A stretch of 64,000 nucleotides of DNA from Actinomycetospora termitidis (GTDB lineage: Bacteria > Actinomycetota > Actinomycetes > Mycobacteriales > Pseudonocardiaceae), in assembly GCF_030286555.1 (NCBI RefSeq), contig NZ_JASVWF010000003.1, positions 620,001 through 684,000 of the forward strand. The letters are read 5' to 3'. Positions 1 through 64,000 of this stretch are shown here, piece by piece. The notes beneath the pieces were generated by a model. The model searched no databases, was not told the origin of the DNA, and saw nothing but the letters and a program-made list of their open reading frames with translations. Numbering within the stretch: position 1 is the first letter of the stretch; each line of letters begins with the position of its first letter. Both the position numbers and the translations under genes were made by a program.

Positions 1-3000
1 CTCGCGGTTGGGGAGCACCGCCGCGGGCCGGCGCGGGAGGGCACCCGGTGTGCGGACGGGCAGCCCGCCGGTGCCGTTCGTGCCCGGGCCGTGGGCACCG
101 TTCGTCGCGGGGGCCGGGACCCCGTTCGTCTCCGCGCCGAGGCCGTCGTCGACGAACCCCCGTCCGCCGTTCTGGGTGGGTGCGGCGGCCGGAGCCGTCG
201 GGGTCTCCGGGACGGCGGGAGCAGCTGTGTCGTCGCCGGGGGCGAACAGCTCCTCGGCCTCGGCGGCGGCCTCGTCGCCCTCGGTCTCGGAGGCCGGTCG
301 GGGCCGCAGCCGCGGCGCCGAGCCGGGTCGGAGCAGGGGACCACCGCCCTCGGGCCGGCGACGCTGCGCGAGGGGGCGCAGCGAGCGTCGCGTCGGGCGT
401 GCCGGGAACTCGTCGGACCCGTCCGTCCCGTCGACCGGGGCGAGCCCGTCGGGCGGGGCGTCGACCGGGGCGGGACTCGCCTCCGCGACGGGCTCGGGAG
501 CCGGTTCGACGTCGTCCTCGGACCGCTCGACCACGGGAGCCTCGTGGACGTCGCCCGCGGGCGTCGCCGGGGCGACGTCCTCGGCCGACACCTCCTGGTC
601 CACCGCGTCGGGCTCGGCGGTGTCGGAGCCGGGTGGTGGCACGACCTCGGCGCCGTTCCACATCGTCGGCTGCGGCACCGGCGGCGAACCCGGCGGGCGG
701 GGGCCGTGGTCGCGGGGCGGACCCCACGGGGCCGGCCGCGGACCCGCCGGTGCACCCGGGAACGGTCCGGCCTGGCGCATCGGCATCGGTCGGGGCGCCT
801 GCGGGCGCGCCGCGGGCGGCTCCTCACCCCAGCCCTGCTGCGGAGCCGGCGCGTCGTTCCCCCAGCTCTGCGCGGCCGGGACGTTCTCTCCCCGGCCGGG
901 CAGGCCGGGACGGGGACGCGGCGCCGGGCGACCCGGGGGCGGGCCCGGCACGGGCCCGCCGTCGGGCACACCACGGAAACCGTGCCGTCCGGGAGGACCG
1001 GCGTCCTCGGTCGGCCCGGGGTCGGCGGACGGCTCGTCCTCGTCGGGCGCACCGTCGGGTCCACGCCAGGCGTGGGCGGCCACGGGCCGCTCCGGGACCG
1101 ACGACGCCTGCTCGTCGGTGCCGGGCGTGCCCTGGCTCCAGACGGTCACCCCGTCGTCCTCGGACCCGACCGTGGTGGCGACGCGGTCGTCGTCCTCGTC
1201 GTCCTCGTCGTGGTCGGCCGCGTCGTCGTGCGGGCCCGGGACCCCGGCGGGTGCGGGCTCCTCCGGTGGCGGCGGAGGAGGCGTGGCGCCGGGCCGGACG
1301 GGGCGGCGGGGCAGCGCGGCGGCGAGCGCACCGCCGACGCCGTTGAGCCGGGTCGGTGTCTCGCCGTCGACGGGCGCCGGGGCGGCGTCCGTGCCGGGTT
1401 CCCCGCCCGCCTCGGACGCGCCGTCCGGCGTGATGGACGGGGCGAAGAACGTGGCGGCCCCCGCGACGCCGGCCGCTCCGGCCGCTCCGGCCGCAGCCAC
1501 TCCGCGCGCGGCGGTGCGCCGCGGCAGCTCCGGGTTCCCCTCGCGGGGCTCCTGACGGGGAATCCCGGGACCGTCCGCACGCTCCGGCCACTCCGGTCGC
1601 GGCGGCGCGCCCGGCGCCGCGCCGACGCCGCTCGACCCCGGGGACCGGACGGGCAGCCCGGTCCCGCCGAGCGCACGCGTGGACGGACCACCGCCCGACC
1701 GCCCCCCGGGCGCCCCGGAGAGCACCGCGGAGGAGGGGATGCGCACCGCGGCGACCACCCCGCCCTGCTCACCGGCGCGGAGGGTCACGCCGATGCCGTG
1801 CCGGATCGCCAGACGGCCGACCACGAACAGGCCCATCCGCCGGGACGCGGAGACGTCGACGGTGGGGGGCGAGCCGAGCCGCTGGTTCGCGTCGGCGAGG
1901 TCCTCGTCGGTCATCCCGACGCCCCGGTCGGCGATCTCGAGGACGACCGCGCCGTCGGCCTCCGGGCGCGCCGACACGTCGACCCGGGTCTCGGGCGCGG
2001 AGAAGGCCGTGGCGTTCTCGAGCAGCTCCGCGACGAGGTGCACGACGTCGGCGGCCGTGCGGCCGAGCAGCTGGACGGTGGGTGGTGGGGCGAGTTCGAC
2101 GCGCTGGTACTGCTCGACCTCGGACGCCGCCGCGCGCAGCACGTCGACCAGGGGCACCGGGCGGCCGCCACGCCGGGCGAGGTCGGTCCCCGAGAGGACC
2201 AGCAGGTTCTCGGAGTTCCGCCGCATGCGGGTCGCGAGGTGGTCGAGCTGGAACAGGTCGGCGAGGGCCTCCGGGTCCTCCTCCTTGTTCTCCAGCTGCT
2301 CGATCAGCCGCAGCTGCCGCTCGACCAGAGCCTGCGAGCGGCGCGAGAGGTTCACGAAGATGCTGTTGAACGCCGACCGCAGGCCGGCCTGCTCGGCCGC
2401 GAGGCGCACCGCCTGCTCGTGCACCTGGTCGAAGGCGCGGGCGACCTGACCGATCTCCTCGCGGGTCTCGATCGGCGTGCGGGTCACCTCGGTGTCCGGG
2501 GCCTCGCCCTCGCGCAGGCTGCGGACCGCGTCGGGCAGGCGGCGTTCGGCGACGTCGAGAGCGGTGCGGCGCAGCAACCGCAGCGGGCGCAGCAGCGAGC
2601 GCGTCACGAAGAAGACGACCGCGGCGCCCGCCATCAGCGCGAGCAGGAGCACGACCGACGCGACGCCCGCCGCGTTGCGGGCGCTGTTCTGCAGCGCGGC
2701 CGCGTTGGCCTGGAGGCGTTCGCGGAGCTGGTTCGAGACGTCGGTGACCTTGAGCTGGACGGCCGACGACGCCGCGTCCCAGTCCTGCGCGGAGACCTGC
2801 AGCGGCAGGCCGGCGCTGCCCCGGCCGAGCACGACCTGGGCCAGCCGGTCGCGCTGGTCGACGTCGGGCCCGACGACGGCGTCGGCGAGGGCGGCGTTGT
2901 CCGTCCCGACCGCGCTGCGGAACTCGTCGACGGCGATGCTGCGGCGCAGGGTCGCGTTGCGCGCCTGGTCGATCGACGGGGCGTCGATGCGACCGCCGGC

Positions 3001-3681
3001 GATCGCCGCGGCCACGACCGCCTGCACGTAGGCGTCCTGCTCCCGCACCACCGACAGCGCGTAGAGGCCACCCGACAGGCCGGCGATCGACGGGTCCGCC
3101 GCCTCGCGGGTCAGCGACTCGTCGAAGGTCAGGACCGAGGTCGTGGCGTCGGTGTAGCGCGAGATCGCGCCGGCCGGGTCGACGGCGCCGCCCCGGACGT
3201 CGTCCCGGACCCGGTCGAGCCCCTCGACCGCGGAGAAGGCCTCGCGGTAGGCCGACCGCGTCTGCTCGTCGACCGAGTCGGCCGATCCGTAGCCGCTGCG
3301 CAGCTGGGCGAGCCGGTCGTTCGTCGCGTCGACGGCCTCCTGGACGGGGCCGAACCCACCGGCCCGGTTCGTCGCGAGGAAGACCGCGGCGGCCCGCCGT
3401 TCCGAGTCGAGGGCGGCGAGCAGCGCGGCGTTGTTGCTCTCCAGGGCGACCGCCTGCTGCACGCCGTCGTAGGAACTCGCCTCGTCGGTCTGCTCGACGA
3501 TGCGCAGGACGCCCAGGGTGATGACGAACAGCGTCGGCACCAGGAGGACCGCCGCGAGCTTGACGGGGAGGCTCCAGTTGCGGAGCGCGAGGCGCTCACC
3601 GCGGGGCGGCCGGCCCTGCGGGTCGGGACCACCGCCGCGGGCGTCGCCTCGCGCGTCGGTTCGACGGACGGGAGCGGTCAC
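1..3681 (-). CDS. NIT-domain sensor histidine kinase-like protein, C-terminal end outside window
   Basis: This is a membrane sensor of the actinobacterial nitrate/nitrite-sensing (NIT) kinase type. The frame opens at GTG 3681 and stays open to the left edge, so at least 1227 residues are present and the stop is not seen. The order visible is: a basic N-terminus, membrane segment at about residues 41-59, an extracytoplasmic helical NIT-like region, a second membrane segment at about 335-360, HAMP, then a HATPase core with N-box ELLENATAFS near 550 and G-box DRGVGM near 587. No canonical phospho-acceptor His box is obvious between HAMP and the ATPase core. After about residue 680 comes a tail of more than 500 residues rich in Pro, Ala, Gly and acidic residues, with TNG repeats near the edge. 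In Streptomyces such kinases head conservons (roadblock, DUF742, GTPase), which would lie beyond the left edge. No in-frame ATG precedes the first membrane segment, which supports the GTG start. Confidence 0.85.
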   Translation of the reverse strand, partial: MTAPVRRTDARGDARGGGPDPQGRPPRGERLALRNWSLPVKLAAVLLVPTLFVITLGVLRIVEQTDEASSYDGVQQAVALESNNAALLAALDSERRAAAVFLATNRAGGFGPVQEAVDATNDRLAQLRSGYGSADSVDEQTRSAYREAFSAVEGLDRVRDDVRGGAVDPAGAISRYTDATTSVLTFDESLTREAADPSIAGLSGGLYALSVVREQDAYVQAVVAAAIAGGRIDAPSIDQARNATLRRSIAVDEFRSAVGTDNAALADAVVGPDVDQRDRLAQVVLGRGSAGLPLQVSAQDWDAASSAVQLKVTDVSNQLRERLQANAAALQNSARNAAGVASVVLLLALMAGAAVVFFVTRSLLRPLRLLRRTALDVAERRLPDAVRSLREGEAPDTEVTRTPIETREEIGQVARAFDQVHEQAVRLAAEQAGLRSAFNSIFVNLSRRSQALVERQLRLIEQLENKEEDPEALADLFQLDHLATRMRRNSENLLVLSGTDLARRGGRPVPLVDVLRAAASEVEQYQRVELAPPPTVQLLGRTAADVVHLVAELLENATAFSAPETRVDVSARPEADGAVVLEIADRGVGMTDEDLADANQRLGSPPTVDVSASRRMGLFVVGRLAIRHGIGVTLRAGEQGGVVAAVRIPSSAVLSGAPGGRSGGGPSTRALGGTGLPVRSPGSSGVGAAPGAPPRPEWPERADGPGIPRQEPREGNPELPRRTAARGVAAAGAAGAAGVAGAATFFAPSITPDGASEAGGEPGTDAAPAPVDGETPTRLNGVGGALAAALPRRPVRPGATPPPPPPEEPAPAGVPGPHDDAADHDEDDEDDDRVATTVGSEDDGVTVWSQGTPGTDEQASSVPERPVAAHAWRGPDGAPDEDEPSADPGPTEDAGPPGRHGFRGVPDGGPVPGPPPGRPAPRPRPGLPGRGENVPAAQSWGNDAPAPQQGWGEEPPAARPQAPRPMPMRQAGPFPGAPAGPRPAPWGPPRDHGPRPPGSPPVPQPTMWNGAEVVPPPGSDTAEPDAVDQEVSAEDVAPATPAGDVHEAPVVERSEDDVEPAPEPVAEASPAPVDAPPDGLAPVDGTDGSDEFPARPTRRSLRPLAQRRRPEGGGPLLRPGSAPRLRPRPASETEGDEAAAEAEELFAPGDDTAAPAVPETPTAPAAAPTQNGGRGFVDDGLGAETNGVPAPATNGAHGPGTNGTGGLPVRTPGALPRRPAAVLPNRE

Positions 3682-3848
3682 GCGTCGATCCTTCCCCTTG
3701 CACCGGTCGGTCGGGCGTCCACCGCGGACACGCACCCACGAACGGACGCCTGCTGCACCCTCTGTAGTTGTTCATGGGCTACACTGCCCACGGTTCGATC
3801 GCCACGACGCTCCGTGGGTGACGAGGTCACCCCGGTCGACGCGGAGTC

Positions 3849-3867
3849 GTGTGCACGGCGTGCACAC
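3849..3867. promoter_or_regulatory. Perfect 8-bp inverted repeat in the 3682-4235 intergenic region
   Basis: GTGTGCAC-ggc-GTGCACAC lies in a 554-nt stretch with no convincing gene, between the divergently transcribed kinase and XPB helicase. The symmetry suits a dimeric repressor or activator site, but no regulator gene is adjacent, so the binding protein is unknown. Open frames in this stretch are short and look like shadows. I found no other clear structure in it. Confidence 0.4.
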
Positions 3868-4235
3868 CGCGGGACAGTGGGTCGCATCGGCGGGTCCGTC
3901 GCTCGGTCGGGTCGGGCACCGTCGTCGGGATGCGGTGCATCTCGACGTGGAGCGGGCGGGCAGGGCGGCCGCGCACGAGCGTGGCCCGCGACGGCCCCGA
4001 CGAGTGGTGGGTCACTCCCCGGAGCGGGTGTCGGTGATGCGGGAGTGTATCCGTCCCCCCTGACGAGATCATCTCCCCGTCGGGCCGGGACCCCCTCCGA
4101 GCGGCGTCGATCACTCGATGTGGCTGGTCAACGTACGGGTGCGGTAGCGCGATCCGGCCCGCCCGCGGGAAGAGGACAATGGAGGAGACGGTTCTGCCGT
4201 CGTCACCCTCGCGAGACCCCTGGAGGCCCGACGCC

Positions 4236-5906
4236 GTGAGCACCCCCGGGACCGGACCGCTGATCGTCCAGTCCGACAAGACGCTGCTGCTCGAGGTGGA
4301 CCACGAGGGCGCGGCCGCGGCCCGCACCGCGATCGCGCCGTTCGCCGAGCTCGAACGCGCGCCGGAGCACGTGCACACCTACCGCGTCACGCCGCTCGCC
4401 CTCTGGAACGCGCGCGCCGCGGGCCACGACGCCGAGCAGGTCGTCGACGCGCTGGTCAGCCACTCCCGCTTCGCCGTCCCGCAGAACCTGCTCATGGACG
4501 TCGTCGAGACGATGGGCCGCTACGGGCGGCTGCAGCTGACCAACCACCCCGCGCACGGCCTCGTCATGGTCTCGTTCGACCGCGCCGTGCTCGCCGAGGT
4601 GAAGCGCAACAAGAAGATCGCCCCGCTGCTCGGCGAGCAGATCGACGACGACACCGTGATCGTGCACCCGTCCCAGCGCGGGCTGCTCAAGCAGACGCTG
4701 CTCAAGGTGGGCTGGCCCGCCGAGGACCTCGCGGGCTACGTCGACGGCGAGGCGCACGCCATCGAGCTCGACCAGGAGGACTGGGAGCTCCGCGACTACC
4801 AGGCCGCCGCCGTCGAGGGCTTCTGGGCCGGCGGCTCCGGGGTCGTCGTGCTGCCCTGCGGCGCGGGGAAGACGCTCGTCGGGGCGGCTGCGATGGCCAA
4901 GGCCAAGGCGACCACGCTCATCCTCGTCACGAACACCGTCGCCGGGCGGCAGTGGAAGCGCGAGCTCGTGGCCCGCACCTCGCTGACCGAGGACGAGATC
5001 GGCGAGTACTCGGGCGAGCGCAAGGAGATCCGCCCGGTCACGATCGCGACCTACCAGGTGATGACCCGCAAGACCAAGGGCGAGTACCGGGCGCTGGAGC
5101 TGTTCGACTCCCGCGACTGGGGCCTGATCATCTACGACGAGGTGCACCTGCTGCCCGCGCCCGTCTTCCGGATGACGAGCGACCTGCAGTCCCGCCGGCG
5201 CCTCGGGCTCACCGCGACCCTGGTCCGCGAGGACAACCGCGAGGGCGACGTCTTCTCGCTCATCGGGCCGAAGCGCTACGACGCGCCGTGGAAGGACATC
5301 GAGGCGCAGGGCTGGGTCGCGCCCGCCGACTGCGTCGAGGTCCGCGTGACGATGACCGAGAACGAGCGGATCGTCTACGCCACCTCGGAGGCCGACGAGC
5401 GCTACCGGATGTGCGCCTGCGCGCGGACGAAGATCCCGGTGGTACGCCGGATCCTGGAGCAGCACCCCGACGAGCCCGCCCTCGTCATCGGCGCCTACAT
5501 CGACCAGCTCGAGGAGATGGGCCAGGCGCTCGACTGCCCCGTCATCCAGGGGTCGACGACGAACAAGGAGCGGGAGAAGCTCTTCGACCAGTTCCGCCGC
5601 GGTGAGCTGCCGCGACTCGTCGTCTCGAAGGTCGCGAACTTCTCGATCGACCTGCCCGAGGCCTCCGTCGCGATCCAGATCTCGGGGACGTTCGGCTCCC
5701 GCCAGGAGGAGGCCCAGCGCCTCGGGCGGCTGCTGCGTCCCAAGGGCGACGGCCGGCAGGCGCACTTCTACTCGGTGGTCTCGCGGGACTCGGTCGACGC
5801 CGACTACGCCGCGCACCGTCAGCGCTTCCTCGCCGAGCAGGGCTACGCCTACCGGATCGTCGACGCCGACGACATCCTCGGCCCGCCGGTGCCCGAGGTC
5901 GACTAG
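4236..5906 (+). CDS. XPB/Ssl2-type DNA repair helicase
   Basis: This is an SF2 ATP-dependent 3'-5' DNA helicase of the XPB/ERCC3 family, as found in mycobacteria, and probably acts in DNA repair. The 556-residue product has an N-terminal XPB-type domain, then a helicase core. Walker A is PCGAGKT with the Lys near residue 212, the Walker B box is DEVH near 301-304, and motif VI-like QRLGRLLRPKG lies near the C-terminus. I chose GTG 4236 because GGAGG sits 9 nt upstream and the product then begins shortly before GPLIVQSDKT, as I recall for mycobacterial orthologues. An in-frame ATG at 4179 would add 19 residues. The stop codon overlaps the stop of the convergent YccF gene. Confidence 0.93.
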   Translation: MSTPGTGPLIVQSDKTLLLEVDHEGAAAARTAIAPFAELERAPEHVHTYRVTPLALWNARAAGHDAEQVVDALVSHSRFAVPQNLLMDVVETMGRYGRLQLTNHPAHGLVMVSFDRAVLAEVKRNKKIAPLLGEQIDDDTVIVHPSQRGLLKQTLLKVGWPAEDLAGYVDGEAHAIELDQEDWELRDYQAAAVEGFWAGGSGVVVLPCGAGKTLVGAAAMAKAKATTLILVTNTVAGRQWKRELVARTSLTEDEIGEYSGERKEIRPVTIATYQVMTRKTKGEYRALELFDSRDWGLIIYDEVHLLPAPVFRMTSDLQSRRRLGLTATLVREDNREGDVFSLIGPKRYDAPWKDIEAQGWVAPADCVEVRVTMTENERIVYATSEADERYRMCACARTKIPVVRRILEQHPDEPALVIGAYIDQLEEMGQALDCPVIQGSTTNKEREKLFDQFRRGELPRLVVSKVANFSIDLPEASVAIQISGTFGSRQEEAQRLGRLLRPKGDGRQAHFYSVVSRDSVDADYAAHRQRFLAEQGYAYRIVDADDILGPPVPEVD

Positions 5907-6370
5907 CGGCCGTACCAGGGCACCTCGCGTCGGGCGCCCGGGATCGGGGTGGTGGCCGTGGTCGGCCCCACCCCGAAGGTCCGCGGGTCGTCCACGTCGA
6001 CGATCCGTCGGCCCAGCGGCGTCAGCGACACCGGGATCAGCTTGAGGTTCGCCCACGCGAACGGGATGCCGATGATCGTGACGGCCAGGGCGATCGCGGT
6101 GAACACGTGCCCGATCGCGAGCCACCAGCCCGCGACCACGAACCAGATGACGTTGCCCAGCGTCGACCCGACGCCGTGGTCGGCCCGCTTCTCCAGCCGC
6201 TGACCGAACGGCCAGAGCGTGAACAGGGCGATCCGGAACGACGCGATGCCCCACGGGATCGTCACGATCAGCACGCAGCAGATGACGCCGGCGATCACGT
6301 ATCCGATCGCCATCCACACCCCGGCGAGCACCAGCCACACCAGGTTCAGCAGGATCCGCAGGGCTTCCAT
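5903..6370 (-). CDS. YccF domain inner-membrane protein
   Basis: This 155-residue protein carries two YccF repeats. The first begins near LRILLNLVWLVLAGVWMAIG and the second near LGNVIWFVVAGWWLAIGH. Each has two hydrophobic segments and a conserved IPWG/IPFAW turn. YccF proteins are small membrane proteins of unknown biochemical role. The ATG at 6368-6370 gives a start directly at the first repeat; further upstream in-frame starts would only add an unconserved Arg-rich leader. It converges on the XPB helicase: plus-strand TAG 5904-5906 and minus-strand TAG 5905-5903 share the tetranucleotide CTAG, so no terminator can lie between the two genes. Confidence 0.88.
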   Translation of the reverse strand: MEALRILLNLVWLVLAGVWMAIGYVIAGVICCVLIVTIPWGIASFRIALFTLWPFGQRLEKRADHGVGSTLGNVIWFVVAGWWLAIGHVFTAIALAVTIIGIPFAWANLKLIPVSLTPLGRRIVDVDDPRTFGVGPTTATTPIPGARREVPWYGR

Positions 6371-6424
6371 GTGTCCAGGATGCCCAGATCGGCTGAGAGC
6401 GCCCTGAGCGTCACGGGAACTATT

Positions 6425-6440
6425 TTCCCGACGTCGGGTC
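6425..6440 (+). repeat. 14-mer repeat variant
   Basis: TTCCCGACGTCGGGTC, with T in place of R, in the intergenic region beside the long hairpin at 6470. Confidence 0.55.
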
Positions 6441-6469
6441 GAGCGGGCACCCGGGGCCGCCAGCGGACC

Positions 6470-6519
6470 TACGAGCGGGCCGTTCGTCACGATCTTGCGT
6501 GACGAACGGCCCGCTCGTA
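6470..6519 (-). terminator. Long perfect hairpin (21-bp stem, 8-nt loop)
   Basis: Arms 6470-6490 and 6499-6519 are perfect complements around the loop GATCTTGC. It lies 21 nt past the stop of the transporter gene on the minus strand, so it is most likely its terminator, although there is no U tract. The arm contains GACGAACGGCC, related to hairpins near 7.9 and 36.5 kb. A copy of the 14-mer repeat variant TTCCCGACGTCGGGTC lies just beside it at 6425-6440. Confidence 0.7.
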
Positions 6520-6540
6520 CGGAATGGGACGGGACCGACG

Positions 6541-7839
6541 TCAGGTCAGCACGCGGCCCTTCGTCTCCGGCAGCGTCAGGATGATCAGGAACGCGATCAC
6601 CGCGCCCCCGGTGACGTACCAGAAGAACAGCTGCGGCTGGCCCGCCCCGGAGAACGCCGCGATCAGCAGCGGGGCGGTGCCGCCGAAGATCGCGACCGTG
6701 AGGTTGTACCAGGCGCCGATCCCGAGGGCGCGCAGCTCGGTCGGGAAGATTTCGCTCATGATCGCGGGCGCGATCGACGAGAACACCGCGTAGAGGCCCA
6801 GGCCGACCGAGAACACGATGATCAGGTTGATCAGCGGCGGGCGCTCGGTGATGAGCAGGCTCAGCGGCACCGTCAGGACCGCGAACGCCAGCGACCAGAC
6901 CAGCATCTGCGGCTTGCGCCCGAACCGGTCGGCGAGGGCACCCATCGGGTACTGCAGCACGATGAACACCACGGTGCCGATGGACAGCGCGAGGAACACG
7001 TCGCTGCCGGGGGCGTCGCGGAACTGCACCGCGTACGGGGTCAGGGCGCTGAAGAAGGTGTAGTAGCAGAGCGTCGAGAGCAGCGTGAACCCGAAGAGCT
7101 GCAGGACCGACCGCGGGTGGTGGGTCAGCGTCCGCAGCAGCGGGTTCTTCGTCGCCCTGGCTTTCTCCACGTTCTCCTCGAACTGCTCGGTCTCGGTGAG
7201 GCTGCGCCGCAGCCAGAGACCGACCAGACCGAGGACGCCCCCGACCACGAACGCGATGCGCCAGCCGTACGACTCGAGGTCGGGGCGCGACAGCGTCGAG
7301 GTGAGCAGCAGCCCGAGCAGCGACGCGGCGAGCAGCGCGACACCGGTGGAGATGTAGAAGAAGCTGGAGTACCGGCCCCGCCGGTTCGGCGGCGCGATCT
7401 CGGCGAGGTAGGCGCTGGCGTTGGACACCTCACCGCCGAGCGAGAGCCCCTGTGCGATGCGGGCCAGCAGCAGCAGGATCGGCGCCAGCCACCCGACCGC
7501 GGAGTACGTCGGCAGCACCGCGATCACCAGGGACCCGCCCGCCATCAGCAGGATCGTCACCAGCATCGCGAACCGGCGCCCGCGCAGGTCGGCCAGGCGG
7601 CCGAGGACCACACCGCCCAGCGGACGGAAGAAGAACGCGAGCGCGTAGGTCGAGGTCGTCCCGATCAGCGCGAGCGTCGAGTTCGACCGGTCGAAGAACT
7701 GGGACGAGAAGTAGACCGCGAACGTCGCGTAGATGGTCCAGTCGAACCATTCGACCGCGTTGCCGATGCTGGCCGCGACCAGCGTGCGCACCGGCAGCTT
7801 GTGACCCTCGGTGGACGCCGGGTCCGTCACCTGGCTCAT
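6541..7839 (-). CDS. MFS transporter, metabolite:H+ symporter (MHS) type
   Basis: This 432-residue protein has about 12 predicted membrane segments. Between segments 2 and 3 it carries the MFS signature GRLADLRGRRFAML, followed by the ARIAQGLSLGGEV motif seen in MHS transporters such as ProP, ShiA and KgtP. The substrate is probably an organic acid or compatible solute symported with protons, but it cannot be set from sequence. I chose ATG 7839 (MSQVTDPAS) because the cytosolic N-terminus then has the usual length; an upstream in-frame start would add a poorly conserved leader. It lies between the groEL terminator and its own long hairpin, so it looks like a single-gene transcript. Confidence 0.9.
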   Translation of the reverse strand: MSQVTDPASTEGHKLPVRTLVAASIGNAVEWFDWTIYATFAVYFSSQFFDRSNSTLALIGTTSTYALAFFFRPLGGVVLGRLADLRGRRFAMLVTILLMAGGSLVIAVLPTYSAVGWLAPILLLLARIAQGLSLGGEVSNASAYLAEIAPPNRRGRYSSFFYISTGVALLAASLLGLLLTSTLSRPDLESYGWRIAFVVGGVLGLVGLWLRRSLTETEQFEENVEKARATKNPLLRTLTHHPRSVLQLFGFTLLSTLCYYTFFSALTPYAVQFRDAPGSDVFLALSIGTVVFIVLQYPMGALADRFGRKPQMLVWSLAFAVLTVPLSLLITERPPLINLIIVFSVGLGLYAVFSSIAPAIMSEIFPTELRALGIGAWYNLTVAIFGGTAPLLIAAFSGAGQPQLFFWYVTGGAVIAFLIILTLPETKGRVLT

Positions 7840-7925
7840 GCGCGCTCCCTCACCGTGGTCCGACGCGCACGCACCGTAGGTGATTCGTCCGGTTCCGGCC
7901 AGAGGGCGTCGCACCGGGCGGAAAA

Positions 7926-7968
7926 CGACGAACGGGCCGCACCCCCGCAGGGGTACGGCCCGTCGTCG
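7926..7968 (-). terminator. groEL transcription terminator hairpin
   Basis: Arms CGACGAACGGGCCG (7926-7939) and CGGCCCGTCGTCG (7956-7968) pair with one bulge, and an inner CCCC/GGGG pair extends the stem. It starts 16 nt past the groEL stop on the minus strand. There is no U tract, as is common in actinobacteria. Confidence 0.75.
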
Positions 7969-7983
7969 AGAACGGAGCAGGGA

Positions 7984-9699
<1,716 letters not shown>

Positions 9700-9713
9700 T
9701 CACCGTCCCGACC

Positions 9714-9738
9714 TGGCACTCGACAGTACCGAGTGCCA
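9714..9738 (-). promoter_or_regulatory. CIRCE operator 1 (HrcA site)
   Basis: TGGCACTC-N9-GAGTGCCA is a perfect inverted repeat with the 9-nt spacer of the CIRCE element (consensus TTAGCACTC-N9-GAGTGCTAA). It lies upstream of groEL, which is read leftward. HrcA is the expected repressor; hrcA itself is not in the window. Confidence 0.9.
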
Positions 9739-9748
9739 ACGCCGAGTC

Positions 9749-9773
9749 TGGCACTCGGGTGGGGTGAGTGCAA
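9749..9773 (-). promoter_or_regulatory. CIRCE operator 2 (HrcA site)
   Basis: A second CIRCE copy, TGGCACTC-N9-GAGTGCAA, lies 10 nt from the first. One base in the right arm departs from perfect symmetry. The start-to-start distance between the two operators is 35 bp. The element ends 16 nt before the stop codon of the convergently placed kinase gene tail. Confidence 0.85.
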
Positions 9774-9789
9774 GCGACGCGGCGGGCCG

Positions 9790-10998
9790 TTAGAGCAGCG
9801 CGACGAGGAGCACGACCACCAGCACGACGAGCACCGCGCCGGCGATCACCGGGACGAGGAACGGCCGCCCACCGGACCGGCCCCCGCCGAACGCCCCCAG
9901 GTCGGTGGGCGGCGCGGGGGCCTGGATGCGCCGGGGCGGAGGCGTGGTGCGCGGCGGGAGGGGAGCACGCGCGGGCATCCCGTTCCCGACGACGGGTCCG
10001 CGCGCCGGCGGGCGGGGACGCCCGGGCGCGGGGTGCGGGGAGGATCCGGGCGTCCGGACCGCATGGGGGTTCCCCCCACGCGGCGGGACGGCGGGAGGCG
10101 CCGCCCGCGCGACCCGACCCGTCGTCGGGAGCGGCCGCCGCGCGAGCGCGGTCCGCGCCTCGCCGACGAGCCCGCGGGCGCTGCCCGGCCGGCGGTCGGG
10201 GTCGACCGACATCGCGCGACGCAGCAGGTCGTCGATGCCGGGCCCGAGCGCGACCCCGTGCCCCACCGACGGGACGTCACCGGCGAGGTGCGCGTCGATC
10301 ACCTCGGTGACCGTCCCGCGGTAGGGCGCGTGCCCGGCCAGGCAGGCGTAGAGCACGCAGCCCAGCGAGTACAGGTCGGTGCGGGCGTCGACCGGCTCCC
10401 CGCGCAGGTGCTCCGGGGCGGCGAAGGTCGGGGAGCCGAGGAAGTCCCCGCCCCGGGTCCGGTGCCCGGTGGCCCCGCGGTGGGTGAGCCCGAAGTCGGC
10501 GAGGTAGGCGTGGTCGCCGCCCGTCGTGGCGCCGCCGACGAGCACGTTGGCCGGCTTGACGTCGAGGTGCACCAGCCCGTGGTCGTGCACCGCGTCGAGC
10601 GCGTCCGCGACCTGGTCGAGCAGGCGCAGCGTCCGCTCGGGCGCGAGGGGGCGGCCGCCGACGAGCGCCGCGAGGTCCGGGCCCTCGACGAAGCGCATCG
10701 CGATGTAGAGCCGCGTCGCACCGTGCGGGTCGTCGGCGCTGTCGACGTCGTAGAGCGGCACGACGTGCGGGTGGTCCACCGCGGAGGTGTTGCGGGCCTC
10801 GTCGCGGAACCGCTCGCGGAACTCCTCGTCCCGGGCCAGGGCGGCGTCGATGACCTTGAGCGCGACGACCCGCCCGAGCCGCGTGTCCGTCGCCCGGTAG
10901 ACGGTGCTCATCCCGCCGCGGCCGATCAGCCCCTCGATCCGGAAGCGCCCGAACGACGACCCCGTCAGGTCCTCGCTCGTGGTGCTGGTCCCGGTCAC
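9790..10998 (-). CDS. Tail-anchored Ser/Thr protein kinase (Hanks type, non-RD)
   Basis: This 402-residue eukaryotic-like kinase has its kinase domain at about residues 14-275. Visible motifs are the glycine loop IGRGGMSTV, the VALKV lysine, catalytic [11 protein letters not shown], and APE in FAAPEHL. The catalytic loop reads HLD instead of HRD, so it is a non-RD kinase, unlike PknA and PknB. A Pro/Arg-rich linker follows, carrying two copies of the dispersed 14-mer. A single hydrophobic segment ([20 protein letters not shown]) then ends the protein, so no external sensor domain exists. GTG 10998 ([10 protein letters not shown]) is the start nearest the domain and gives a short divergent promoter region with moeA; longer in-frame starts exist but run into moeA. 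It lies upstream of groEL on the same strand. Its substrates are unknown. Confidence 0.88.
9983..9998 (+). repeat. 14-mer repeat copy 1
   Basis: TTCCCGACGACGGGTC inside the kinase linker; encodes part of GPVVGNG on the coding strand. Confidence 0.8.
10116..10130 (-). repeat. 14-mer repeat copy 2
   Basis: GACCCGTCGTCGGGA, 118 nt from copy 1, in the same kinase linker; encodes part of LPTTGR. Confidence 0.8.
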
Positions 10999-11077
10999 GG
11001 CGACGAGGGTAAGGGCCGCACCACCTCGCGCGGGGCCGGACGCGGCGTGACGCCGCTCGGGGGCACGATGGCGTCCC

Positions 11078-12328
11078 GTGAGCACCTCCACGGGACACGG
11101 GCACGGCCACGACCACGGCGATCCGGCCGCGATGCGCCCGGTGGAGGAGCACGCCGCGACGGTCGCCGCGCTGATCGGCGCGACCGGGACCGAGACGGTC
11201 GTCCTGGCCGACGCCCGCGGGCGCGTGCTGGCCGCCGACCTCACCTCACCGGTCGCGCTGCCGCCCTTCGACAACTCCGCGATGGACGGCTACGCGGTCC
11301 GGGCCGCGGACGTCGCGACGACGCCCACGACGCTGCCCGTCCCCGAGGACGTCCCCGCCGGGCGGGTCGACGGTCCCCCGCTCGCCCCCGGCACCGCCCA
11401 CCGGATCATGACCGGCGCCGCCGTCCCCGCGGGCGCCGACGCCGTCGTGCAGGTGGAGTGGACCGACGGTGGCCTGCCGGGCGGCGAGGTGCGGGTCGAC
11501 CGCGCGGTCGACGCCGGGCAGAGCGTGCGGCGGGCCGGGGACGACGTCACCGCCGGGCAGGTGGTCCTCACCGCCGGGACGGTGCTGGGGCCGGCGCAGA
11601 TCGGTCTGGCGGCGGCGGTCGGCGCCCCGGAGCTGACGGTGCACCGGCGGCCGCGGGTGCTCGTGCTCTCCACCGGCTCCGAGCTCGTCGCCCCGGGCGA
11701 GCCGCTGCGCCACGGCCAGATCCACGAGTCGAACGGCCCGATGCTCGCCGCCGCCGTCGAGGACGCGGGCGGCGAGGCCCGCCTCCTGCGCTTCGTCCCC
11801 GACGACGTCGACGAGTTCCTGACGACGCTCGACGCGGCTCTGGCCGAGCCCACGGACCTCGTCATCACCTCCGGGGGCGTCAGTGCCGGCGCGTACGAGG
11901 TGGTCAAGGACGCGTTCGCCACCCGTGGCGTCACGTTCACGAAGGTCGCGATGCAGCCCGGGATGCCGCAGGGGGCCGGGCGGTACCAGGACCGGGTCGC
12001 CGTGGTGACCCTGCCCGGGAATCCGGTGAGCTCGCTGGTGTCGTACGAGGTCTTCGTGCGCCCGGCCCTCCGGCGCGCGGGCGGCCACCCGCACCCCGAC
12101 CGGGCGCGCGTGCGGGCGCGTGTCGCGGAGGACCTGCGCTCGCCCGACGGCCGCCGGCAGTACCGGCGCGGCCGGCTCGACCTGGACGGCACGGTCGCAC
12201 CGGTCGGCGGCGCGGGCTCCCACCTGCTCGCCGCCCTCGCGCTCGCCGACTGCCTGTTCGTCGTGCCGGCGGAGGTCACCGAGGTGGCCGCCGGGACCGA
12301 GGTCGAGGTGTGGTTGCTCGAGAGCTGA
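11078..12328 (+). CDS. moeA: Molybdopterin molybdenumtransferase MoeA
   Basis: MoeA inserts molybdate into adenylylated molybdopterin to make molybdenum cofactor in the cytosol. The 416-residue protein has the family motifs in order: PPFDNSAMDGYAV near 65, MTGAAVPAGADAVV near 110, LSTGSELVAPGE near 198, SGGVSAGAYEVVKDA near 267 and LPGNPVSSLVSYEVF near 312. GTG 11078 gives an N-terminus with HGHGHDHGD, a small His-rich patch; ATG 11132 is an alternative that removes it. It diverges from the kinase gene across 79 nt. Position upstream of psd matches moeA2 of mycobacteria. Confidence 0.93.
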   Translation: MSTSTGHGHGHDHGDPAAMRPVEEHAATVAALIGATGTETVVLADARGRVLAADLTSPVALPPFDNSAMDGYAVRAADVATTPTTLPVPEDVPAGRVDGPPLAPGTAHRIMTGAAVPAGADAVVQVEWTDGGLPGGEVRVDRAVDAGQSVRRAGDDVTAGQVVLTAGTVLGPAQIGLAAAVGAPELTVHRRPRVLVLSTGSELVAPGEPLRHGQIHESNGPMLAAAVEDAGGEARLLRFVPDDVDEFLTTLDAALAEPTDLVITSGGVSAGAYEVVKDAFATRGVTFTKVAMQPGMPQGAGRYQDRVAVVTLPGNPVSSLVSYEVFVRPALRRAGGHPHPDRARVRARVAEDLRSPDGRRQYRRGRLDLDGTVAPVGGAGSHLLAALALADCLFVVPAEVTEVAAGTEVEVWLLES

Positions 12329-12665
12329 CGGTGCGCAACCGTCTGGACCGGTCACGGGCCTCCGAGCTGGGCGGAAGCCGCCGTCCGAGTGCTCTCGCTG
12401 GGCCATCGGCGCGAAAAGGACTTGGAGCCCCGACGAAGATCGGGCACCATGTGTGAGAACTCTCATGGCGTCGTCGCCGGACGAGTTCACCCCGGGTCGC
12501 CCGATGGCGGATCGCGTGACGACCACCGTCGACCAACCGCTTGTCGCTGGGGAGCGGACGAGCGGTTCTCGGCCGGGGTCGCCGTCTCGGGGGATGGCGG
12601 CCCCGGCCCCTCCCACCGCGTGCCGATAGATTCGGACACGCCCGCCGTCGACTCGAGGGAACCCC
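12329..12665. other. 337-nt intergenic region between moeA and psd
   Basis: I see no convincing gene here. It is somewhat less GC-rich than its flanks and includes a short palindrome GAGAACTCTC near 12456-12465. It probably holds the moeA 3' end and the promoter of the psd-pssA-AAA operon. No promoter could be assigned with confidence. Confidence 0.5.
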
Positions 12666-13445
12666 GTGCCCGATCGCTCCCCCGCCCCTGGCGACCCCAC
12701 CGCGACCGCACGGGAGGCGTTGCCCGCCCCGCGCCGCAACCCGGTGCTGCACGCCGTCGACCTCGTCCGCGAGACGATGCCGCCGTTGCACCCGGGAGGC
12801 GCGCCGGTGATCGGCGCGGTCGCGGCGGGAGCCCTCGCGCTCCGGGCCCTGCGGGGTCGCGGCACGCTCGGCGCGATCCTGACGACGGGTGCGGTCGCGG
12901 CGTTCTTCCGCGCCCCCCACCGGAGCACGCCGCGCCGTGCCGACATCGCGGTCGCCCCGGCCGACGGCACCGTCAGCGTCATCGGGGACGCCGAGGCGCC
13001 GCCGGAGCTGATCGCGAAGGGCTTCCCGGCCGGCCCGCGCCCGCGCGTGAGCACCTTCCTCTCGGTCTACGACGTGCACGTCCAGCGGATCCCGGTCGAC
13101 GGGCAGGTCCTCGCGGTCGAGCACCGGCCCGGCACCTTCGTCTCGGCCGACCTGCCCGAGGCCAGCGAGGCCAACTCGCGCACCGCGGTGTGGCTGCGCG
13201 ACACCGCGGGCCGTGACCTCGCCGTCGTCCAGATCGCGGGACTGGTGGCCCGCCGGATCGTCTGCGACGCGCGCCCCGGCGACGAGGTGGCGGCCGGCGA
13301 GACCTACGGCCTGATCCGGTTCGGCTCGCGGGTCGACCTGCTGCTGCCGCCCGGAGCCGAGATCGGCGTCGAGGTCGGGCAGCGGACGGTCGGCGCCGAG
13401 ACCGTGCTCGCGGCCCTGGCGAGCACGGCGACGGGAACGGACTAG
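12666..13445 (+). CDS. psd: Phosphatidylserine decarboxylase proenzyme (short, archaeal/actinobacterial type)
   Basis: Psd decarboxylates phosphatidylserine to phosphatidylethanolamine and is self-cleaved to form a pyruvoyl cofactor. The 259-residue protein has a hydrophobic patch at about 38-85, then APADGTVSVIG, SVYDVHVQRIPVDG, and near the C-terminus FGSRVDLLLP, whose Gly-Ser pair is the predicted cleavage site. The start is GTG 12666, just after the purine-rich GAGGGAACCCC. Its TAG stop overlaps the GTG of pssA by one base, so the two membrane-lipid enzymes are translationally coupled and catalyse consecutive steps. Confidence 0.93.
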   Translation: MPDRSPAPGDPTATAREALPAPRRNPVLHAVDLVRETMPPLHPGGAPVIGAVAAGALALRALRGRGTLGAILTTGAVAAFFRAPHRSTPRRADIAVAPADGTVSVIGDAEAPPELIAKGFPAGPRPRVSTFLSVYDVHVQRIPVDGQVLAVEHRPGTFVSADLPEASEANSRTAVWLRDTAGRDLAVVQIAGLVARRIVCDARPGDEVAAGETYGLIRFGSRVDLLLPPGAEIGVEVGQRTVGAETVLAALASTATGTD

Positions 13446-14389
13446 TGCCCGCCTCGACCGCGCCCGGGGTGCGGCTGCTGCCGAACGCCGTCACGGTGCT
13501 CGCGCTGTGCTCGGGGCTGTCCGGCGTGCAGTTCATGGTCGCGGGGAACGCGGTCGCGGCCGTCGCGTGCATCGCGCTCGCCGGGGTCTTCGACGCCCTC
13601 GACGGGCGCCTGGCCCGGCTCCTGGACGCCACCAGCCGCATCGGCGCCGAACTGGACTCCCTCTCCGACTGCATCTCCTTCGGTGTCTCGCCCGCGCTGA
13701 TCCTCTTCCTGTGGTCGCTGAACGACCTGCGGGTCGGCTGGGTCGTCGCCCTCGTGCTCGTGGTGTCCGCGGCCCTGCGCCTGGCCCGCTTCAACACGCT
13801 GTCCGACGACACCGAGGCGCCGCCGTTCGCGGGCGAGTTCTTCGTCGGCGTCCCGGCCCCGGCCGGGGCCCTCGTCGCGCTGACACCGCTCGCCACCGAG
13901 CTGCTGCTGGGGCCGGGCTGGTGGTCGACGCCGGTGACGGTGGCCGTCTGGACGGTGCTCTCCGCGGGCCTGATGATCTCCCGCATCCCGACCGCGTCGC
14001 TGAAGAGCGTCCGCGTGCCGGCCGCGGCGATCGCGCCGGCCCTGGTGCTGGTCGCGCTCGTCGCCGCGGCGATCGTCGCGGTGCCGTTCCTGCTCTACCC
14101 GGTCGCGATCCTGGCCTACCTCGCGCACATCCCCTACGCCGTCTACCGCTACCGCTGGCTCGAGCGGCACCCCGAGGTCTGGCACGTCCCGCCGCGCCAG
14201 CGCCGCGCGGTGCGCCGGGCCCACCGCCGGCTCGGTCTGCTGCCGCCGCGCCGTCCGCTGCCCCGTCGGGTCGCGGGCGCCGCCGCCCGCGCCGGGCGCC
14301 GCACGATCAACCGCGACCGGGACCGCAGCCGCCCCGGACCACAGCGACTCGGGGTGCGCCGGCGCCGCCGGGGAGGAGACCAGCCGTGA
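13445..14389 (+). CDS. pssA: CDP-diacylglycerol-serine O-phosphatidyltransferase
   Basis: PssA joins CDP-diacylglycerol and serine to make phosphatidylserine in the membrane, feeding Psd. The 314-residue protein carries the CDP-alcohol phosphotransferase signature DG-x2-AR-x8-G-x3-D-x3-D, starting at DGRLARLLD near residue 55. It has several membrane segments, and a basic C-terminal tail rich in Arg and Pro after about residue 240. The start GTG 13445 overlaps the psd stop, and its TGA overlaps the GTG of the next gene by three bases. A GGGAGGAG box for that next gene lies inside this coding end. Confidence 0.94.
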   Translation: MPASTAPGVRLLPNAVTVLALCSGLSGVQFMVAGNAVAAVACIALAGVFDALDGRLARLLDATSRIGAELDSLSDCISFGVSPALILFLWSLNDLRVGWVVALVLVVSAALRLARFNTLSDDTEAPPFAGEFFVGVPAPAGALVALTPLATELLLGPGWWSTPVTVAVWTVLSAGLMISRIPTASLKSVRVPAAAIAPALVLVALVAAAIVAVPFLLYPVAILAYLAHIPYAVYRYRWLERHPEVWHVPPRQRRAVRRAHRRLGLLPPRRPLPRRVAGAAARAGRRTINRDRDRSRPGPQRLGVRRRRRGGDQP

Positions 14390-16716
14390 CGTCCGCCCCC
14401 GGACAGGTCACCCTCACCGCCCAGCTCTCGACCTCCGCGGTCGACGCGCGCCGCGGGGTCGTGCGCCTGCACGGCGAGGTGTTCGCCGCGCTCGGGCTCG
14501 CCGCGTGGGACGCGGTACGCCTGGTCGGGACCCGCTCGACGGTCGCGCTCGCCGCACCCGCCGTCGGGATGGTGGCGCCGGGGACCGCCACCCTGGACGA
14601 GACCGCGATGGTCAACGCCGGCATCGTCGCGGGGACGAGTGTGGCGGTCGAGCCGGTCACGGTCACCGCCGCCCGCACCGTGACCGTCGCCGGGTCGCAG
14701 CTCGCCTCGGCCGCGGTCGCGCCGGAGACCCTGCGGCTCGCGCTGACCGGCAAGGTGCTCGCACCTGGGGACACCGTCTCGCTGCTGCCGCAGGACCTCG
14801 CCCCGGTCCCCGGCGCGGACGCCGTCGGCACCCGCACCCGGCTGGCCGCGGAGCTCGGGGGCACCTGGACCACCGAGCTCGTCACCGTCGTGGACGTCGA
14901 GCCCGCCGGGAGCGGCGCGTTCGTCGTCGCCCCGAGCACCGTCGTCGGCTGGCGGGACGGCCCGCGGACAGGGGTACGAGCCCTTCCCGACGACAGGTCG
15001 AACGCCTTCGCCCCGTCCGGCTTCTTCGCGTCGGCGCCGCGCACGACCGGCCCCGCCGCGCCCGGACCCGGCCTGGCCGCCGCGTCGACCGGGACGCCCG
15101 CCTCCGCGCCCGCCGTGGCCGAGGCACCGGCGGCGCCGGTGGAGCCGACCGTGTCGGTGCCGGACCTCGTCGGGCACCAGGACGCGGCGCGCCGGCTGCG
15201 GGAGTGGCTGGACCTGGTGTTCCGCCGCCCGGAGCTGCTGACCCGGCTCGGCGCCGCCGCCCGCCTGGGCGTGCTCGTCACCGGCCCCGAGGGGGTCGGG
15301 CGGACGACGCTGGTGCGAGCGGTGGCGGCCGAGGCGGAGGTCGGCGTCGTCGTGCTGGACGCGCCGGCGGCGGCCGCGCTGGAGGCCGGGTCGGCGGCGG
15401 AGCGGGTGCGCACGGCGTGCTCGCGGGCCCGCTCGGCACCCGGCGCGACCGTCCTGCTCGTCCCCGACGTCGAGACCCTGCTGCCGGCCTCTGACCCGCC
15501 GCCGCTCGCGACCGTCGTCCTCGACGAGCTGCGCTCGGTGGTGGCCGACGGCGTCGCGCTGGTGGCCACCGCGCAGGGCGGCGAGGCGGTGGACCCGCGG
15601 CTGCGCGCCCCCGACGTCGTGGACCGCGAGCTCGGCCTGCCCGCGCCCGGCGACCGGGAGCGGGCGGAACTGCTCCGGGTGCTGCTGCGCGAGGTGCCGC
15701 TGGCCTCCGACGTCGATCTCGGGGCGGTCGGGCTGCGCACGCCCGGCTTCGTCGCAGCGGACCTCGTGGCGCTGCGGCGGGAGGCGGCCGTCCGGGCGGC
15801 CCTGCGCGGGGGCGCCGAGGACGAGCTGGAGCTCTCGCAGGAGGACCTGGTCGGCGCGGTGGCCTCGGTCCGGCCGGTGTCGCTGTCGTCGTCCGGGTCG
15901 CAGACGCTGCACTCGGGTGGGCTGACCCTCGACGACGTCGGCGACATGGTCGAGACGAAGCAGGCGCTCACCGAGACGGTGCTCTGGCCGCTGACCTACC
16001 CGGATTCCTTCGCCCGCCTCGGCGTCGACCCGCCCCGCGGGGTGCTGCTCTACGGCCCCCCGGGTGGCGGCAAGACGTTCCTCATGCGGGCGCTGGCCGG
16101 CTCCGGGCAGCTCAACGTGTTCGTCGTGAAGGGCGCGGAGCTGCTGGACAAGTACGTCGGCGAGTCCGAGCGGGCGGTGCGCGAGCTGTTCCGCCGCGCC
16201 GCCGACGCCGCCCCGGCCCTGGTGTTCCTCGACGAGGTCGACGCCCTCGCCCCGCGCCGCGGCGGCTCGACCGACGCGGGCGTCGCCGACCGGGTCGTCG
16301 CCGCGCTGCTCACCGAGCTGGACGGCGCGACCCCGCTGCACGACGTCGTGGTCCTCGGTGCCACCAACCGCCCGGAGCTCATCGACCCGGCCCTGCTGCG
16401 CCCCGGCCGGCTGGAGCGCCAGATCTACGTGCCGCCGCCGGACGCCGAGGCCCGGGCGGCGATCCTGCGAGCGGCGTCGAAGGCGACGCCGCTCGCCGAC
16501 GACGTCGACCTGGACGCGTTCGCGGCGACGCTGGAGGGCTACTCGGCGGCCGACTGCGCCGCCCTCGTGCGGGAGGCCGCCCTCACCGCGATGCGGGCGT
16601 CGCTGGACTCCACCGAGGTGACGGCGGCCCAGTTCGAGGCCGCCCGCTCGGCGGTGCGCCCGTCGTTGGACCCGCAGCAGCTCGCGCAGCTGGAGGCCTA
16701 CGCGACCCGGGGGTGA
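14386..16716 (+). CDS. CDC48/VCP-like AAA ATPase with two AAA modules
   Basis: This 776-residue protein resembles the actinobacterial CDC48-like ATPase at the same place in mycobacteria (Rv0435c region). An N-terminal double-psi-barrel-like region of about 190 residues is followed by a Pro/Ala linker, a first AAA module and a second AAA module. The first has a weak Walker A GPEGVGRTT with Arg in place of Lys, so it may not hydrolyse ATP. The second is canonical: GPPGGGKT near 560, Walker B LVFLDEVDAL near 610, and GATNRPELIDPALLRPGRLE. It probably unfolds or remodels proteins in a hexamer; clients are unknown. GTG 14386 overlaps the pssA stop and has GGGAGGAG 7 nt upstream. Confidence 0.9.
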   Translation: MTSAPGQVTLTAQLSTSAVDARRGVVRLHGEVFAALGLAAWDAVRLVGTRSTVALAAPAVGMVAPGTATLDETAMVNAGIVAGTSVAVEPVTVTAARTVTVAGSQLASAAVAPETLRLALTGKVLAPGDTVSLLPQDLAPVPGADAVGTRTRLAAELGGTWTTELVTVVDVEPAGSGAFVVAPSTVVGWRDGPRTGVRALPDDRSNAFAPSGFFASAPRTTGPAAPGPGLAAASTGTPASAPAVAEAPAAPVEPTVSVPDLVGHQDAARRLREWLDLVFRRPELLTRLGAAARLGVLVTGPEGVGRTTLVRAVAAEAEVGVVVLDAPAAAALEAGSAAERVRTACSRARSAPGATVLLVPDVETLLPASDPPPLATVVLDELRSVVADGVALVATAQGGEAVDPRLRAPDVVDRELGLPAPGDRERAELLRVLLREVPLASDVDLGAVGLRTPGFVAADLVALRREAAVRAALRGGAEDELELSQEDLVGAVASVRPVSLSSSGSQTLHSGGLTLDDVGDMVETKQALTETVLWPLTYPDSFARLGVDPPRGVLLYGPPGGGKTFLMRALAGSGQLNVFVVKGAELLDKYVGESERAVRELFRRAADAAPALVFLDEVDALAPRRGGSTDAGVADRVVAALLTELDGATPLHDVVVLGATNRPELIDPALLRPGRLERQIYVPPPDAEARAAILRAASKATPLADDVDLDAFAATLEGYSAADCAALVREAALTAMRASLDSTEVTAAQFEAARSAVRPSLDPQQLAQLEAYATRG

Positions 16717-16747
16717 GGGCCCAGCTCCGCCCCCACCCGTGACGACG

Positions 16748-16786
16748 ATGGCCCACCGCTCGCACCGGATGCGAGCGATGGGCCAT
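16748..16786. terminator. Bidirectional terminator hairpin between convergent genes
   Basis: A 17-bp stem with one mismatch: ATGGCCCAcCGCTCGCA pairs with TGCGAGCGaTGGGCCAT around the loop CCGGA. It lies 31 nt past the AAA ATPase stop and 21 nt past the LytR_C gene stop on the other strand. Confidence 0.8.
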
Positions 16787-16807
16787 TGCTGTCACGTGGG
16801 GAGGGGC

Positions 16808-17557
16808 TCAGGAACCCTTCTGCGCGTTCTGGCCCCAGTTGTTCGTCGCGATGACGATGACGCCGGGTGAGGCGCCCTGGATGCCGGGGAAGCGTGGCTC
16901 GGAGCGCAGGCCGAACGACGAGGCGAGGGCGTCCGCTGCCCCCTGCTCGCCGGTGCCGGGGCGGTAGTAGACGGTGCTGACCGGGATCACGCCCTGGGCG
17001 TAGTTGCCGGTCTCGACGACGTCGAAGCCCCGGCCCCGCATCTGACCGGCGGCCGTGTCGGCGAGGCCCTGGATCGTCGAGTTGTTGTAGACGCGCACCG
17101 GGACGCCGGCGTAGGAGGCCCCGCCGCCGGACCCCGAGCCGGACCCACCGGAACCGCCGCCCGGGACGATCGGCGGCGCGACGGCGACCGGCGGGAGCGC
17201 TCCGACGACGGGGGGTGCGGCGCCCGGGGTCGGCGCGCCCGCGCCGGGAGCACCCGCGGCCGGGGCGCCGGGAGCGCCCGGGGGCACGGCGCCCGGCTGG
17301 CCCTCGGCACCGGGAGCACCACCCGGCTGACCGGGTGCGGGCTGACCGGGCTGCCCGGGCGCGGGCTGGCCGTCGGTGCCGGGCGCACCGGGCTGTGCGG
17401 GGGCGGTCGCGTTCGGCGGCGACGCGGCCGGCGCGCTCGACGAACCCTGGCCGCCGAGGCTGATCAGGCCCACGACCGCGGCGATGGCGGCCACGCCGAG
17501 CAGCGCGACCCCCGCGATGCGTAGGCGGGAGGCGCCGGACGCCCCGGGACCCGTCAT
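16808..17557 (-). CDS. LytR_C domain membrane-anchored protein
   Basis: This 249-residue protein has one N-terminal membrane segment at about 14-34, then about 110 residues of low-complexity Pro/Gly/Ala/Gln repeats (many PGQP and GAPG units). A C-terminal LytR_C domain follows from VPVRVYNNSTIQGLADTAA to the end. LytR_C domains are found on cell-envelope proteins of the LCP group and alone, as here; the function is not settled. ATG 17557 places the membrane segment close to the N-terminus. It lies 48 nt downstream of the DUF3263 gene in the same direction, so they are likely one transcript. In mycobacteria the same pair (Rv0430-Rv0431) is adjacent. Confidence 0.88.
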   Translation of the reverse strand: MTGPGASGASRLRIAGVALLGVAAIAAVVGLISLGGQGSSSAPAASPPNATAPAQPGAPGTDGQPAPGQPGQPAPGQPGGAPGAEGQPGAVPPGAPGAPAAGAPGAGAPTPGAAPPVVGALPPVAVAPPIVPGGGSGGSGSGSGGGASYAGVPVRVYNNSTIQGLADTAAGQMRGRGFDVVETGNYAQGVIPVSTVYYRPGTGEQGAADALASSFGLRSEPRFPGIQGASPGVIVIATNNWGQNAQKGS

Positions 17558-17605
17558 GACCCTGCTCCCCTTCCGGCGACGACCGTTCGAGGGATCAGGA
17601 GACCA

Positions 17606-17926
17606 CTAGCTGGGCTCCACACCGAGCCGACGCGCCGCACGGGCTCGCTGACGTGTCTGCCGCAACCGCCGGAGCCGCTTGACGAGCATCGGATCGGCGG
17701 CGTGTGCCTCCGGCCGGTCGACCAGGGCGTTGAGCACCTGGTAGTAGCGGGTGGCGGACATGTCGAACAACTCGCGGATCGCCTGCTCCTTGGCGCCCGC
17801 GTACTTCCACCACTGCCGCTCGAAGGCGAGGATCTCCCGGTCGCGCCGGGTCAGGCCGTCGTCCGGTGCCGAGGCGTGCCGGCCGACGGTCGGGGCCGGG
17901 CCGGTCGAAGCTGCCGGTGCGTCCAT
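17606..17926 (-). CDS. DUF3263 family small DNA-binding-like protein
   Basis: This is a 106-residue member of the DUF3263 family (mycobacterial Rv0430). The conserved core runs from [16 protein letters not shown] through [19 protein letters not shown] to the basic tail [18 protein letters not shown]. The helix-turn-helix-like core and strongly basic tail suggest nucleic-acid binding, but no function is established. I chose ATG 17926 (MDAPAAS), which has GAGGAG 5 nt upstream and gives the family's usual length of about 100 residues; ATG 18007 would add 27 unconserved residues. It diverges from def. Confidence 0.85.
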
Positions 17927-18095
17927 CACGCTCCTCGGAGTCGTCCCATCGGCCCCCTCGGGAGCCGCCACGCGGAATGACACGGGTGTCATTCGCGTGC
18001 CCTCCATTCAACCACGGCCCTCCGACAACACCTCGGCGACGCACGTCGTCACCAGCTCCCACCTGCACCGGAGCCGCCCTCTAGGCTCCCGCGCC

Positions 18096-18683
18096 GTGAC
18101 CGTCCGCCCGATCGTCGTCACCGGCGAACCCGTCCTGCACGTCCCGACGACCCCGTTCACCGACGACGAGTTCGGCACCGAGGCGCTGCGCACGCTCGTG
18201 GACGACCTCTTCGAGACGATGGACGCCGCGCACGGCGTCGGGCTCGCGGCGAACCAGATCGGCGTCGGGCGGCGGGTGTTCGTCTACGACTGCCCGGATC
18301 CGGAGCTCGACGGCGAGCGCCGGCGCGGCGTCGTCGTGAACCCCGCCCTGGAGACCGGGCCGGTCCCCGAGACGATGCCCGACGAGGACGACGACGCGGA
18401 GGGCTGCCTGTCGGTGCCCGGCGAGTCCTTCCCGACCGGCCGGGCGGAGTGGGCCCGGGTCACCGGCCGCGACGTCGAGGGCACGCCGATCACCGTCGAG
18501 GGCGTCGGGTTCTTCGCCCGCGCCCTCCAGCACGAGACCGACCACCTCGACGGGTACGTCTACACCGACCGGTTGATCGGGCGGAACAAGCGGGCGGCCA
18601 AGCGGGCGATCCGCGCGAACGGCTGGGGCGTCCCCGGGATCACGTGGATGCCGGGCGTTGACCCGGACCCGTTCGGCCACTGA
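18096..18683 (+). CDS. def: Peptide deformylase
   Basis: This metalloenzyme removes the N-formyl group from nascent proteins. The 195-residue product has all three family motifs: [10 protein letters not shown] near residue 48, EGCLS near 107 and QHETDHLDG near 149, whose Cys and two His bind the metal and whose Glu is catalytic. GTG 18096 ([15 protein letters not shown]) matches the family N-terminus; the longer open frame upstream runs through the divergent DUF3263 promoter and is not likely to be coding. Confidence 0.95.
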
Positions 18684-18741
18684 CGTCCGCCCAGGACGAA
18701 CACCGGCGACGCTGCCGCTGCAACGGTGTAAGCACGGGAAG

Positions 18742-19674
18742 ATGGACGAGCTCGACTCCTACTCCCGCACCGTCGTCACCGTCGCGGAGACGCTCGGTCC
18801 CGCCGTGGCCGCGCTCGCGGTCGGCGACCCGGAACGCCCGCGGGGTGCGGGCAGCGCGGTCGTGATCCCCGACCCCGCCGGCACCGGCACCGTCCTCGTC
18901 ACCAATGCGCACGTCGTCGACCGCGCCCGCTCCGGGCGGGCCACCTTCGCCGACGGCACCCACGCCGACGTCCGCGTCCTGGGCGCGGACCCGCTCTCCG
19001 ACCTCGCCGTCCTCGCCGTTCACCCCGACGCCACCACCCCGGCCCCGGTGACCCCCGGCGACGCGAGCGGGCTGCGGGTCGGCCAGCTCGTGGTCGCGGT
19101 CGGCAACCCGTTCGGCCTCGCGGGCAGCGTCACCGCCGGCGTCGTCAGCGGGCTGGGCCGCAGCCTCCCGACCAAGGACGGGCGCGTCGTCGAGGACGTG
19201 ATCCAGACCGACGCCGCCCTCAACCCCGGCAACTCCGGGGGCGCGCTCGCCGACGCGCACGGCCACGTCGTCGGGATCAACACCGCGGTGGCCGGCGTCG
19301 GGCTCGGGCTCGCGGTGCCGTGGAACGACACCACCCGGGCCATCGTCGCGAGCCTGCGCGCCGACGGGCGGGTACGCCGCGGCTACCTCGGGGTGGTCGG
19401 GGCCCCGGCCCCGCTCCCGGTCGACGTGGCCCTGCGGCTCGGACGCCGGCAGGGGCTGCGGGTCGCGGAGGTGGTGCGCGACAGCCCGGCGGCCCGCGCA
19501 GGCCTGCGAAACGGCGACCTCATCGTCGACGCCGACCACGAGCCGGTCACCCAGGCCCGGGACCTGCAACGACGGCTCTTCGCCGACGCCATCGGCCGGA
19601 CCCTGCCGGTGACCGTGCTGCGCGGCGAGGCGATGGTCGACGTCCTCGCGGTGCCGGCGGAGCTCACGAGCTGA
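18742..19674 (+). CDS. HtrA-like trypsin-fold serine protease with PDZ domain, no signal peptide
   Basis: This 310-residue protein has a trypsin-like domain with catalytic triad candidates in VTNAHVVD (His), SDLAVLAV (Asp) and NPGNSGGALAD (Ser). A C-terminal PDZ domain begins near RGYLGVVG. DegP/HtrA family members usually carry a signal peptide or membrane anchor; this product starts MDELDSYSRTVVTVAE with neither, so it may be cytosolic. ATG 18742 follows AGCACGGGAAG, a modest ribosome site. Longer starts overlap the def end and also do not give a signal peptide. It sits 58 nt after def on the same strand. Confidence 0.88.
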   Translation: MDELDSYSRTVVTVAETLGPAVAALAVGDPERPRGAGSAVVIPDPAGTGTVLVTNAHVVDRARSGRATFADGTHADVRVLGADPLSDLAVLAVHPDATTPAPVTPGDASGLRVGQLVVAVGNPFGLAGSVTAGVVSGLGRSLPTKDGRVVEDVIQTDAALNPGNSGGALADAHGHVVGINTAVAGVGLGLAVPWNDTTRAIVASLRADGRVRRGYLGVVGAPAPLPVDVALRLGRRQGLRVAEVVRDSPAARAGLRNGDLIVDADHEPVTQARDLQRRLFADAIGRTLPVTVLRGEAMVDVLAVPAELTS

Positions 19675-19717
19675 TCGCTTGCCGGGCCCGGACACGCGTG
19701 GCACCGTCGGACGGGCA

Positions 19718-19814
19718 ACGCGGGAGCCCGCGCCGGGAGGCGGGCTGAGAGGGCGGCCGACAACACGGTGCCGCCGACCGCCCGAACCTGACCGGGTCAT
19801 GCCGGCGTAGGGAG
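19718..19814 (+). ncRNA. TPP riboswitch (THI element) upstream of thiD
   Basis: Conserved THI-box parts are visible: GGGAGCCCG at 19722-19730, GGCGGGCTGAGAGGGC at 19739-19754 with the CUGAGA core, and GAACCTGACCGGGTCATGCC at 19784-19803. The 3' end overlaps the GGGAG ribosome site of thiD (19810-19814), so ligand binding probably hides the ribosome site and blocks translation. Confidence 0.93.
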
Positions 19815-19820
19815 CCTGCC

Positions 19821-20651
19821 GTGAGCACCAGTCCGCCCGTCGCCCTCTCGATCGCGGGCACCGACTCCGGCGGCGGCGCCGGCATGACGGCGGACGTGCG
19901 CGCGTTCGCGGTGTGCGGGGTGCACGGGGCGGTCGCCGTGACGGCGGTGACGGTGCAGGACTCGCTCGGGGTGAGCGGGTTCCACCCGATCCCGCCCGAC
20001 GTCGTCGCCGCCCAGATCCGCACCGTCGCCGGCGACATGGGCGTGGACGCCGCCAAGACCGGGATGCTCGCCTCGTCGGAGATCATCGCGGCGGTCGCGG
20101 CCGTGTGCGACGAGGTGGGCATCGGGTCGGGCGGCATCCCGTTCGTGGTCGACCCGGTGGCGGCGTCGATGCACGGCTCCCCGCTGCTCGCCGACGACGC
20201 GCTGGACGCGCTGCGCACCGAGCTGCTCCCCCGCGCGACCCTCGTGACGCCCAACCTCGACGAGATCGCGCTGCTCACCGACGTCAAGGTCGTCGACGAC
20301 GCGTCCGCCCGCGAGGCTGCCGTGGCCCTGCACGACCTCGGCGCCCGGGCCGTGCTGGTCAAGGGCGGGCACCTGGAGGCGCTCTCGGGCCGTCGGCAGG
20401 AGGAGTGCGTGGACCTGCTCTCGGTCGACGGCGACCTCCACGAGTTCCGCTCCGAGCGCCTCGACCGCCCGCACACCCACGGCGGGGGCGACTCGCTGGC
20501 CTCGGCGATCACGGCGGGTCTCGCCCGCGGGATGTCGCTGGTGGACGCCGTCGGGCTGGGGAAGCGCTACATCACGCGCGCCGTGGAGAACTCGTACCCG
20601 CTGGGTGCGGGCCACGGGCCGGTGTCGTCGTTGTGGGCCGCCGCGCTGTAG
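19821..20651 (+). CDS. thiD: Hydroxymethylpyrimidine (phosphate) kinase ThiD, first copy
   Basis: ThiD phosphorylates HMP and HMP-P to HMP-PP, the pyrimidine half of thiamine. The 276-residue ribokinase-fold protein starts with SIAGTDSGGGAGMTADVRAF. It has TPNLDEIALLT near 138 and the anion-hole region THGGGDSLASAITAG near 216. Where classical ThiD has HGTGC, this protein has GGGD, so Asp replaces the Cys. GTG 19821 follows GGGAG by 6 nt. The riboswitch directly upstream ties it to thiamine status. A paralogue follows in tandem. Confidence 0.93.
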   Translation: MSTSPPVALSIAGTDSGGGAGMTADVRAFAVCGVHGAVAVTAVTVQDSLGVSGFHPIPPDVVAAQIRTVAGDMGVDAAKTGMLASSEIIAAVAAVCDEVGIGSGGIPFVVDPVAASMHGSPLLADDALDALRTELLPRATLVTPNLDEIALLTDVKVVDDASAREAAVALHDLGARAVLVKGGHLEALSGRRQEECVDLLSVDGDLHEFRSERLDRPHTHGGGDSLASAITAGLARGMSLVDAVGLGKRYITRAVENSYPLGAGHGPVSSLWAAAL

Positions 20652-20691
20652 TCATCCCGCGCTCGCCCGGGTGCCGGCGCAACCCGCGAAT

Positions 20692-20710
20692 CCGATTCCG
20701 CCGGAATCGG
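20692..20710. promoter_or_regulatory. Palindrome 1 between the two thiD genes
   Basis: CCGATTCC-gcc-GGAATCGG is a perfect inverted repeat. With the flank CCGGCGCAAC upstream and TTC downstream it is repeated about 70 bp on, so this is a pair of operator-like sites in front of the second thiD. Confidence 0.55.
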
Positions 20711-20760
20711 TTCGTCGGCCCGGAGTGGCGAGCAGCCGGACCGGCGCAACAACCCCGCCG

Positions 20761-20783
20761 AACCGCTTCCACCGGAATCGGTT
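20761..20783. promoter_or_regulatory. Palindrome 2 between the two thiD genes
   Basis: AACCGCTTCC-acc-GGAATCGGTT has 10-bp arms with one mismatch and shares its right half with the palindrome 70 bp upstream. It is followed 75 nt later by the second thiD start. Confidence 0.55.
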
Positions 20784-20858
20784 CTGGGGCAGGACCCGGC
20801 AGGACGGAGCCACGGAGCGACGACGGGGCCGGACCCGCCGTCGTGACATCCTGCGGGG

Positions 20859-21683
20859 ATGGCCGATACCCCACCCCGCGCGCTGACGATCGGCGGCTCC
20901 GACTCCGGGGGCGCCGCCGGGATCGAGGCCGACCTGCGCGCGATGACGGCGTGCGGGGTGCACGGCTGCGTCGCGATGACGGCCGTGACGGTGCAGAACT
21001 CGCTGGGCGTGAGCGACGTGCACCTGGTCCCGCCGGAGACCGTTGCGGCGCAGGTCCGGGCGGTCGTCACGGACATCGGCGTCGGGGCGGCCAAGACCGG
21101 GATGCTGGCGACGGCGGGGATCATCGCCGCGGTCGCGGACGTGGTCGACGAGGTGGGGATCGGGCGCTCGGGCACCCCGTTCGTCCTCGACCCCGTCGCC
21201 GCGTCGATGTACGGGGAGCCGCTGCTGGCCGAGGACGCGATGGAGGCCATCCGCACGCTGCTCTTCCCCCGCGCGGCGCTGGCGACCCCGAACCTCGACG
21301 AGATCCGGCTCCTCGCCGGGGTGACCGTCACCGACCGCGACACCGCCCGCAAGGCCGCCGACGCCCTGCACGACCTCGGCGCCCGCTGGGCCCTGGTCAA
21401 GGGCGGCCACCTGCACGGCTCGCCGGAGGTCGTCGACCTGCTCTCGGACGGCACGGACACCTGGGAGTTCACCGGCCCCCGGATCGACACGCCGCACGTC
21501 CACGGGGCGGGCGACGCGCTCGCCAGCGCCACCTGCGCCGGGCTCGCGCGGGGTCTCGGGATGCCCGACGCCGTCGCCTACGCCGAGCGGTACATCCGCC
21601 GGGCGGTGGCGGCGTCGTACCCGCTGGGCGCCGGCACGGGCCCGGTCTCGCCGCTGTGGGCGATCGCCGACTGGGACGGCTGA
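20859..21683 (+). CDS. Hydroxymethylpyrimidine kinase family protein, second tandem ThiD paralogue
   Basis: This 274-residue ribokinase-fold protein is closely similar to the preceding ThiD along its whole length, for example TIGGSDSGGAAGIEADLRAM, AKTGMLAT, TPNLDEIRLLAG and HVHGAGDALASATCAG. The pair is a tandem duplication. It lacks a riboswitch and instead has two palindromes upstream, so it is likely controlled differently. It may be a salvage HMP kinase, a pyridoxal-type kinase, or a redundant ThiD; sequence alone cannot decide. The start is ATG 20859 after TGCGGGG. The next gene begins 20 nt downstream in the same direction. Confidence 0.85.
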   Translation: MADTPPRALTIGGSDSGGAAGIEADLRAMTACGVHGCVAMTAVTVQNSLGVSDVHLVPPETVAAQVRAVVTDIGVGAAKTGMLATAGIIAAVADVVDEVGIGRSGTPFVLDPVAASMYGEPLLAEDAMEAIRTLLFPRAALATPNLDEIRLLAGVTVTDRDTARKAADALHDLGARWALVKGGHLHGSPEVVDLLSDGTDTWEFTGPRIDTPHVHGAGDALASATCAGLARGLGMPDAVAYAERYIRRAVAASYPLGAGTGPVSPLWAIADWDG

Positions 21684-21703
21684 CCCTCCGTACGATCACC
21701 GGT

Positions 21704-24700
21704 GTGCTCGAGGTCCGGCTGCTCGGGACGCTGACCGCGTCGCTCGACGGGCGTCCCGTCGACCTCGGCAGCGCGCAGCGGCGGGCCCTGGTCGCGCGCC
21801 TGGCCGTGGCCGAGGGCGAGGTGGTGCCGGTCGACCGGCTCGTCGACGACCTCTGGGCCGGCGAGCCCCCACCCCGCGCCCTCGCCGGGCTCCAGGCCCA
21901 CGTGAGCCACCTGCGCCGGGCGCTCGAACCGCACCGCAGGCCCCGCACCCCGGCGACGGTGCTCGTCAGCGCCGCGGGCGGGTACGCGCTGCACGCCGAG
22001 CTCGACGCGGTCCGGGCCCGGGAGCTCCGCCGGTCCGGGTCCGTCGCCGACCTGCGCGCGGCGCTCGCCCTGTTCTCCGGCCCGCCGCTCGCCGAGTTCG
22101 CGGACGCCGCCTGGAGCGTCCCGGAGATCGAGCGGCTGACCGAGCTGCGCCGCACGATCGTCGAGGGGCTCGCCGCCGTGGAGCCGGACCCGGCCGCCGT
22201 CGTCGACCTGCTCACCTCGCACGTCCGCGACGAGCCGCTGCGCGAGGAACCGGTCCGGCTGCTCGCCCGCGCGCTGTACCGCGGGGGACGCCAGGCCGAC
22301 GCCCTCGCCGCGATCGGCGCCCTGCGCCGCCGGCTCGCCGACGAGCTCGGGCTCGACCCGTCGCCGGGCCTCGCCGAGCTCGAGACCGCGATCCTGCGAC
22401 ACGACCTCGGTGGCGGCGACGCGACCTCGCCGCCACCGGACGACGCTCCGCCGTCACCCGGGGAGGACCGTCCCGACGACGGGCCTGGCCTGGTCGGGCG
22501 CGACCCCGAGCTGGCCCGCCTGCGCGCCGTCGCCGACGCGGTCGCCGGCGGTCCCGGGCGACTCGCCCTGATCACGGGCGAGGCGGGCGCCGGGAAGTCC
22601 ACGCTCGCCGAGCACCTCGCCGGGACCCTGGTCGGTCGCGGCTGGCACGGGGCGCGCGGTCGCTGCCCGGAGGTCGACGGGGCACCGCCGGGCTGGGCGT
22701 GGAGCGAGGTGACCGCGGACCTCCCCGGTGCGCAGCACCCGGCGCCGGACGCGGGCACCTTCCACGCCGGCCGCGCCCTCCTGACGACCGTCGCGGCCGC
22801 CGCGAAGCCCCTCGTCGTCGTGCTCGACGACCTCCACCGCGGCGACGAGGAGACGTGGCGGCTGCTGCGGGTGGTGGCGTCGGCCGCGGAGCCGGGCGTC
22901 CTCGTCGTCGGGACCTTCCGGCCCGACGAGGTGCCCGACGAGCTCCGCGCCACCGTCGCCGCCCTCGCCGCCGTCACTGCGGAACGCGTCGAGCTCGCCG
23001 GGCTCGACCCGGACGCCGTCGCCGCCCTCGTCGCCGCCGAGCACCTGGAGATCGACGACGAGGCCGCCCGCCGGATCGCGACGCGGACCGGCGGCAACCC
23101 GTTGTTCGTCCGCGAGGTCGCCCGGCTCGCGCGGACGGTCGGGCTGGACGCGGCGCGCAGCACCGTGCCGTCCGGGGTGCGCGACGTCCTGTCCCGGCGC
23201 GCGGCCCAGCTGCCCGCGGCCGCGCTCTCCACCCTGCGGCGCGCGGCGGTGCTGGGGCGCGACGTCGACGTATCCGTGCTCGTCGCGCTGGAGGGCGACG
23301 ACGAGGACCGCGTGCTGGCCGCGTGCGAGGCCGGGGTCGTGACGGGGCTGCTGGTCGAGTCCGGGCCCGACGCCGTCCGCTTCGCCCACGACCTCGTCCG
23401 CGAGACCCTGTACGGCGAGCTCCCGAGGCTGCGTCGCGCGCGGGTGCACGCGGAGGTCCTCACGGTGCTCGAGGCGCGGCGCCCGGACGACCACGCGGCC
23501 CTCGCCCGGCACGCCCTGGCCGCGGGCCCCGTCGCCGGGGTCGACCGGGTCCTCGACCACGCCGAGCGGGCGGCCGGCGAGGCCCGGCGCGACCGCGTCC
23601 CCCGCACCGCCGCCGAGCTGCTCACCGGCGCGCTCGAGCTGGTCACCGACCCGGCGCGGCGCCTGCGACTGCGCTGCGCGCTCGCCTCGGCGCACTCCCA
23701 CGCGGGCGCGGGAGCACCCGCCGTCGGGGAACGCGGTCGCGCGCTGGCGGAGGCCGCGCGGCGGGACGACCCGGCGGAACTGTTCGCCGCCACCACCTGT
23801 GTCGACGGACCGGTCACGTTCGCCCTCGCCGAGAACGGGGAGCTCGACCGGCCGCTGATCGACGCCGTCGGCCGCCTCCTCGGACGTGAGCTCCCGGACG
23901 ACGACCGCGCCCGACTGCTGGCGATGCGCGCGTTCGCCTGGCACCCGCGGGAGCCGGAGCGCGCGGAGGCCGACGCCGACGCCGCCCTCCGCCTCGCACC
24001 CGACGACGACCCGGCCCTCCGCTGCCTCGTCCTGAACGCCCGCTTCTGGTCCCTGCTGCGGCCGGACCGCTGGCACGAGCTGGACGCCCTCGGGACGGAG
24101 CTGCTCGCCGTCGCCGAGGAGGCCGGCTCGTGGGGGCACCGGGTGGTCGGGCGGCACGCCCGGTTCCTGCACGCCTGCTACCGCGAGGACTTCGCCGCGG
24201 CCCGCGTCCAGGCCGCGACCGCCCTCTCCGAGGCCCCGGACGGTCAGCTCGCCGCCGTCCTCGGGTGGACCTCGGTCTTCGCCGCCCTCGAGGCGACGCT
24301 CGCCGGCCGCTACGACGAGGCGGAGCGGCTCTACCTCGGGTTCGGCGCGGAGATGACCGAGCGCGGTCTCGCCAACGCGTCCGTCCTCACCTTCGTCGGC
24401 CTCATCGGGGTCCGGCACGCCCAGGGCCGCCTCGGCGACCTCGCCCCGATGCTGGCCGCGGAGTACGCCACCCGGGGCGAGGTGGTCGCCGACGCCTACG
24501 CCGCCGCCCTCGCCGCGGCGGGACGCCTCGACGAGGCCCGGGAGGTGTGGCGCCCCGACATCCCGGTGAGCCGCGACTGGTGGTGGCTGCTGTGGACGGC
24601 GCTGCGGGCCGAGACCGCGCAGCGCCTCGGGGACACCGAGGTCGCCGCGACCTGCCGTCGGGACCTGGAGCCCTGGCGGGGCCATCTCGCCGGCGCGATG

Positions 24701-24760
24701 AGCGGGACGGCAACGCTGGGGCGTGTGGCTCCGCCAGGTGAGCACTCATTGTCGCGATAG
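21704..24760 (+). CDS. SARP/BTAD-type regulator with AAA ATPase and TPR-like C-terminus
   Basis: This 1018-residue protein is a large AfsR-like transcription factor. It begins with a winged-helix DNA-binding domain (LEVRLLGTLTASLDGRPVDL to about residue 85), followed by a BTAD helical domain to about 245. A nucleotide-binding domain has Walker A ITGEAGAGKST near 290-298 and Walker B VVVLDDLHRGDEE near 370. The rest is helical repeats. No C-terminal LuxR HTH is present. GTG 21704 was chosen because the domain begins there; the open frame extends upstream only as a shadow of the thiD genes. The final residues and the TAG stop lie inside the hairpin repeat at 24737-24778. Confidence 0.88.
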   Translation: MLEVRLLGTLTASLDGRPVDLGSAQRRALVARLAVAEGEVVPVDRLVDDLWAGEPPPRALAGLQAHVSHLRRALEPHRRPRTPATVLVSAAGGYALHAELDAVRARELRRSGSVADLRAALALFSGPPLAEFADAAWSVPEIERLTELRRTIVEGLAAVEPDPAAVVDLLTSHVRDEPLREEPVRLLARALYRGGRQADALAAIGALRRRLADELGLDPSPGLAELETAILRHDLGGGDATSPPPDDAPPSPGEDRPDDGPGLVGRDPELARLRAVADAVAGGPGRLALITGEAGAGKSTLAEHLAGTLVGRGWHGARGRCPEVDGAPPGWAWSEVTADLPGAQHPAPDAGTFHAGRALLTTVAAAAKPLVVVLDDLHRGDEETWRLLRVVASAAEPGVLVVGTFRPDEVPDELRATVAALAAVTAERVELAGLDPDAVAALVAAEHLEIDDEAARRIATRTGGNPLFVREVARLARTVGLDAARSTVPSGVRDVLSRRAAQLPAAALSTLRRAAVLGRDVDVSVLVALEGDDEDRVLAACEAGVVTGLLVESGPDAVRFAHDLVRETLYGELPRLRRARVHAEVLTVLEARRPDDHAALARHALAAGPVAGVDRVLDHAERAAGEARRDRVPRTAAELLTGALELVTDPARRLRLRCALASAHSHAGAGAPAVGERGRALAEAARRDDPAELFAATTCVDGPVTFALAENGELDRPLIDAVGRLLGRELPDDDRARLLAMRAFAWHPREPERAEADADAALRLAPDDDPALRCLVLNARFWSLLRPDRWHELDALGTELLAVAEEAGSWGHRVVGRHARFLHACYREDFAAARVQAATALSEAPDGQLAAVLGWTSVFAALEATLAGRYDEAERLYLGFGAEMTERGLANASVLTFVGLIGVRHAQGRLGDLAPMLAAEYATRGEVVADAYAAALAAAGRLDEAREVWRPDIPVSRDWWWLLWTALRAETAQRLGDTEVAATCRRDLEPWRGHLAGAMSGTATLGRVAPPGEHSLSR

Positions 24761-24778
24761 CGACAATGTCTGCTCACC
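24737..24778. repeat. Hairpin repeat HR1 copy a, carrying both convergent stop codons
   Basis: The structure is GGTGAGCA-ctc-ATTGTCGC-gata-GCGACAAT-gtc-TGCTCACC: two 8-bp stems separated by a symmetric 3-nt internal loop and capped by a tetraloop. The TAG stop of the plus-strand regulator (24758-24760) and the TGA stop of the minus-strand hemerythrin gene (24776-24774) both lie within it. An element of the same architecture occurs at 46387-46428, also holding both stop codons of a convergent pair. It probably serves as a bidirectional terminator. Confidence 0.85.
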
Positions 24779-25433
24779 AGCGCAGCACATCCTTCTCCCG
24801 CCGGTAGCGCGGGAGGAGGAGCTTCATGACCGCCAGCAGCGGCTTCGGCGCGGAGGCGGTCATCGTCGCGAACTCCTCCTCGGTCGCGACGTCCACGATC
24901 CGCGGCAGTGCGTAGCGGATGCCGGCGCCGCCGCGCTGGGCGGCCTTCTCCACGGTCTGCCACTCCGCGAGGGGCACGTAGCGGCGGATGATCGGGAAGA
25001 GGTCGCGCTCCTCCTCGATGATGTGCTCGTCGAGCAGGTCCGCGAGGTGGGTCAGCCGCTCGGCCAGGACGTCGACCCGCCCGCCGGAGGCCGCCACCGC
25101 GAAGGCGGCCCGGATGTCGTCGAGCACCGGGTCGAGCGCGGCGTGGTCGTCGGAGAGCGGCGCGAGGTCGACCTCTGCGCCGGCGCGCCGCTCCAGGATC
25201 GGCCACAGGTGGTCGTCCTCGGTCGCGTGGTGGTGGTGGATGTCGAGGCACAGGCCTTCGATCCAGCGGCCGAACACCCGCCGTCGCCGACCCTCGAGCG
25301 GATCGGAACCGTCGGCCCAGGCGGCGGCGAGCCGAGCGAGGCCGCGGGCGTCGCGACGCATGATCCGGTGCGCGATCCGGATGCCGAGCAGGTCGGCGTC
25401 GGTGGTCAGGGCGGGGGCGGTGGTGGTGGTCAT
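24774..25433 (-). CDS. Hemerythrin domain protein
   Basis: This 219-residue four-helix protein has the likely diiron ligands: IAHRIMRRD near residue 20, CLDIHHHHATEDDHLWP near 63-79, DDHAALDP near 98 and LLDEHIIEEERDLFP near 134-148. Hemerythrin-like proteins bind oxygen, nitric oxide or iron, or act in oxidative stress. The start is GTG or ATG at 25433 giving MTTTTAPALTTD. It ends inside the HR1 hairpin. It lies 93 nt downstream of a hypothetical gene and a dehydrogenase on the same strand and may share their transcript. Confidence 0.88.
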   Translation of the reverse strand: MTTTTAPALTTDADLLGIRIAHRIMRRDARGLARLAAAWADGSDPLEGRRRRVFGRWIEGLCLDIHHHHATEDDHLWPILERRAGAEVDLAPLSDDHAALDPVLDDIRAAFAVAASGGRVDVLAERLTHLADLLDEHIIEEERDLFPIIRRYVPLAEWQTVEKAAQRGGAGIRYALPRIVDVATEEEFATMTASAPKPLLAVMKLLLPRYRREKDVLRW

Positions 25434-25526
25434 GGGAGCTCTCCTGGTTCACGGTGGGTGATGACGACGAGCGTGGCTCGGCCGACTTGGTGACGACTTG
25501 GCGGCGGACTCGGCGGCGGCGGTGAC

Positions 25527-26039
25527 TCAGCCGAACAGCGCGCGATCGGCCCGGCGGGCGCGCCAGCCGCGGGGCGGTGCTTCCCGACGGCGGGTCGGGT
25601 CGGGCCGGCACGTGGCGGCGAGGGTGTCGAGGAGCTCGCCGAGCCGTTCGATCCGCCGGAAGTCGGCCGGGGTGGCGAGGGCGAGCGGTCGCGATTCGAG
25701 GGCGTGCAGCGCCGGACCGGCGGCGGCACGCAGGTCGTCGACGAGCACGTCGTCGATCAGGGCGGCGGCATCGGTACACAGCCGTCGGAGCCGGGTGCCG
25801 AGCAGGTCCGGCCGGCGCAGGGTCGCGGTGCCGTGGTGCAGGCCGCGGACGAGGTCCGCGAGCCGCGCGGCATCGTCGTGCAGCTCGTGATGCGCGAGCG
25901 TGGCGAACTGCTGACGTCCGGTGTCAGTCGTGGCACACGGCTGGCGCCCGGTGTCGGTGGTGGGCCGCGGCTGGCGGACGAGCCGCCCGACCGGCACCGG
26001 GACCCGTCGTCGGGACGGCGCGGGGAGGATCGCTGTCAT
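25527..26039 (-). CDS. Hypothetical Arg/Ala-rich helical protein
   Basis: I do not recognise this protein of about 170 residues. After a basic N-terminus (MTAILPAPSRRRVPVPVG) it has a short repeat, TTDTGRQPCA then TTDTGRQQFA. A helical stretch follows with ELHDDAARLADLVRGLHHG and LIDDVLVDDLRAAAG, and a basic tail TRRREAPPRGWRARR closes it. Two dispersed 14-mers lie in its coding sequence, encoding SRRRV and TRRRE. ATG 26039 is the preferred start; GTG 26063 would place the start 3 nt after the dehydrogenase stop and allow coupling. Position between a dehydrogenase and a hemerythrin suggests cotranscription, nothing more. Confidence 0.55.
   Translation of the reverse strand: MTAILPAPSRRRVPVPVGRLVRQPRPTTDTGRQPCATTDTGRQQFATLAHHELHDDAARLADLVRGLHHGTATLRRPDLLGTRLRRLCTDAAALIDDVLVDDLRAAAGPALHALESRPLALATPADFRRIERLGELLDTLAATCRPDPTRRREAPPRGWRARRADRALFG
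25581..25596 (+). repeat. 14-mer repeat copy 3
   Basis: TTCCCGACGGCGGGTC in the hypothetical gene next to hemerythrin; encodes TRRRE. Confidence 0.8.
26001..26015 (-). repeat. 14-mer repeat copy 4
   Basis: GACCCGTCGTCGGGA near the start of the same hypothetical gene; encodes SRRRV. Confidence 0.8.
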
Positions 26040-26066
26040 GGACCCGACGATCGCCGGGCCCACTTG

Positions 26067-27041
26067 TCAGCGACTTGTCGCGACCTCCGGCCCCGCGATG
26101 AGCCGCGGGACCTCGCGGCCGGCGGCGAACGCCTCGATGTCCTCCAGCGCGTCGGCGTACATCGCGGCGTAGGTCTCCGCGGTGACGTAGCCGAGGTGCG
26201 GGGTCAGGACGGTGCGCGGCGCCGAGCGCCACGGCGAGTCGACCGGCAGCGGCTCGGTGCCGAAGACGTCGAGGCCCGCGCCACCGATCCGGCCCTCGGT
26301 CAGCGCGGCGAGCAGGGCGTCCTCGTCGACGATCGGCCCGCGCGAGGTGTTGATCAGCACCGCGTTCTCCGTCATGAGGTCCAGCTCCGCGCGCCCGACC
26401 AGGCCGCGGCTGCCCCGGGAGAGCTTCATGTGGATCGTCACGACGTCGGAGGTGGCGAAGAGCTCCTCCTTCGTCACCGGCGTGACGCCGACCGCCCGCG
26501 CGTCGTCCGGGTCGAGGTGGCGGCTCCACGCCACGACGTCCATGCCGAACGCCTGCCCGATCGCGGCCACCGGCTTCCCGATCCCGCCGAGCCCGACGAC
26601 GCCGAGCCGGCGCCCCTTGAGGTCCCGCCCCAGCGAGCGCTGCCACCCGCCGTCGCGGACCCGCTTCTCCTCCTCGGGCACGTGGCGCACGACGGCGAGG
26701 ATGAGCGCCCAGGTCATCTCGACGGTCGGGGCGTTGTCGTCCACCCCGCCGGTGCCCGCGACCGTGATGCCGTGCTCCGCCGCGGCGTCCATGTCGATCG
26801 CGGCGTTCGCCGGGCCCGTCGTCACGAGCAGCCGCAGGTTCGGCAGCCGTCCCAGGACGTCGGCGGGGAAGGCGGTCCGCTCACGCATCGCGACGAGGAC
26901 GTCGAAGGGCTGCAGGGCCGCGACGACGTCGTCGGGTCCCCCGAGGTGGTCGGGGAAGGACGTCACCTCGGCGTGGAGGCGGTCCCAGTCCGCGATCGTG
27001 CGGGCGACCTGCTGGTAGTCGTCGAGCAGCGCGACCTTCAT
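26067..27041 (-). CDS. D-2-hydroxyacid dehydrogenase family protein
   Basis: This 324-residue NAD-dependent dehydrogenase belongs to the D-isomer-specific 2-hydroxyacid family. The Rossmann motif GVVGLGGIGKPVA lies near residue 146. Substrate-binding and catalytic signatures are INTSRGPIVDEDAL near 240 (Arg) and LTPHLGYVT near 290 (His). Likely substrates are 2-keto or 2-hydroxy acids, or phosphoglycerate-like compounds; there is no ACT domain, so it is not a full SerA. ATG 27041 (MKVALLDDYQQ) is preferred, since the family begins at this strand. It diverges from a membrane protein across only 41 nt that hold a hairpin. Confidence 0.9.
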   Translation of the reverse strand: MKVALLDDYQQVARTIADWDRLHAEVTSFPDHLGGPDDVVAALQPFDVLVAMRERTAFPADVLGRLPNLRLLVTTGPANAAIDMDAAAEHGITVAGTGGVDDNAPTVEMTWALILAVVRHVPEEEKRVRDGGWQRSLGRDLKGRRLGVVGLGGIGKPVAAIGQAFGMDVVAWSRHLDPDDARAVGVTPVTKEELFATSDVVTIHMKLSRGSRGLVGRAELDLMTENAVLINTSRGPIVDEDALLAALTEGRIGGAGLDVFGTEPLPVDSPWRSAPRTVLTPHLGYVTAETYAAMYADALEDIEAFAAGREVPRLIAGPEVATSR

Positions 27042-27051
27042 GGCTCGCGTA

Positions 27052-27071
27052 TGCCCCTCGACGGAGGGGCA
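27052..27071. promoter_or_regulatory. Inverted repeat in the 41-nt divergent promoter region
   Basis: TGCCCCTC-gacg-GAGGGGCA is an 8-bp perfect inverted repeat with a 4-nt centre. It fills much of the space between the start codons of the dehydrogenase and the membrane protein. It could be an operator for both or a leader hairpin; nothing in the sequence distinguishes these. Confidence 0.45.
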
Positions 27072-27082
27072 CACACCGGAGC

Positions 27083-27760
27083 GTGAACCCGTTTCCCCCG
27101 CGCCGCACCCTCCTGCTCTACGCCGAGCGACCCGCCCGCCGGATGCTGCAGGTCCTCGCGGACCTGGGCGTCGCGGTGTGGGCGGTGCTCGTGGTGACCT
27201 CGGCGATCGCGCTGCACGACGTCGTCCTCACCCTGCAGGCGCCCGGGCGCGGGCTCACCGACGCGGGCGACCGGGTCCGGGGCGTGTTCACCGGCGCCGC
27301 CGACGCCGCGGGCGGGGTGCCGTTCGTCGGCGACCGGCTCGCCGGCGCGTTCACCCCGGGCGCGGACGCCGGGACCTCGCTGGCCGACGCCGGGCGCGCG
27401 CAGGTCGAGGCCGTCGCGGCGATCGCGACGGGGCTGGCGTGGCTCGTCGTCGTGGTCGCGGCCCTGCCGGTGGTGACGACGTGGTTCTGGCTGCGGCTGC
27501 GGTGGGTCCTGCGGGCCCGGCACGCGGCGGCGGCCCGGCAGCTCGACGTCGACCTGCTGGCCCTGCGGGCCCTGACGCGGGGAGCGCCGGGGCGCATCCG
27601 GCGCGCGGCGGGGCCCTCCGGTGACGCGGCGGGAGCCTGGCGACGCGGCGACCCGCACGTGCTGCTCCGACTGGCCGACGTCGAACTGGCACGAATGGGA
27701 TTACGGGGTGCCACCTCGGTGACCACGTCCGGGGCACCGCTCACCCGGGGAGACCAGTGA
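27083..27760 (+). CDS. Hypothetical two-TM membrane protein
   Basis: This 225-residue protein has a membrane segment at about 22-48 (LADLGVAVWAVLVVTSAIAL), an extracytoplasmic Gly/Ala-rich loop of about 65 residues, and a second segment at about 112-135 (VAAIATGLAWLVVVVAALPV). A cytosolic basic tail ends in LLRLADVELARMGLR. Similar proteins are common in actinobacteria, but I know of no function. GTG 27083 follows a CCGGAG box. The codon pattern is typical of the window, supporting a real gene. Confidence 0.75.
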   Translation: MNPFPPRRTLLLYAERPARRMLQVLADLGVAVWAVLVVTSAIALHDVVLTLQAPGRGLTDAGDRVRGVFTGAADAAGGVPFVGDRLAGAFTPGADAGTSLADAGRAQVEAVAAIATGLAWLVVVVAALPVVTTWFWLRLRWVLRARHAAAARQLDVDLLALRALTRGAPGRIRRAAGPSGDAAGAWRRGDPHVLLRLADVELARMGLRGATSVTTSGAPLTRGDQ

Positions 27761-27860
27761 CACGAGCGAACTCACCTGTGTGAGACCCCGGTACGCCCTA
27801 CCCTCACCCCGACTACCGGGCCGGATCGGACCGTACGGGAAGGTAGGGGGCGTGGTCACC

Positions 27861-29168
27861 GTGAGCAGGACGGGAACGGCCGTCACGCGCGGCCTGAACG
27901 CACTGCGCTCCCGGGCGACCGGGTTCGTCGCCCGCCACTACCTCGCGTGGCGCAGTCGCCGGGGCCTCGACCCGATGTCGCTGATCCCCGATCACGCCCT
28001 CATGCCGCTGCGCCGGAACGGTCTCGACCCGGTGCCCGCCCTGCGCGAGGCCCGCGAGGACCACCCGGTCCGCGACTTCCCGCTGCCCTTCGGGGTCAAG
28101 GCGTGGCTGGTCACCGGGCACGAGGAGGCCCGCGAGGTCCTCGGGCGCACCCAGGGCTTCTCCACCGACTTCGGGCACCTCGTGGGGCGGGCGGGCATCG
28201 GCGGGGGGCAGAACCCGGGCGGTCTGGGCTTCACCGACCCGCCGGAGCACACCCGGCTGCGTCGGCTGCTGACCCCGGAGTTCACCGGCCGGCGGCTGTC
28301 GCGGCTCGGCCCGCGCATCACCGAGATCGTGGAGGGCCGGCTCGACGCGATGGCCGAGCTGGCCGAGCGGGGCGAGGAGGTGGACCTGGTCCGCGACTTC
28401 GCGACCCCGATCCCGGCGCTGACGATCTGTGAGCTCCTCGGCATCCCCTACGACGAGCGGGACGAGTTCCAGGCCCTGTCGACGGCCCGGTTCGACCTGC
28501 TGTCCGGCGCCACGGCCGTCTTCGACAAGATCTCCGAGTCGCTGGTGTACCTGCGCGGCGTCGTCGAGCGGCAGCGGATCGAGCCGGGCGAGGGCCTGCT
28601 CGGCATGCTGATCCGCGAGCACGGCGACGAGCTCGACACCGACGAGCTGGCCGAGCTCGCCGACGGACTGCTGACCGGCGGGCTGGAGACCTCCGCGTCC
28701 ATGCTCGCGCTGGGCTCGGTCATCGTGCTGCGGGACCCCGAGGTCGCGCGGATGGTGCGCGACGAGCCGGGCTCGGTGCACGGGTTCGTCGAGGAGCTGC
28801 TGCGCTACCTGACGGTGGTGCAGCTCGCGTTCCCCCGGTTCGCGACCGAGGACATGACGATCGGCGGGGTCGACATCGCCGAGGGCGACGGCGTGCTCGT
28901 GTCGCTCTCGGGCGCCGACCGCGACCCGCGCCTCACGCCGAACCCGGAGATCTTCGACCCGCGCCGCCCGCCGTCGCCGCACCTGGCCTTCGGCCACGGC
29001 ATCCACCGGTGCATCGGCGCCGAGCTGGCCCGCATGGAGCTGCGCACCGCCTACCCGGCGCTGCTGCGGCGCTTCCCCGACCTGGCGATGGCCGACGACG
29101 AGCGGACCCTGCCGCTGCGCGGCACGTCGATCGTCTACGGGGTCGACGCGTTGCCGGTGACGCTGTAG
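27861..29168 (+). CDS. Cytochrome P450
   Basis: This is a class I bacterial P450 monooxygenase of about 435 residues. Key features are the I-helix TGGLETSASM near 275 (Glu-Thr where many have Asp/Glu-Thr-Thr), EELLRYL for the K-helix ExxR, and the heme loop FGHGIHRCIGAELAR near 380 with the Cys ligand. Electrons would come from a ferredoxin and reductase not present nearby. GTG 27861 is chosen because the AGGGGG box ends 10-11 nt upstream; GTG 27852 is also possible. The substrate is unknown. It is followed by a dispersed repeat and an SRPBCC protein on the same strand. Confidence 0.92.
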   Translation: MSRTGTAVTRGLNALRSRATGFVARHYLAWRSRRGLDPMSLIPDHALMPLRRNGLDPVPALREAREDHPVRDFPLPFGVKAWLVTGHEEAREVLGRTQGFSTDFGHLVGRAGIGGGQNPGGLGFTDPPEHTRLRRLLTPEFTGRRLSRLGPRITEIVEGRLDAMAELAERGEEVDLVRDFATPIPALTICELLGIPYDERDEFQALSTARFDLLSGATAVFDKISESLVYLRGVVERQRIEPGEGLLGMLIREHGDELDTDELAELADGLLTGGLETSASMLALGSVIVLRDPEVARMVRDEPGSVHGFVEELLRYLTVVQLAFPRFATEDMTIGGVDIAEGDGVLVSLSGADRDPRLTPNPEIFDPRRPPSPHLAFGHGIHRCIGAELARMELRTAYPALLRRFPDLAMADDERTLPLRGTSIVYGVDALPVTL

Positions 29169-29178
29169 CCCCCGCTGC

Positions 29179-29212
29179 GTCAGCAGTGCGGCCATGCTGA
29201 CACTGGACGTCA
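29179..29212 (-). repeat. Dispersed repeat DR3 copy a (GTCAGCA...TGCTGAC)
   Basis: On the minus strand this reads GTCCAGTGTCAGCATGGCC followed by GCACTGCTGAC. A 7-bp stem GTCAGCA/TGCTGAC encloses a 9-nt loop. Copies at 33579-33608 and 58061-58090 match in both stem and loop, so the conserved sequence, not only the fold, matters. Confidence 0.85.
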
Positions 29213-29246
29213 TGATCGCCGGTGGTACGGGCTACCCTCCGCTCCC

Positions 29247-29684
29247 GTGAGTGATCGCCAGGTCAGCCGGAGCATCGTCGTCGACGCCCCGCCGTCGGCC
29301 GTGTTCGAGGTCCTCGCCGACCCCCGCCGGCACGGCGAGTTCGACGGCTCCGGCACCGTCCGATCGGCGATCCGCGGCCCCGAGCGCCTGTCGCTGGGTG
29401 ACACGTTCGGCATGAGCATGCGGATCGGCGTGCCGTACACGATCAGCAACACGGTCGTGGAGTTCGAGGAGGGCCGCCGCATCGCGTGGCGCCACGTCGG
29501 CCACCACCGCTGGCGCTACGAGCTCGAGCCGGTCGACGGCGGCACGCAGGTCACCGAGACGTTCGACTGGTCCGACTCGCGCGCCCCGCTGGTCCTCGAG
29601 CTGCTGCGCTACCCCGCCGTCAACACCCGCGCGATCGAGAAGACCCTCCCCCGCCTCAAGGCCTACCTCGAAGGTCGTTCCTGA
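29247..29684 (+). CDS. SRPBCC (START-like) family protein
   Basis: This 145-residue protein has the SRPBCC/polyketide-cyclase fold pattern. It opens with SRSIVVDAPPSAVFEVLADP, continues with GRRIAWRHVGHHRWRYELEP, then TQVTETFDWSDSRAP, and ends in a long C-terminal helix. Such proteins bind small hydrophobic ligands in a deep pocket, and some are cyclases. GTG 29247 gives the family N-terminus. The next gene, an alpha/beta hydrolase, starts 2 nt after its stop, so the two are translated together. A role with the upstream P450 is possible but unproven. Confidence 0.85.
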   Translation: MSDRQVSRSIVVDAPPSAVFEVLADPRRHGEFDGSGTVRSAIRGPERLSLGDTFGMSMRIGVPYTISNTVVEFEEGRRIAWRHVGHHRWRYELEPVDGGTQVTETFDWSDSRAPLVLELLRYPAVNTRAIEKTLPRLKAYLEGRS

Positions 29685-29686
29685 CG

Positions 29687-30442
29687 ATGCCGTACGCGCC
29701 GCTCGGTCAGCTGCAGGTCTACTACGAGGAGCACGGCGACGGCGGCACCCCGTTGCTGCTCGTGCCCGGCGGGCACCTGACGATCGACCTGAACTTCGCC
29801 GGGGTCCTCCCCGAGCTCTCCTCCCGACGGCGGGTCGTGGCGGTGGAGCAGCAGGGCCACGGCCGCACGGCCGACATCGACCGCACGCCCACGATCCCCG
29901 CGCTCGCGGAGGACCTGCTCGGCCTGCTCGACCACCTCGGTCTCGACCGGGTCGACGTGTGCGGGTTCTCCCTCGGCGCGCTGTCCGCGATGGAGCTGGC
30001 GATCCGGCACCCGGAGCGGGTGCGGCGCCTGGTGTTCGCCGCCGGCTTCGTCCGGGCCGGCGGCTACCACGCCGACATCACCGACCCCGATCGCTGGGCG
30101 ACCTCGACGCGCATGCCGACGAACGACGACTTCGCGGCGATGGCGCGCGAGCACGAGCGTCTCGCCCCGCCCGGGGCGGCGGGCATGGAGGCGGTCGGGG
30201 AGAAGCTCGGCCCCGTCGTCCAGGGCTTCACGGGCTGGTCCGACGACGAGCTCGCGCGGGTCGCGGCGCGCGTCCTCGTCATGATCGGCGACCACGACTT
30301 CGTCACCGTCGAGCACGCCGAGCTCACCCGTGACCTGCTGCCGGACGCGACGCTCGCCGTCGTGCCGAACTCGACCCACAACGGGCTCATGCACCGCGCC
30401 GACGTCGTCCTGCCGCTGGTCGAGGACCACCTGACCGATTGA
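29687..30442 (+). CDS. Alpha/beta hydrolase
   Basis: This 251-residue hydrolase has the nucleophile elbow GFSLGALS near residue 94, a probable acid in VMIGDHDFVT near 205 and a His in NSTHNGL near 233. The oxyanion region is PGGHLTIDL. Substrate unknown; esters or lactones are typical. ATG 29687 begins 2 nt after the SRPBCC stop. A dispersed 14-mer (29821-29836) is inside the coding region and encodes part of SSRRRV. The last 56 nt overlap the 3' end of the convergent MFS gene. Confidence 0.88.
   Translation: MPYAPLGQLQVYYEEHGDGGTPLLLVPGGHLTIDLNFAGVLPELSSRRRVVAVEQQGHGRTADIDRTPTIPALAEDLLGLLDHLGLDRVDVCGFSLGALSAMELAIRHPERVRRLVFAAGFVRAGGYHADITDPDRWATSTRMPTNDDFAAMAREHERLAPPGAAGMEAVGEKLGPVVQGFTGWSDDELARVAARVLVMIGDHDFVTVEHAELTRDLLPDATLAVVPNSTHNGLMHRADVVLPLVEDHLTD
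29821..29836 (+). repeat. 14-mer repeat copy 5
   Basis: CTCCCGACGGCGGGTC in the alpha/beta hydrolase gene; encodes SRRRV. Confidence 0.8.
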
Positions 30443-31799
30443 CGAGGACGAGCACGACGGCGGCCGCGGGCAGGAGCGCGACGGCCCCGAGCGCCCCGGA
30501 CGTCCCGACGACGGCGAGCAGGCCACCCACCGCGGCCGGACCGACGGCCCCGCCCTCGAACACCACGAAGTTGAGCAGGCCGGCGGCGACGGTCCGGTCG
30601 TCCGCGGCCACGAGGTCCGGGACGAGGCCGGTGACGACGGCCTGCGCACCCGCGAACCCAACCACGGTCAGCGCCGTCCCCCCGACGGTGACGACGACAC
30701 CCGCTCCCCCGACCGGGACGGCGACGAGCAGGACGCCCAGCGCCGTCAGCCCCGCGAGCCCGCCGAGGACCCGCCACGCGCCGAGGCGCTGCACCGTCGG
30801 GCCGACGATCCGCCCGGCCAGCACGGCGCAGGCCGCCGCGGGGACGAGCACGGCACCGGCGACGAGGCTGCCGCCGCCGACGGCCTGCTGCACGAGTGCG
30901 GGCGCCACGAACAGCACGCCGTAGTAGCCGGCGAAGACCGCACCGCCCGCCGCTCCCGCGACCACGAGCCCCGGCGCCGCGACCACGCGCCGCGGCACGA
31001 AGCCGTCGGGGCGGGTCCGCACACCCCGCCACACGACCGCGACCGCGACGACACCGGCGACGCCCACGACGGCGGCCACGCTCACCGGCAGCCCGACCGC
31101 GCGGGTCTGCAGCAGGACGACCGCTGCGGCGGCGACCGTCGTGAGGGCCGCGGCACCGGGTACGTCGGCCCGCCCGCCCGTCGGGTCGCGCGGTTCCGGA
31201 ACCGCCCGGAGGGTCCCGCGGCCGAGGACCCCGACCAGGAGCAGGACGGGCAGGGCGATCGCCGGGAACGCGAGCACCACGCGCCATCCCGCCCAGGCGT
31301 CCAGTGCGCCGCCGAGCAGCGTGCCCAGGGCCGACGAGGTCCCGGTCGCGGCCGCGACCGTCCCGAGAGCGCGCAACCGGGCCCGGGCCGGGAGAGCGCC
31401 GGGCAGCGTGAACGCACCGATCGTGGCCGCCCCGGCACCGGCGCCACCGATCAGCCGGCCGACGACGACCACGGTCAGCGTCGGCGCGAGGGCGGCGACG
31501 ACGGACCCGAGCGCCACCAGCGTCATGCCGGCGACGAGCAGCCCCCGAGGTCCCCGGCGGGCGGCCCACCGCCCGGCGAGCGGCATGGTGGCCGCCGACG
31601 TCAGGGCCCAGCCGGCGAGCACCCACGCCGTCGCCCCGAACGGCACCCCGAGGTCGTCGGCGACACGGGGCAGCGTCACCGACGGGGCGCCCACGGAGAC
31701 GAACAGCGGCAGGACCGCCACCCCGAGCAGCAGGCCGAGCCGCGCACCGGTCCGTTCCGCCCCGTCGTCGTGACCCGGGGGAAGCGTGTCCTGGGTCAT
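30387..31799 (-). CDS. MFS transporter, DHA2 (drug efflux) type
   Basis: This 470-residue permease has about 14 hydrophobic segments. The motif GRWAARRGPRGLLVAG lies between segments 2 and 3, and GRLIGGAGAGAATIGAF near segment 4. These fit the drug:H+ antiporter DHA2 family. ATG 31799 overlaps the TGA of the epoxide hydrolase gene by ATGA, so the two are translationally coupled. A role exporting an epoxide or its product is a fair guess from this coupling. The 3' end overlaps the convergent hydrolase gene by 56 nt. Confidence 0.88.
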   Translation of the reverse strand: MTQDTLPPGHDDGAERTGARLGLLLGVAVLPLFVSVGAPSVTLPRVADDLGVPFGATAWVLAGWALTSAATMPLAGRWAARRGPRGLLVAGMTLVALGSVVAALAPTLTVVVVGRLIGGAGAGAATIGAFTLPGALPARARLRALGTVAAATGTSSALGTLLGGALDAWAGWRVVLAFPAIALPVLLLVGVLGRGTLRAVPEPRDPTGGRADVPGAAALTTVAAAAVVLLQTRAVGLPVSVAAVVGVAGVVAVAVVWRGVRTRPDGFVPRRVVAAPGLVVAGAAGGAVFAGYYGVLFVAPALVQQAVGGGSLVAGAVLVPAAACAVLAGRIVGPTVQRLGAWRVLGGLAGLTALGVLLVAVPVGGAGVVVTVGGTALTVVGFAGAQAVVTGLVPDLVAADDRTVAAGLLNFVVFEGGAVGPAAVGGLLAVVGTSGALGAVALLPAAAVVLVLVNRSGGPRPAAGRRRRGA

Positions 31800-32926
31800 C
31801 CGCGGAACGCCGCCCGGAGCTCGCCGACGAGGAGGTCGGGCACCTCGAGCGCGGGGAAGTGTCCGCCGCGGTCGAGGACGTTCCAGTGATACAGCCCGGT
31901 GTAGCGCGCCTCGATCCACGCGCGCGGCAGCTTCGTCATCTCCGCGGGGAAGTACGAGACCGCGGTGGGCACGTCGACCGGCTCGGTGGCGTTGCCGAAG
32001 CTCGCCCAGCTCTCCCAGTACAACCGCGCCGAGGAGGCCGCGGACGCCGTCAGCCAGTAGGTCGTCACGATGTCGAGCACGCGGTCGACCGGCACCGCGC
32101 CGAAGCCGGGGCCGTCGGTCCACGCCTCGAACTTCTCGGCGATCCACGCGAGCTGCCCGGCCGGGGAGTCGACCAGGGCGTAGCCGAGGGTCTGCGGGCG
32201 AGTGCTCTGTTCTTCGGCGTAGCCGCGGTTCGTCCTGCCGTAGGCCTCGCCGGCGGCGAGCCACCCGCGCTCCTGGTCGGTCAGCGTCGCGTCGTCGACG
32301 CCGTCCGGCCGCGGCGCCCTCGGCATCGTCGTGTGCAGGGCCTCCACCCGGTCGGGATGGCGGACCCCGAGCGCCGTCGTGACCATCGCGCCCCAGTCGC
32401 CGCCGTGGGCGAGGAAGCGGTCGTACCCCAGCCGGGTCATCAGTTCGGCCCAGGCGTCGGCGATCGCCTCCACGCCCCACCCGGGACCGGTCGGTCTGTC
32501 GCTGAACCCGAAGCCGGGCAACGACGGAGCGACGACGTGGAAGGCGGGCAGCTCGTCCGAGCCGGGGTCGACCAGGGCGTCGACGATCCCGAGGACCTCC
32601 ACGACCGAGCTGGGCCACCCGTGCGTCACGAGCAGCGGGCGGGCGTCGGCCCGCGCGGAGCGCACGTGCAGCAGGTGGATGCCGAGACCGTCGACCTCGG
32701 TGCGGAACTGGGCGTGCCGGTTGATCTCCGCCTCGACCCGACGCCAGTCGTGGTCGGAGAGCCAGGACCGCCGGAGTTCGGCCATCGTGTCGAGCGCGAT
32801 GCCCTGCGACGGATCGGTGGCCGGCTCCGGGAACCGGGTCCGGCGCAACCGCTCCCGCAGATCGTCCAGGGCCGTCTCGGGGACGTCGAGCACGAAGGGC
32901 GTCAGGGTCTCGTCGTCGGTCGGCAC
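31796..32926 (-). CDS. Epoxide hydrolase (EHN-type alpha/beta hydrolase)
   Basis: This 376-residue protein has an N-terminal epoxide-hydrolase domain (ETALDDLRERLRRTRFPEP) and an alpha/beta-hydrolase core. Motifs are THGWPSSVVE near 113 for the oxyanion hole, HGGDWGAMVTT near 193 with the nucleophile Asp, and RGGHFPALE near 360 with the catalytic His. It would open epoxides to diols. GTG 32926 has GAGGAGGG directly upstream; a start at 32971 would put codons inside the inverted repeat at 32941-32972 and is not preferred. It is the first gene of a two-gene operon with the MFS exporter. Confidence 0.88.
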   Translation of the reverse strand: MPTDDETLTPFVLDVPETALDDLRERLRRTRFPEPATDPSQGIALDTMAELRRSWLSDHDWRRVEAEINRHAQFRTEVDGLGIHLLHVRSARADARPLLVTHGWPSSVVEVLGIVDALVDPGSDELPAFHVVAPSLPGFGFSDRPTGPGWGVEAIADAWAELMTRLGYDRFLAHGGDWGAMVTTALGVRHPDRVEALHTTMPRAPRPDGVDDATLTDQERGWLAAGEAYGRTNRGYAEEQSTRPQTLGYALVDSPAGQLAWIAEKFEAWTDGPGFGAVPVDRVLDIVTTYWLTASAASSARLYWESWASFGNATEPVDVPTAVSYFPAEMTKLPRAWIEARYTGLYHWNVLDRGGHFPALEVPDLLVGELRAAFRG

Positions 32927-32940
32927 ACGGCCCTCCTCGT

Positions 32941-32972
32941 CGTGACACACTAAGAACAGTTCGCGTGTCACG
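32941..32972. promoter_or_regulatory. Perfect 8-bp inverted repeat, predicted operator of the CGNR regulator
   Basis: CGTGACAC-N16-GTGTCACG sits between the divergent epoxide hydrolase operon and the CGNR-type regulator gene. A further partial half, ACACGTCA, follows at 32991-32998. The layout suggests autoregulation and control of the operon by the adjacent gene product. Confidence 0.65.
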
Positions 32973-32999
32973 TTAGGAGCCCGAGGAGTTACACGTCAA

Positions 33000-33554
33000 A
33001 TGCTGAACGCGTATCACAGTGCAGGGGTGGACCTGGCCGTCGACCTCGCCAACACCCTCCGGCCGATCCGTGGGGAGGACCACCTCGACTCGACGGACGC
33101 CCTGCGCACGTTCCTCGAGGAGCACCTGCCGGACGACCAGCTCGACGAACCGCCAAACGAGCACGACCTCGAGGCGGTCCGGGCGGTGCGGGCCACGGTC
33201 CGTGAGGCGCTCGAACGGGCCGCCGAGGCCCCGGAGCTCGTCGCCCGGCTCGTCAACGAGGGGCTGTGCGAGCACCGGGCGGTCCCGCAGCTGCAGCGCG
33301 ACGGGGACGGGTGGCGCCTCGACAACGTCGTGGAGGGCGGCGGGCACGCGGCTCGTCTGGCGGTGCGGGCGCTGGACGGGCTGGCCGCCGTCCTCGTCGA
33401 GTACGGGCCGGACCGCCTCGGCGCCTGCGCGTCACCGACCTGCCGGTCGACGTTCGCGGACCTGTCGAAGAACGGCTCCAAGCAGTACTGCAGCCGGGGG
33501 TGCGCCCACCGCGCGAGCGTAGCGGCCTACCGGTCCCGGCGACGGTCGTCGTGA
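33000..33554 (+). CDS. CGNR zinc-finger / ABATE domain putative regulator
   Basis: This 184-residue protein has an N-terminal ABATE-like region (VDLAVDLANTLRPI onward) that may sense a ligand. A C-terminal CGNR-type zinc finger reads CASPTCRSTFADLSKNGSKQ and continues into YCSRGCAHRASVAAYR, with four Cys as metal ligands. The domain pair is usual for actinobacterial regulators next to stress or catabolic genes. ATG 33000 has GAGGAG 14-19 nt upstream, a long but usable spacing. It faces the epoxide hydrolase-MFS operon across a perfect inverted repeat. Confidence 0.85.
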   Translation: MLNAYHSAGVDLAVDLANTLRPIRGEDHLDSTDALRTFLEEHLPDDQLDEPPNEHDLEAVRAVRATVREALERAAEAPELVARLVNEGLCEHRAVPQLQRDGDGWRLDNVVEGGGHAARLAVRALDGLAAVLVEYGPDRLGACASPTCRSTFADLSKNGSKQYCSRGCAHRASVAAYRSRRRSS

Positions 33555-33578
33555 AACCGACGATGCGGCGAATGTGCC

Positions 33579-33608
33579 GTCCAGCGTCAGCATGGCCGCA
33601 CTGCTGAC
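33579..33608 (+). repeat. Dispersed repeat DR3 copy b
   Basis: GTCCAGCGTCAGCATGGCC continuing GCACTGCTGAC is identical to the copies at 29179 and 58061 except one base (C for T) outside the hairpin. It lies between the convergent CGNR gene and thiG and may act as their terminator. Confidence 0.85.
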
Positions 33609-33620
33609 GTACGGGGCTCC

Positions 33621-34574
<954 letters not shown>

Positions 34575-34578
<4 letters not shown>

Positions 34579-35681
34579 GTCGCCACCTCCACCAGGGGCC
34601 GAATGTCGTCCGGCACCGGACGACCGGCGAACACCGCCGCCATCACGTCCGCCGTCAGCGCGGTCAGCAGGATGCCGTTGCGCCCGTGCCCGAAGCACGC
34701 GACCAGCCCGTCCGGCCCACCCGGCACCGGCCCGAACACCGGCAGGTTGTCCGCGGTGCCGGGCCGGAAGGAGGCCGCCGACTCCTCCAGCGCGTAGTCG
34801 GCGATCCCCGGGAGCACCCGTTCGGCGTCGCCGAGCAGGTCGCGCACCCCCGCCACGGTCACGTCGGGGTCGAAGCCGACCTCGTACTGCGTCGCGCCGA
34901 GCACCAGCCGGTCGTCGTCGCGGGGCACCGCGTACACCGCCCGGCCCGACACAGCCGCCCGCACCGTGTGCCGCGGCGGCGGCAACGACCCCGCCCGCGC
35001 CCGCAGCCGCAGGATCTCGCCCTTCACCGGGCGCACCAGGTCGGCCAGCGCGGGGTGCAACGTCGCCGACCACGCGCCGGCGGCCACCACGACGCGCTCG
35101 GCCGCGAGCGTGCCCGAGTCCAGCTCCACCCCGCCGTCCACCACCGCGTGCACGCTCTCCCCGCGCTCGACCACGCCCGCCGTCCGCGCGGCCTCGCGCA
35201 GCGCCCCGAGCAGCAGGCGGTTGTCCACCGCGAGGTCGTCCGGCACGGCGATCCCGGCCCGCACGGCCGGTCCCAGTGCGGGTTCCCGACGACGGGTCTC
35301 GCGTCCGGTCAGGCGCTCGGCGTCGCGGCCCCAGTCACGCAGGTGTGCGACGACCCGGTCCAGGTCCTCGCGGTCTGCCGCGTCGACGACCACCGCGAGC
35401 GTGCCCTCGGTGCGCAGCCCGACCCGTCGTCGGGAAGCCCGCTCGACCTCCGCCGCGAAGGCGGGCCAGCGGGCCAACGACGCGGCGCCGAGGTCGAGCA
35501 GCTCGCGCTCGCCGGGCCACGCCTCCGTGATCGGCGCGAGCATCCCGCCCGCCACCCACGAGGCCCCGGAGCCCGGGGCGGGGTCGACGAGGACGACCTC
35601 TGCCGCGGCGTGGTCCCGCGCGGCGACCCAGGCCGCCGTCGTGCCGACGACGCCGGCCCCGACGACGACGATGCGCTCCAT
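34575..35681 (-). CDS. thiO: Glycine oxidase ThiO
   Basis: ThiO is an FAD enzyme that oxidises glycine to dehydroglycine for thiazole formation. The 368-residue DAO-family protein starts with the dinucleotide-binding IVVVGAGVVGTTAAWVAA. It has GGMLAPITEAW near 46, VKGEILRLRA near 215 and a C-terminal FGHGRNGILLTALTAD region. The start is ATG 35681, just after the TPP riboswitch. The coding region holds two copies of the dispersed 14-mer (35283-35298 and 35421-35436), encoding TRRRE and SRRRV, a feature not expected in a conserved enzyme. Confidence 0.94.
35283..35298 (+). repeat. 14-mer repeat copy 6
   Basis: TTCCCGACGACGGGTC inside thiO; encodes TRRRE on the coding strand. Confidence 0.8.
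35421..35436 (-). repeat. 14-mer repeat copy 7
   Basis: GACCCGTCGTCGGGAA inside thiO, 138 nt from copy 6 in the other orientation; encodes SRRRV. Confidence 0.8.
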
Positions 35682-35689
35682 GAGACAGC

Positions 35690-35786
35690 CCCTCCCTGCG
35701 CCGGCATGACCCGGATCAGGTTCGGCGGTCGGGACCTCGTGGGGTCCCCTCTCAGCCCGGCTCTCCGGGCTCCCGCGGTTGCCCGA
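35690..35786 (-). ncRNA. TPP riboswitch upstream of thiOSG
   Basis: Read on the minus strand, it shows GGGAGCCCGGAGAGCCGGGCTGAGAG (35774-35749) and GAACCTGATCCGGGTCATGCC (35733-35713), the conserved THI-box halves. The 3' GGGAGG (35697-35692) is also the ribosome site of thiO, so control of translation initiation is likely. It opens the thiO-thiS-thiG operon and lies back to back with the thiE start region. Confidence 0.93.
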
Positions 35787-35814
35787 CCAGCCTACGCGCT
35801 AGCGTCGGGAGCCG

Positions 35815-36453
35815 ATGGACACGCGCGCACGCCTGGCCGACGCCCGGCTCTACCTGTGCACCGACTCCCGCCGCGAGCAGGGCGACCTCGCAGCGTTCGC
35901 GGACGCGGCCCTGCGCGGCGGGGTGGACGTCATCCAGCTGCGGGAGAAGGGGATCGAGGCGGCGCAGGAGATCGAGGCGCTCGAGGTCCTGCGCGACGCC
36001 GCCCGCCGGCACGGGGCACTGTTCGCGGTCAACGACCGCGCCGACGTCGCGCTCGCCGTGAGCGCCGACGTGCTGCACCTGGGCCAGGACGACCTGCCGG
36101 TCGAAGTGGCCCGGCGCATCGTCGGCGACGAGGTGATCATCGGGCGGTCCACGCACGACGAGCAGCAGGCCCGTGCCGGCGCCGCGGAACCCGGCGTCGA
36201 CTACCTCTGCACCGGCCCGTGCTGGCCCACCCCGACGAAGCCCGGCCGCCCCGCCCCCGGCCTGGACCTGGTCCGCGCCACCGCCGGCGAGAAGCCCGAC
36301 CGTCCGTGGTTCGCCATCGGCGGCATCGACCACGACCGGCTCGGCGAGGTCCTCGACGCCGGAGCCACCCGGGTCGTGGTCGTGCGGGCGATCACCGGCG
36401 CGGACGACCCGGAGGCGGCCGCCCGGTCCCTGGCGGAGGCCCTGCGCACCTGA
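35815..36453 (+). CDS. thiE: Thiamine-phosphate synthase ThiE
   Basis: ThiE joins HMP-PP and thiazole phosphate to make thiamine phosphate. The 212-residue TIM-barrel protein has DVIQLREKG near 39, [20 protein letters not shown] near 72, [10 protein letters not shown] near 110 and the phosphate-binding [11 protein letters not shown] near 165. The start is ATG 35815. It diverges from thiO; the riboswitch between them is oriented toward thiO, so thiE needs its own promoter within the remaining few dozen bases. No riboswitch is seen for it. Confidence 0.93.
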
Positions 36454-36467
36454 GCTGCCCCCGGAAC

Positions 36468-36518
36468 GAACGAACGGCACCCTCGCAGCTTCTACGTGCG
36501 CGAGAGTGCCGTTCGTTC
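36468..36518. terminator. Hairpin repeat HR2 copy a (GAACGAACGGCAC type)
   Basis: A 19-bp stem with one mismatch: GAACGAACGGCACCCTCGC (36468-36486) pairs with 36500-36518. The left arm is identical over 19 nt to the left arm at 44101. It lies between the convergent thiE and membrane-protein genes and probably ends both transcripts. Confidence 0.8.
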
Positions 36519-36542
36519 CGAACCGGTGCTGGGCCGTCCGGC

Positions 36543-37739
36543 CTAGTTGCCGCTGCCGTTCTGGTTGCCCAGGCCCGGCAGGACGCTCTGCAGCGGGTTC
36601 TGCTGCTGCGACCGCGAGGTCGTCGTGGAGGGCGCCCGGGTGGTCGAGGACGGGGCCTGCGTGCCCTGCTCGTTCCCGGTGTCACCGCTCTCGTCGGACG
36701 GGGTCGTGGTCGTCGCGTCCGAGCCGGAGTCCTGGTCGGTGGAGGACTCGGTGGTCGCGGGCGCGGCCGTGTCCTGGCCGAACAGCGACCCGACGGAGGT
36801 CCCCGACGACCCGCCGGACAGCGGGTGCCCGGTGGCCGACTCGACCGCGAAGCTCGCCAGGAGGCCGATGACGAAGACGCTGACGGCGACCCCGCCGAGC
36901 GTCACCCACGTCTTCCAGCCGAACCGGCGGTACCACGGCGTCCGGTCCTCGACGGCCGCGGCGAGGGCCGTGGGGTCGTCACCGCCGGGGCCGTGCATGA
37001 GGTGGGTCGTCGCCTGCCCGCCGGGGGGCGAGAACGGACCGGTCATCCCCATGCGTTGCGTCGGCTGGGCCATCGGCCGGCCGTCCGGGCCGAGCGGCGG
37101 CACGACCTGGGTCGGGGTGCCGCCGTCCGGGGTGCGGGCGCCCGGGATGGCCCGCGTCGGGTCGGCGGGGCCCGGCACGGGGCGACCCTGGGCGTCCAGG
37201 CGGGTCGTCACGGTGCGTCCGCCGGTGCGGAGCTGCTGCGGCTGGGCGGGGACGACGGTGCCGTCGGCCAGCCGGCGGGTCGGGACGCCGGCCGACACGG
37301 GCGCGCCGTGCGGCGGCGACATCGGTGGGCCGCCCTGCTGCGGCGGGATCCCCGGCCGACCGGGCACCGGGCCACCGGGGCGCGCAGCCCCGGGCGCGGC
37401 CGGGCGGCCGGGCTGACCGGCCTGCGGGCCCGGCGACTGGCCGGTGGCCCGCGCGACGGCGTTGGCCACCTTGCCCCCGGCGGCCTGGTTCACCACCAGT
37501 CGGGACTTCACCGCGTCGCGGGTGCGCTCCAGCGAACGCTGGTAGAGCGCCGCGCCCACGGTGGAGATCACGGAGGCGGCGGCGGCGCCGCCGATGGTGC
37601 CGATGACGCCGAGGAACGACCCGAGGATGGCCGCGGTGGCCGCCGCGAGGGCGCCGGCGACGATCTGCGGGATCGTCAGACCGGTCGCGGACTTCTTCTC
37701 CGTCGGGTCGTCGGCGGTGCTGGTGGTCGCGTCGGGCAT
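36543..37739 (-). CDS. Proline-rich membrane protein with Ser/Thr-rich tail
   Basis: This 398-residue protein has a Gly/Ala-rich hydrophobic stretch at about 24-65. A Pro/Gly-rich cytosolic-like linker follows with TRRLADGTVVPAQPQQ, then a single strong membrane segment near 280-298 (VTLGGVAVSVFVIGLLASF). The exported C-terminal tail is rich in Thr, Ser, Gln and Asp (for example SSTTRAPSTTTSR). I cannot assign a function; such proteins are usual in actinobacterial envelopes. ATG 37739 is clear. It converges with thiE across the HR2 hairpin. Confidence 0.75.
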   Translation of the reverse strand: MPDATTSTADDPTEKKSATGLTIPQIVAGALAAATAAILGSFLGVIGTIGGAAAASVISTVGAALYQRSLERTRDAVKSRLVVNQAAGGKVANAVARATGQSPGPQAGQPGRPAAPGAARPGGPVPGRPGIPPQQGGPPMSPPHGAPVSAGVPTRRLADGTVVPAQPQQLRTGGRTVTTRLDAQGRPVPGPADPTRAIPGARTPDGGTPTQVVPPLGPDGRPMAQPTQRMGMTGPFSPPGGQATTHLMHGPGGDDPTALAAAVEDRTPWYRRFGWKTWVTLGGVAVSVFVIGLLASFAVESATGHPLSGGSSGTSVGSLFGQDTAAPATTESSTDQDSGSDATTTTPSDESGDTGNEQGTQAPSSTTRAPSTTTSRSQQQNPLQSVLPGLGNQNGSGN

Positions 37740-37873
37740 GGCTCCCAGGGCTCGCGGTCACGTCGGGACGTCGGGCTCGGATGACCCTTCCGGGCTCACC
37801 CACGTCGTAGGACGTCTCCACGATGCCAGCGTGGTCGTGGGGTGAGAACCTTCACCCCCTCGCCCGATGAACC

Positions 37874-37891
37874 CGGTGCCGGGAGGCACCG
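37874..37891. promoter_or_regulatory. Short stem-loop upstream of the SGNH hydrolase
   Basis: CGGTGCC-ggga-GGCACCG is a perfect 7-bp stem. It lies between divergent start codons of the membrane protein and the SGNH hydrolase. It could be an operator; no more can be said. Confidence 0.35.
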
Positions 37892-37947
37892 ATTGAGCCG
37901 GACGGGTCACGACGACACCGCGGAGCGGACGCGGGATGATCCGGGGC

Positions 37948-38709
37948 ATGTCCTGGAGCACCTTCGTCGCCCTCGGCGACAGCTTCACCGAGGGCGTCGG
38001 CGACGTCGACCCGAGCACGGGCACCGAGCGCGGGTGGGCCGATCGCGTCGCCGAGCACCTCGCCCGCCTCGACCCGGCGCTGCGCTACGCGAACCTCGCG
38101 GTCCGCGGCCAGCTGCTCGACCAGATCGTCGGGCACCAGCTCGATCCCGCGATCGCCATGCACCCCGATCTCGTCAGCATCTGCGCCGCGGGCAACGACC
38201 TGCTGCGGCCCTCCGCCCGTCCGGCCGACCTCGCCGCGCGTCTCGACGCCGCCGTCGCCCGGCTCTGCGACTCCGGCGCCGACGTGCTGGTGTTCACCGG
38301 CTTCGACACCCGGTCGACGCCGGTGGTCGACCTGGTCGGGCGCCGGCTCGCCACGATGAACGAGCACATCCGCGAGATCGCCGCCCGGCGCGGCGCCCGG
38401 CTCGTCGACCTCTGGACGATGGACACCCTCGCCGACCCCCGCGCCCGCGCCGACGACCGGCTGCACCTCAACGCCGAGGGCCACCGCCGGGTCGCGGTCC
38501 GGGTGTGCGAGGTCCTCGGGGTGCCGGTCGACGAGGACTGGCGCGACCCGTGGCCCCCGCTCGCGCCCACGCCGTGGGTGCGCCGGCGCGAGGAGGACCT
38601 GCGCTGGGTCCGGGGCCACCTGGTCCCGTGGGTGAGCCGTCGGCTGCAGGGCCGGTCGACCGGCGACGGCCGCCCGCCGAAGCGCCCGGAGCCGGCGCCG
38701 GTGCGCTGA
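37948..38709 (+). CDS. SGNH/GDSL-family hydrolase
   Basis: This 253-residue esterase/lipase-fold protein has the four SGNH blocks: GDSFTEGVGD near residue 10 (Ser), AVRGQ near 52 (Gly), CAAGNDLLRP near 81 (Asn) and DRLHLNAEGHRR near 170 (Asp and His). No signal peptide is present, so it is probably cytosolic. ATG 37948 (MSWSTFVALGDS) is preferred over ATG 37936 because CCGGGG lies just upstream. A basic Pro-rich tail follows the domain. Substrate unknown. Confidence 0.9.
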   Translation: MSWSTFVALGDSFTEGVGDVDPSTGTERGWADRVAEHLARLDPALRYANLAVRGQLLDQIVGHQLDPAIAMHPDLVSICAAGNDLLRPSARPADLAARLDAAVARLCDSGADVLVFTGFDTRSTPVVDLVGRRLATMNEHIREIAARRGARLVDLWTMDTLADPRARADDRLHLNAEGHRRVAVRVCEVLGVPVDEDWRDPWPPLAPTPWVRRREEDLRWVRGHLVPWVSRRLQGRSTGDGRPPKRPEPAPVR

Positions 38710-38715
38710 GCCGCG

Positions 38716-39369
38716 TCACCAGCGCCGGCCGACGAGGTCCTCGACGGCGTCGGCGAAGCGTGCGTGGGCGGTGTGGTCACCCTCCCGACGCCCGGCCAGA
38801 CCGCGCACCGCCTCCGCCGCGACCGCCCCGGCGAGCCGGTCGTCCGGGAAGTACCCGTCCGCGGGTGACCCCGACGGGACGACGACCGGCACCCCGTAGT
38901 GCTGCTTCAGCCGGCGCGCCGGCTCCGCCGGCGAGGCCGACGACACCTCGGTCGCGGCCGGCAGGCCGTACCCGACGTCCGGGAGGGGCCGGCGACGGAG
39001 GAGCCGCTGTGAGACGCCCGGCCGCCCGGCAGGCAGCAGGAAGAGCAGCAGCGGGTAGGCGAACTGCGCCCGGAACCCGTGCGCGTGCTCGACGACGCGG
39101 CCCCACAGCGCCGTGCACCCGACCACCCGGCCCTGCCCCCGCGACTCGCGGTGCAGACGCGGCAGCTCGTCCATGGCGTAGAGCCCGCACCGGCACGGCA
39201 GCGACGGGGACGGGGCGCACCCGCGGGAGCAGGTCGCCGTCATCGGTCGACGGGGCGGCCAGAACACCGGCCGCAGCGGCGAGACGAGCAGCGGCCCCTC
39301 CCTCGTCTCCGCGAGGTCCCACACCCGCCAGCCGGCGACCGGCTCCGCGAGGTCCGGGACCGAGGTCAC
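38716..39369 (-). CDS. Conserved hypothetical protein with Cys cluster
   Basis: This 217-residue protein resembles a family common in actinobacteria. It has VAGWRVWDLAETREGPLLVS, then TCSRGCAPSPSLPCRCGLYA with several Cys that could bind metal, then VVGCTALWGRVVEHAHGFRA and a FAYPLLLFLL segment. I recall this pattern as an uncharacterised family and cannot give a role. The GTG at 39369 overlaps the stop of a short upstream frame (GTGA). It is convergent with the SGNH hydrolase, 6 nt apart. Confidence 0.7.
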   Translation of the reverse strand: MTSVPDLAEPVAGWRVWDLAETREGPLLVSPLRPVFWPPRRPMTATCSRGCAPSPSLPCRCGLYAMDELPRLHRESRGQGRVVGCTALWGRVVEHAHGFRAQFAYPLLLFLLPAGRPGVSQRLLRRRPLPDVGYGLPAATEVSSASPAEPARRLKQHYGVPVVVPSGSPADGYFPDDRLAGAVAAEAVRGLAGRREGDHTAHARFADAVEDLVGRRW

Positions 39370-39557
39370 ACCCGGGCCGGCGACGCGGCACCGGGGTCGT
39401 CGGGCCTCCGGGCCACGTCGGGCCCGGGCACGCGGACGTCCGGCCCGTCGGACCTCGGCGCGCCCGCCGGGTCGCCGTCGGGCAGGGGGCTCACGACGGG
39501 CTCGACGAGGAGCTCACGCACGGGGCGGTCGATGTTCACGACAGGCCTTCCCGTCAC
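39366..39557 (-). CDS. Possible small protein coupled to the Cys-cluster gene
   Basis: This 63-residue frame (MTGRPVVNIDRPVRELLVEP at its start) ends in a TGA that overlaps the GTG of the next gene. Its body is Asp/Pro/Gly-rich with no recognisable domain. The overlap pattern and lack of any other gene in 39370-39599 favour a real coupled gene, but it could be a leader or chance frame. GTG 39557 or GTG 39539 could be the start. Confidence 0.4.
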   Translation of the reverse strand: MTGRPVVNIDRPVRELLVEPVVSPLPDGDPAGAPRSDGPDVRVPGPDVARRPDDPGAASPARV

Positions 39558-39599
39558 TCGAATGGTCTAGTGAGGACGCTACCCCGGACGTGAGCGGGC

Positions 39600-40508
39600 T
39601 CACCATCCGCCGCTCGGCCCATTCCCGCGACGGTCGGCGTTCGCCCGGATCCGATCCGCGAAGCGGCCCCAGAGGGGCGCGGGCAGATCATGGCCGAGCC
39701 CGGGCACGATCTCGAGGTGGGCGCCGGGGACGGCGCGCGCGATCGCGCGCGCGGCGCTCGGACGGACGACCGGATCGCGGTCGCCGTGCAGCACCAGGGT
39801 CGGCGCCCGCAGGTCGCGCAGGCGGGGACCGTGCCAGGGAGCCCGCAGCATGCGGGACTGGGCCTGGTCGTCGCGCACGCCCTCGACCGGGACGGCGGCC
39901 AGGGCCTCCCGCACGGCGCGCTCGTCGACGGGGTAGGCCGGCGAGCCACTGAGCCGGGCGACCGCTACAGCGGTCTCGAGGTCGCCCTCGGGCGTGGCCG
40001 GGAAGTCCAGCGCGGCGGTGCGCCGGATGAAGTCGAGGTGCAGGTGGCGCAGGACGGACAGGCGTCCGGCGTCGCTCGGCACCGCACACATCGAGGTGAC
40101 GCTCGCGATGCGGTCCGGATGCCGCAGGGCGAGGCGCTGCGCGACCAGTCCGCCGAACGACATCCCGAACACCGAGGCGCGGTCCCACCCCAGGGCGTCC
40201 AGCACGGCCACGGCGTCGTCGGTGAGGTCCTCGGCGCTGTAGGCCGGCTCCCCGCCACCGAGCAGGGCCCGCCAGGGGGCGGGACGGCGCGCGCCGGTGA
40301 AGCGGGTCGAGGCCCCGACGTCGCGAGGGTCGTAGCTCGCCACGCGGAACCCGACCTCGGTGAGGGCGCCGAGGAACCCGGCCGGGTAGGCGAGGCGCCC
40401 GCCGCCGAGCCCGGCGACGACCAGGAGCGGCCACCCCCCGGAGCCGCCGTGGTCGAGGTAGGCGAGGTCGACGTCTTCGTGGTGCGCGACCTGCAGCGGT
40501 GGTGACAC
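39600..40508 (-). CDS. Alpha/beta hydrolase
   Basis: This 302-residue hydrolase shows the nucleophile elbow FGMSFGGLVAQ near 112, a probable acid in LVLHGDRDPVVRPS near 238 and a His in VPGLGHDLPAPL near 267. The oxyanion region is VVAGLGGGRLAYP. It resembles the aclacinomycin methylesterase/TAP-like branch. GTG 40508 follows GAAGGAGGGG at a good distance. It is divergent from a TetR gene across about 100 nt holding a perfect palindrome, so the TetR protein probably controls it. Confidence 0.88.
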   Translation of the reverse strand: MSPPLQVAHHEDVDLAYLDHGGSGGWPLLVVAGLGGGRLAYPAGFLGALTEVGFRVASYDPRDVGASTRFTGARRPAPWRALLGGGEPAYSAEDLTDDAVAVLDALGWDRASVFGMSFGGLVAQRLALRHPDRIASVTSMCAVPSDAGRLSVLRHLHLDFIRRTAALDFPATPEGDLETAVAVARLSGSPAYPVDERAVREALAAVPVEGVRDDQAQSRMLRAPWHGPRLRDLRAPTLVLHGDRDPVVRPSAARAIARAVPGAHLEIVPGLGHDLPAPLWGRFADRIRANADRRGNGPSGGW

Positions 40509-40526
40509 GACCCCTCCTTCGGGATC

Positions 40527-40542
40527 ATCGTTCGCGAACGAT
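40527..40542. promoter_or_regulatory. Perfect 16-bp palindrome, predicted TetR operator
   Basis: ATCGTTCGCGAACGAT is fully symmetric and lies between the hydrolase and the divergent TetR gene. Related half-sites, TTCGCAAACG and GTCGCGAACGA, recur at 40574-40599 just before the tetR start, so two operators are likely. Confidence 0.75.
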
Positions 40543-40609
40543 GTACCCGAAAGCTAGCCTGCTAGCGTCCTCCTTCGCAAACGGTGGTCGCGAACGAGGA
40601 GCGCAGAGC

Positions 40610-41272
40610 GTGCCCCCATCGGTCTGGCTCCGCCCGGAACGCGCCGCGGTCGGCCGTCCCGCGCGCCGCAGCCGCGCCGAGATCACCGCGGCGGCGGTCG
40701 CCGTGGCCGACCGGGACGGCGCGGAGGCGGTCTCGATGCGCCGGGTGGCCGCCGAGCTGGGGACCGGCGCCGGGACCCTCTACCGCTACGTGGAGACCCG
40801 CGACGAGCTGCTCGACCTCATGGCCGACCACGTCGCGGGCGAGTACGCGTTCGCCGCGCCCACCGGCGACTGGCTCGACGACCTGGTCGACGTGGGCCTG
40901 CAGGCCCGGGGCATCCACCGTCGGCACCCGTGGCTCGCGGAACGCGTCCTCACCGCTCCCGGGACCGGTCCGCACGGTGCCGACCTCGTCGAGCACCACC
41001 TCGCGGTGCTCGCGGACCACCCGGCCGACGACGCCGCCAAGCTCGTCGCGCTCGGCGTCCTCTCCGCGCTGGTCGCCACCTTCGCGCGTGCGGAGCACGC
41101 CGGGCGCGACCTGGAGCGCAACGCCGAGTACATGGCGCACGTCGCCGCCGCGGGCACCCACCCGCACATCAGCGCCCTCGACGCCCCGCCACCCGACCCC
41201 GCCCACGACCCCCTGCCGGGCGTCCTCCGCGGGGTGCTGACCGGCCTGCTGCCGACCGGCTCAGGGAGCTGA
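40610..41272 (+). CDS. TetR/AcrR family regulator
   Basis: This 220-residue regulator has an N-terminal HTH (ITAAAVAVADRDGAEAVSMR then RVAAELGTGAGTLYRYVETR) and a TetR C-terminal ligand domain. GTG 40610 is supported by GAGGAG 8 nt upstream; the longer open frame upstream covers the operator region. It is divergent from an alpha/beta hydrolase and most likely represses that gene and itself. The ligand is unknown. Its 3' end overlaps the DUF3159 gene by 12 nt. Confidence 0.88.
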   Translation: MPPSVWLRPERAAVGRPARRSRAEITAAAVAVADRDGAEAVSMRRVAAELGTGAGTLYRYVETRDELLDLMADHVAGEYAFAAPTGDWLDDLVDVGLQARGIHRRHPWLAERVLTAPGTGPHGADLVEHHLAVLADHPADDAAKLVALGVLSALVATFARAEHAGRDLERNAEYMAHVAAAGTHPHISALDAPPPDPAHDPLPGVLRGVLTGLLPTGSGS

Positions 41273-41953
41273 GCCGCGCGACCCGTCGTCGGGAAGGGCC
41301 TGGGGGGTGACGGGGTGGCGCGGACCGGGGTGTCCGGGCGGGAGCGCGGAGCGCACCAGCGGCCAGGAGCCCAGGACGCAGAGCACCACGAGCGGCCAGG
41401 TCAGCACGACCTGGGCGATCCCGAGCGCCACGGTGGCCCCGGACGCCCAGAGGGGCAGGAAGACCACGAGCCGCAGCGCGTACTGCGCGGCCCACAACCA
41501 GCTGGCCCGGCAGTAGCCGCGCACCAGGTCCGGGTCGTCGCGCCAGGCGCGCGGCTTGCCGAGGGCGGCGCCGACGACGAGGCCGAGCAGCGGCCAGCGC
41601 AGGGCGATCGACACCAGCCAGGCGGCGAGGGACCCGGCGTTGGCGACGATCCGGGGCAGGAAGAAGTCCTGCGCGCGCCCGGTGTAGAGGGCGATCAGGG
41701 TCGCGACGACCGCGATCAGCAGCCCGACGGCCGCACCACGCGGACGCTCGCCACCCCGCCAGCGCACCACCGCGACGACCAGCGCGACCGCCACCGCGGC
41801 GAACCCGCCGAGCAGGATCGGCTCCCACCAGCCGAGCCAGGTGCCGACGAGCCACACGACGACGAAGGCGGCCGAGGGGACCACGGCGTCGACGACCCCG
41901 CGTCCGGAGGCGGACAGGATGTCCCAGAGCGGGTCGTCCCGGCGGCGCAACAC
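41261..41953 (-). CDS. DUF3159 family membrane protein
   Basis: This 230-residue protein begins LRRRDDPLWDILSASG and has about six membrane segments with WLVGTWLGWWEPILLGG and RWPLLGLVVGAALG. It fits the actinobacterial DUF3159 family, of unknown function. Its last residues PQALPDDGSRGSAP are encoded partly by a dispersed 14-mer (41280-41295), so the repeat forms the C-terminus of this protein. It lies 30 nt after a VOC gene and may belong to a TetR-VOC-DUF3159 transcript. Confidence 0.82.
   Translation of the reverse strand: MLRRRDDPLWDILSASGRGVVDAVVPSAAFVVVWLVGTWLGWWEPILLGGFAAVAVALVVAVVRWRGGERPRGAAVGLLIAVVATLIALYTGRAQDFFLPRIVANAGSLAAWLVSIALRWPLLGLVVGAALGKPRAWRDDPDLVRGYCRASWLWAAQYALRLVVFLPLWASGATVALGIAQVVLTWPLVVLCVLGSWPLVRSALPPGHPGPRHPVTPQALPDDGSRGSAP
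41280..41295 (-). repeat. 14-mer repeat copy 8
   Basis: GACCCGTCGTCGGGAA at the 3' end of the DUF3159 gene; encodes LPDDGS. Confidence 0.8.
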
Positions 41954-41983
41954 GGCCCCAGCTTAGGCTGCCCTCAGCCCTGC

Positions 41984-42415
41984 TCAGTCCCGCAGGACCC
42001 CGGCGCCCATCGCCCGGAACTCCGGCGACGGCGTCGACGGGGACGAGACGTCGACCAGCAGACCGTTGGGGTCCGTGACCAGCATCCGGCGCCGTCCGTA
42101 GAACTGGTCCCGCGGCGGCGCGACGACCGGGATGTGCTGGCGGCGGGCCTCCACGTGCAGGGCGTCGACGTCGTCCACGACGAAGGTCAGCACGATGCCG
42201 GCGGGGTCGGCCCGGTAGGGCGGGGGGACGGCCTCGTGCCCGACCGCCCAGATCCCGAGCTCGCACACCGAGCCGTCGGGGTCCTCCGGGGTGCGCAGCG
42301 CCACGTGGAAGTCGCTGTCGAAGGCGACCTCGAAGCCCAGCAGGCGGACGTAGAAGTCCCGGGTCTCGGGCAGGCGGTCGGTGAGGATCGTCGGGAACGC
42401 GCGGCGCAGCGCCAT
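41984..42415 (-). CDS. VOC/glyoxalase-fold protein
   Basis: This 143-residue protein has the VOC pattern: AFPTILTDRLPETRDFYVRL at its start, FEVAFDSDFHVALR, and GIVLTFVVDDVDALHVEARR then MLVTDPNGLLVDVSSP. Members include glyoxalases, dioxygenases and resistance proteins; metal ligands are not fully conserved here, so activity cannot be named. It is 49 nt downstream of a TetR gene on the same strand. Confidence 0.82.
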   Translation of the reverse strand: MALRRAFPTILTDRLPETRDFYVRLLGFEVAFDSDFHVALRTPEDPDGSVCELGIWAVGHEAVPPPYRADPAGIVLTFVVDDVDALHVEARRQHIPVVAPPRDQFYGRRRMLVTDPNGLLVDVSSPSTPSPEFRAMGAGVLRD

Positions 42416-42464
42416 CGGCAGCCCTCCTGGCTCGGTGTCACCCCATCATGGGTGATCGGGCCGA

Positions 42465-43121
42465 TCAGGCGGTGTCCACCCCCACCGTGTCGAGCGCCTC
42501 GACCGCCCGGGACCCGATCGTCACGCCGATCACGGCCCAGCACGCCTCGGTCAGCTGCGCCCCGAGCTGCTCGACGGTGAACCCGTGCGGCTCGTCGAGC
42601 CAGTGCGCCGCCGCTGCGTCGACCATCCCGATGAGCCCCCAGGCCAGCGGGTGGGCGGTGGCGGGCGGGATCTCCGCGCCCAGCGAGCCGTCGACGAGCA
42701 TCTGCGTGACGTGCGCGGAGACCACGCTGCGGACGTTCGTGCTCGCGGACTCCACCGAGTCGCCGCCGGTGGGCAGCGAGTTCCGCTTGAGGTACAGGTA
42801 GACGTTCGCGTGCTCGGCGAGCCAGCGCAGGTGCGCCGCGATCGCCCGCTCGAGCATCTCCCGCGGACGCCCCGACGGCCGCCACACCGGCTCGAGCTCG
42901 GTGACCAACCGCTCCACCGAGCGGGCCGCGATCGCCGCCTGGAGGTCGTCCTTGCCGTCGAAGTGCCGGTAGAGACCGGGCCGGGACACGCCGGCCTGGC
43001 CGGCGATCTGCTCGGTGGTCACGTCGGGGCCGTGCTCCTCGATCGCGACCACGGCAGCGTCCACCAGCTCGAGGCGCCTCGCCTCCCGATGCCCCGCCCA
43101 GCGTCGGGTCCTGCCATCCAT
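42465..43121 (-). CDS. TetR/AcrR family regulator beside the diiron oxygenase
   Basis: This 218-residue regulator has the HTH AVVAIEEHGPDVTTEQIAGQ then AGVSRPGLYRHFDGKDDLQA, and a C-terminal ligand domain. ATG 43121 (MDGRTRRWAGHREARR) is the first good start; a 13-residue longer form is possible. It is divergent from the AurF-like diiron gene across 77 nt containing an inverted repeat, so it probably controls that gene. The VOC and DUF3159 genes follow on the same strand. Confidence 0.87.
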   Translation of the reverse strand: MDGRTRRWAGHREARRLELVDAAVVAIEEHGPDVTTEQIAGQAGVSRPGLYRHFDGKDDLQAAIAARSVERLVTELEPVWRPSGRPREMLERAIAAHLRWLAEHANVYLYLKRNSLPTGGDSVESASTNVRSVVSAHVTQMLVDGSLGAEIPPATAHPLAWGLIGMVDAAAAHWLDEPHGFTVEQLGAQLTEACWAVIGVTIGSRAVEALDTVGVDTA

Positions 43122-43171
43122 GATTCGTCCAGCGTGCCGCCGACTCACGAGTAACGACAACTATGCGGAAC

Positions 43172-43190
43172 ACTGTGTACGGGGTACAGT
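43172..43190. promoter_or_regulatory. Inverted repeat upstream of the diiron oxygenase
   Basis: ACTGT-N9-ACAGT, with inner GTAC on each side, lies 8 nt before the ATG of the diiron gene and 50 nt before the TetR start. It is a plausible operator for the divergent TetR regulator. Confidence 0.45.
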
Positions 43191-43198
43191 CGGTCAGC

Positions 43199-44224
43199 AT
43201 GACGATCCTGGACCGGGACGCGACCGCGAGCCGCCTGCTGACCGCCAGCGCCCGCCACACGCTCGACCCGTCGATCGAGGTGGACTGGGACGCCCCGGTC
43301 GACCCGGCGGGCTGGGCGGTCCCGCCGGAGCGGGTGTCGCTGCACGGGACGCAGTTGTGGGACGACCTCGACCCCGACCAGCAGCGGGAGCTGGCCCGCC
43401 ACGAGGCCGCAAGCCTGCTCTCGGTGGGCCTGTGGTTCGAGGTGATCCTCATGCAAATGCTGGTCCGGCACGCCTACGCCCTGGACCTGCGCCTCCCGCA
43501 CTCGCAGTACGCGCTCACCGAGGTCGGCGACGAGACCCGGCACTCGGTGATGTTCGCGCGCGCGGTCGACGCGCTCGGGTGCCCGGACTACCGCCCGCAC
43601 GGCCGGCTGCACCGCCTCGGCGGGATCTACGGGCACCTCGGCTCCGGCGCCTCGATGTTCGCCAGCGTGCTCGTCGCGGAGGAGGCCACCGACCGGCTGC
43701 AGCGCGAGTCGATGCACGACGAGCGCGTCCTGCCGCTCATGCGGGCGGTCGCACGCGTGCACGTGGTCGAGGAGGCGCGCCACGTCCGGTTCGCGCGCGA
43801 GGAGCTCGCGCGGATCGTCCCGACCCTCTCGCGCGCCGAGCTCGCGCGGGAGCGCTGGCTGACCGCGCTGGTCTCGACGGAGGTCGTCAACTCGCTGTGG
43901 CAGGCCCGCCTCTACCGCAGCGTCGGGATCTCCGGGCGCGTCGGCCGTCGTGCGGCGCTCGCCAACCCCGAGCACACCGCGACCAGGCGGTTCATGACGG
44001 AGAAGGTGCTCGGCTTCCTCGACGACGTCGGCATGGTCGGCGGCGCGTCGGAGCAGGTGTGGAAGCGGGCGGGCTGCGCTGATCGGCGGCACCCCCGCCT
44101 GAACGAACGGCACCCTCGCGCGCATAGACGCTGCGAGGGTGCCGTTCGGTCGTTCGGGGCGACTCAGTACGGCTTGCCGCCCAGCACCGCGACGCGCTCG
44201 GCGACGCGGACGTGGGAGCCGTAG
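43199..44224 (+). CDS. AurF-like diiron oxygenase
   Basis: This protein of about 341 residues fits the diiron oxygenase (AurF/p-aminobenzoate N-oxygenase) family. Iron-ligand patterns are WFEVILMQM, GDETRHSVMFARAVD and EEATDRLQ with VVEEARHVRFAREEL, two ExxH-type helices per half. It would oxidise an amine or alkyl group with O2. ATG 43199 (MTILDRDATAS) was chosen near the operator. After the domain ends at about residue 300, the frame runs through the HR2 hairpin (44101-44155), giving a tail that looks unrelated to the family, and stops 61 nt inside the convergent TauD gene. Confidence 0.85.
   Translation: MTILDRDATASRLLTASARHTLDPSIEVDWDAPVDPAGWAVPPERVSLHGTQLWDDLDPDQQRELARHEAASLLSVGLWFEVILMQMLVRHAYALDLRLPHSQYALTEVGDETRHSVMFARAVDALGCPDYRPHGRLHRLGGIYGHLGSGASMFASVLVAEEATDRLQRESMHDERVLPLMRAVARVHVVEEARHVRFAREELARIVPTLSRAELARERWLTALVSTEVVNSLWQARLYRSVGISGRVGRRAALANPEHTATRRFMTEKVLGFLDDVGMVGGASEQVWKRAGCADRRHPRLNERHPRAHRRCEGAVRSFGATQYGLPPSTATRSATRTWEP
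44101..44155. terminator. Hairpin repeat HR2 copy b
   Basis: GAACGAACGGCACCCTCGC (44101-44119) pairs with 44133-44155, where 4 nt are inserted in the outer stem. The left arm is identical to that at 36468. It lies in the diiron gene reading frame rather than after it, and just before the TauD gene end on the other strand. Confidence 0.8.
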
Positions 44225-45135
44225 TCGCCCACGGCGTAGTGCTGGGTGGCGCGGTTGTCCCAGAACGCGACGGTGCCCTCGGCCCAGCGGTACCGGACCT
44301 GGAACTCCGGGGTGTGCGCCTGGGCGAACAGGTGCCGCAGCAGCGCGTCGGACTCGGCCTGCTCCATCCCGACGATGCGGGTGGTGAAGGCGGCGTTGAC
44401 GAACAGCGTGCGCCGGCCCGTCTCCGGGTGGATCCGCACGACGGGGTGGGTCACCGGCGGGAAGGTGTCCTCGAGCGTGCGGAGCTTGTCCTCGGGCAGG
44501 AACCGCGCGAACCCGGGCACCATGTCGTGCACCGCGACCGCGTCGTCGATCCGTGCCCGCACCTCGTCGGTGAGGTTGTCGTACGCGGCGGCCATGTCGG
44601 CCCACATCGTGTCCCCGCCGAACGGCGGCGTCGTGATCATCCGCAGCACCGCCCCCATGGCGGGCGCGCGGCGGAACGACGTGTCGACGTGCCAGATGTT
44701 CTCGTAGGTCTGCGGGCCGTCGCCGCCCTTGGCGAAGCGCACGACGCTCGGGTCCTCGCCCGCCTCGAGCAGCGGGTTGGTCTCCAGCTCGCCCCACTGC
44801 CGCGCGAACGCGCGCTGCTCGGCGGACGAGATGTCCTGTCCGGGGAAGAACAGCACCTTCCAGTCCAGCAGGGCCCGGTTGAGCTCGAGGCGCATCTCGA
44901 AGTCCAGCGGCTGCGCGAGGTCGACGCCGGTGACCTCGGCGCCGAGCGCCACCCCGACCGGGGTGAGGGTGAAGCCCTCGTACCGACACCGGTCCGGCCC
45001 GTCGCCCTGCAGGGGGCGCAGGAGGCGCCGGCCCTCGAGGAGGTCGATGGCGGGGGTGGCACGCGGTCGGTCGGTGATCGCGGTGCCGACCTCGCCGGTG
45101 GGCTCACCGGGATCGAGGAGGGTCGTCACGTCCAC
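44164..45135 (-). CDS. TauD/TfdA family 2-oxoglutarate-dependent dioxygenase
   Basis: This 323-residue Fe(II)/2-oxoglutarate dioxygenase begins the domain with LTPVGVALGAEVTGVDLAQP. It has the metal motif HxD in IWHVDTSFRRAP near 148-150, the distal His in NRATQHYAVGDYG near 300, and the 2-oxoglutarate Arg in RVAERVAV near 315. Family members attack taurine, alkylsulfonates, phenoxyacetates and other acids; the substrate here is open. GTG 45135 is used. It converges on the diiron oxygenase, with which it overlaps by 61 nt. Confidence 0.9.
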   Translation of the reverse strand: MDVTTLLDPGEPTGEVGTAITDRPRATPAIDLLEGRRLLRPLQGDGPDRCRYEGFTLTPVGVALGAEVTGVDLAQPLDFEMRLELNRALLDWKVLFFPGQDISSAEQRAFARQWGELETNPLLEAGEDPSVVRFAKGGDGPQTYENIWHVDTSFRRAPAMGAVLRMITTPPFGGDTMWADMAAAYDNLTDEVRARIDDAVAVHDMVPGFARFLPEDKLRTLEDTFPPVTHPVVRIHPETGRRTLFVNAAFTTRIVGMEQAESDALLRHLFAQAHTPEFQVRYRWAEGTVAFWDNRATQHYAVGDYGSHVRVAERVAVLGGKPY

Positions 45136-45296
45136 CGATCTTGCGTGGTCCGACGGCCGGGCACAACCGGTCGGCGTGTGGCGCTCACCGGCGACCGCCC
45201 GACACGGGGTCCGTACACGCCCGACACGTCACCGACACGGAAAGACGATCACCTACACGGCACCGAGGGGGACGAACCACGCGAGGGAGAACAACG

Positions 45297-46391
45297 GTGA
45301 CCGACGTGCAGGTGGCCCCGCCGGAGACCGCGACACCCCTCGCCCGGCCACGGGTCCTGGTGGTCGGCCCGGAGGCCTCCGCGCGCGGCGGGATCGGGAG
45401 CGTGCAGCACGTCCTGGAGCGGCACGCGTCCGCCCTCGCCGACCTCGACCTCGTCACCACCCACCGCGACGGCCCCGACCGGCTGCGCACGATGGTGACC
45501 GGCACGCTCGCCGCCGCGCGGCGGATCCGGACGACCCGACCCGACGTCGTGCACCTGCACGTCTCCCAGCGCGCGTCGGTGCTGCGCAAGGGGGCGCTCG
45601 GGGCCGTGGCGCGCTCGCGGGGCGTCCCCGCCGTCATGCACCTGCACGGCTCGCAGTTCCTCGACTGGTTCGACGGGCTCCCCCGACCGGCCCGGGCCGT
45701 CGTCCGGAGCCTCCTGCGACCGCACCGGCTCGTCGTCCTGTCCGAGACCCTCCGCGGGCCGTACCGGGAGCGCCTGGGGATTCCCGACGACCGCGTGGTC
45801 GCGCTACCGAACCCGGTCGAGTGGCCGTCGACGGTGGACGCCCCCGACGACGGGCCGGTCCTCGCGGTGTTCCTCGGCCGGTTCGGGGCGCGCAAGGGCA
45901 TCTACGACCTCGTGAACGCCTGCGCCCGCCTCACGCCCGAGCAGCGGCGCCGGTTGCACCTGGTCGCGGCCGGGGACGGCGAGGTCTCGCAGGTGCGGGA
46001 GGCGGTCGCGGCGGCGGGGGTGGACGACGTCGTCGAGGTCGCCGAGTGGCTCGACCGCGCCGAGCGCGACGACCTGCTGCGCCGCGCCCAGCTCCTAGTG
46101 CTGCCCAGCTCGCACGAGGGCCTGCCGATGGCGGTGCTCGAGGCGATGGCGTTCGGGGTCGCCCCGGTCGTGACGCCGGTGGGCGCCCTGCCGGAGCTGG
46201 TGCACGACGGCGTGAACGGCACGGTGGTCCCGGTCGGCGACCCGGCGGCGCTGGCCCGCGCCCTCGCCACCCTGCTCGACGACGACGCGCACCGGCACGC
46301 CCTCGGCGCCCGCGCCCGCATGGACGCCGAGGCGTACTGCGCGCCGCGCTGGGCGGCGCGGCTGGCTGCGGTGTGGGCTGCGCCCAGGTGA
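45297..46391 (+). CDS. Family 4 glycosyltransferase (GT-B fold)
   Basis: This 364-residue protein starts its first Rossmann domain at PRVLVVGPEASARGGIGSVQ. It has VVHLHVSQRASVLRKG near 85, and the GT4 donor site SSHEGLPMAVLEAMAFG near 275, an E-x7-E type motif. It would transfer a sugar to an envelope or exopolysaccharide acceptor. GTG 45297 has GAGGGAGA 6-7 nt upstream. The gene stands alone, without polysaccharide neighbours. Its TGA stop (46389-46391) lies inside the HR1 hairpin. Confidence 0.9.
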   Translation: MTDVQVAPPETATPLARPRVLVVGPEASARGGIGSVQHVLERHASALADLDLVTTHRDGPDRLRTMVTGTLAAARRIRTTRPDVVHLHVSQRASVLRKGALGAVARSRGVPAVMHLHGSQFLDWFDGLPRPARAVVRSLLRPHRLVVLSETLRGPYRERLGIPDDRVVALPNPVEWPSTVDAPDDGPVLAVFLGRFGARKGIYDLVNACARLTPEQRRRLHLVAAGDGEVSQVREAVAAAGVDDVVEVAEWLDRAERDDLLRRAQLLVLPSSHEGLPMAVLEAMAFGVAPVVTPVGALPELVHDGVNGTVVPVGDPAALARALATLLDDDAHRHALGARARMDAEAYCAPRWAARLAAVWAAPR

Positions 46392-46428
46392 GCATCTGTT
46401 GTCGCTATCGCGACAACAAGTGCTCACC
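46387..46428. repeat. Hairpin repeat HR1 copy b, carrying both convergent stop codons
   Basis: GGTGAGCA-tct-GTTGTCGC-tatc-GCGACAAC-aag-TGCTCACC has the same two-stem layout as the copy at 24737-24778. The outer and most of the inner arms are the same, while loop bases differ. The TGA of the glycosyltransferase (46389-46391) and the TGA of the DUF4334 gene (46426-46424) both lie in the outer arms. Confidence 0.87.
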
Positions 46429-46957
46429 TGCGAAGCACAAAGAAGTACGGCGCCGAGTCCCGCAGATCCATGCAGCCGAGCAGCGTCGTGGCGTCCACGC
46501 GGTGGAAGACGTCGTTGATCGGGCGGGCGTCGTAGATCATCGTCGCGCTGGAGACGCCGCGGTACTCCGTCATCCGCAGCCGGGCGGTGTACTTCGTCGT
46601 CCCCATCACCGGCCGGCCGAGCGTGATCACCTTGTGCAGCCACGGCTTCCGGGCGGCGTCCGGTAACGGCAGGTTCATCGGGACGAGCGCCGGGTCGACC
46701 GCGAACACGTCGCTGCGGTCGGCGTTCCAGAACAGCAGCGGGTGGACCTCGTCGGCGGAGTCGAACCGCTTGCCCGCCCAGCCGGTCGCCGCGAGCAGGC
46801 CGTCCATCGGGTGGCCGGTCGGGAACTCGGAGCCCCACCACTGCCCCAGCATCTCCTCGACCGACACCGGGTCGAGGGCGTCGAACAGCGCCAGCGCCTC
46901 CGCGGTGGAGACCGGCGTGCGGGCGAGCAGGGCGGTGAAGTCCTCGACGGCCGTCAT
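46424..46957 (-). CDS. DUF4334 (GXWXG) family protein
   Basis: This 177-residue protein shows the two-part pattern of this family: EEMLGQWWGSEFPTGHPMDG, the GXWXG-like N-terminal part, and a C-terminal DUF4334 part (SSATMIYDARPINDVFHRVD then TTLLGCMDLRDSAPYFFVLR). The fold suggests a lipocalin-like binding protein; biochemical role unknown. The stop codon lies in the HR1 hairpin. It sits 22 nt from a small hypothetical gene on the same strand. Confidence 0.87.
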   Translation of the reverse strand: MTAVEDFTALLARTPVSTAEALALFDALDPVSVEEMLGQWWGSEFPTGHPMDGLLAATGWAGKRFDSADEVHPLLFWNADRSDVFAVDPALVPMNLPLPDAARKPWLHKVITLGRPVMGTTKYTARLRMTEYRGVSSATMIYDARPINDVFHRVDATTLLGCMDLRDSAPYFFVLRR

Positions 46958-46979
46958 GACAAACAGTCTGGCGTGACCG

Positions 46980-47285
46980 TCAGAGCACGTCGAGGGGCAA
47001 GCGCACCGAGCGGGCGATGAGGTCGTCCAGCGTCGTCACCAACGTCTGCGCGGTCAGGCCCACCAGCCCCTCGAGGACGTCGCGCAGCTGACACAGGTGC
47101 GGGAACGGGTCGCGCCGGACCCGGGCGAACGGAGCGACCGCGAGCGCCTCCGCGTGGTCGACCAGGGCGTCGAGCGCCGACCCCCGCAGCCCTTCGTCGA
47201 CGAGGGTGTCGAGCTGGACCAGGGCGGTGCGGGCGACCATGCCGATACGGGTCGCGTCGGACATGACACTCACGTCGAGTGACAT
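46980..47285 (-). CDS. Small hypothetical helical protein
   Basis: I do not recognise this product of about 100 residues (GMVARTALVQLDTLVDEGLR, VDHAEALAVAPFARVRRDP, FPHLCQLRDVLEGLVGLTAQ). It looks helical and single-domain. ATG 47285 lies at one edge of a near-perfect palindrome and has TATCTC 3 nt upstream, so a short leader or leaderless transcript is possible; ATG 47264 would place that palindrome upstream as an operator. The DUF4334 gene follows in the same direction and may share the transcript. Confidence 0.6.
   Translation of the reverse strand: MSLDVSVMSDATRIGMVARTALVQLDTLVDEGLRGSALDALVDHAEALAVAPFARVRRDPFPHLCQLRDVLEGLVGLTAQTLVTTLDDLIARSVRLPLDVL
47263..47285. promoter_or_regulatory. 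Near-perfect palindrome at the start of the small gene
   Basis: ATGACACTC-acgtc-GAGTGACAT has 9-bp arms with one mismatch. It sits at the 5' end of the 46980-47285 gene and just 40 nt from the end of a hydrolase gene. Autoregulation is possible; the partner is unknown. Confidence 0.5.
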
Positions 47286-47324
47286 TAGAGATACTCAGCG
47301 TGAACAGCGCCGAGGTTCACACGA

Positions 47325-48041
47325 TCAGGCCGGCGTGTGCACCTCGAAGAAGCTCGCGATCGACTCCCGCGCCGCGTCGTTGTACTCCGGCGCCTTCCAC
47401 CGCTCGACCAGCGTCGCCTGCGGCGCCACCTCCGCCAGCATCTCCGACGCGGACGCCGGGTGCGGCTCGTCGCCGCCCGCGAACACCAGCAGCGGGACGT
47501 CGAGCCGGGCCACGGCCTCGTCGGGAACGCTGAAGAGCGTGTGGTCCGCGCCGTAGAGGTTCTCGCGGAAGGAGCGCCAGTCGTCCTCCGAGGCCTCGGG
47601 GTGGTCGGGAGCCTGCTTCTCGGCGAAGTCGTCGAACGTGCCGTGGAAGAGCTCGCGGTTGCCGTCCAGGCCGATCGGCTGCAGCACCACGGCGGCGGCG
47701 ACGCGGTCCGGCGCCCGACGGACCAGGTTCGCGATGAACGACCCGCCGATACACATCCCGAGCAGGTGGCAGCGCTCGATGCCGAGGTGGTCGAGCAGGG
47801 CGAGGTGGTCGTCGGTGTAGCTGTCCCAGCCGTCGTCGGCGGTGACGGGAGCCCACGACTCGCCCGCGTTGCGCTGGTCGGTCAGCAGCACGCGGTGGTC
47901 GCCGGCCAGGGCGTCGGGCACGTCCCACGGCGCCGCCGACCACCACTCGATGGCCGAGCGCATCCCGCCCGGCGCGAACGTCAGCACCGGGAAGCCCTCG
48001 CCGCGCTCCTCGTAGTGGATGCGGACGTCCCCGTTCTCCAT
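47325..48041 (-). CDS. Alpha/beta hydrolase with Cys at the nucleophile elbow
   Basis: This 238-residue protein has the alpha/beta-hydrolase start ENGDVRIHYEERGEGFPV and the elbow CHLLGMCIGGSFIAN near residue 100. There the usual Gly-x-Ser-x-Gly is GMCIGG, so Cys takes the nucleophile place, as in dienelactone hydrolases. A His-containing GDEPHPASAS and a C-terminal FFEVHTPA are the candidates to complete a triad, but no clear GHxxxE is seen. ATG 48041 is used. A dispersed 14-mer (48060-48075) lies just upstream in the promoter region. Confidence 0.82.
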   Translation of the reverse strand: MENGDVRIHYEERGEGFPVLTFAPGGMRSAIEWWSAAPWDVPDALAGDHRVLLTDQRNAGESWAPVTADDGWDSYTDDHLALLDHLGIERCHLLGMCIGGSFIANLVRRAPDRVAAAVVLQPIGLDGNRELFHGTFDDFAEKQAPDHPEASEDDWRSFRENLYGADHTLFSVPDEAVARLDVPLLVFAGGDEPHPASASEMLAEVAPQATLVERWKAPEYNDAARESIASFFEVHTPA

Positions 48042-48059
48042 GATCGCCACGTCTCCGGC

Positions 48060-48075
48060 TTCCCGACGGCGGGTC
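48060..48075 (+). repeat. 14-mer repeat copy 9
   Basis: TTCCCGACGGCGGGTC in the 51-nt divergent region between the Cys hydrolase and the pRiA4b gene. Confidence 0.8.
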
Positions 48076-48092
48076 GGTGCACGCCTGCGACG

Positions 48093-48683
48093 ATGCGCGG
48101 CATGCGGAAGAAGGCCCGGCGGACGACGAGGACCACGCGGATCCACCTGGTCGGCCTCGCCCTGAACGGCGTCGAGCCACCGGTGACCCGCTCGCTCGAG
48201 CTCGCCGCCGACACCGACCTGGAGGACCTGCACCTCGTCCTCCAGGCGGCGATGGGCTGGTCGAACTCCCACCTGCACGAGTTCGAGGTCGGCGGCGTCA
48301 CCTACGGCGAGCCCGAGGGCGACGAGATGGAGGACGAGGCTGGTGTCCGGCTCTCCTCGCTGGTCGAGGTCGGAGGGACGCTGACCTACACCTACGACTA
48401 CGGCGACCTCTGGGGCCACACCCTGACGGTGCTCGCGCTCAGCGAACCGGAGCCCGGCGTCACCTACCCCCGCCTGGTGTCGGCCGCCGGCGCCTGCCCG
48501 CCGGAGGACTGCGGTGGTCCGATGGGCTACGCGGACCTGCTCGCCGCTCTGCGCGACCCGGACGATGCCTCCCACGACGAGGTCGTCGACTGGCTCGGGG
48601 CGGACTTCGACCCGGCGGACCCGCAGCGCGAGCAGCTCGAGCAGGCCCTGGCGGCGCAGGCCTGGACGCCCTTGGGGAGCTGA
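48093..48683 (+). CDS. pRiA4b ORF-3 family protein
   Basis: This 196-residue protein matches the plasmid pRiA4b ORF-3 family: SLELAADTDLEDLHLVLQAA, MGWSNSHLHEFEVGGVTYGE, LTYTYDYGDLWGHTLTV, and YPRLVSAAGACPPEDCGGPM. Family proteins occur in chromosomes and mobile DNA and have no settled function; the His/Cys-rich conserved points may bind metal. ATG 48093 or ATG 48102 could be the start; neither has a strong ribosome site. It is divergent from the Cys hydrolase. Confidence 0.85.
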   Translation: MRGMRKKARRTTRTTRIHLVGLALNGVEPPVTRSLELAADTDLEDLHLVLQAAMGWSNSHLHEFEVGGVTYGEPEGDEMEDEAGVRLSSLVEVGGTLTYTYDYGDLWGHTLTVLALSEPEPGVTYPRLVSAAGACPPEDCGGPMGYADLLAALRDPDDASHDEVVDWLGADFDPADPQREQLEQALAAQAWTPLGS

Positions 48684-48717
48684 CCACTCCCGCCGAACCC
48701 TGTCCGACGGACACGGT

Positions 48718-49335
48718 TCACCGGTCGAGCATCTCCCGCCCGAGCGCGTACGCCTCGCGCAGATCGCTCCCGCGGTAGTCGGCCGCGGCCTCCAGCCCGG
48801 GGCGGGCGTTCACCGCGACGGTGTGCGTCAGGTGGGCGAACAGCGGGACGTCCGTCCCCGAGTCCCCGTAGGCCACGCACCGACCCGTCGGCAGGCCGAG
48901 CCGCTCGCGTTCCTCCTCGGCCAGCCGGACCTTGTCACCCGGCGTCAGGATGGCCGCGGGATCGATCGGGTCCGCCCAGACCGAGCCGTGGACGACGTCG
49001 ATGCCCCGCTCGTGCAGGTGCCGCGCGAAGAACGTCGGCGAGAGGGTCACGAGCATCGAGGTCTCGCCCCGCGCCGCGATGTCGGCGCACACCTCGTCGA
49101 TGCCGTCCATCCACGGGGCGTCGGCGACCACGTCGGCGACGAGCGCGGGGTCGAGCTCGCCCCACGCGCCCCGGACCGCGACGGCGAACTCCCACGGCTC
49201 GAGCTCGCCGTCGTCGAACCGCCGCTCGAGGTCCTGCAACGCAGGCTCGCAGTCGAGACGCCGACTGATCTGCAGGGCCGCGGACGTCCCACGGAGCAGG
49301 GTGCCGTCCATGTCGAACACGTGCAGGGCGCTCAC
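48718..49335 (-). CDS. HAD-superfamily phosphatase (SerB-like)
   Basis: This 205-residue phosphatase has the HAD motif I FDMDGTLLRG near residue 7, motif II MLVTLSPTFF near 95 and motif III/IV GDKVRLAEEE and YGDSGTDVPLF near 155. It fits the HAD-IB group (phosphoserine phosphatase-like). The substrate may be a phosphoserine-type metabolite. GTG 49335 overlaps the TGA of the globin gene (GTGA), so the two are translationally coupled. Confidence 0.9.
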   Translation of the reverse strand: MSALHVFDMDGTLLRGTSAALQISRRLDCEPALQDLERRFDDGELEPWEFAVAVRGAWGELDPALVADVVADAPWMDGIDEVCADIAARGETSMLVTLSPTFFARHLHERGIDVVHGSVWADPIDPAAILTPGDKVRLAEEERERLGLPTGRCVAYGDSGTDVPLFAHLTHTVAVNARPGLEAAADYRGSDLREAYALGREMLDR

Positions 49336-49817
49336 GAGGGCTGGTACGGCGGCGCGACGCCCCAGCCCCACTGCGGCACGGGGGCCTGCTCGACGACCTC
49401 CGCGCCCTCCTGGGAGTTGTGCATCGCCAGCCGCGTGCCCCACTCGACGTAGCCGACGAAGGCCGCGCGGAACTCGGGATCGTCCGGGAGTTCGGCGTCG
49501 TCCGCGGCCTGACTCATGGTCTCCGCGAAGCGCCGGCGCTGCTCCGGGGTGATGCCGAGCCGGAGGTGATGAGCCAGCATCCGCTCGTAGCCGCCGAGCC
49601 GCTCGGTGTACTCCGGCGGGCCGCCGAACACCTCGGCCCACCACAGCGTCACGTGCGCGCGGTGCTCCTCGGATACGCCGCCGGGGAAGAGCGGGGAGAT
49701 CAGCTCGTCGCCCTCCACCCGGTCGTAGAACGCGTCGATCAATCGCCGGAAGGCGTCGACCCCACCGGCCCACTCGTACAGAGTCGGCGTCACCTGCAAC
49801 ACTGTAATCAGCGCCAT
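49332..49817 (-). CDS. Group II truncated hemoglobin
   Basis: This 161-residue globin has the truncated group II pattern LYEWAGGVDAFRRLIDAFYD, LFPGGVSEEHRAHVTLWWAE with the VTLWW element, and YERMLAHHLRLGI with the proximal His region. Such globins bind O2 or NO and protect against nitrosative stress or aid respiration. ATG 49817 (MALITVLQVTPTLYEW) gives the family length. It is cotranscribed with the HAD gene and divergent from the SPL-like gene. Confidence 0.9.
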   Translation of the reverse strand: MALITVLQVTPTLYEWAGGVDAFRRLIDAFYDRVEGDELISPLFPGGVSEEHRAHVTLWWAEVFGGPPEYTERLGGYERMLAHHLRLGITPEQRRRFAETMSQAADDAELPDDPEFRAAFVGYVEWGTRLAMHNSQEGAEVVEQAPVPQWGWGVAPPYQPS

Positions 49818-49873
49818 CGTCGGCGTCACCGCCTTTTCTGCGACGAGCGATCCGACGCTGGGTATCCGCCTCG

Positions 49874-50959
49874 ATGGCCGCCCCCGCACGTCCCGTCGCC
49901 CGCCCGCACCGGGCGTGGGCGCCGAAGCACGTCCGCGTCACCCGCGCCGCCCAGGAGCACGCTCACGCCGACGAGATCGTGCGCCGCTGCGAGGCCCTGG
50001 GCTGCGACGACATCGAGCTGCTGAAGGTCGACCGCATCACCGGGGTCAAGGGCGAGACCGACCGCGAGACGTACGCCCGGGCGAAGGCGACGCTCGCCGT
50101 CGTCGTGAGCCCGGATTCCGCCCGGAAGCTGGATCCGATCCCGCCGTCGGCGGACTGGCGGGTCGACCTCGCCCGCGGCTGCCCGGCGCACTGCCAGTAC
50201 TGCTACCTCGCCGGGTCGCTCACCGGCCCGCCGATCACCCGTGTCTACGCCGACCTCGACCGCATCCTCGCCAACCTCGACGGCTACGTCGGGCAGGGGC
50301 ACGTGACGTCGACGAACGTCGAGCGCGCCCACGAGGGCACGACCTTCGAGGCCTCCTGCTACACCGACCCGCTCGGGATCGAGCCGGCGACCGGGTCGCT
50401 CGCCGCCGCCATCTCGCACGTGGGAACGCACGACTGGCCCGGCCCCGTGCAGCTGCGGGCGACGACCAAGTTCGCCGACGTCGAGCCCCTGCTCGACCTC
50501 CCCCACCACGGCCGCACCCGCCTGCGCTTCTCGCTCTCCCCGTGGCCGCGGTACGAGGGCGGCACCGATCCGGTCGCCGCGCGGATCGCCGCGCTGGGGA
50601 CGCTGGCGTCGGCCGGGTGGCCGGTCGGGATCACGCTGGCGCCGATCATTCCGGACGGCGGGTGGGAGGTCGCCTACTCATCGCTGCTGACGGACGTCGC
50701 CGAGGTGGTCCCGGACGACGCCGACCTGACGATCGAGTGCATCACCCACCGCTTCACGCCGGGCAGCCGCGACACGCTCGAGACCTGGTACCCGGCGTCG
50801 AAGCTGGAGATGGACCCGTCGTCGAGAAAGGAGAAGCGCGGGAAGTTCGGGGCGGTGAAGCACGTCTACCCGAACGACGTGATGGACCGGCTCCGTTCGA
50901 CGATCACCGGCCAGATCGCCGAGCACCTCCCGCAGGCGCGGTTCCTGTACTGGACCTGA
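49874..50959 (+). CDS. Spore photoproduct lyase-like radical SAM protein
   Basis: This 361-residue protein belongs to the SPL/SplB group of radical SAM enzymes. It has the three-Cys cluster RGCPAHCQYCYLAGS near residue 100 that binds the 4Fe-4S centre, preceded by the family element AWAPKHVRVTRAAQ. In Bacillus, SPL splits the spore photoproduct, a thymine dimer made by UV in spores. In an actinobacterium without endospores the role may be repair of UV lesions or other radical chemistry. ATG 49874 is clear. It is divergent from the globin gene. Confidence 0.88.
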   Translation: MAAPARPVARPHRAWAPKHVRVTRAAQEHAHADEIVRRCEALGCDDIELLKVDRITGVKGETDRETYARAKATLAVVVSPDSARKLDPIPPSADWRVDLARGCPAHCQYCYLAGSLTGPPITRVYADLDRILANLDGYVGQGHVTSTNVERAHEGTTFEASCYTDPLGIEPATGSLAAAISHVGTHDWPGPVQLRATTKFADVEPLLDLPHHGRTRLRFSLSPWPRYEGGTDPVAARIAALGTLASAGWPVGITLAPIIPDGGWEVAYSSLLTDVAEVVPDDADLTIECITHRFTPGSRDTLETWYPASKLEMDPSSRKEKRGKFGAVKHVYPNDVMDRLRSTITGQIAEHLPQARFLYWT

Positions 50960-50972
50960 CACGCTGCCGGGC

Positions 50973-51365
50973 GTGTCCTCGGTCTGGCCGGTCCTGCACT
51001 ACGACGACACGGAGGCCGCACTGAGGTTCCTGGTCGACGTCGTCGGGTTCGACGAGTCGGTCGTGGTGCGCGACGACGTCGGGGACGTGGTGCACGCGGA
51101 ACTGGCGTGGCCGGGCGGCGGGGCCCTGCTGTTCGGCGGGACGAAGCACGTCGGGGGCGCACACTCCGGCCTGCGGGCGGGTGCGGTGTACCTGGTGGCC
51201 GAGGACGTCGACGGCGTCCATGCGCGGCTCGTGGCGGCGTCGGCCGACGTGGTCGCCGCGCCGCACGAGACGGAGTTCGGCGCCGGCGGCCCGACCTACG
51301 CCTGCTCGGTCCGCGACACCGAGGGCAACCTGCTCACGTTCGGCACCTACCGCGGCGCCGCCTGA
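50973..51365 (+). CDS. VOC/glyoxalase-fold protein
   Basis: This 130-residue protein has the VOC fold pattern: SVWPVLHYDDTEAALRFLVD, VVHAELAWPGGGALLFGG, and VYLVAEDVDGVHARLVAASA then CSVRDTEGNLLTFGTYRGAA. It resembles bleomycin-resistance/glyoxalase-like proteins, but the ligand cannot be named. GTG 50973 is 13 nt after the SPL-like gene. Its TGA stop lies at the foot of the hairpin that follows. Confidence 0.8.
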   Translation: MSSVWPVLHYDDTEAALRFLVDVVGFDESVVVRDDVGDVVHAELAWPGGGALLFGGTKHVGGAHSGLRAGAVYLVAEDVDGVHARLVAASADVVAAPHETEFGAGGPTYACSVRDTEGNLLTFGTYRGAA

Positions 51366-51437
51366 GCAAGATCACGACTTCGGGAGCGACACGCGCAAGA
51401 TCTGCTGCGACACGCCCCCGAAGTTCCGATCTTGCTC
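51364..51437. terminator. Hairpin repeat between two convergent VOC genes
   Basis: Outer arms GAGCAAGATC and GATCTTGCTC (51364-51373 and 51428-51437) and inner arms ACTTCGGG and CCCGAAGT (51377-51384 and 51417-51424) pair perfectly. Inside is a direct repeat GCGACACGC (51386-51394 and 51407-51415). The TGA of the plus-strand VOC gene (51363-51365) overlaps the first base pairs. It probably terminates both transcripts. Confidence 0.75.
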
Positions 51438-51441
51438 GGCG

Positions 51442-51807
51442 TCACGCGTCGGGCAGCACGCAGAACTCGTTGCCCTCCGGGTCGGCCAGGACGATCCAGG
51501 GGTGCTTCGGCGCCTCGTCGATCACCGCAGCCCCGAGGTCGACGAGCCGATCGCGCTCGGCCCGCTGGTCCCCGCCGTCGGGAACCCGCAGGTCGAGGTG
51601 CAGGCGGTTCTTGCCCTCGGTCGGAGACGCGACCGTCTGGAACAGCAGGACGGTGTCGCCGACGAAGGCGACCTCCACGTAGGCCGTCCCCTCGGCGTCG
51701 TTCCATCGCTCGACCACCTCGGTCCCGAGGGCGGCCGCCCAGAAGGCGGCCAGCCGCTCGGGGTCCCGCGCGTCGACGGCCACCGCGACCGCGCGGAGCC
51801 GGGTCAC
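51442..51807 (-). CDS. VOC/glyoxalase-fold protein
   Basis: This 121-residue protein has the VOC layout: MTRLRAVAVAVDARDPERLA, AFWAAALGTEVVERWND, NRLHLDLRVPDGGDQRAERD and PWIVLADPEGNEFCVLPD. GTG 51807 overlaps the stop of the upstream gene (GTGA), so it is coupled to it. Its function is open; family members range from glyoxalase to antibiotic-binding proteins. Confidence 0.83.
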   Translation of the reverse strand: MTRLRAVAVAVDARDPERLAAFWAAALGTEVVERWNDAEGTAYVEVAFVGDTVLLFQTVASPTEGKNRLHLDLRVPDGGDQRAERDRLVDLGAAVIDEAPKHPWIVLADPEGNEFCVLPDA

Positions 51808-52127
51808 GGGCGGTCCGGGTCCCAGAGACCGAGCTCGACCGCCCCCGTGACGTCGATGCTGCCGTCGACCGCGCCGGCCCGCGGCACCTCCTCGCAGCGC
51901 CCGGAGAGAGTCTCCAGGTAGTGCGTCAGCCGCGGCAGCTCGGCGAGCCGGTCCATGTCGTCGACGTCGATGAGCAGGACACCGGCGCCGTCGTCGCCGA
52001 GCCGGAGGGACTGGCAGCGCACCCAGGAGGGCTGCCGGTCGGCGAGCTCGGCGTAGACCCGCTCGAGCTGGTGGGTGTCGTGGGCGAGCTCGTCGAGCTT
52101 GAGCCGGTGGTGGACGGCGTACTGCAT
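51804..52127 (-). CDS. Small conserved hypothetical protein upstream of a VOC gene
   Basis: This 107-residue protein starts MQYAVHHRLKLDELAHDTHQ, includes SWVRCQSLRLGDDGAGVLLI and ends VDGSIDVTGAVELGLWDPDR. It resembles ferredoxin-fold stress proteins in size and strand pattern but I cannot name a family. ATG 52127 is clear. GTGA overlap with the VOC gene shows they are translated together. Confidence 0.7.
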   Translation of the reverse strand: MQYAVHHRLKLDELAHDTHQLERVYAELADRQPSWVRCQSLRLGDDGAGVLLIDVDDMDRLAELPRLTHYLETLSGRCEEVPRAGAVDGSIDVTGAVELGLWDPDRP

Positions 52128-52210
52128 GCGCGGTCCCCTCTCCGCTCGGGGTTGCGGTCGGGCAGGGTCGTGTAGGACCGCTACCACGCCCCCACGGTGG
52201 ACGGGATCGC

Positions 52211-52501
52211 TCAGGAGCTCAACCCCCGGGCATCGGTCGCACCGACCTCGAGGTTGCGGTGCGCGGCGATCACCGACCCGAGCGCGCGGGAGCCCTCGGA
52301 CACCGTGTCGTTGCGCTTCCCGGAGACCTGCTCCACCGCGCCGTCGAGCAGCTCGGCGACCCTGGCCAGGTCCTCGAGGACGCCGCCGGCCCAGACCTGC
52401 GGGTCCCGGTCGGTCGGACACAGGTCACGACCGTGCCGCGTGAGCTGCTCGAGCGCGTCCACCGCGCCGCGGGCGGGGTTCGTTCCGTCTTCAACAGGCA
52501 T
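52211..52501 (-). CDS. Small hypothetical protein
   Basis: This 96-residue frame starts MPVEDGTNPARGAVDALEQL and ends LEVGATDARGLSS, with a helical middle (LEDLARVAELLDGAVEQVSG). I recognise no domain. The ATG and codon use are acceptable, but no ribosome site is convincing. It may be a real small gene or a shadow. Confidence 0.5.
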   Translation of the reverse strand: MPVEDGTNPARGAVDALEQLTRHGRDLCPTDRDPQVWAGGVLEDLARVAELLDGAVEQVSGKRNDTVSEGSRALGSVIAAHRNLEVGATDARGLSS

Positions 52502-52843
52502 CGACCCCCGTTGTACGGGACGTCCTCGGGGGTCCGCAGAACGGCCGAGGGCTCACCTGCCCGTCGCCACCGCGGGAGAGTCGGGGAGGCGGCAGGCCAG
52601 GGCGGCCCAGCTGATGTCGTGGTCGCGTTCGGCCCGGACGGCGGGAGCTCCGCCCCGGAGGCCGAACAGACGCTTGGAGGGAGACCAGGTCAATGCGGAC
52701 CAGCTGATGCCGAGCGAGAGGACCCTCATCGGGCCCGAGGGAGGCTTGCGACCCGATGTGGGTCCGTTGATCAACACACGGCCCGCCCTGCGTCTCTTCT
52801 TCCGCAGCGACTCGGGCCGGGCAGGCTGGGCTAAGGTCCTAGC
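52502..52843. other. Region without a clear gene before the antitoxin
   Basis: This 342-nt stretch has no convincing coding frame. A word CAGCTGATG occurs twice (near 52607 and 52701). It probably holds promoter DNA for the toxin-antitoxin pair, whose CTAAGG repeats lie at its end (52832-52848). Confidence 0.4.
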
Positions 52844-52857
52844 TAAGGAGGTGGACC

Positions 52858-53118
52858 ATGTCGACGGAGCGCAATATGGACGCGTTCAACATCCACGAGG
52901 CGAAGACCAACCTCTCCCGGATCATCGAACGGGTCGAACGGGGCGAGGAGGTCGTCATCAGCCGCGCGGGGACCCCGGTGGCGAAGGTCGTCCCACTCGA
53001 GGCGCGCACCCGGCGGACCGCTCGCGGTTCACTGGCCGGCCGGATCGACCTGTCCGGCGACTGGGACTCCGCCGAGACCAACGCGACGATCGCCCGCGAT
53101 TTCGGCCTCGCGACCTGA
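52858..53118 (+). CDS. Phd/YefM-type antitoxin
   Basis: This 86-residue protein has the antitoxin start AFNIHEAKTNLSRIIERVER, GEEVVISRAGTPVAKVVPLE and a toxin-binding tail RGSLAGRIDLSGDWDSAE. It would bind DNA as a dimer and neutralise the PIN toxin that follows 4 nt downstream. The ribosome site TAAGGAGG is among the strongest in the window. Operator-like CTAAGG repeats lie just upstream. Confidence 0.9.
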   Translation: MSTERNMDAFNIHEAKTNLSRIIERVERGEEVVISRAGTPVAKVVPLEARTRRTARGSLAGRIDLSGDWDSAETNATIARDFGLAT

Positions 53119-53122
53119 GCCG

Positions 53123-53497
53123 GTGGGCCTCCTCCTCGACACCCACGTCCTGCTGTGGTGGCTCGCTGACGCACCGGAGCTGCCGGAGGACGTGAAGGAG
53201 CGGCTCGACATCGACCCCGACGTCCACGTCAGCGCAGTGACCATCTGGGAGATCAGCCTCAAGCAGGCGCTCGGCAAGCTCTCCGGCCCGTCCGATCTCC
53301 CCGAGATCGCCGAGCGTGCGGGCTTCCGGGCACTCCCCGTCACGTCGACCCACGGCATCGCCGCCGGGCGCCTCCCACTCCTGCACCGCGACCCGTTCGA
53401 CCGCATGTTGGTCGCGCAGGCACGGAGCGAGGGCCTGACCCTGGCGACCCGAGACAGCGACGTGCAGCGCTACGACGTCGGCCTCCTCCGCCTCTGA
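53123..53497 (+). CDS. PIN-domain (VapC-like) ribonuclease toxin
   Basis: This 124-residue PIN protein has the four acidic points: Asp in LLLDTHVLLWWL near 6, Glu in IWEISLKQALG near 43, Asp in HRDPFDRMLVAQA near 93 and Asp in ATRDSDV near 112. It would cut RNA when freed from the antitoxin. GTG 53123 lies 4 nt after the antitoxin stop, so the pair is one operon. Confidence 0.9.
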   Translation: MGLLLDTHVLLWWLADAPELPEDVKERLDIDPDVHVSAVTIWEISLKQALGKLSGPSDLPEIAERAGFRALPVTSTHGIAAGRLPLLHRDPFDRMLVAQARSEGLTLATRDSDVQRYDVGLLRL

Positions 53498-53548
53498 CCA
53501 ACGTCGGAAAAGTTGTAGTGACCCGAAACTTGGTGTAGCACTGAACAA

Positions 53549-54175
53549 GTGACAGGACTGCGCGAGCGCAAGAAGGCCGAGACGCGACAGCGCATCGCCG
53601 ACGTCGCGGCGCACCTGTTCGGCACGCAGGGGTTCGACGCCGTCGCGATGACCGACGTCGCCCGCGCGGCCGACGTCTCCGAGCAGACCGTCTACAACTA
53701 CTTCCCGGCGAAGACGGACCTCGCCCTCGACCGCGCCGAGACCATCCGGCAGCGCCTGCACGACCTCGTCGTCGACCGGCCCGCCCACACCAGCCCGGCG
53801 AACGCCCTGCAGGTCGTCGCGCTCGAGGACATCGCCCGGGCCCGCGCGGACGACCTCGTGGAACAGCGCGGCCAGTTCTTCGCGCTGTGCGCCAGCAGCC
53901 CCGTCGTCCGCCGCTTCGGGCTGGCGGTCCGCGACGAGCAGACCACCACGATCCGCACCGCACTCGTCGGCACCGACCCGACGCTGCACCCGGGGCTCGC
54001 CCACGTGCACGCGGCGTCCCTGGTGGCGGTGCTGGAGCTGGTCGGCGACTCGATCGGAGCCGCCGTCGTCCAGGGGATGCGTCCCGACGACGAGCTCGAG
54101 GACACCGTCCGCCTGGCGTTCACCGACCTCGACGCCCACTACCACCGCCTCGTGCAGCGAGAGGACCAGCCGTGA
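53549..54175 (+). CDS. TetR/AcrR family regulator coupled to an FAD monooxygenase
   Basis: This 208-residue regulator has the HTH ADVAAHLFGTQGFDAVAMTD and VARAADVSEQTVYNYFPAK, and a long ligand domain. GTG 53549 begins VTGLRERKKAETRQR, the usual N-terminus. Upstream, AAGTT-N12-AACTT overlaps a likely promoter. Its TGA overlaps the GTG of the monooxygenase (GTGA), so regulator and enzyme are made together and the regulator probably controls its own operon. Confidence 0.9.
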   Translation: MTGLRERKKAETRQRIADVAAHLFGTQGFDAVAMTDVARAADVSEQTVYNYFPAKTDLALDRAETIRQRLHDLVVDRPAHTSPANALQVVALEDIARARADDLVEQRGQFFALCASSPVVRRFGLAVRDEQTTTIRTALVGTDPTLHPGLAHVHAASLVAVLELVGDSIGAAVVQGMRPDDELEDTVRLAFTDLDAHYHRLVQREDQP

Positions 54176-55374
54176 CGCGCGTACTCATCTCCGGGGCCAG
54201 CATCGCCGGCCCCGCGCTCGGACTGTGGCTCGCCCGGTACGGCTTCGACGTGACGATCGTCGAGCAGGCGCCCGCCGTCCGCCCCGGCGGTCAGGCCGTC
54301 GACTTCAAGGGCGAGACCCACCTGACGGTGCTGCGGCGGATGGGCCTTCTCGACGACGTCGAGCGCCTCGCCACCGGAGGTGGTGGCGACGGGCGGATCA
54401 TCGACGCCGAGGGTCGGACCCTCGGCATCACGCCGGCGGCGTTCAGCGGTGGTGACCTCGAGATCCGCCGCGGCGACCTCGCGCAGCTGCTCGTCGAGCG
54501 CACCGCCGCGACCTGCCGCTACGTCTTCGACGACACGATCACGGCGCTGCACGAGACCCCCGATGGCGTCGACGTGACCTTCCGGCGCTCGCCGGCACAG
54601 ACCTTCGACCTCGTCGTCGGCGCCGACGGCATCCACTCCACGGTCCGCCGTCTGGCCTTCGGTCCGGAGTCGGACTACGTGACCTACCTCGGCCACTACT
54701 ACGCCCTGCTCGAGGTCGACGGAGACCTCGTCGCGGCCGACGAGATGTACAACGAGCCCGGCCGCATGGTCGCCACCGGCGGGCCGAAGGCGCCGGCGTT
54801 CTTCGTCTTCCGGTCCGAGCCGCTCGACGTCGAGCGTGGTGACGTCGAGGCCCAGAAGCAGGCGCTGCGCGAGGCGTACCGCGGCGCCGCGTGGAAGGTG
54901 CCGCAGCTGCTCGAGGCACTCCCGGACACCCGCGACTTCCACCTCGACTCCATCAGCCGCGTCCACGTCGACCGCTACTCGCGCGGGCGGGTCGTACTCG
55001 TCGGCGACGCGGCCTACGGCAACGCGCTCGGCGGGTTCGGCACCGGGCTGGCCGTCGTGGGCGCGTACGTCCTCGCGGGCGAGCTCATGACGGCGGGTGG
55101 TGACCACGAGCGCGCGTTCGCGGCCTACGACCGGAAGTTCCGCGGCTACGCGAAGGTCGCGGAGAAGGTGAACGCCGGTGCGCTGCTGGCCCCGTCGAGC
55201 CGCACGCGCATCTGGCTGCGGAACAAGCTCTTCTCGGTCGCGCCGCTATTCACGCGCGTCATGGCGTTGATGGACCGCTTCGCGACCGACATCGACCTGG
55301 AGGACTACCCGACGTCCTCCCCCGGCGCTCCCTCGGTGATCGCGACGGCGCGCGCAACGTCTCCACCGGACTGA
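54172..55374 (+). CDS. FAD-dependent monooxygenase (TetX/PHBH type)
   Basis: This 400-residue flavoprotein starts TRVLISGASIAGPALGLWLA, with the FAD dinucleotide motif. It has VVGADGIHSTVRRLAFG near 148 (DG motif) and RVVLVGDAAYGNALGG near 275 (GD motif). Homologues hydroxylate aromatic compounds or inactivate tetracycline. The first glycine loop is GASIAG. GTG 54172 overlaps the TetR stop. The 3' end overlaps an AraC remnant on the other strand. Confidence 0.9.
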   Translation: MTRVLISGASIAGPALGLWLARYGFDVTIVEQAPAVRPGGQAVDFKGETHLTVLRRMGLLDDVERLATGGGGDGRIIDAEGRTLGITPAAFSGGDLEIRRGDLAQLLVERTAATCRYVFDDTITALHETPDGVDVTFRRSPAQTFDLVVGADGIHSTVRRLAFGPESDYVTYLGHYYALLEVDGDLVAADEMYNEPGRMVATGGPKAPAFFVFRSEPLDVERGDVEAQKQALREAYRGAAWKVPQLLEALPDTRDFHLDSISRVHVDRYSRGRVVLVGDAAYGNALGGFGTGLAVVGAYVLAGELMTAGGDHERAFAAYDRKFRGYAKVAEKVNAGALLAPSSRTRIWLRNKLFSVAPLFTRVMALMDRFATDIDLEDYPTSSPGAPSVIATARATSPPD

Positions 55375-55462
55375 CCCCGTAGCGCGCCTGGTAGGTCGCC
55401 GTGAACCGCCCGTAAAAGTTGAAGCCCCAGGGGCGAGCAATCCGCGACGCCGTGGTGTCAGG
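55340..55462 (-). pseudogene. Remnant of an AraC-family HTH
   Basis: One minus-strand frame reads ASRIARPWGFNFYGRFTATY then QARYGVSPVETLR, which is the last helix-turn-helix of an AraC/XylS regulator. Nothing before or after belongs to such a protein, and it overlaps the monooxygenase end. It is a broken fragment, left beside the HigBA pair. Confidence 0.7.
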
Positions 55463-55512
55463 TCGCCCTCCTGGAGCTCGCCGTGCGCCTGGTCCCAGTC
55501 CAGGTCGACCAC

Positions 55513-55839
55513 CTACTCCCTGATCGCGACACCTCCGCCGGCGTCGCGTTGGACGGGGACGATCGCGGCGAGGGCACCTTCGGAGAGGGCGTCGCGGGCG
55601 ACCTGCAGGTCGTGGTGGGCCTGGGCGTCGAGCCAGTACTGGTCGCGAAGCCCGAAGTAGCGCGCCAGGCGCAGCGCGGTGTCGGCGGATACCGCACGAG
55701 TGCCGGCGACGATCTCGGCGATCCGCGAGCGAGGCACGCCGATGTCCCGGGCGAGCTTGTACTGGCTGATACACAGCGGAGCGAGGAACTCCTCTGCCAG
55801 GATCTCCCCCGGCGTGGTGGGCGGCAGCAGGTCGGTCAC
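55513..55839 (-). CDS. HigA-type antitoxin
   Basis: This 108-residue XRE-type HTH protein has PGEILAEEFLAPLCISQYKL, ARDIGVPRSRIAEIVAGTRA and DTALRLARYFGLRDQYWLDA, as HigA antitoxins do. The GTG at 55839 lies 12 nt after the toxin stop. The order toxin-antitoxin is that of HigBA systems. It would repress its own promoter and neutralise HigB. Confidence 0.9.
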   Translation of the reverse strand: MTDLLPPTTPGEILAEEFLAPLCISQYKLARDIGVPRSRIAEIVAGTRAVSADTALRLARYFGLRDQYWLDAQAHHDLQVARDALSEGALAAIVPVQRDAGGGVAIRE

Positions 55840-55851
55840 GGGTTGCCTCCT

Positions 55852-56139
55852 CTAGCGGTGATAGTCGACGAGCTCGACCTCAGCCGGCCCCTTCGGGGTC
55901 CAGCGGAAGCAGAGTCGCCACTGGTCGTTGATACGGATGCTGTGCTGGCCCTCGCGGTCCCCACGCAGCTTCTCCAGTCGGTTGCCCGGCGGGACGCGGA
56001 GGTCGTCGAGGGTCTTGGCGAACTCGAGCAGGGCGAGCTTGCGCTGCGCAACCTTCTGGACGTCCGGGTGCAGTGAAGCGACCCGCTGACGGCCGGCGAC
56101 CTTCTCCGCCACTGCGTTGCCGAACGACTGGATCGCCAC
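55852..56139 (-). CDS. HigB-type RelE-superfamily toxin
   Basis: This 95-residue toxin shows AIQSFGNAVAEKVAGRQ at its start, LLEFAKTLDDLRVPPGNRLE, LRGDREGQHSIRINDQWRLC and FRWTPKGPAEVELVDYHR, the HigB pattern of a ribosome-dependent mRNA cleaving enzyme. GTG 56139 is used because TACAGT lies 6 nt upstream as a likely -10, which suggests a leaderless transcript. A longer frame to 56211 is possible. It lies 128 nt from the tRNA-Thr 3' end. Confidence 0.87.
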   Translation of the reverse strand: MAIQSFGNAVAEKVAGRQRVASLHPDVQKVAQRKLALLEFAKTLDDLRVPPGNRLEKLRGDREGQHSIRINDQWRLCFRWTPKGPAEVELVDYHR

Positions 56140-56267
56140 GATCGTACTGTACTGCAGGACGTCCCGCGTCCCGGAGCGCTCAACGGTTCGCGGCGGTCCT
56201 TGCGCACCCAACGCTGCCCGCGTATGTCCACACGGCCACTGGCCCGCCGTCGGAAGGGCTTCTGGCC

Positions 56268-56343
56268 TGGAGCCGGCGCGGGGAATCGAACCCCGGACCT
56301 TTCGCTTACAAGGCGAGTGCTCTGCCGATTGAGCTACGCCGGC
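56268..56343 (-). tRNA. tRNA-Thr(TGT)
   Basis: A complete cloverleaf is visible on the minus strand: acceptor GCCGGCG/CGCCGGC, D arm GCTC/GAGC, anticodon loop CTTGTAA (anticodon TGT), TPsiC arm CGGGG-TTCGATT-CCCCG, and encoded CCA. The 3' end (56268) faces the HigBA pair and AraC remnant. Confidence 0.97.
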
Positions 56344-56443
56344 ACTGAGGCACCATCGTAGGCGAGGGCCGGCTCACACCGCCGGTCGCCCGGTCGGTCG
56401 ACAACGACGCCCGCCCGCCTGCGTCCCACGAGGTGCCAGCGAG

Positions 56444-58000
56444 ATGAAGATTCCCGGCCTCGGCCCGCGGGACACCCCTGCGCCCGACCCGGACGTCGAA
56501 GAAGTGGAGAGTCAGCCCGTGGGGGTGACCCAGCGAGCGCGCGGCTCGCTCCGTCGTCACGTGCCGATCCCGACCGCGGAGGACCTCCGCCGACGGGCGG
56601 CGCTCGACGCGCCGACCGTGCGCGAGAACCTCCTGCCCGCGGTCACCGGTCCGCAGGTCGCGGACGACGCGCTGGTCCTGCGCGTGCTCGACCTCGCCCT
56701 GCGCATCGGTGAGGTCCAGCTCGCGACGGGTGCCGGCGCGGCCGCCGCGCACGACACGATGCTCGCCATCGCCGGCGCGTACGGCCTCCCGACCTGCGAC
56801 GTGGACATCGCGTTCTCGACGATCACGATGTGCTGCCACCGCGGCGTCGAGGCCGGGCCGGTCACGACGATGCGCAACGTCCGCTACCGCACCCAGGACT
56901 ACACCCGCCTCGCCACGGTCGACGCCCTGATCAAGGAGATCGTCGACACCGACTCGCCGGTGTCGTCGAGCGAGGCGCTCACCCGGCTCTCAACCGCCGT
57001 CGCCGCGAACCACCCCTACCCGCGGTGGGTCGCCGGGCTCTCGCGGTCGTTCTTCGCCAGCGCGGTCGCGGTCCTGATCGGCGGTGGGCTCGGGGTGGCC
57101 GTGGCCGCCTTCGTCCTGACCGGCATCGTCTGGGGCCTCGCGCGCTGGCTCGGGCGCCACGGCGTGCCGATGTTCTTCCAGCAGGTGCTGGGCGGGGTCC
57201 TCGTGACGACGTCGGCCCTGGGCCTCGCGTCCTCAGGCCTCCTGCTCGACTCCCCCAGCCTCGTCGTCGCGACCGGCCTGATCGTCCTGCTCTCCGGGCT
57301 CTCCCTGGTCGGCCTCGTGCAGGACGCGATCACCGGGTTCCCGCTGACGGCGGCGGGCCGGGCCGTGGAGGTCGTGCTGGCGTCGGCGGGGCTGCTGGTC
57401 GGCGTCGTCGTCTCGATCAAGGTGCTCGGGCAGATCGGGGGCGCGGCGGTGTTCTCGCTCGCCCAGGACCTCCCCGAGCTCACCCCGCAGGCCGACGTCC
57501 GGTCCCTGATCGCGGCGGCCGCGGCCGGGGTCCTGTTCGCCCTGTCCGCGTACGCGCCGCTGCTGTCGCTTCCGGTGGCCGGCCTCTCAGGAGCGGTCGC
57601 CTGGGCGCTCTACGCGTACGCGTTCGGCACCGTGGGGCTGGGTCAGGTGGTCGCCAGCGCCGCGGCGGCCGGCGCACTCGGGCTGATCGCGATGCTCATG
57701 CCGGCGCGGGCGAACATGCCGCCGCTCGTGCTCGTCATCGCCGGGATCACGCCGCTGCTCCCGGGCCTCCTGCTCTACACCGGCTTCTCGCAGCTCGCGA
57801 CGGTCGGCGAGAGCTCGAACGCCCAGCTCAGCAACGGCAGCCTCGCGACCGGCGCCGTCACGATCCTGCTCGCCCTCACCGTCAGCCTCGGGATCGCCGC
57901 GGGCGTGTCGTTCGGCGAGCAGATCGGCTGGCCGGTCTCCCGCATCTGGCGCCGCCCGCTGACGCCGACCGTCCGTCGCCAGCGCCCCCGGATCTTCTAG
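56444..58000 (+). CDS. Threonine/serine exporter family protein (ThrE type)
   Basis: This 518-residue protein has the ThrE layout: a cytosolic N-terminal region with the conserved GAYGLPTCDVDIAFSTITM near 105, followed by about 10 membrane segments including SFFASAVAVLIGGGLGVAVA. The C-terminal half has the ThrE_2 pattern PARANMPPLVLVIAGITPLL. It would export threonine or serine by proton antiport. ATG 56444 is used. It starts about 100 nt from a tRNA-Thr gene read the other way. Confidence 0.9.
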   Translation: MKIPGLGPRDTPAPDPDVEEVESQPVGVTQRARGSLRRHVPIPTAEDLRRRAALDAPTVRENLLPAVTGPQVADDALVLRVLDLALRIGEVQLATGAGAAAAHDTMLAIAGAYGLPTCDVDIAFSTITMCCHRGVEAGPVTTMRNVRYRTQDYTRLATVDALIKEIVDTDSPVSSSEALTRLSTAVAANHPYPRWVAGLSRSFFASAVAVLIGGGLGVAVAAFVLTGIVWGLARWLGRHGVPMFFQQVLGGVLVTTSALGLASSGLLLDSPSLVVATGLIVLLSGLSLVGLVQDAITGFPLTAAGRAVEVVLASAGLLVGVVVSIKVLGQIGGAAVFSLAQDLPELTPQADVRSLIAAAAAGVLFALSAYAPLLSLPVAGLSGAVAWALYAYAFGTVGLGQVVASAAAAGALGLIAMLMPARANMPPLVLVIAGITPLLPGLLLYTGFSQLATVGESSNAQLSNGSLATGAVTILLALTVSLGIAAGVSFGEQIGWPVSRIWRRPLTPTVRRQRPRIF

Positions 58001-58004
58001 CGGG

Positions 58005-58020
58005 TTCCCGACGACGGGTG
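58005..58020 (+). repeat. 14-mer repeat copy 10
   Basis: TTCCCGACGACGGGTG just after the thrE-type stop codon and 41 nt before dispersed repeat DR3 copy c. Confidence 0.8.
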
Positions 58021-58060
58021 CCGCGCCGGCTCCCGTCGTCGAGAATGCGGCTCTTGTGAC

Positions 58061-58090
58061 GTCCAGTGTCAGCATGGCCGCACTGCTGAC
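58061..58090 (+). repeat. Dispersed repeat DR3 copy c
   Basis: GTCCAGTGTCAGCATGGCC continuing GCACTGCTGAC is the same 30 bp as at 29179 (minus strand). It lies between the convergent thrE-type and lacI-type genes, together with a 14-mer repeat at 58005-58020. Confidence 0.87.
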
Positions 58091-58103
58091 ACCGGCAGGG
58101 TGC

Positions 58104-59195
58104 TCAGCGCGACGGCGGACCCGACGTCGCGCGGACCATCAGCTCGGTCGGCAGCAACAGCGTGCGCGAGCGCTGCCGGTCGCCGCGGTCCAGCAGGAGC
58201 TCCCCGGCGGCGCGGCCCTTGTCCAGCGAGGGCTGGCGCACCGTCGTGAGGCCGGCGCGCTCGGCGGCCGGGACGCCGTCGAAGCCGGTGATCGTCAGGT
58301 CGCCCGGAACGTCGCGCCCGGCCGCGCGGGCGGCCCGCAACGCGCCGAGGCCGAGGATGTCCGAGGTGCAGACGACCGCGGTCACCTCGGGGTTGCGCTC
58401 CACGAGCTGGTCGAACGCCGCCCCGCCGGCGGCCTCGGTGTGGTCGAAACGCTCGACGACCGGCACGGTCGACCAGTCGACCCCGGCCGCGGTGAACCCG
58501 TCCCGCAGCCCGGCCAGGCGACGCCGCTGGACCTCGTAGCGGGCGGAGTCCTGCCGGGAGACCGAGGCGAACCCGTCGTTGCGGTCCAAGGACAGCCGCA
58601 TGCACAGCACCCCGACGCGGCGGTGGCCCAGCGCGGCGAGGTGCTCGGCGAGCTCGACCATGGCGGCCTGGTCGTCGATGCCGACGCGGTCGACGTCGGG
58701 GACGTCGGTCGGCTGATCGCACACCACGACGGGGACGGGCCGCTCGAGGACGGCGGCGAAGTGCTCGTCGTCGTCGGGCATGGAGTAGACGACGAAGCCG
58801 TCGACGCCGGCCCGCGCGACCGCCCCGACGTCCTCGGCCTCCGGGCTCACCGGCACCAGCAGCAGGCCGGACCCGTTGTCCTCGCAGGCGAGCGCCAGGC
58901 CCTCGAGGAACTGGATGGCCACCGGGTCGCGGAACGCGTAGGACAGGGCCTCGGTCAGCAGCAGCCCGACGGCCCCCGCCTTGCGGGTGCGCAGCGAGCG
59001 CGCGACCGGGTCGGGACCCGGGTAGCCCAGGCGGCGCGCGGTGTCGAGCACACGGCGGCGCAGGGCCGGGGAGAGCTGGTCGGGGCGGTTGTAGGCGTTC
59101 GAGACGGTCGTGCGGGACACGCCGAGCTCAGCGGCCAGCGAGGCCAGCGTCGCCGTGCGCCGCGTGGACCTCCGCCCCTCGAGTGCCTCTGCCAC
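58104..59195 (-). CDS. LacI-family transcriptional regulator
   Basis: This 363-residue repressor has the N-terminal HTH and hinge: ATLASLAAELGVSRTTVSNA and YNRPDQLSPALRRRVLDTA, then a periplasmic-binding-protein-like ligand domain ending at LLLPTELMVRATSG. GTG 59195 (VAEALEGRR) is the best start, since longer forms run into the promoter region. It lies divergent from the zinc importer; a LacI-type AANCGNTT site is in between. LacI proteins usually sense sugars or nucleosides, so zinc-related control would be unusual. Confidence 0.88.
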   Translation of the reverse strand: MAEALEGRRSTRRTATLASLAAELGVSRTTVSNAYNRPDQLSPALRRRVLDTARRLGYPGPDPVARSLRTRKAGAVGLLLTEALSYAFRDPVAIQFLEGLALACEDNGSGLLLVPVSPEAEDVGAVARAGVDGFVVYSMPDDDEHFAAVLERPVPVVVCDQPTDVPDVDRVGIDDQAAMVELAEHLAALGHRRVGVLCMRLSLDRNDGFASVSRQDSARYEVQRRRLAGLRDGFTAAGVDWSTVPVVERFDHTEAAGGAAFDQLVERNPEVTAVVCTSDILGLGALRAARAAGRDVPGDLTITGFDGVPAAERAGLTTVRQPSLDKGRAAGELLLDRGDRQRSRTLLLPTELMVRATSGPPSR

Positions 59196-59294
59196 CTGCG
59201 CAACGTAGCGACTGTTTCGATCTAGGGCCACCGCTCGCGTCCGGTTCGCACCCTCCTTCGTGTCGCGCCCGACACCTCGACCACTCTCGCGACT

Positions 59295-59313
59295 GATAAC
59301 GGCAACGGTTATC
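59295..59313. promoter_or_regulatory. Fur/Zur-like 19-bp palindrome upstream of znuA
   Basis: GATAACGGCAACGGTTATC has the outer arms and 9-1-9 layout of the Fur box (GATAATGATAATCATTATC). It lies 63 nt before znuA. A Zur repressor is the expected binder for a zinc importer; its gene is not in the window. Confidence 0.7.
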
Positions 59314-59329
59314 GTTAGCTCCCGACCCG

Positions 59330-59344
59330 CGGGGGTGACCCCCG
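59330..59344. promoter_or_regulatory. Perfect 7-1-7 palindrome upstream of znuA
   Basis: CGGGGGT-g-ACCCCCG is fully symmetric and lies 16 nt after the Zur-like box. Its length is that of a metal-repressor 7-1-7 core, but its base pattern is not that of Fur. The binder is unknown. Confidence 0.5.
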
Positions 59345-59345
59345 T

Positions 59346-59353
59346 AAGCGCTT
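59346..59353. promoter_or_regulatory. LacI-type operator core AAGCGCTT
   Basis: AAGCGCTT fits the AANCGNTT core of LacI-family operators and lies between the lacI gene and znuA, 23 nt before the znuA ATG. The divergent LacI regulator is the natural candidate binder. Confidence 0.55.
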
Positions 59354-59376
59354 GACCGTCACGAGGAGCCGCCCCG

Positions 59377-60321
59377 ATGCCCGTCGTCAGCCGAGTCGTC
59401 CTGTCCACGGGGGGTGCGCTCGCCGCCCTCGCGCTGGTCGCGGGCTGCGGAGGGTCCGGGACCCAGAGCGCCCCCGCCCCCGCCCCCGCGCCGAGCCAGG
59501 CCGCCCCCGCCGGCACCCTCACCGTCGTCGCCACCACGAACGTCTGGGGCGCGGTCGCCTCCGCCGTCGCCGGGCCGGACGCGAAGGTCACGTCGATCAT
59601 CAACGACCCGGCCGGCGACCCGCACTCCTACGAGAGCACCCCCGCCGACGCCGCCGCGATCAACGACGCCGACGTCGTCGTCGCGAACGGTGGGCACTAC
59701 GACGAGTTCGCCGAGCAGATCGGCGAGAACGACCCGGCCGCGCAGGCCAAGACGATCACCGCGTTCGACCTGCGCTCCGACCCGGCCGACGAGAACGAGC
59801 ACGTGTGGTTCGACCCGGCCGCGGTCAAGGGCGTCGCGAACCAGGTCGCCCAGCGCCTCGGCGCCGCCGAGCCCGCGCAGGCCGCCGCGCTGACGCAGCG
59901 CGCCCAGGCGTTCACCGCCCGCGTCGACCAGATCGCCCAGCAGACCGCCGCGATCGGCGGCGCCCGCCCGGGCTCGAAGGTCATCTCCTCCGAGCCGATC
60001 GCGCACTACCTGCTCCGCACGGCGAACGTCGCCGACGTGACCCCGCCGGACTTCGTCGAGGCCATCGAGAACGAGACGGACCCGTCCGCGGCCTCCCTCG
60101 TCCAGGTACGGGACGCCCTGACGGCACGGCAGGCGAACGCCCTGGTGTTCAATCCCCAGACGGAGACCCCCGTGGTCGCGGGCCTGCGCGACACCGCCAC
60201 CGGTGCCGGCGTGCCCGTCGTCGAGGTCACCGAGACGCTGCCCGCCGGCGTCACCGACTACCTGCAGTGGGTGGACACCACGCGCTCGGCCCTGGCCCAG
60301 GCGGTCGGCGCTCCCGCCTAG
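59377..60321 (+). CDS. znuA: Zinc ABC transporter substrate-binding lipoprotein ZnuA
   Basis: This 314-residue cluster A-I metal-binding lipoprotein has a signal peptide with the lipobox LVAGC (Cys24). Metal-site regions are DPHSYESTP near 83, ENEHVWFD near 145 and SSEPIAHYL near 207. It would bind zinc (or manganese) outside the cell and pass it to the permease. No long His-rich loop is present. ATG 59377 has CGAGGAG 10 nt upstream. It heads znuA-znuC-znuB. Confidence 0.9.
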   Translation: MPVVSRVVLSTGGALAALALVAGCGGSGTQSAPAPAPAPSQAAPAGTLTVVATTNVWGAVASAVAGPDAKVTSIINDPAGDPHSYESTPADAAAINDADVVVANGGHYDEFAEQIGENDPAAQAKTITAFDLRSDPADENEHVWFDPAAVKGVANQVAQRLGAAEPAQAAALTQRAQAFTARVDQIAQQTAAIGGARPGSKVISSEPIAHYLLRTANVADVTPPDFVEAIENETDPSAASLVQVRDALTARQANALVFNPQTETPVVAGLRDTATGAGVPVVEVTETLPAGVTDYLQWVDTTRSALAQAVGAPA

Positions 60322-60361
60322 GAGACGCAGCGGAGTGGAGCTCGACCATCGAGGAGGACTC

Positions 60362-61198
60362 ATGACCCCGGCCGTCGAGCTGTCCGGCGCCGAGCTGCGA
60401 CGCGGCGCGCGCACGCTCTGGTCGGAGCTGGACCTGCAGATCGCCCCCGGTGAGTTCGTCGCCGTCCTCGGCCCGAACGGGTCGGGCAAGACGACGCTGC
60501 TGCAGGTCCTGCTCGGGCTCCTCCCGCTCTCCGCGGGCACGGTGCGCGTGCAGGGCGAGCAGCCGCGGCGCGGCACCTCGACGGTCGGGTACATCCCGCA
60601 GCAGCGCGCGCTCGACCCGCTCACCCCGCTGCGCGGGCGGGACCTCGTCGGGCTGGGGCTCGACGGCCACCGCTGGGGTCCCGGCCTGGGCGGCCGCCGC
60701 CGCCGTCGGGACCAGGTCCACGAGGCCCTCGCGCAGGTCGACGCGCTCGATTACTCCGACGCGCCCGTCGGGTCGCTCTCCGGCGGCGAGCAGCAACGGC
60801 TGCGGGTGGCCCAGTCGCTCGTCGGCGACCCGCAGCTGCTGCTGGCCGACGAGCCGCTGCTCTCGCTCGACCTCGCCCGCCAGCGCACGGTGGTCGAGCT
60901 GGTGGACCGCCGGCGCCGCGAGCACGGCACCGCGGTCGTGTTCGTGACCCACGAGCTCAACCCGGTCCTCCCCGTCGTCGACCGCGTCCTCTATCTCGTC
61001 GACGGCCGCTTCCGGGTCGGCACGCCCGACGAGGTGATGACCTCGGCGAACCTCTCCGAGCTCTACCGCACCGAGGTCGAGGTCGTCCGCGTGCGCGGCC
61101 GGATCCTCGTCGTCGGGGCCGAGGAGGCGCCGGTGCACTGCGAGGTTCACAGGGAGGACGGGGCCGGGGAGCTCCGCTCGACGGCGGGTGCCCGGTGA
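60362..61198 (+). CDS. znuC: Zinc ABC transporter ATP-binding protein ZnuC
   Basis: This 278-residue ABC ATPase has Walker A GPNGSGKTTLL near 39, the signature SGGEQQRLRVAQS near 140 and Walker B LLLADEPLLSLD near 160, with THELN for the switch His. It powers the zinc importer. ATG 60362 has GAGGA just upstream. Its TGA overlaps the GTG of the permease gene (GTGA). Confidence 0.92.
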   Translation: MTPAVELSGAELRRGARTLWSELDLQIAPGEFVAVLGPNGSGKTTLLQVLLGLLPLSAGTVRVQGEQPRRGTSTVGYIPQQRALDPLTPLRGRDLVGLGLDGHRWGPGLGGRRRRRDQVHEALAQVDALDYSDAPVGSLSGGEQQRLRVAQSLVGDPQLLLADEPLLSLDLARQRTVVELVDRRRREHGTAVVFVTHELNPVLPVVDRVLYLVDGRFRVGTPDEVMTSANLSELYRTEVEVVRVRGRILVVGAEEAPVHCEVHREDGAGELRSTAGAR

Positions 61199-62106
61199 GC
61201 ACGCTCGACCTGCTCGCCGAGACCTTCGTCCAGCAGGCCCTCATCGCCGGGGCCGTGCTGGCGCTGCTCGCCGGGCTGCTGGGCCCCCTCGTCGTCGGCC
61301 GCGGGATGGCGTTCGCGGTGCACGGCACCGCGGAGCTGTCGTTCGCGGGCGGGGCCGGGGCGCTGCTGCTGTTCGGGGCGGGCGCGGTCGGCTGGGGGGC
61401 GCTCGTCGGGGCCGTCCTGGTCGCGCTCGTGTTCGGCGCCCTCGGACTGGCCGCGCACGAGCGGGACTCGGTGATCGGTGTGCTGCTCTCGTTCGGCCTC
61501 GGGCTGGGCGTGCTGTTCCAGTCGCTCTACACCGGGCGCTCGGCCAACAAGTTCGGGCTGCTCGTCGGCCAGATCGTCGGCGTCGACACCGGGGACCTGA
61601 TCTCGCTGGCCGTGACGGGCGTCGTCGTGATCGGGGTGCTCGCGGTCGCGTACCGGCCGCTGCTGTTCGCGTCGCTGGACCCGACGATGGCCGCCGCGCG
61701 CGGCGTCCCGGTCCGTGCGCTGTCGATCGCGTTCGCGGTCCTGCTCGGTGCGACGACGGCCCTGGGCGTCCAGATCGTCGGGGCGCTGCTGGTGCTCTCG
61801 CTGCTGATCACCCCGGCCGCCGCGGCCGCCCGCCTGACGGCCTCGCCGCTGTTCGCGACCGTCCTCGCGGTGATCTTCGCCGAGGTCGCGGTGCTCGGTG
61901 GGATCGTGCTGTCCCTCGCGCCCGGGCTGCCGATCAGCCCGTTCGTCGCCGGGATCGCGTTCGTGACCTACCTGATCTGCCGGCTGATCGGCTCGCTGCG
62001 CACCCGCCGCCGCGCCAGCCGCACCACGGTCCCGTCGCGACCGGAGGACACGTCCACGTCGTCGCAGAGTGCCCTGGCCAGCCAGAGCCCGCGCCCACGG
62101 TCCTGA
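61195..62106 (+). CDS. znuB: Zinc ABC transporter permease ZnuB
   Basis: This 303-residue permease of the ABC-3 family has about 8 membrane segments, including GRGMAFAVHGTAELSFAGGA and GVQIVGALLVLSLLITPAAA, the usual coupling-helix region. GTG 61195 overlaps the znuC stop. After the last membrane segment, near residue 262, comes a basic Ser-rich tail encoded by DNA that overlaps the MEDS-ATPase gene on the other strand by 139 nt. Confidence 0.9.
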   Translation: MSTLDLLAETFVQQALIAGAVLALLAGLLGPLVVGRGMAFAVHGTAELSFAGGAGALLLFGAGAVGWGALVGAVLVALVFGALGLAAHERDSVIGVLLSFGLGLGVLFQSLYTGRSANKFGLLVGQIVGVDTGDLISLAVTGVVVIGVLAVAYRPLLFASLDPTMAAARGVPVRALSIAFAVLLGATTALGVQIVGALLVLSLLITPAAAAARLTASPLFATVLAVIFAEVAVLGGIVLSLAPGLPISPFVAGIAFVTYLICRLIGSLRTRRRASRTTVPSRPEDTSTSSQSALASQSPRPRS

Positions 62107-62918
62107 TCCAGCAGCGGCGGCACGACCCCGGGGAACGGGTCGTCGATGCGGCCGGAGTCGGCGACCTGGCAGACCACCTCGTCGCCGTCGGTCCAGGTCC
62201 ACACCGTGCCGGTCCCACCGCCGTGCTCGACCGCGTTCGTCGCGATCTCACTGCACGAGTAGACGAGGTCCTCCCCCGCCTCGTGGTCCAGCCCCGAGGC
62301 TCCGACCGCCGTCGCCAGCCGCCGACGCAGCGACGTCAGGTCGGCCACGCCGAACTCCCAACGTGACGCGCGCGCGGGCGGCGCGGGCACCGTGATCGTG
62401 GGCAGGTCCTTCACGACGTCGGGTGGGGTCCGGTACCCGGGGTTGCGATGCTGCTCGGCCAGCGGCCCGATCTCGGGATGGCACTGCACGTAGGCGGGCG
62501 CGCTGCTACGGTAGGCGCACCAGAGGGTGACCGGCAGCGCGGCGAGCGCGGCGTCGAGGGCGGCCTCCAGGCGCAGCCAGTAGGCGTCCGACAGGGCCAG
62601 CGTGGGCTGGTTCTGGGTGATCAGCAGACTGGCGACGCCGGCCCGCGCGGCCTGGGCCGCGACGGTCGCCCGGCGCGCCGCGAGTTGGAAGGCGTCCTGG
62701 CGGGCGGGCCGGTCGACCTCCAGGAACTCCACCGGCGGGGTCGGGTCACCCAGTCCGGCGCACAGGGACTCGACGGTCGCGGCCTCGAGTGCCACGGTCA
62801 CCGCTCGGCCGTCGCCGAGAGCGCCCGCCACCAGCGGGGCCAGGGCCGCGCCCAGCGCCGCGGAGTCGGTGTAGGCGATCCCGCGGTGCGCGAGCCCGGG
62901 CACCGGCATGTTCCGCAT
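61968..62918 (-). CDS. MEDS sensor domain plus HATPase (anti-sigma-like) regulator
   Basis: This 316-residue protein joins an N-terminal MEDS domain (HRGIAYTDSAALGAALAPLV onward) to a C-terminal GHKL ATPase domain with SCSEIATNAVEHGGGTGTVW and DQDRGRGLWLARALCDDV. The combination is common in actinobacterial anti-sigma or partner-switching regulators related to RsbW. ATG 62918 is preferred over GTG 62930. The gene is antisense to the tail of znuB and divergent from the cyclase. Confidence 0.87.
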   Translation of the reverse strand: MRNMPVPGLAHRGIAYTDSAALGAALAPLVAGALGDGRAVTVALEAATVESLCAGLGDPTPPVEFLEVDRPARQDAFQLAARRATVAAQAARAGVASLLITQNQPTLALSDAYWLRLEAALDAALAALPVTLWCAYRSSAPAYVQCHPEIGPLAEQHRNPGYRTPPDVVKDLPTITVPAPPARASRWEFGVADLTSLRRRLATAVGASGLDHEAGEDLVYSCSEIATNAVEHGGGTGTVWTWTDGDEVVCQVADSGRIDDPFPGVVPPLLDQDRGRGLWLARALCDDVDVSSGRDGTVVRLARRRVRSEPISRQIR

Positions 62919-62997
62919 GGTAGCGATCACCCACGCGGGTTCCCGTTCGGCCGATCGCCAGCGCTCCGACGGCCGATCGGATCGCTAGGGTCCCTCC

Positions 62998-64000
62998 ATG
63001 ACACGCACGGCGGAGCGCGCCCGCCAGTCCGCCGGGCTGAGCCTGCTCACCCGGCTGGCGCTCGTCCTCGTCGTCGTCCTGCCCAACGTGATCGGCGCCG
63101 GCGTCGTCCTCGTCCTCGCCGCCTTCGTCCTGCCGACCGAGACGCTCTCGCAGGACCCGGGGGCGCTGGCCCGCAACCTGACCGTCTTCGGCCCGTACCT
63201 GCTCGTCGCCGTGCTGGTCGGGGCCTGGTGGGGGCATCGCCGGATGCGGATCCCGGCCCTGCCCGACGGCGCGAGCGACAAGGCCCGGGAGCGGCAGTTC
63301 CTGCGGGTGCGGCGGGTGGTGCTGCGCGGACCGCTGCGGCTCTCCCTGGTGCAGACCGTGCTGTGGGCGATCGCCGCGGTGCTCTTCGTCCTGCTCAACG
63401 TGTTCTCGTCCGGCCGGATCGGCTTCCAGGTCGGCGCGACCGTGGTGCTCGGCGGCATCGCGACGGTGTCGATCACCTACCGGCTCGTGGAGGTCGTGCT
63501 GCGCCCGGCGGCGCGGCGGGTCCTGACCGAGCGCCCGCCCTCGGGGTCGTTCCTGCCCGGCGTGCTCATGCGCACCGTGGGTGGCTGGCTGTTCGGCACG
63601 GCGACCCCGCTCCTGGGGGTCCTGCTCGCCGGGATCGCCGCGCTGACGATCGGCGGCTACACGCTGGAGCGGCTGGCGATCGTCGTGATCGTGCTGGCCG
63701 GGGTCGCGCTCGTGTTCGGCGGCGCGGTGATCACGCTGACCGCGATGTCCACGAACGCCCCCGTGCTGGCGGTGCGCCGGGCGCTGAAGAAGGTGGAGAG
63801 CGGCGACCTGGACGTCGACGTCCCGGTCTTCGACACCACCGAGCTCGGGCTGCTGCAGGCCGGGTTCAACACGATGGTCTCCGGGCTGCGCGAGCGGGAG
63901 CGGGTGCGGGACCTGTTCGGCCGCCAGGTCGGCGAGGACGTCGCCCGCCACGCGCTGGAGAACGACGTCGAGCTCGGCGGGGAGGTCCGCGAGGTCGCGG
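62998..64000 (+). CDS. Membrane-bound class III adenylate/guanylate cyclase, 3' end outside window
   Basis: At least 334 residues are present and the frame is open at the right edge. Six membrane segments are seen, beginning near RLALVLVVVLPNVIGAGVVL, followed by a HAMP-like stretch (VRRALKKVESGDLDVDVPVF, then ELGLLQAGFNTMVSGLRERE). The sequence RVRDLFGRQVGEDVARHALE follows, which is typical of the HAMP-cyclase linker in mycobacterial Rv1319c-like enzymes. The catalytic domain should follow outside the window. ATG 62998 is clear. It is divergent from the MEDS-ATPase gene. Confidence 0.87.
   Translation, partial: MTRTAERARQSAGLSLLTRLALVLVVVLPNVIGAGVVLVLAAFVLPTETLSQDPGALARNLTVFGPYLLVAVLVGAWWGHRRMRIPALPDGASDKARERQFLRVRRVVLRGPLRLSLVQTVLWAIAAVLFVLLNVFSSGRIGFQVGATVVLGGIATVSITYRLVEVVLRPAARRVLTERPPSGSFLPGVLMRTVGGWLFGTATPLLGVLLAGIAALTIGGYTLERLAIVVIVLAGVALVFGGAVITLTAMSTNAPVLAVRRALKKVESGDLDVDVPVFDTTELGLLQAGFNTMVSGLRERERVRDLFGRQVGEDVARHALENDVELGGEVREVA

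Follow-up and report, generated by a model that had tools for sequence, protein, structure and literature searches.

Local repressors of the TetR and MarR types face divergent efflux or detoxification operons. The locus described here lies in a window (the whole 64,000-nucleotide stretch of Actinomycetospora termitidis DNA that was analysed) and resembles those systems in having a putatively autoregulated regulator, a divergent exporter and enzyme, and a predicted inverted-repeat operator between them. It differs in that the regulator carries a treble-clef zinc finger rather than a helix-turn-helix, and in having a second predicted operator over the regulator’s own start and first codons.

A structure of the ABATE/CGNR zinc-finger family has been available since 2009, when its founding member, Jann_2411 (PDB 3h0n), was proposed by its authors to be a dimeric, ligand-responsive DNA-binding regulator (PMC2954205). 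The window regulator belongs to the same two-domain family (profile E 2.3e-19). The first part of section 3 of the 3h0n paper gives neither a DNA site nor a target gene or ligand (PMC2954205), whereas the new elements here are a predicted CGNR site, its architecture and its candidate target genes. The excerpts of the literature searched yielded no operator or ligand for any CGNR/ABATE member, and the tables in the portions of PMC3485107, PMC4260502 and PMC9976334 that were retrieved merely name a CGNR protein.

We propose that the locus is probably a local, self-controlled detoxification switch. Comparison across genomes shows an array of two operators that is conserved as DNA and matches the orthologous regulator one to one, and an association of regulator, exporter and hydrolase. 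The CGNR protein, presumably as a dimer, would occupy two operators. One of them, O1, lies between the divergent genes and would control the hydrolase-exporter unit together with the promoter region of the regulator, while O2, over the ribosome-binding site, start codon and codons 4–6 of the regulator, would control the regulator itself. Both directions would most likely be repressed until a toxic small molecule occupies the ABATE domain, upon which the exporter would expel the compound and the hydrolase would open its epoxide or epoxide metabolite. Autorepression of the regulator appears quite likely and the chances of an epoxide-bearing substrate about even, while an epoxide as the inducer itself is a tentative suggestion.

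The regulator and its divergent genes

The regulator gene (33000..33554, + strand) encodes 184 amino acids, and its original assignment as CGNR-type was borne out by Pfam domains for zf-CGNR (1.9e-14) and ABATE (2.5e-14), with PF07336 and PF11706 (ABATE / zf-CGNR) scoring 54.4 and 53.6 bits against curated cut-offs of 24.4 and 24. The zinc-finger cysteines C143, C148, C164 and C168 are invariant in 30 aligned rows, although one peptide used for retrieval, S[RK]NGSKQY, falls within the finger, so that the sampling itself partly fixes the sequence there. The AlphaFold2 model has a mean pLDDT of 82.7, falling below 50 over most of residues 165–184 in the finger; the lone PDB match to its ABATE fold below 0.001 is 3h0n (Foldseek E 1.5e-8, TM 0.73, rmsd 5.3).

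Divergent from the regulator are an EHN-type epoxide hydrolase gene (31796..32926, – strand) and an MFS exporter gene (30387..31799, – strand; Pfam MFS_1 2.4e-34), whose predicted identities are upheld by Pfam and whose overlap of hydrolase stop and exporter start by ATGA is present at 31796–31799. The span first given for the operon, 31796–33554, takes in hydrolase and regulator and leaves the exporter outside. The hydrolase very probably starts at the GTG at 32924–32926, behind the Shine-Dalgarno sequence GAGGAGG (32932–32938); we rejected the GTG at 32971 in the open reading frame list because its reading frame would cross O1. The protein matches EHN (PF06441, 4.7e-32, 110.8 bits) and Abhydrolase_1 (PF00561, 4e-16, 59.9 bits). 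Residues D178, H103-G104-W105, H357 and Y304 (numbering runs one residue ahead of the GTG start) are each retained in 44–45 of 46 aligned rows, and we take them to be the Asp nucleophile in GGD, the HGWP loop, the catalytic His and the lid Tyr. The EHN-type (microsomal-like) structures 5f4z, 4i19, 3g02 and 1qo7 match over the full length (E 8e-91 to 4e-59; 5f4z is closest, 8.4e-91), and the HGWP, GGD and GGH motif regions align with 5f4z and 4i19. Unlike these solved enzymes, the closest kin found for the window hydrolase are same-genus enzymes known from sequence alone. Considered as a possible DHA2-type drug exporter, the MFS protein scores 119.2 bits against PF07690 (MFS_1; cut-off 33.4) and, among 25 of the 28 NCBIfam families listed, reaches the cut-off of none (best BagJ_FevB, 127.3 vs 800). 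Proteins 85–86% identical to it directly face a CGNR gene in two congeners.

Related loci were retrieved with a pair of short peptide patterns, of which one falls in the zinc finger, and the resulting sample of 58 is biased and dominated by Streptomyces; eight of these, fragments or distant paralogues lacking the start anchor, were left out. The 51 loci compared were anchored on GTCAA-NTG, a stretch that is therefore conserved by selection of loci. Their usual order is a CGNR gene facing an exporter followed by a hydrolase, as far as open reading frame and BLAST calls can be read, some frames being short or running on (e.g., L055, L057, L070). The divergent unit contains at least part of a hydrolase sequence in 47 loci (46 plus L072, from a separate search) and an exporter in 44. 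No hydrolase was found at L036, L052, L061 and L069, with absences at L061 and L072 unsure because only 2805 and 746 bases, respectively, are available upstream; it is split at L058, a 225-aa remnant at L035, and in two overlapping tblastn pieces at L057. Being missing or damaged in several loci, the hydrolase is not indispensable.

The window locus carries the O1 and O2 array beside the orthologous regulator. The regulator, exporter and hydrolase of the original prediction form a conserved association, but the window’s own order and enzyme are exceptional rather than typical. Its hydrolase precedes the exporter, where the module hydrolase normally lies downstream, and a tree containing 22 of 45 module hydrolases (long frames trimmed to the last 380–400 residues) places it in a genus-type clade outside the module clade, so that orthology with the module enzyme was rejected. 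Since it is of another lineage, two kinds of epoxide hydrolase have become associated with a single regulator, and this speaks for chemistry of the epoxide type. An epoxide-responsive module is plausible, and the double recruitment points to an inducer class worth trying. Literature searches on CGNR with epoxide hydrolase, on trioxacarcin with epoxide hydrolase, and on epoxide hydrolase in connection with self-resistance and an MFS transporter gave nothing of use.

The module could, with lower probability, guard against a drug unrelated to epoxides, and the window hydrolase, which is not the module orthologue, might sit at the locus by chance as an accidental neighbour. Two relatives at 75–77% identity lend this some weight, as their exporter directly faces the regulator and one has no hydrolase while the other has a fragment only. 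Against it, 47 of 51 divergent units retain all or part of an EHN-type hydrolase, and a hydrolase of a second lineage would be unlikely to arrive at this operator unless the two shared a function.

Two predicted operators and the direction of control

The inverted repeat CGTGACAC-N16-GTGTCACG noted originally is present at 32941–32972 with zero mismatches. It was said to fill the divergent region; it spans just 32 of the 73 bp between the genes, and a second predicted operator 46 bp away had been overlooked. The repeat is the first half of an array in which four half-sites follow one another in alternating orientation at 23-bp steps (all listed without strand). Predicted operator O1 (32942–32971) comprises S1, GTGACAC (32942–32948), and S2, GTGTCAC (32965–32971), 16 nt apart, and predicted operator O2 (32988–33017) straddles the regulator start codon with S3, GTTACAC (32988–32994), and S4, GTATCAC (33011–33017, within codons 4–6), again with 16 nt between. 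O2 shares 19 of 30 bases with O1 and is the only one of 63,939 30-mers compared on the + strand to do so. The step from S2 to S3 is 23 in 43 of the 51 loci and 22 in the other 8.

Taken on its own, the repeat is unremarkable, and we rejected its significance as such. Perfect 8-bp inverted repeats with spacers of 0–30 nt number 257 pairs in the window (164–219 in Markov-1 random sequences) and occur in 84 of 913 70-bp tiles; the original pattern with three mismatches allowed is found twice (shuffle mean 0.97, at least two in 22 of 100 shuffles). Each half-site is itself near-palindromic (GTG-N-CAC), leaving the term "inverted repeat" to hang on the central base. The significance of O1 derives from position and conservation. 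GTGACAC-N16-GTGTCAC occurs perfectly once in the genome of 6.56 Mb (O1) and once elsewhere with a single mismatch; allowing up to two mismatches gives 13 occurrences, compared with 2 for the reversed control pattern.

The repeat recurs upstream of the orthologous gene, with no more than two mismatches in 14 bases in 51/51 anchored loci from 12 named actinobacterial genera. Its position was initially set as the best pair at a 23-bp step, but an independent scan of spacings of 8–29 nt (GTGACA[CT].{d}GTGT.AC) matched solely at d=16, in 47/51 loci. Among 15 representatives (<80% regulator identity; one, L081, has a regulator frame shortened to 135 aa, possibly why it forms its own cluster), GTGACA of S1 and TGT.AC of S2 are each present in all 15. 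Information content drops below 1 bit in 11 of the 16 spacer columns and in all 30 flank columns. The arms do not co-vary, and the typical Streptomyces O1 is an imperfect dyad, GTGACAT...GTGTAAC. The O1 pattern occurs in 46 of 50 module genomes, at one place apiece, with the four misses due to one changed base; the reversed pattern occurs in none of the 50. Profile searches of Streptomyces and of the order were independent of the peptide patterns. Of 199 Streptomyces genomes, the pattern is in seven, identical to the seven with an orthologue at E<1e-70 (Fisher 5e-13; four already in the 51 loci, three new), and the other 131 genomes in which CGNR is matched at E≤1e-30 lack it. An orthologue was detected in 5/298 genomes of the order (two new), all five with O1 on inspection and two by the strict pattern; a class-wide search at E≤1e-40 returned one of 296, the window itself. 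The prediction that the repeat behaves like the regulator’s own operator is supported, and binding of the CGNR protein to both O1 and O2 is highly probable.

Repression is assumed from position. The CGNR protein might instead activate the exporter and hydrolase genes and repress only itself through O2, which we regard as unlikely; O1 in the divergent region would suit an activator too, and sequence cannot tell direction, but S1 in the window ends three bases before the hydrolase Shine-Dalgarno sequence, a placement that suits a block rather than a boost.

O2 is recognisable in 50/51 loci with up to two mismatches per half-site. At codon 5, 49/51 loci have TAT or TGT, whereas these genes elsewhere prefer TAC and TGC. 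Tyrosine is encoded by TAT in 27/27 cases against 2/115 in the remainder of the gene (Fisher 5e-27; representatives 2e-7), and cysteine by TGT in 22/22 against 38/248 (1e-16; 3e-7). This choice, against the usual preference, indicates that O2 is conserved as DNA. In the 15 representatives S3 is less conserved than the adjoining GTCAA, whose invariance is partly by construction because it also served as anchor, and O2 is bounded less sharply than O1. L077 keeps a perfect O1 and has lost a recognisable O2, which is therefore not indispensable. The exact 30-bp sites and built-in codon signature make DNA binding and autoregulation by a CGNR protein testable with short oligonucleotides.

It is very unlikely that the four boxes are instead promoter, ribosome-binding and start-region elements of the divergent genes. 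S3 does overlap the Shine-Dalgarno region, the pre-start GTCAA is better conserved than S3, the intergenic region is short, and S2 is followed by a conserved TAnG (TAGG at 32974..32977, unstranded; 15/15 representatives, with the G absent from two of five order-level orthologues) that may possibly be part of a –10 element. However, a scan of 32880–33060 found no sigma-70 consensus promoter, the boxes alternate in orientation at a fixed distance, and O2 copies O1. The O1 pattern also occurs once per genome, solely beside this regulator, and S4 lies within coding sequence with codon choice opposing usual usage. Even less credible is an RNA hairpin of S3 and S4 controlling translation with O1 unrelated: the two are largely complementary and flank the start codon, but O2 as an RNA stem was rejected because its partners do not co-vary (S3 base 5 with S4 base 3 gives C-A 19, C-G 16, T-A 8, T-G 8 in 51 loci), and the same sequence recurs upstream as O1, whose first half would hardly be co-transcribed with the gene.

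Predicted operators in other CGNR subfamilies

Two further CGNR subfamilies follow the same plan with a different half-site (GTAAG) and a 26-bp step. The GTAAG pair is absent from 14 other CGNR-like loci of the genus (L009, L010, L020, L021, L025–L034), so the grammar is not universal. We consider it fairly likely, from sequence comparison, that several actinobacterial CGNR/ABATE subfamilies obey one grammar, in which an upstream operator and a start-codon operator, each an inverted pair, would share a fixed inner spacing, the subfamily would set half-site and step (GTGACAC at 23 bp, GTAAG at 26 bp), and the last half-site would dictate codons within the regulator’s first eight. With three subfamilies and two kinds of half-site, a recognition rule for the CGNR family becomes testable. 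In subfamily 2, sampled as 8 returned loci plus the next 40 by E-value in the Streptomyces profile search, pair 1 is present in 46/48 loci and pair 2 in 44/48. In subfamily 3, pair 1 is detected by the strict pattern in 5/12 loci and pair 2 in 12/12.

The divergent locus and its half-site array

In the 6.56 Mb genome containing the window, the CGNR/ABATE regulator gene (33000–33554, + strand) is divergent from a gene for an EHN-type epoxide hydrolase (31796–32926, − strand), whose stop codon is overlapped through ATGA by the start of the MFS exporter gene (30387–31799, − strand), as the original prediction had it. The perfect inverted repeat claimed between regulator and hydrolase, CGTGACAC-N16-GTGTCACG, was located by pattern match at 32941–32972. 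By itself it carries little meaning, as the window abounds in such perfect 8-bp repeats (257 pairs vs 164–219 in random sequences), but the suggested search of orthologous loci recovered the same site in the same place, and the repeat is real.

Orthologues were gathered from genus mates and named genomes, and 51 loci (the window and 50 of 58 fetched loci, the other eight being fragments or distant paralogues) were anchored on the start context GTCAA-NTG. These reveal four half-sites rather than two, spaced 23 bp apart in alternating directions: S1 (GTGACAC), S2 (GTGTCAC), S3 (GTTACAC or GAGAYAC), and S4 (mostly GTRTYAC), starting at 32942, 32965, 32988, and 33011 in the window. S1 and S2 form the predicted upstream operator O1, with at most two mismatches per 14 bases in all 51 loci; S3 and S4 form O2, predicted across the regulator start codon, with at most two mismatches per half-site in 50 of 51 (exception L077). 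In the window O2 shares 19 of 30 bases with O1, a level reached only by O2 itself among 63,939 + strand 30-mers. A free scan of spacings from 8 to 29 nt found the O1 spacer only at 16 nt, in 47 of 51 loci; the remaining four each differ from the scanned pattern by one base. For the S2–S3 step, 43 loci have 23 and eight have 22 (L077 counted). Since the O1 spacer is fixed while this step varies, the two pairs are rigid units.

Clustering the regulators at 80% identity left 15 representatives, all of which retain S1 columns 1–6, the S2 columns TGT-AC, and TAnG directly after S2, while information content is below 1 bit in 11 of 16 spacer columns and in each of the 30 outer flank columns examined. 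O2 is less sharply bounded than O1: no variation occurs in the GTCAA that separates S3 from the start codon (a stretch also used as the anchor for picking loci), whereas S3 varies. S4 falls within codons 4–6 of the regulator gene. Across the 51 loci, codon 5 is TAT in 27 of 27 tyrosines and TGT in 22 of 22 cysteines, the remaining two being GGT and CGT; elsewhere in the regulator genes TAT accounts for 2 of 115 and TGT for 38 of 248 (Fisher 5e-27 for TAT and 1e-16 for TGT; 2e-7 and 3e-7 on the representatives). Because the amino acid changes while the DNA pattern persists, S4 is conserved at the DNA level.

A row of cytochrome P450, SRPBCC (Polyketide_cyc2), and alpha/beta-hydrolase genes (27780–30442, + strand) is convergent with the exporter, its last gene overlapping it tail-to-tail at 30387–30442. 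A two-mismatch match to GTGACAC-N16-GTGTCAC (27757–27786) adjoins the P450 gene start and could be due to chance, as the genome has 13 such places; O2 is also among them.

Genomic distribution of site and regulator

The pattern GTGACAY-N16-GTGTNAC-NN-TA occurred in 46 of the 50 whole genomes that supplied the loci, at one place per genome (in one case read on both strands), which must be the CGNR locus because that locus holds the pattern. A reversed control pattern gave no matches in the 50 genomes, and in the four without the pattern (those of L044, L048, L072, and L075) a single base of S1 or S2 differs. Among 199 Streptomyces genomes, pattern and orthologue (E<1e-70) were found in the same seven, four of them already among the 51 loci, and no site was found in the other 131 with CGNR matches only at E ~1e-30 to 1e-34. 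An orthologue at that threshold was present in five of 298 genomes of the window’s order, two of them new, with O1 seen on inspection in 5/5 and O2 in 4/5. A stricter pattern ending TANG hit two of these five and nowhere else in the 298; the site was absent from four more with CGNR matches at E ~1e-32. Class-wide, one of 296 genomes had an orthologue (E<=1e-40), the one containing the window. The module, a CGNR regulator divergent from exporter and hydrolase, is thus rare and scattered, which suggests horizontal spread.

Gene order and a probable hydrolase replacement

Exporter then hydrolase is the order at 39 of 51 loci, including L058, whose hydrolase is broken into two ORFs, and L035, where a 225-aa remnant matches residues 185–375 of the window enzyme. 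Four loci have an exporter without hydrolase (L036, L052, L061, L069), and in seven the hydrolase comes first and no exporter was seen (L041, L053, L064, L075, L077, and, from tblastn, L072 and L080); upstream sequence is short for L061 and L072, making absences there unsure. The order hydrolase then exporter is unique to the window.

Module hydrolases from Streptomyces, Nocardia, Amycolatopsis, Pseudonocardia, and Catenulispora are 81–95% identical in the rows compared, vs 50–52% for the window hydrolase against them. The remnant in L035, a close relative, is 69–72% identical to module enzymes vs 48% to the window enzyme. In a tree of 54 rows (the window, 22 of 45 module enzymes, and 31 genus enzymes), the window hydrolase falls within a genus clade (support 99/99), with weak support for its exact place there (85/69). 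The other clade (100/100) unites four genus enzymes with the L035 remnant and those of the module; the L035 and window rows are long branches. One of those four is from the window’s own genome (C11:194653–195753), far from the window locus; that genome has four matches to the window hydrolase, itself included. Relatives at 71–73% identity occupy other places in ten genus mates, where 1.5-kb flanks contained no operator and none of the window’s other genes. Because the window enzyme lies outside the module clade and has relatives elsewhere in genus mates, it appears to be a replacement by a second epoxide hydrolase lineage, which sits immediately at O1 behind the same regulator. Such a placement favours a role for the module in hydrolysing an epoxide-like group.

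Regulatory model and other CGNR subfamilies

The regulator shares the fold of Jann_2411 (3h0n), whose authors describe it as probably dimeric, with a deep interface cavity, and propose ligand-controlled DNA binding (PMC2954205). In the simplest model, one regulator dimer would bind each of O1 and O2, repressing exporter and hydrolase through O1 and itself through both, and a ligand in the ABATE domain would cause release. Activation, though less likely, would also be compatible with the sequence. An RNA stem at O2 pairing S3 with S4 is unlikely because the two do not co-vary. The literature searched, which took in few subscription papers, yielded no description of a CGNR operator.

A second Streptomyces CGNR subfamily (L145–L152, L185–L224) follows the same plan of predicted operators in other letters, a possible family rule. 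Among the loci inspected, its divergent neighbour is a class I methyltransferase-like gene (called from translations, clear in 5/8). The upstream pair GTAA[TG]-N21-[ACG]TTAC is present at 46 of 48 loci, a scan of spacings 15–34 giving 46 at 21, two at 20, one at 26, and none at the rest. GTAAG-N21-ATTAC spans the start codon in 44 of 48 and ends in codons 5–6, with 23 to 39 between pairs. Codon 5 is TAT in 39, TAC in one, CAT in five, and TCT in three; later tyrosines in the sequence examined are TAT 11 times and TAC 101 times. A third group, paralogues in the window’s genus, has GTAAG-N21-ATTAC in 12/12, and a strict pattern recovers its upstream pair in 5/12; the GTAAG pair was not found in 14 other CGNR-like loci of the genus.

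Ahead of more distant CGNR genes in Klenkia (L085, L087) and Goekera (L086), different inverted repeats are visible by eye, CCCTACG...CGTAGGG and GGCGGTCAA...TTGACCGCC. Around the start codon of CGNR genes from other families of the order (L100–L103), a TGAC/GTCA box set recurs by eye, GTCAACATG or GTCAAATG followed by CATGAC, which may mark the site of another subfamily.
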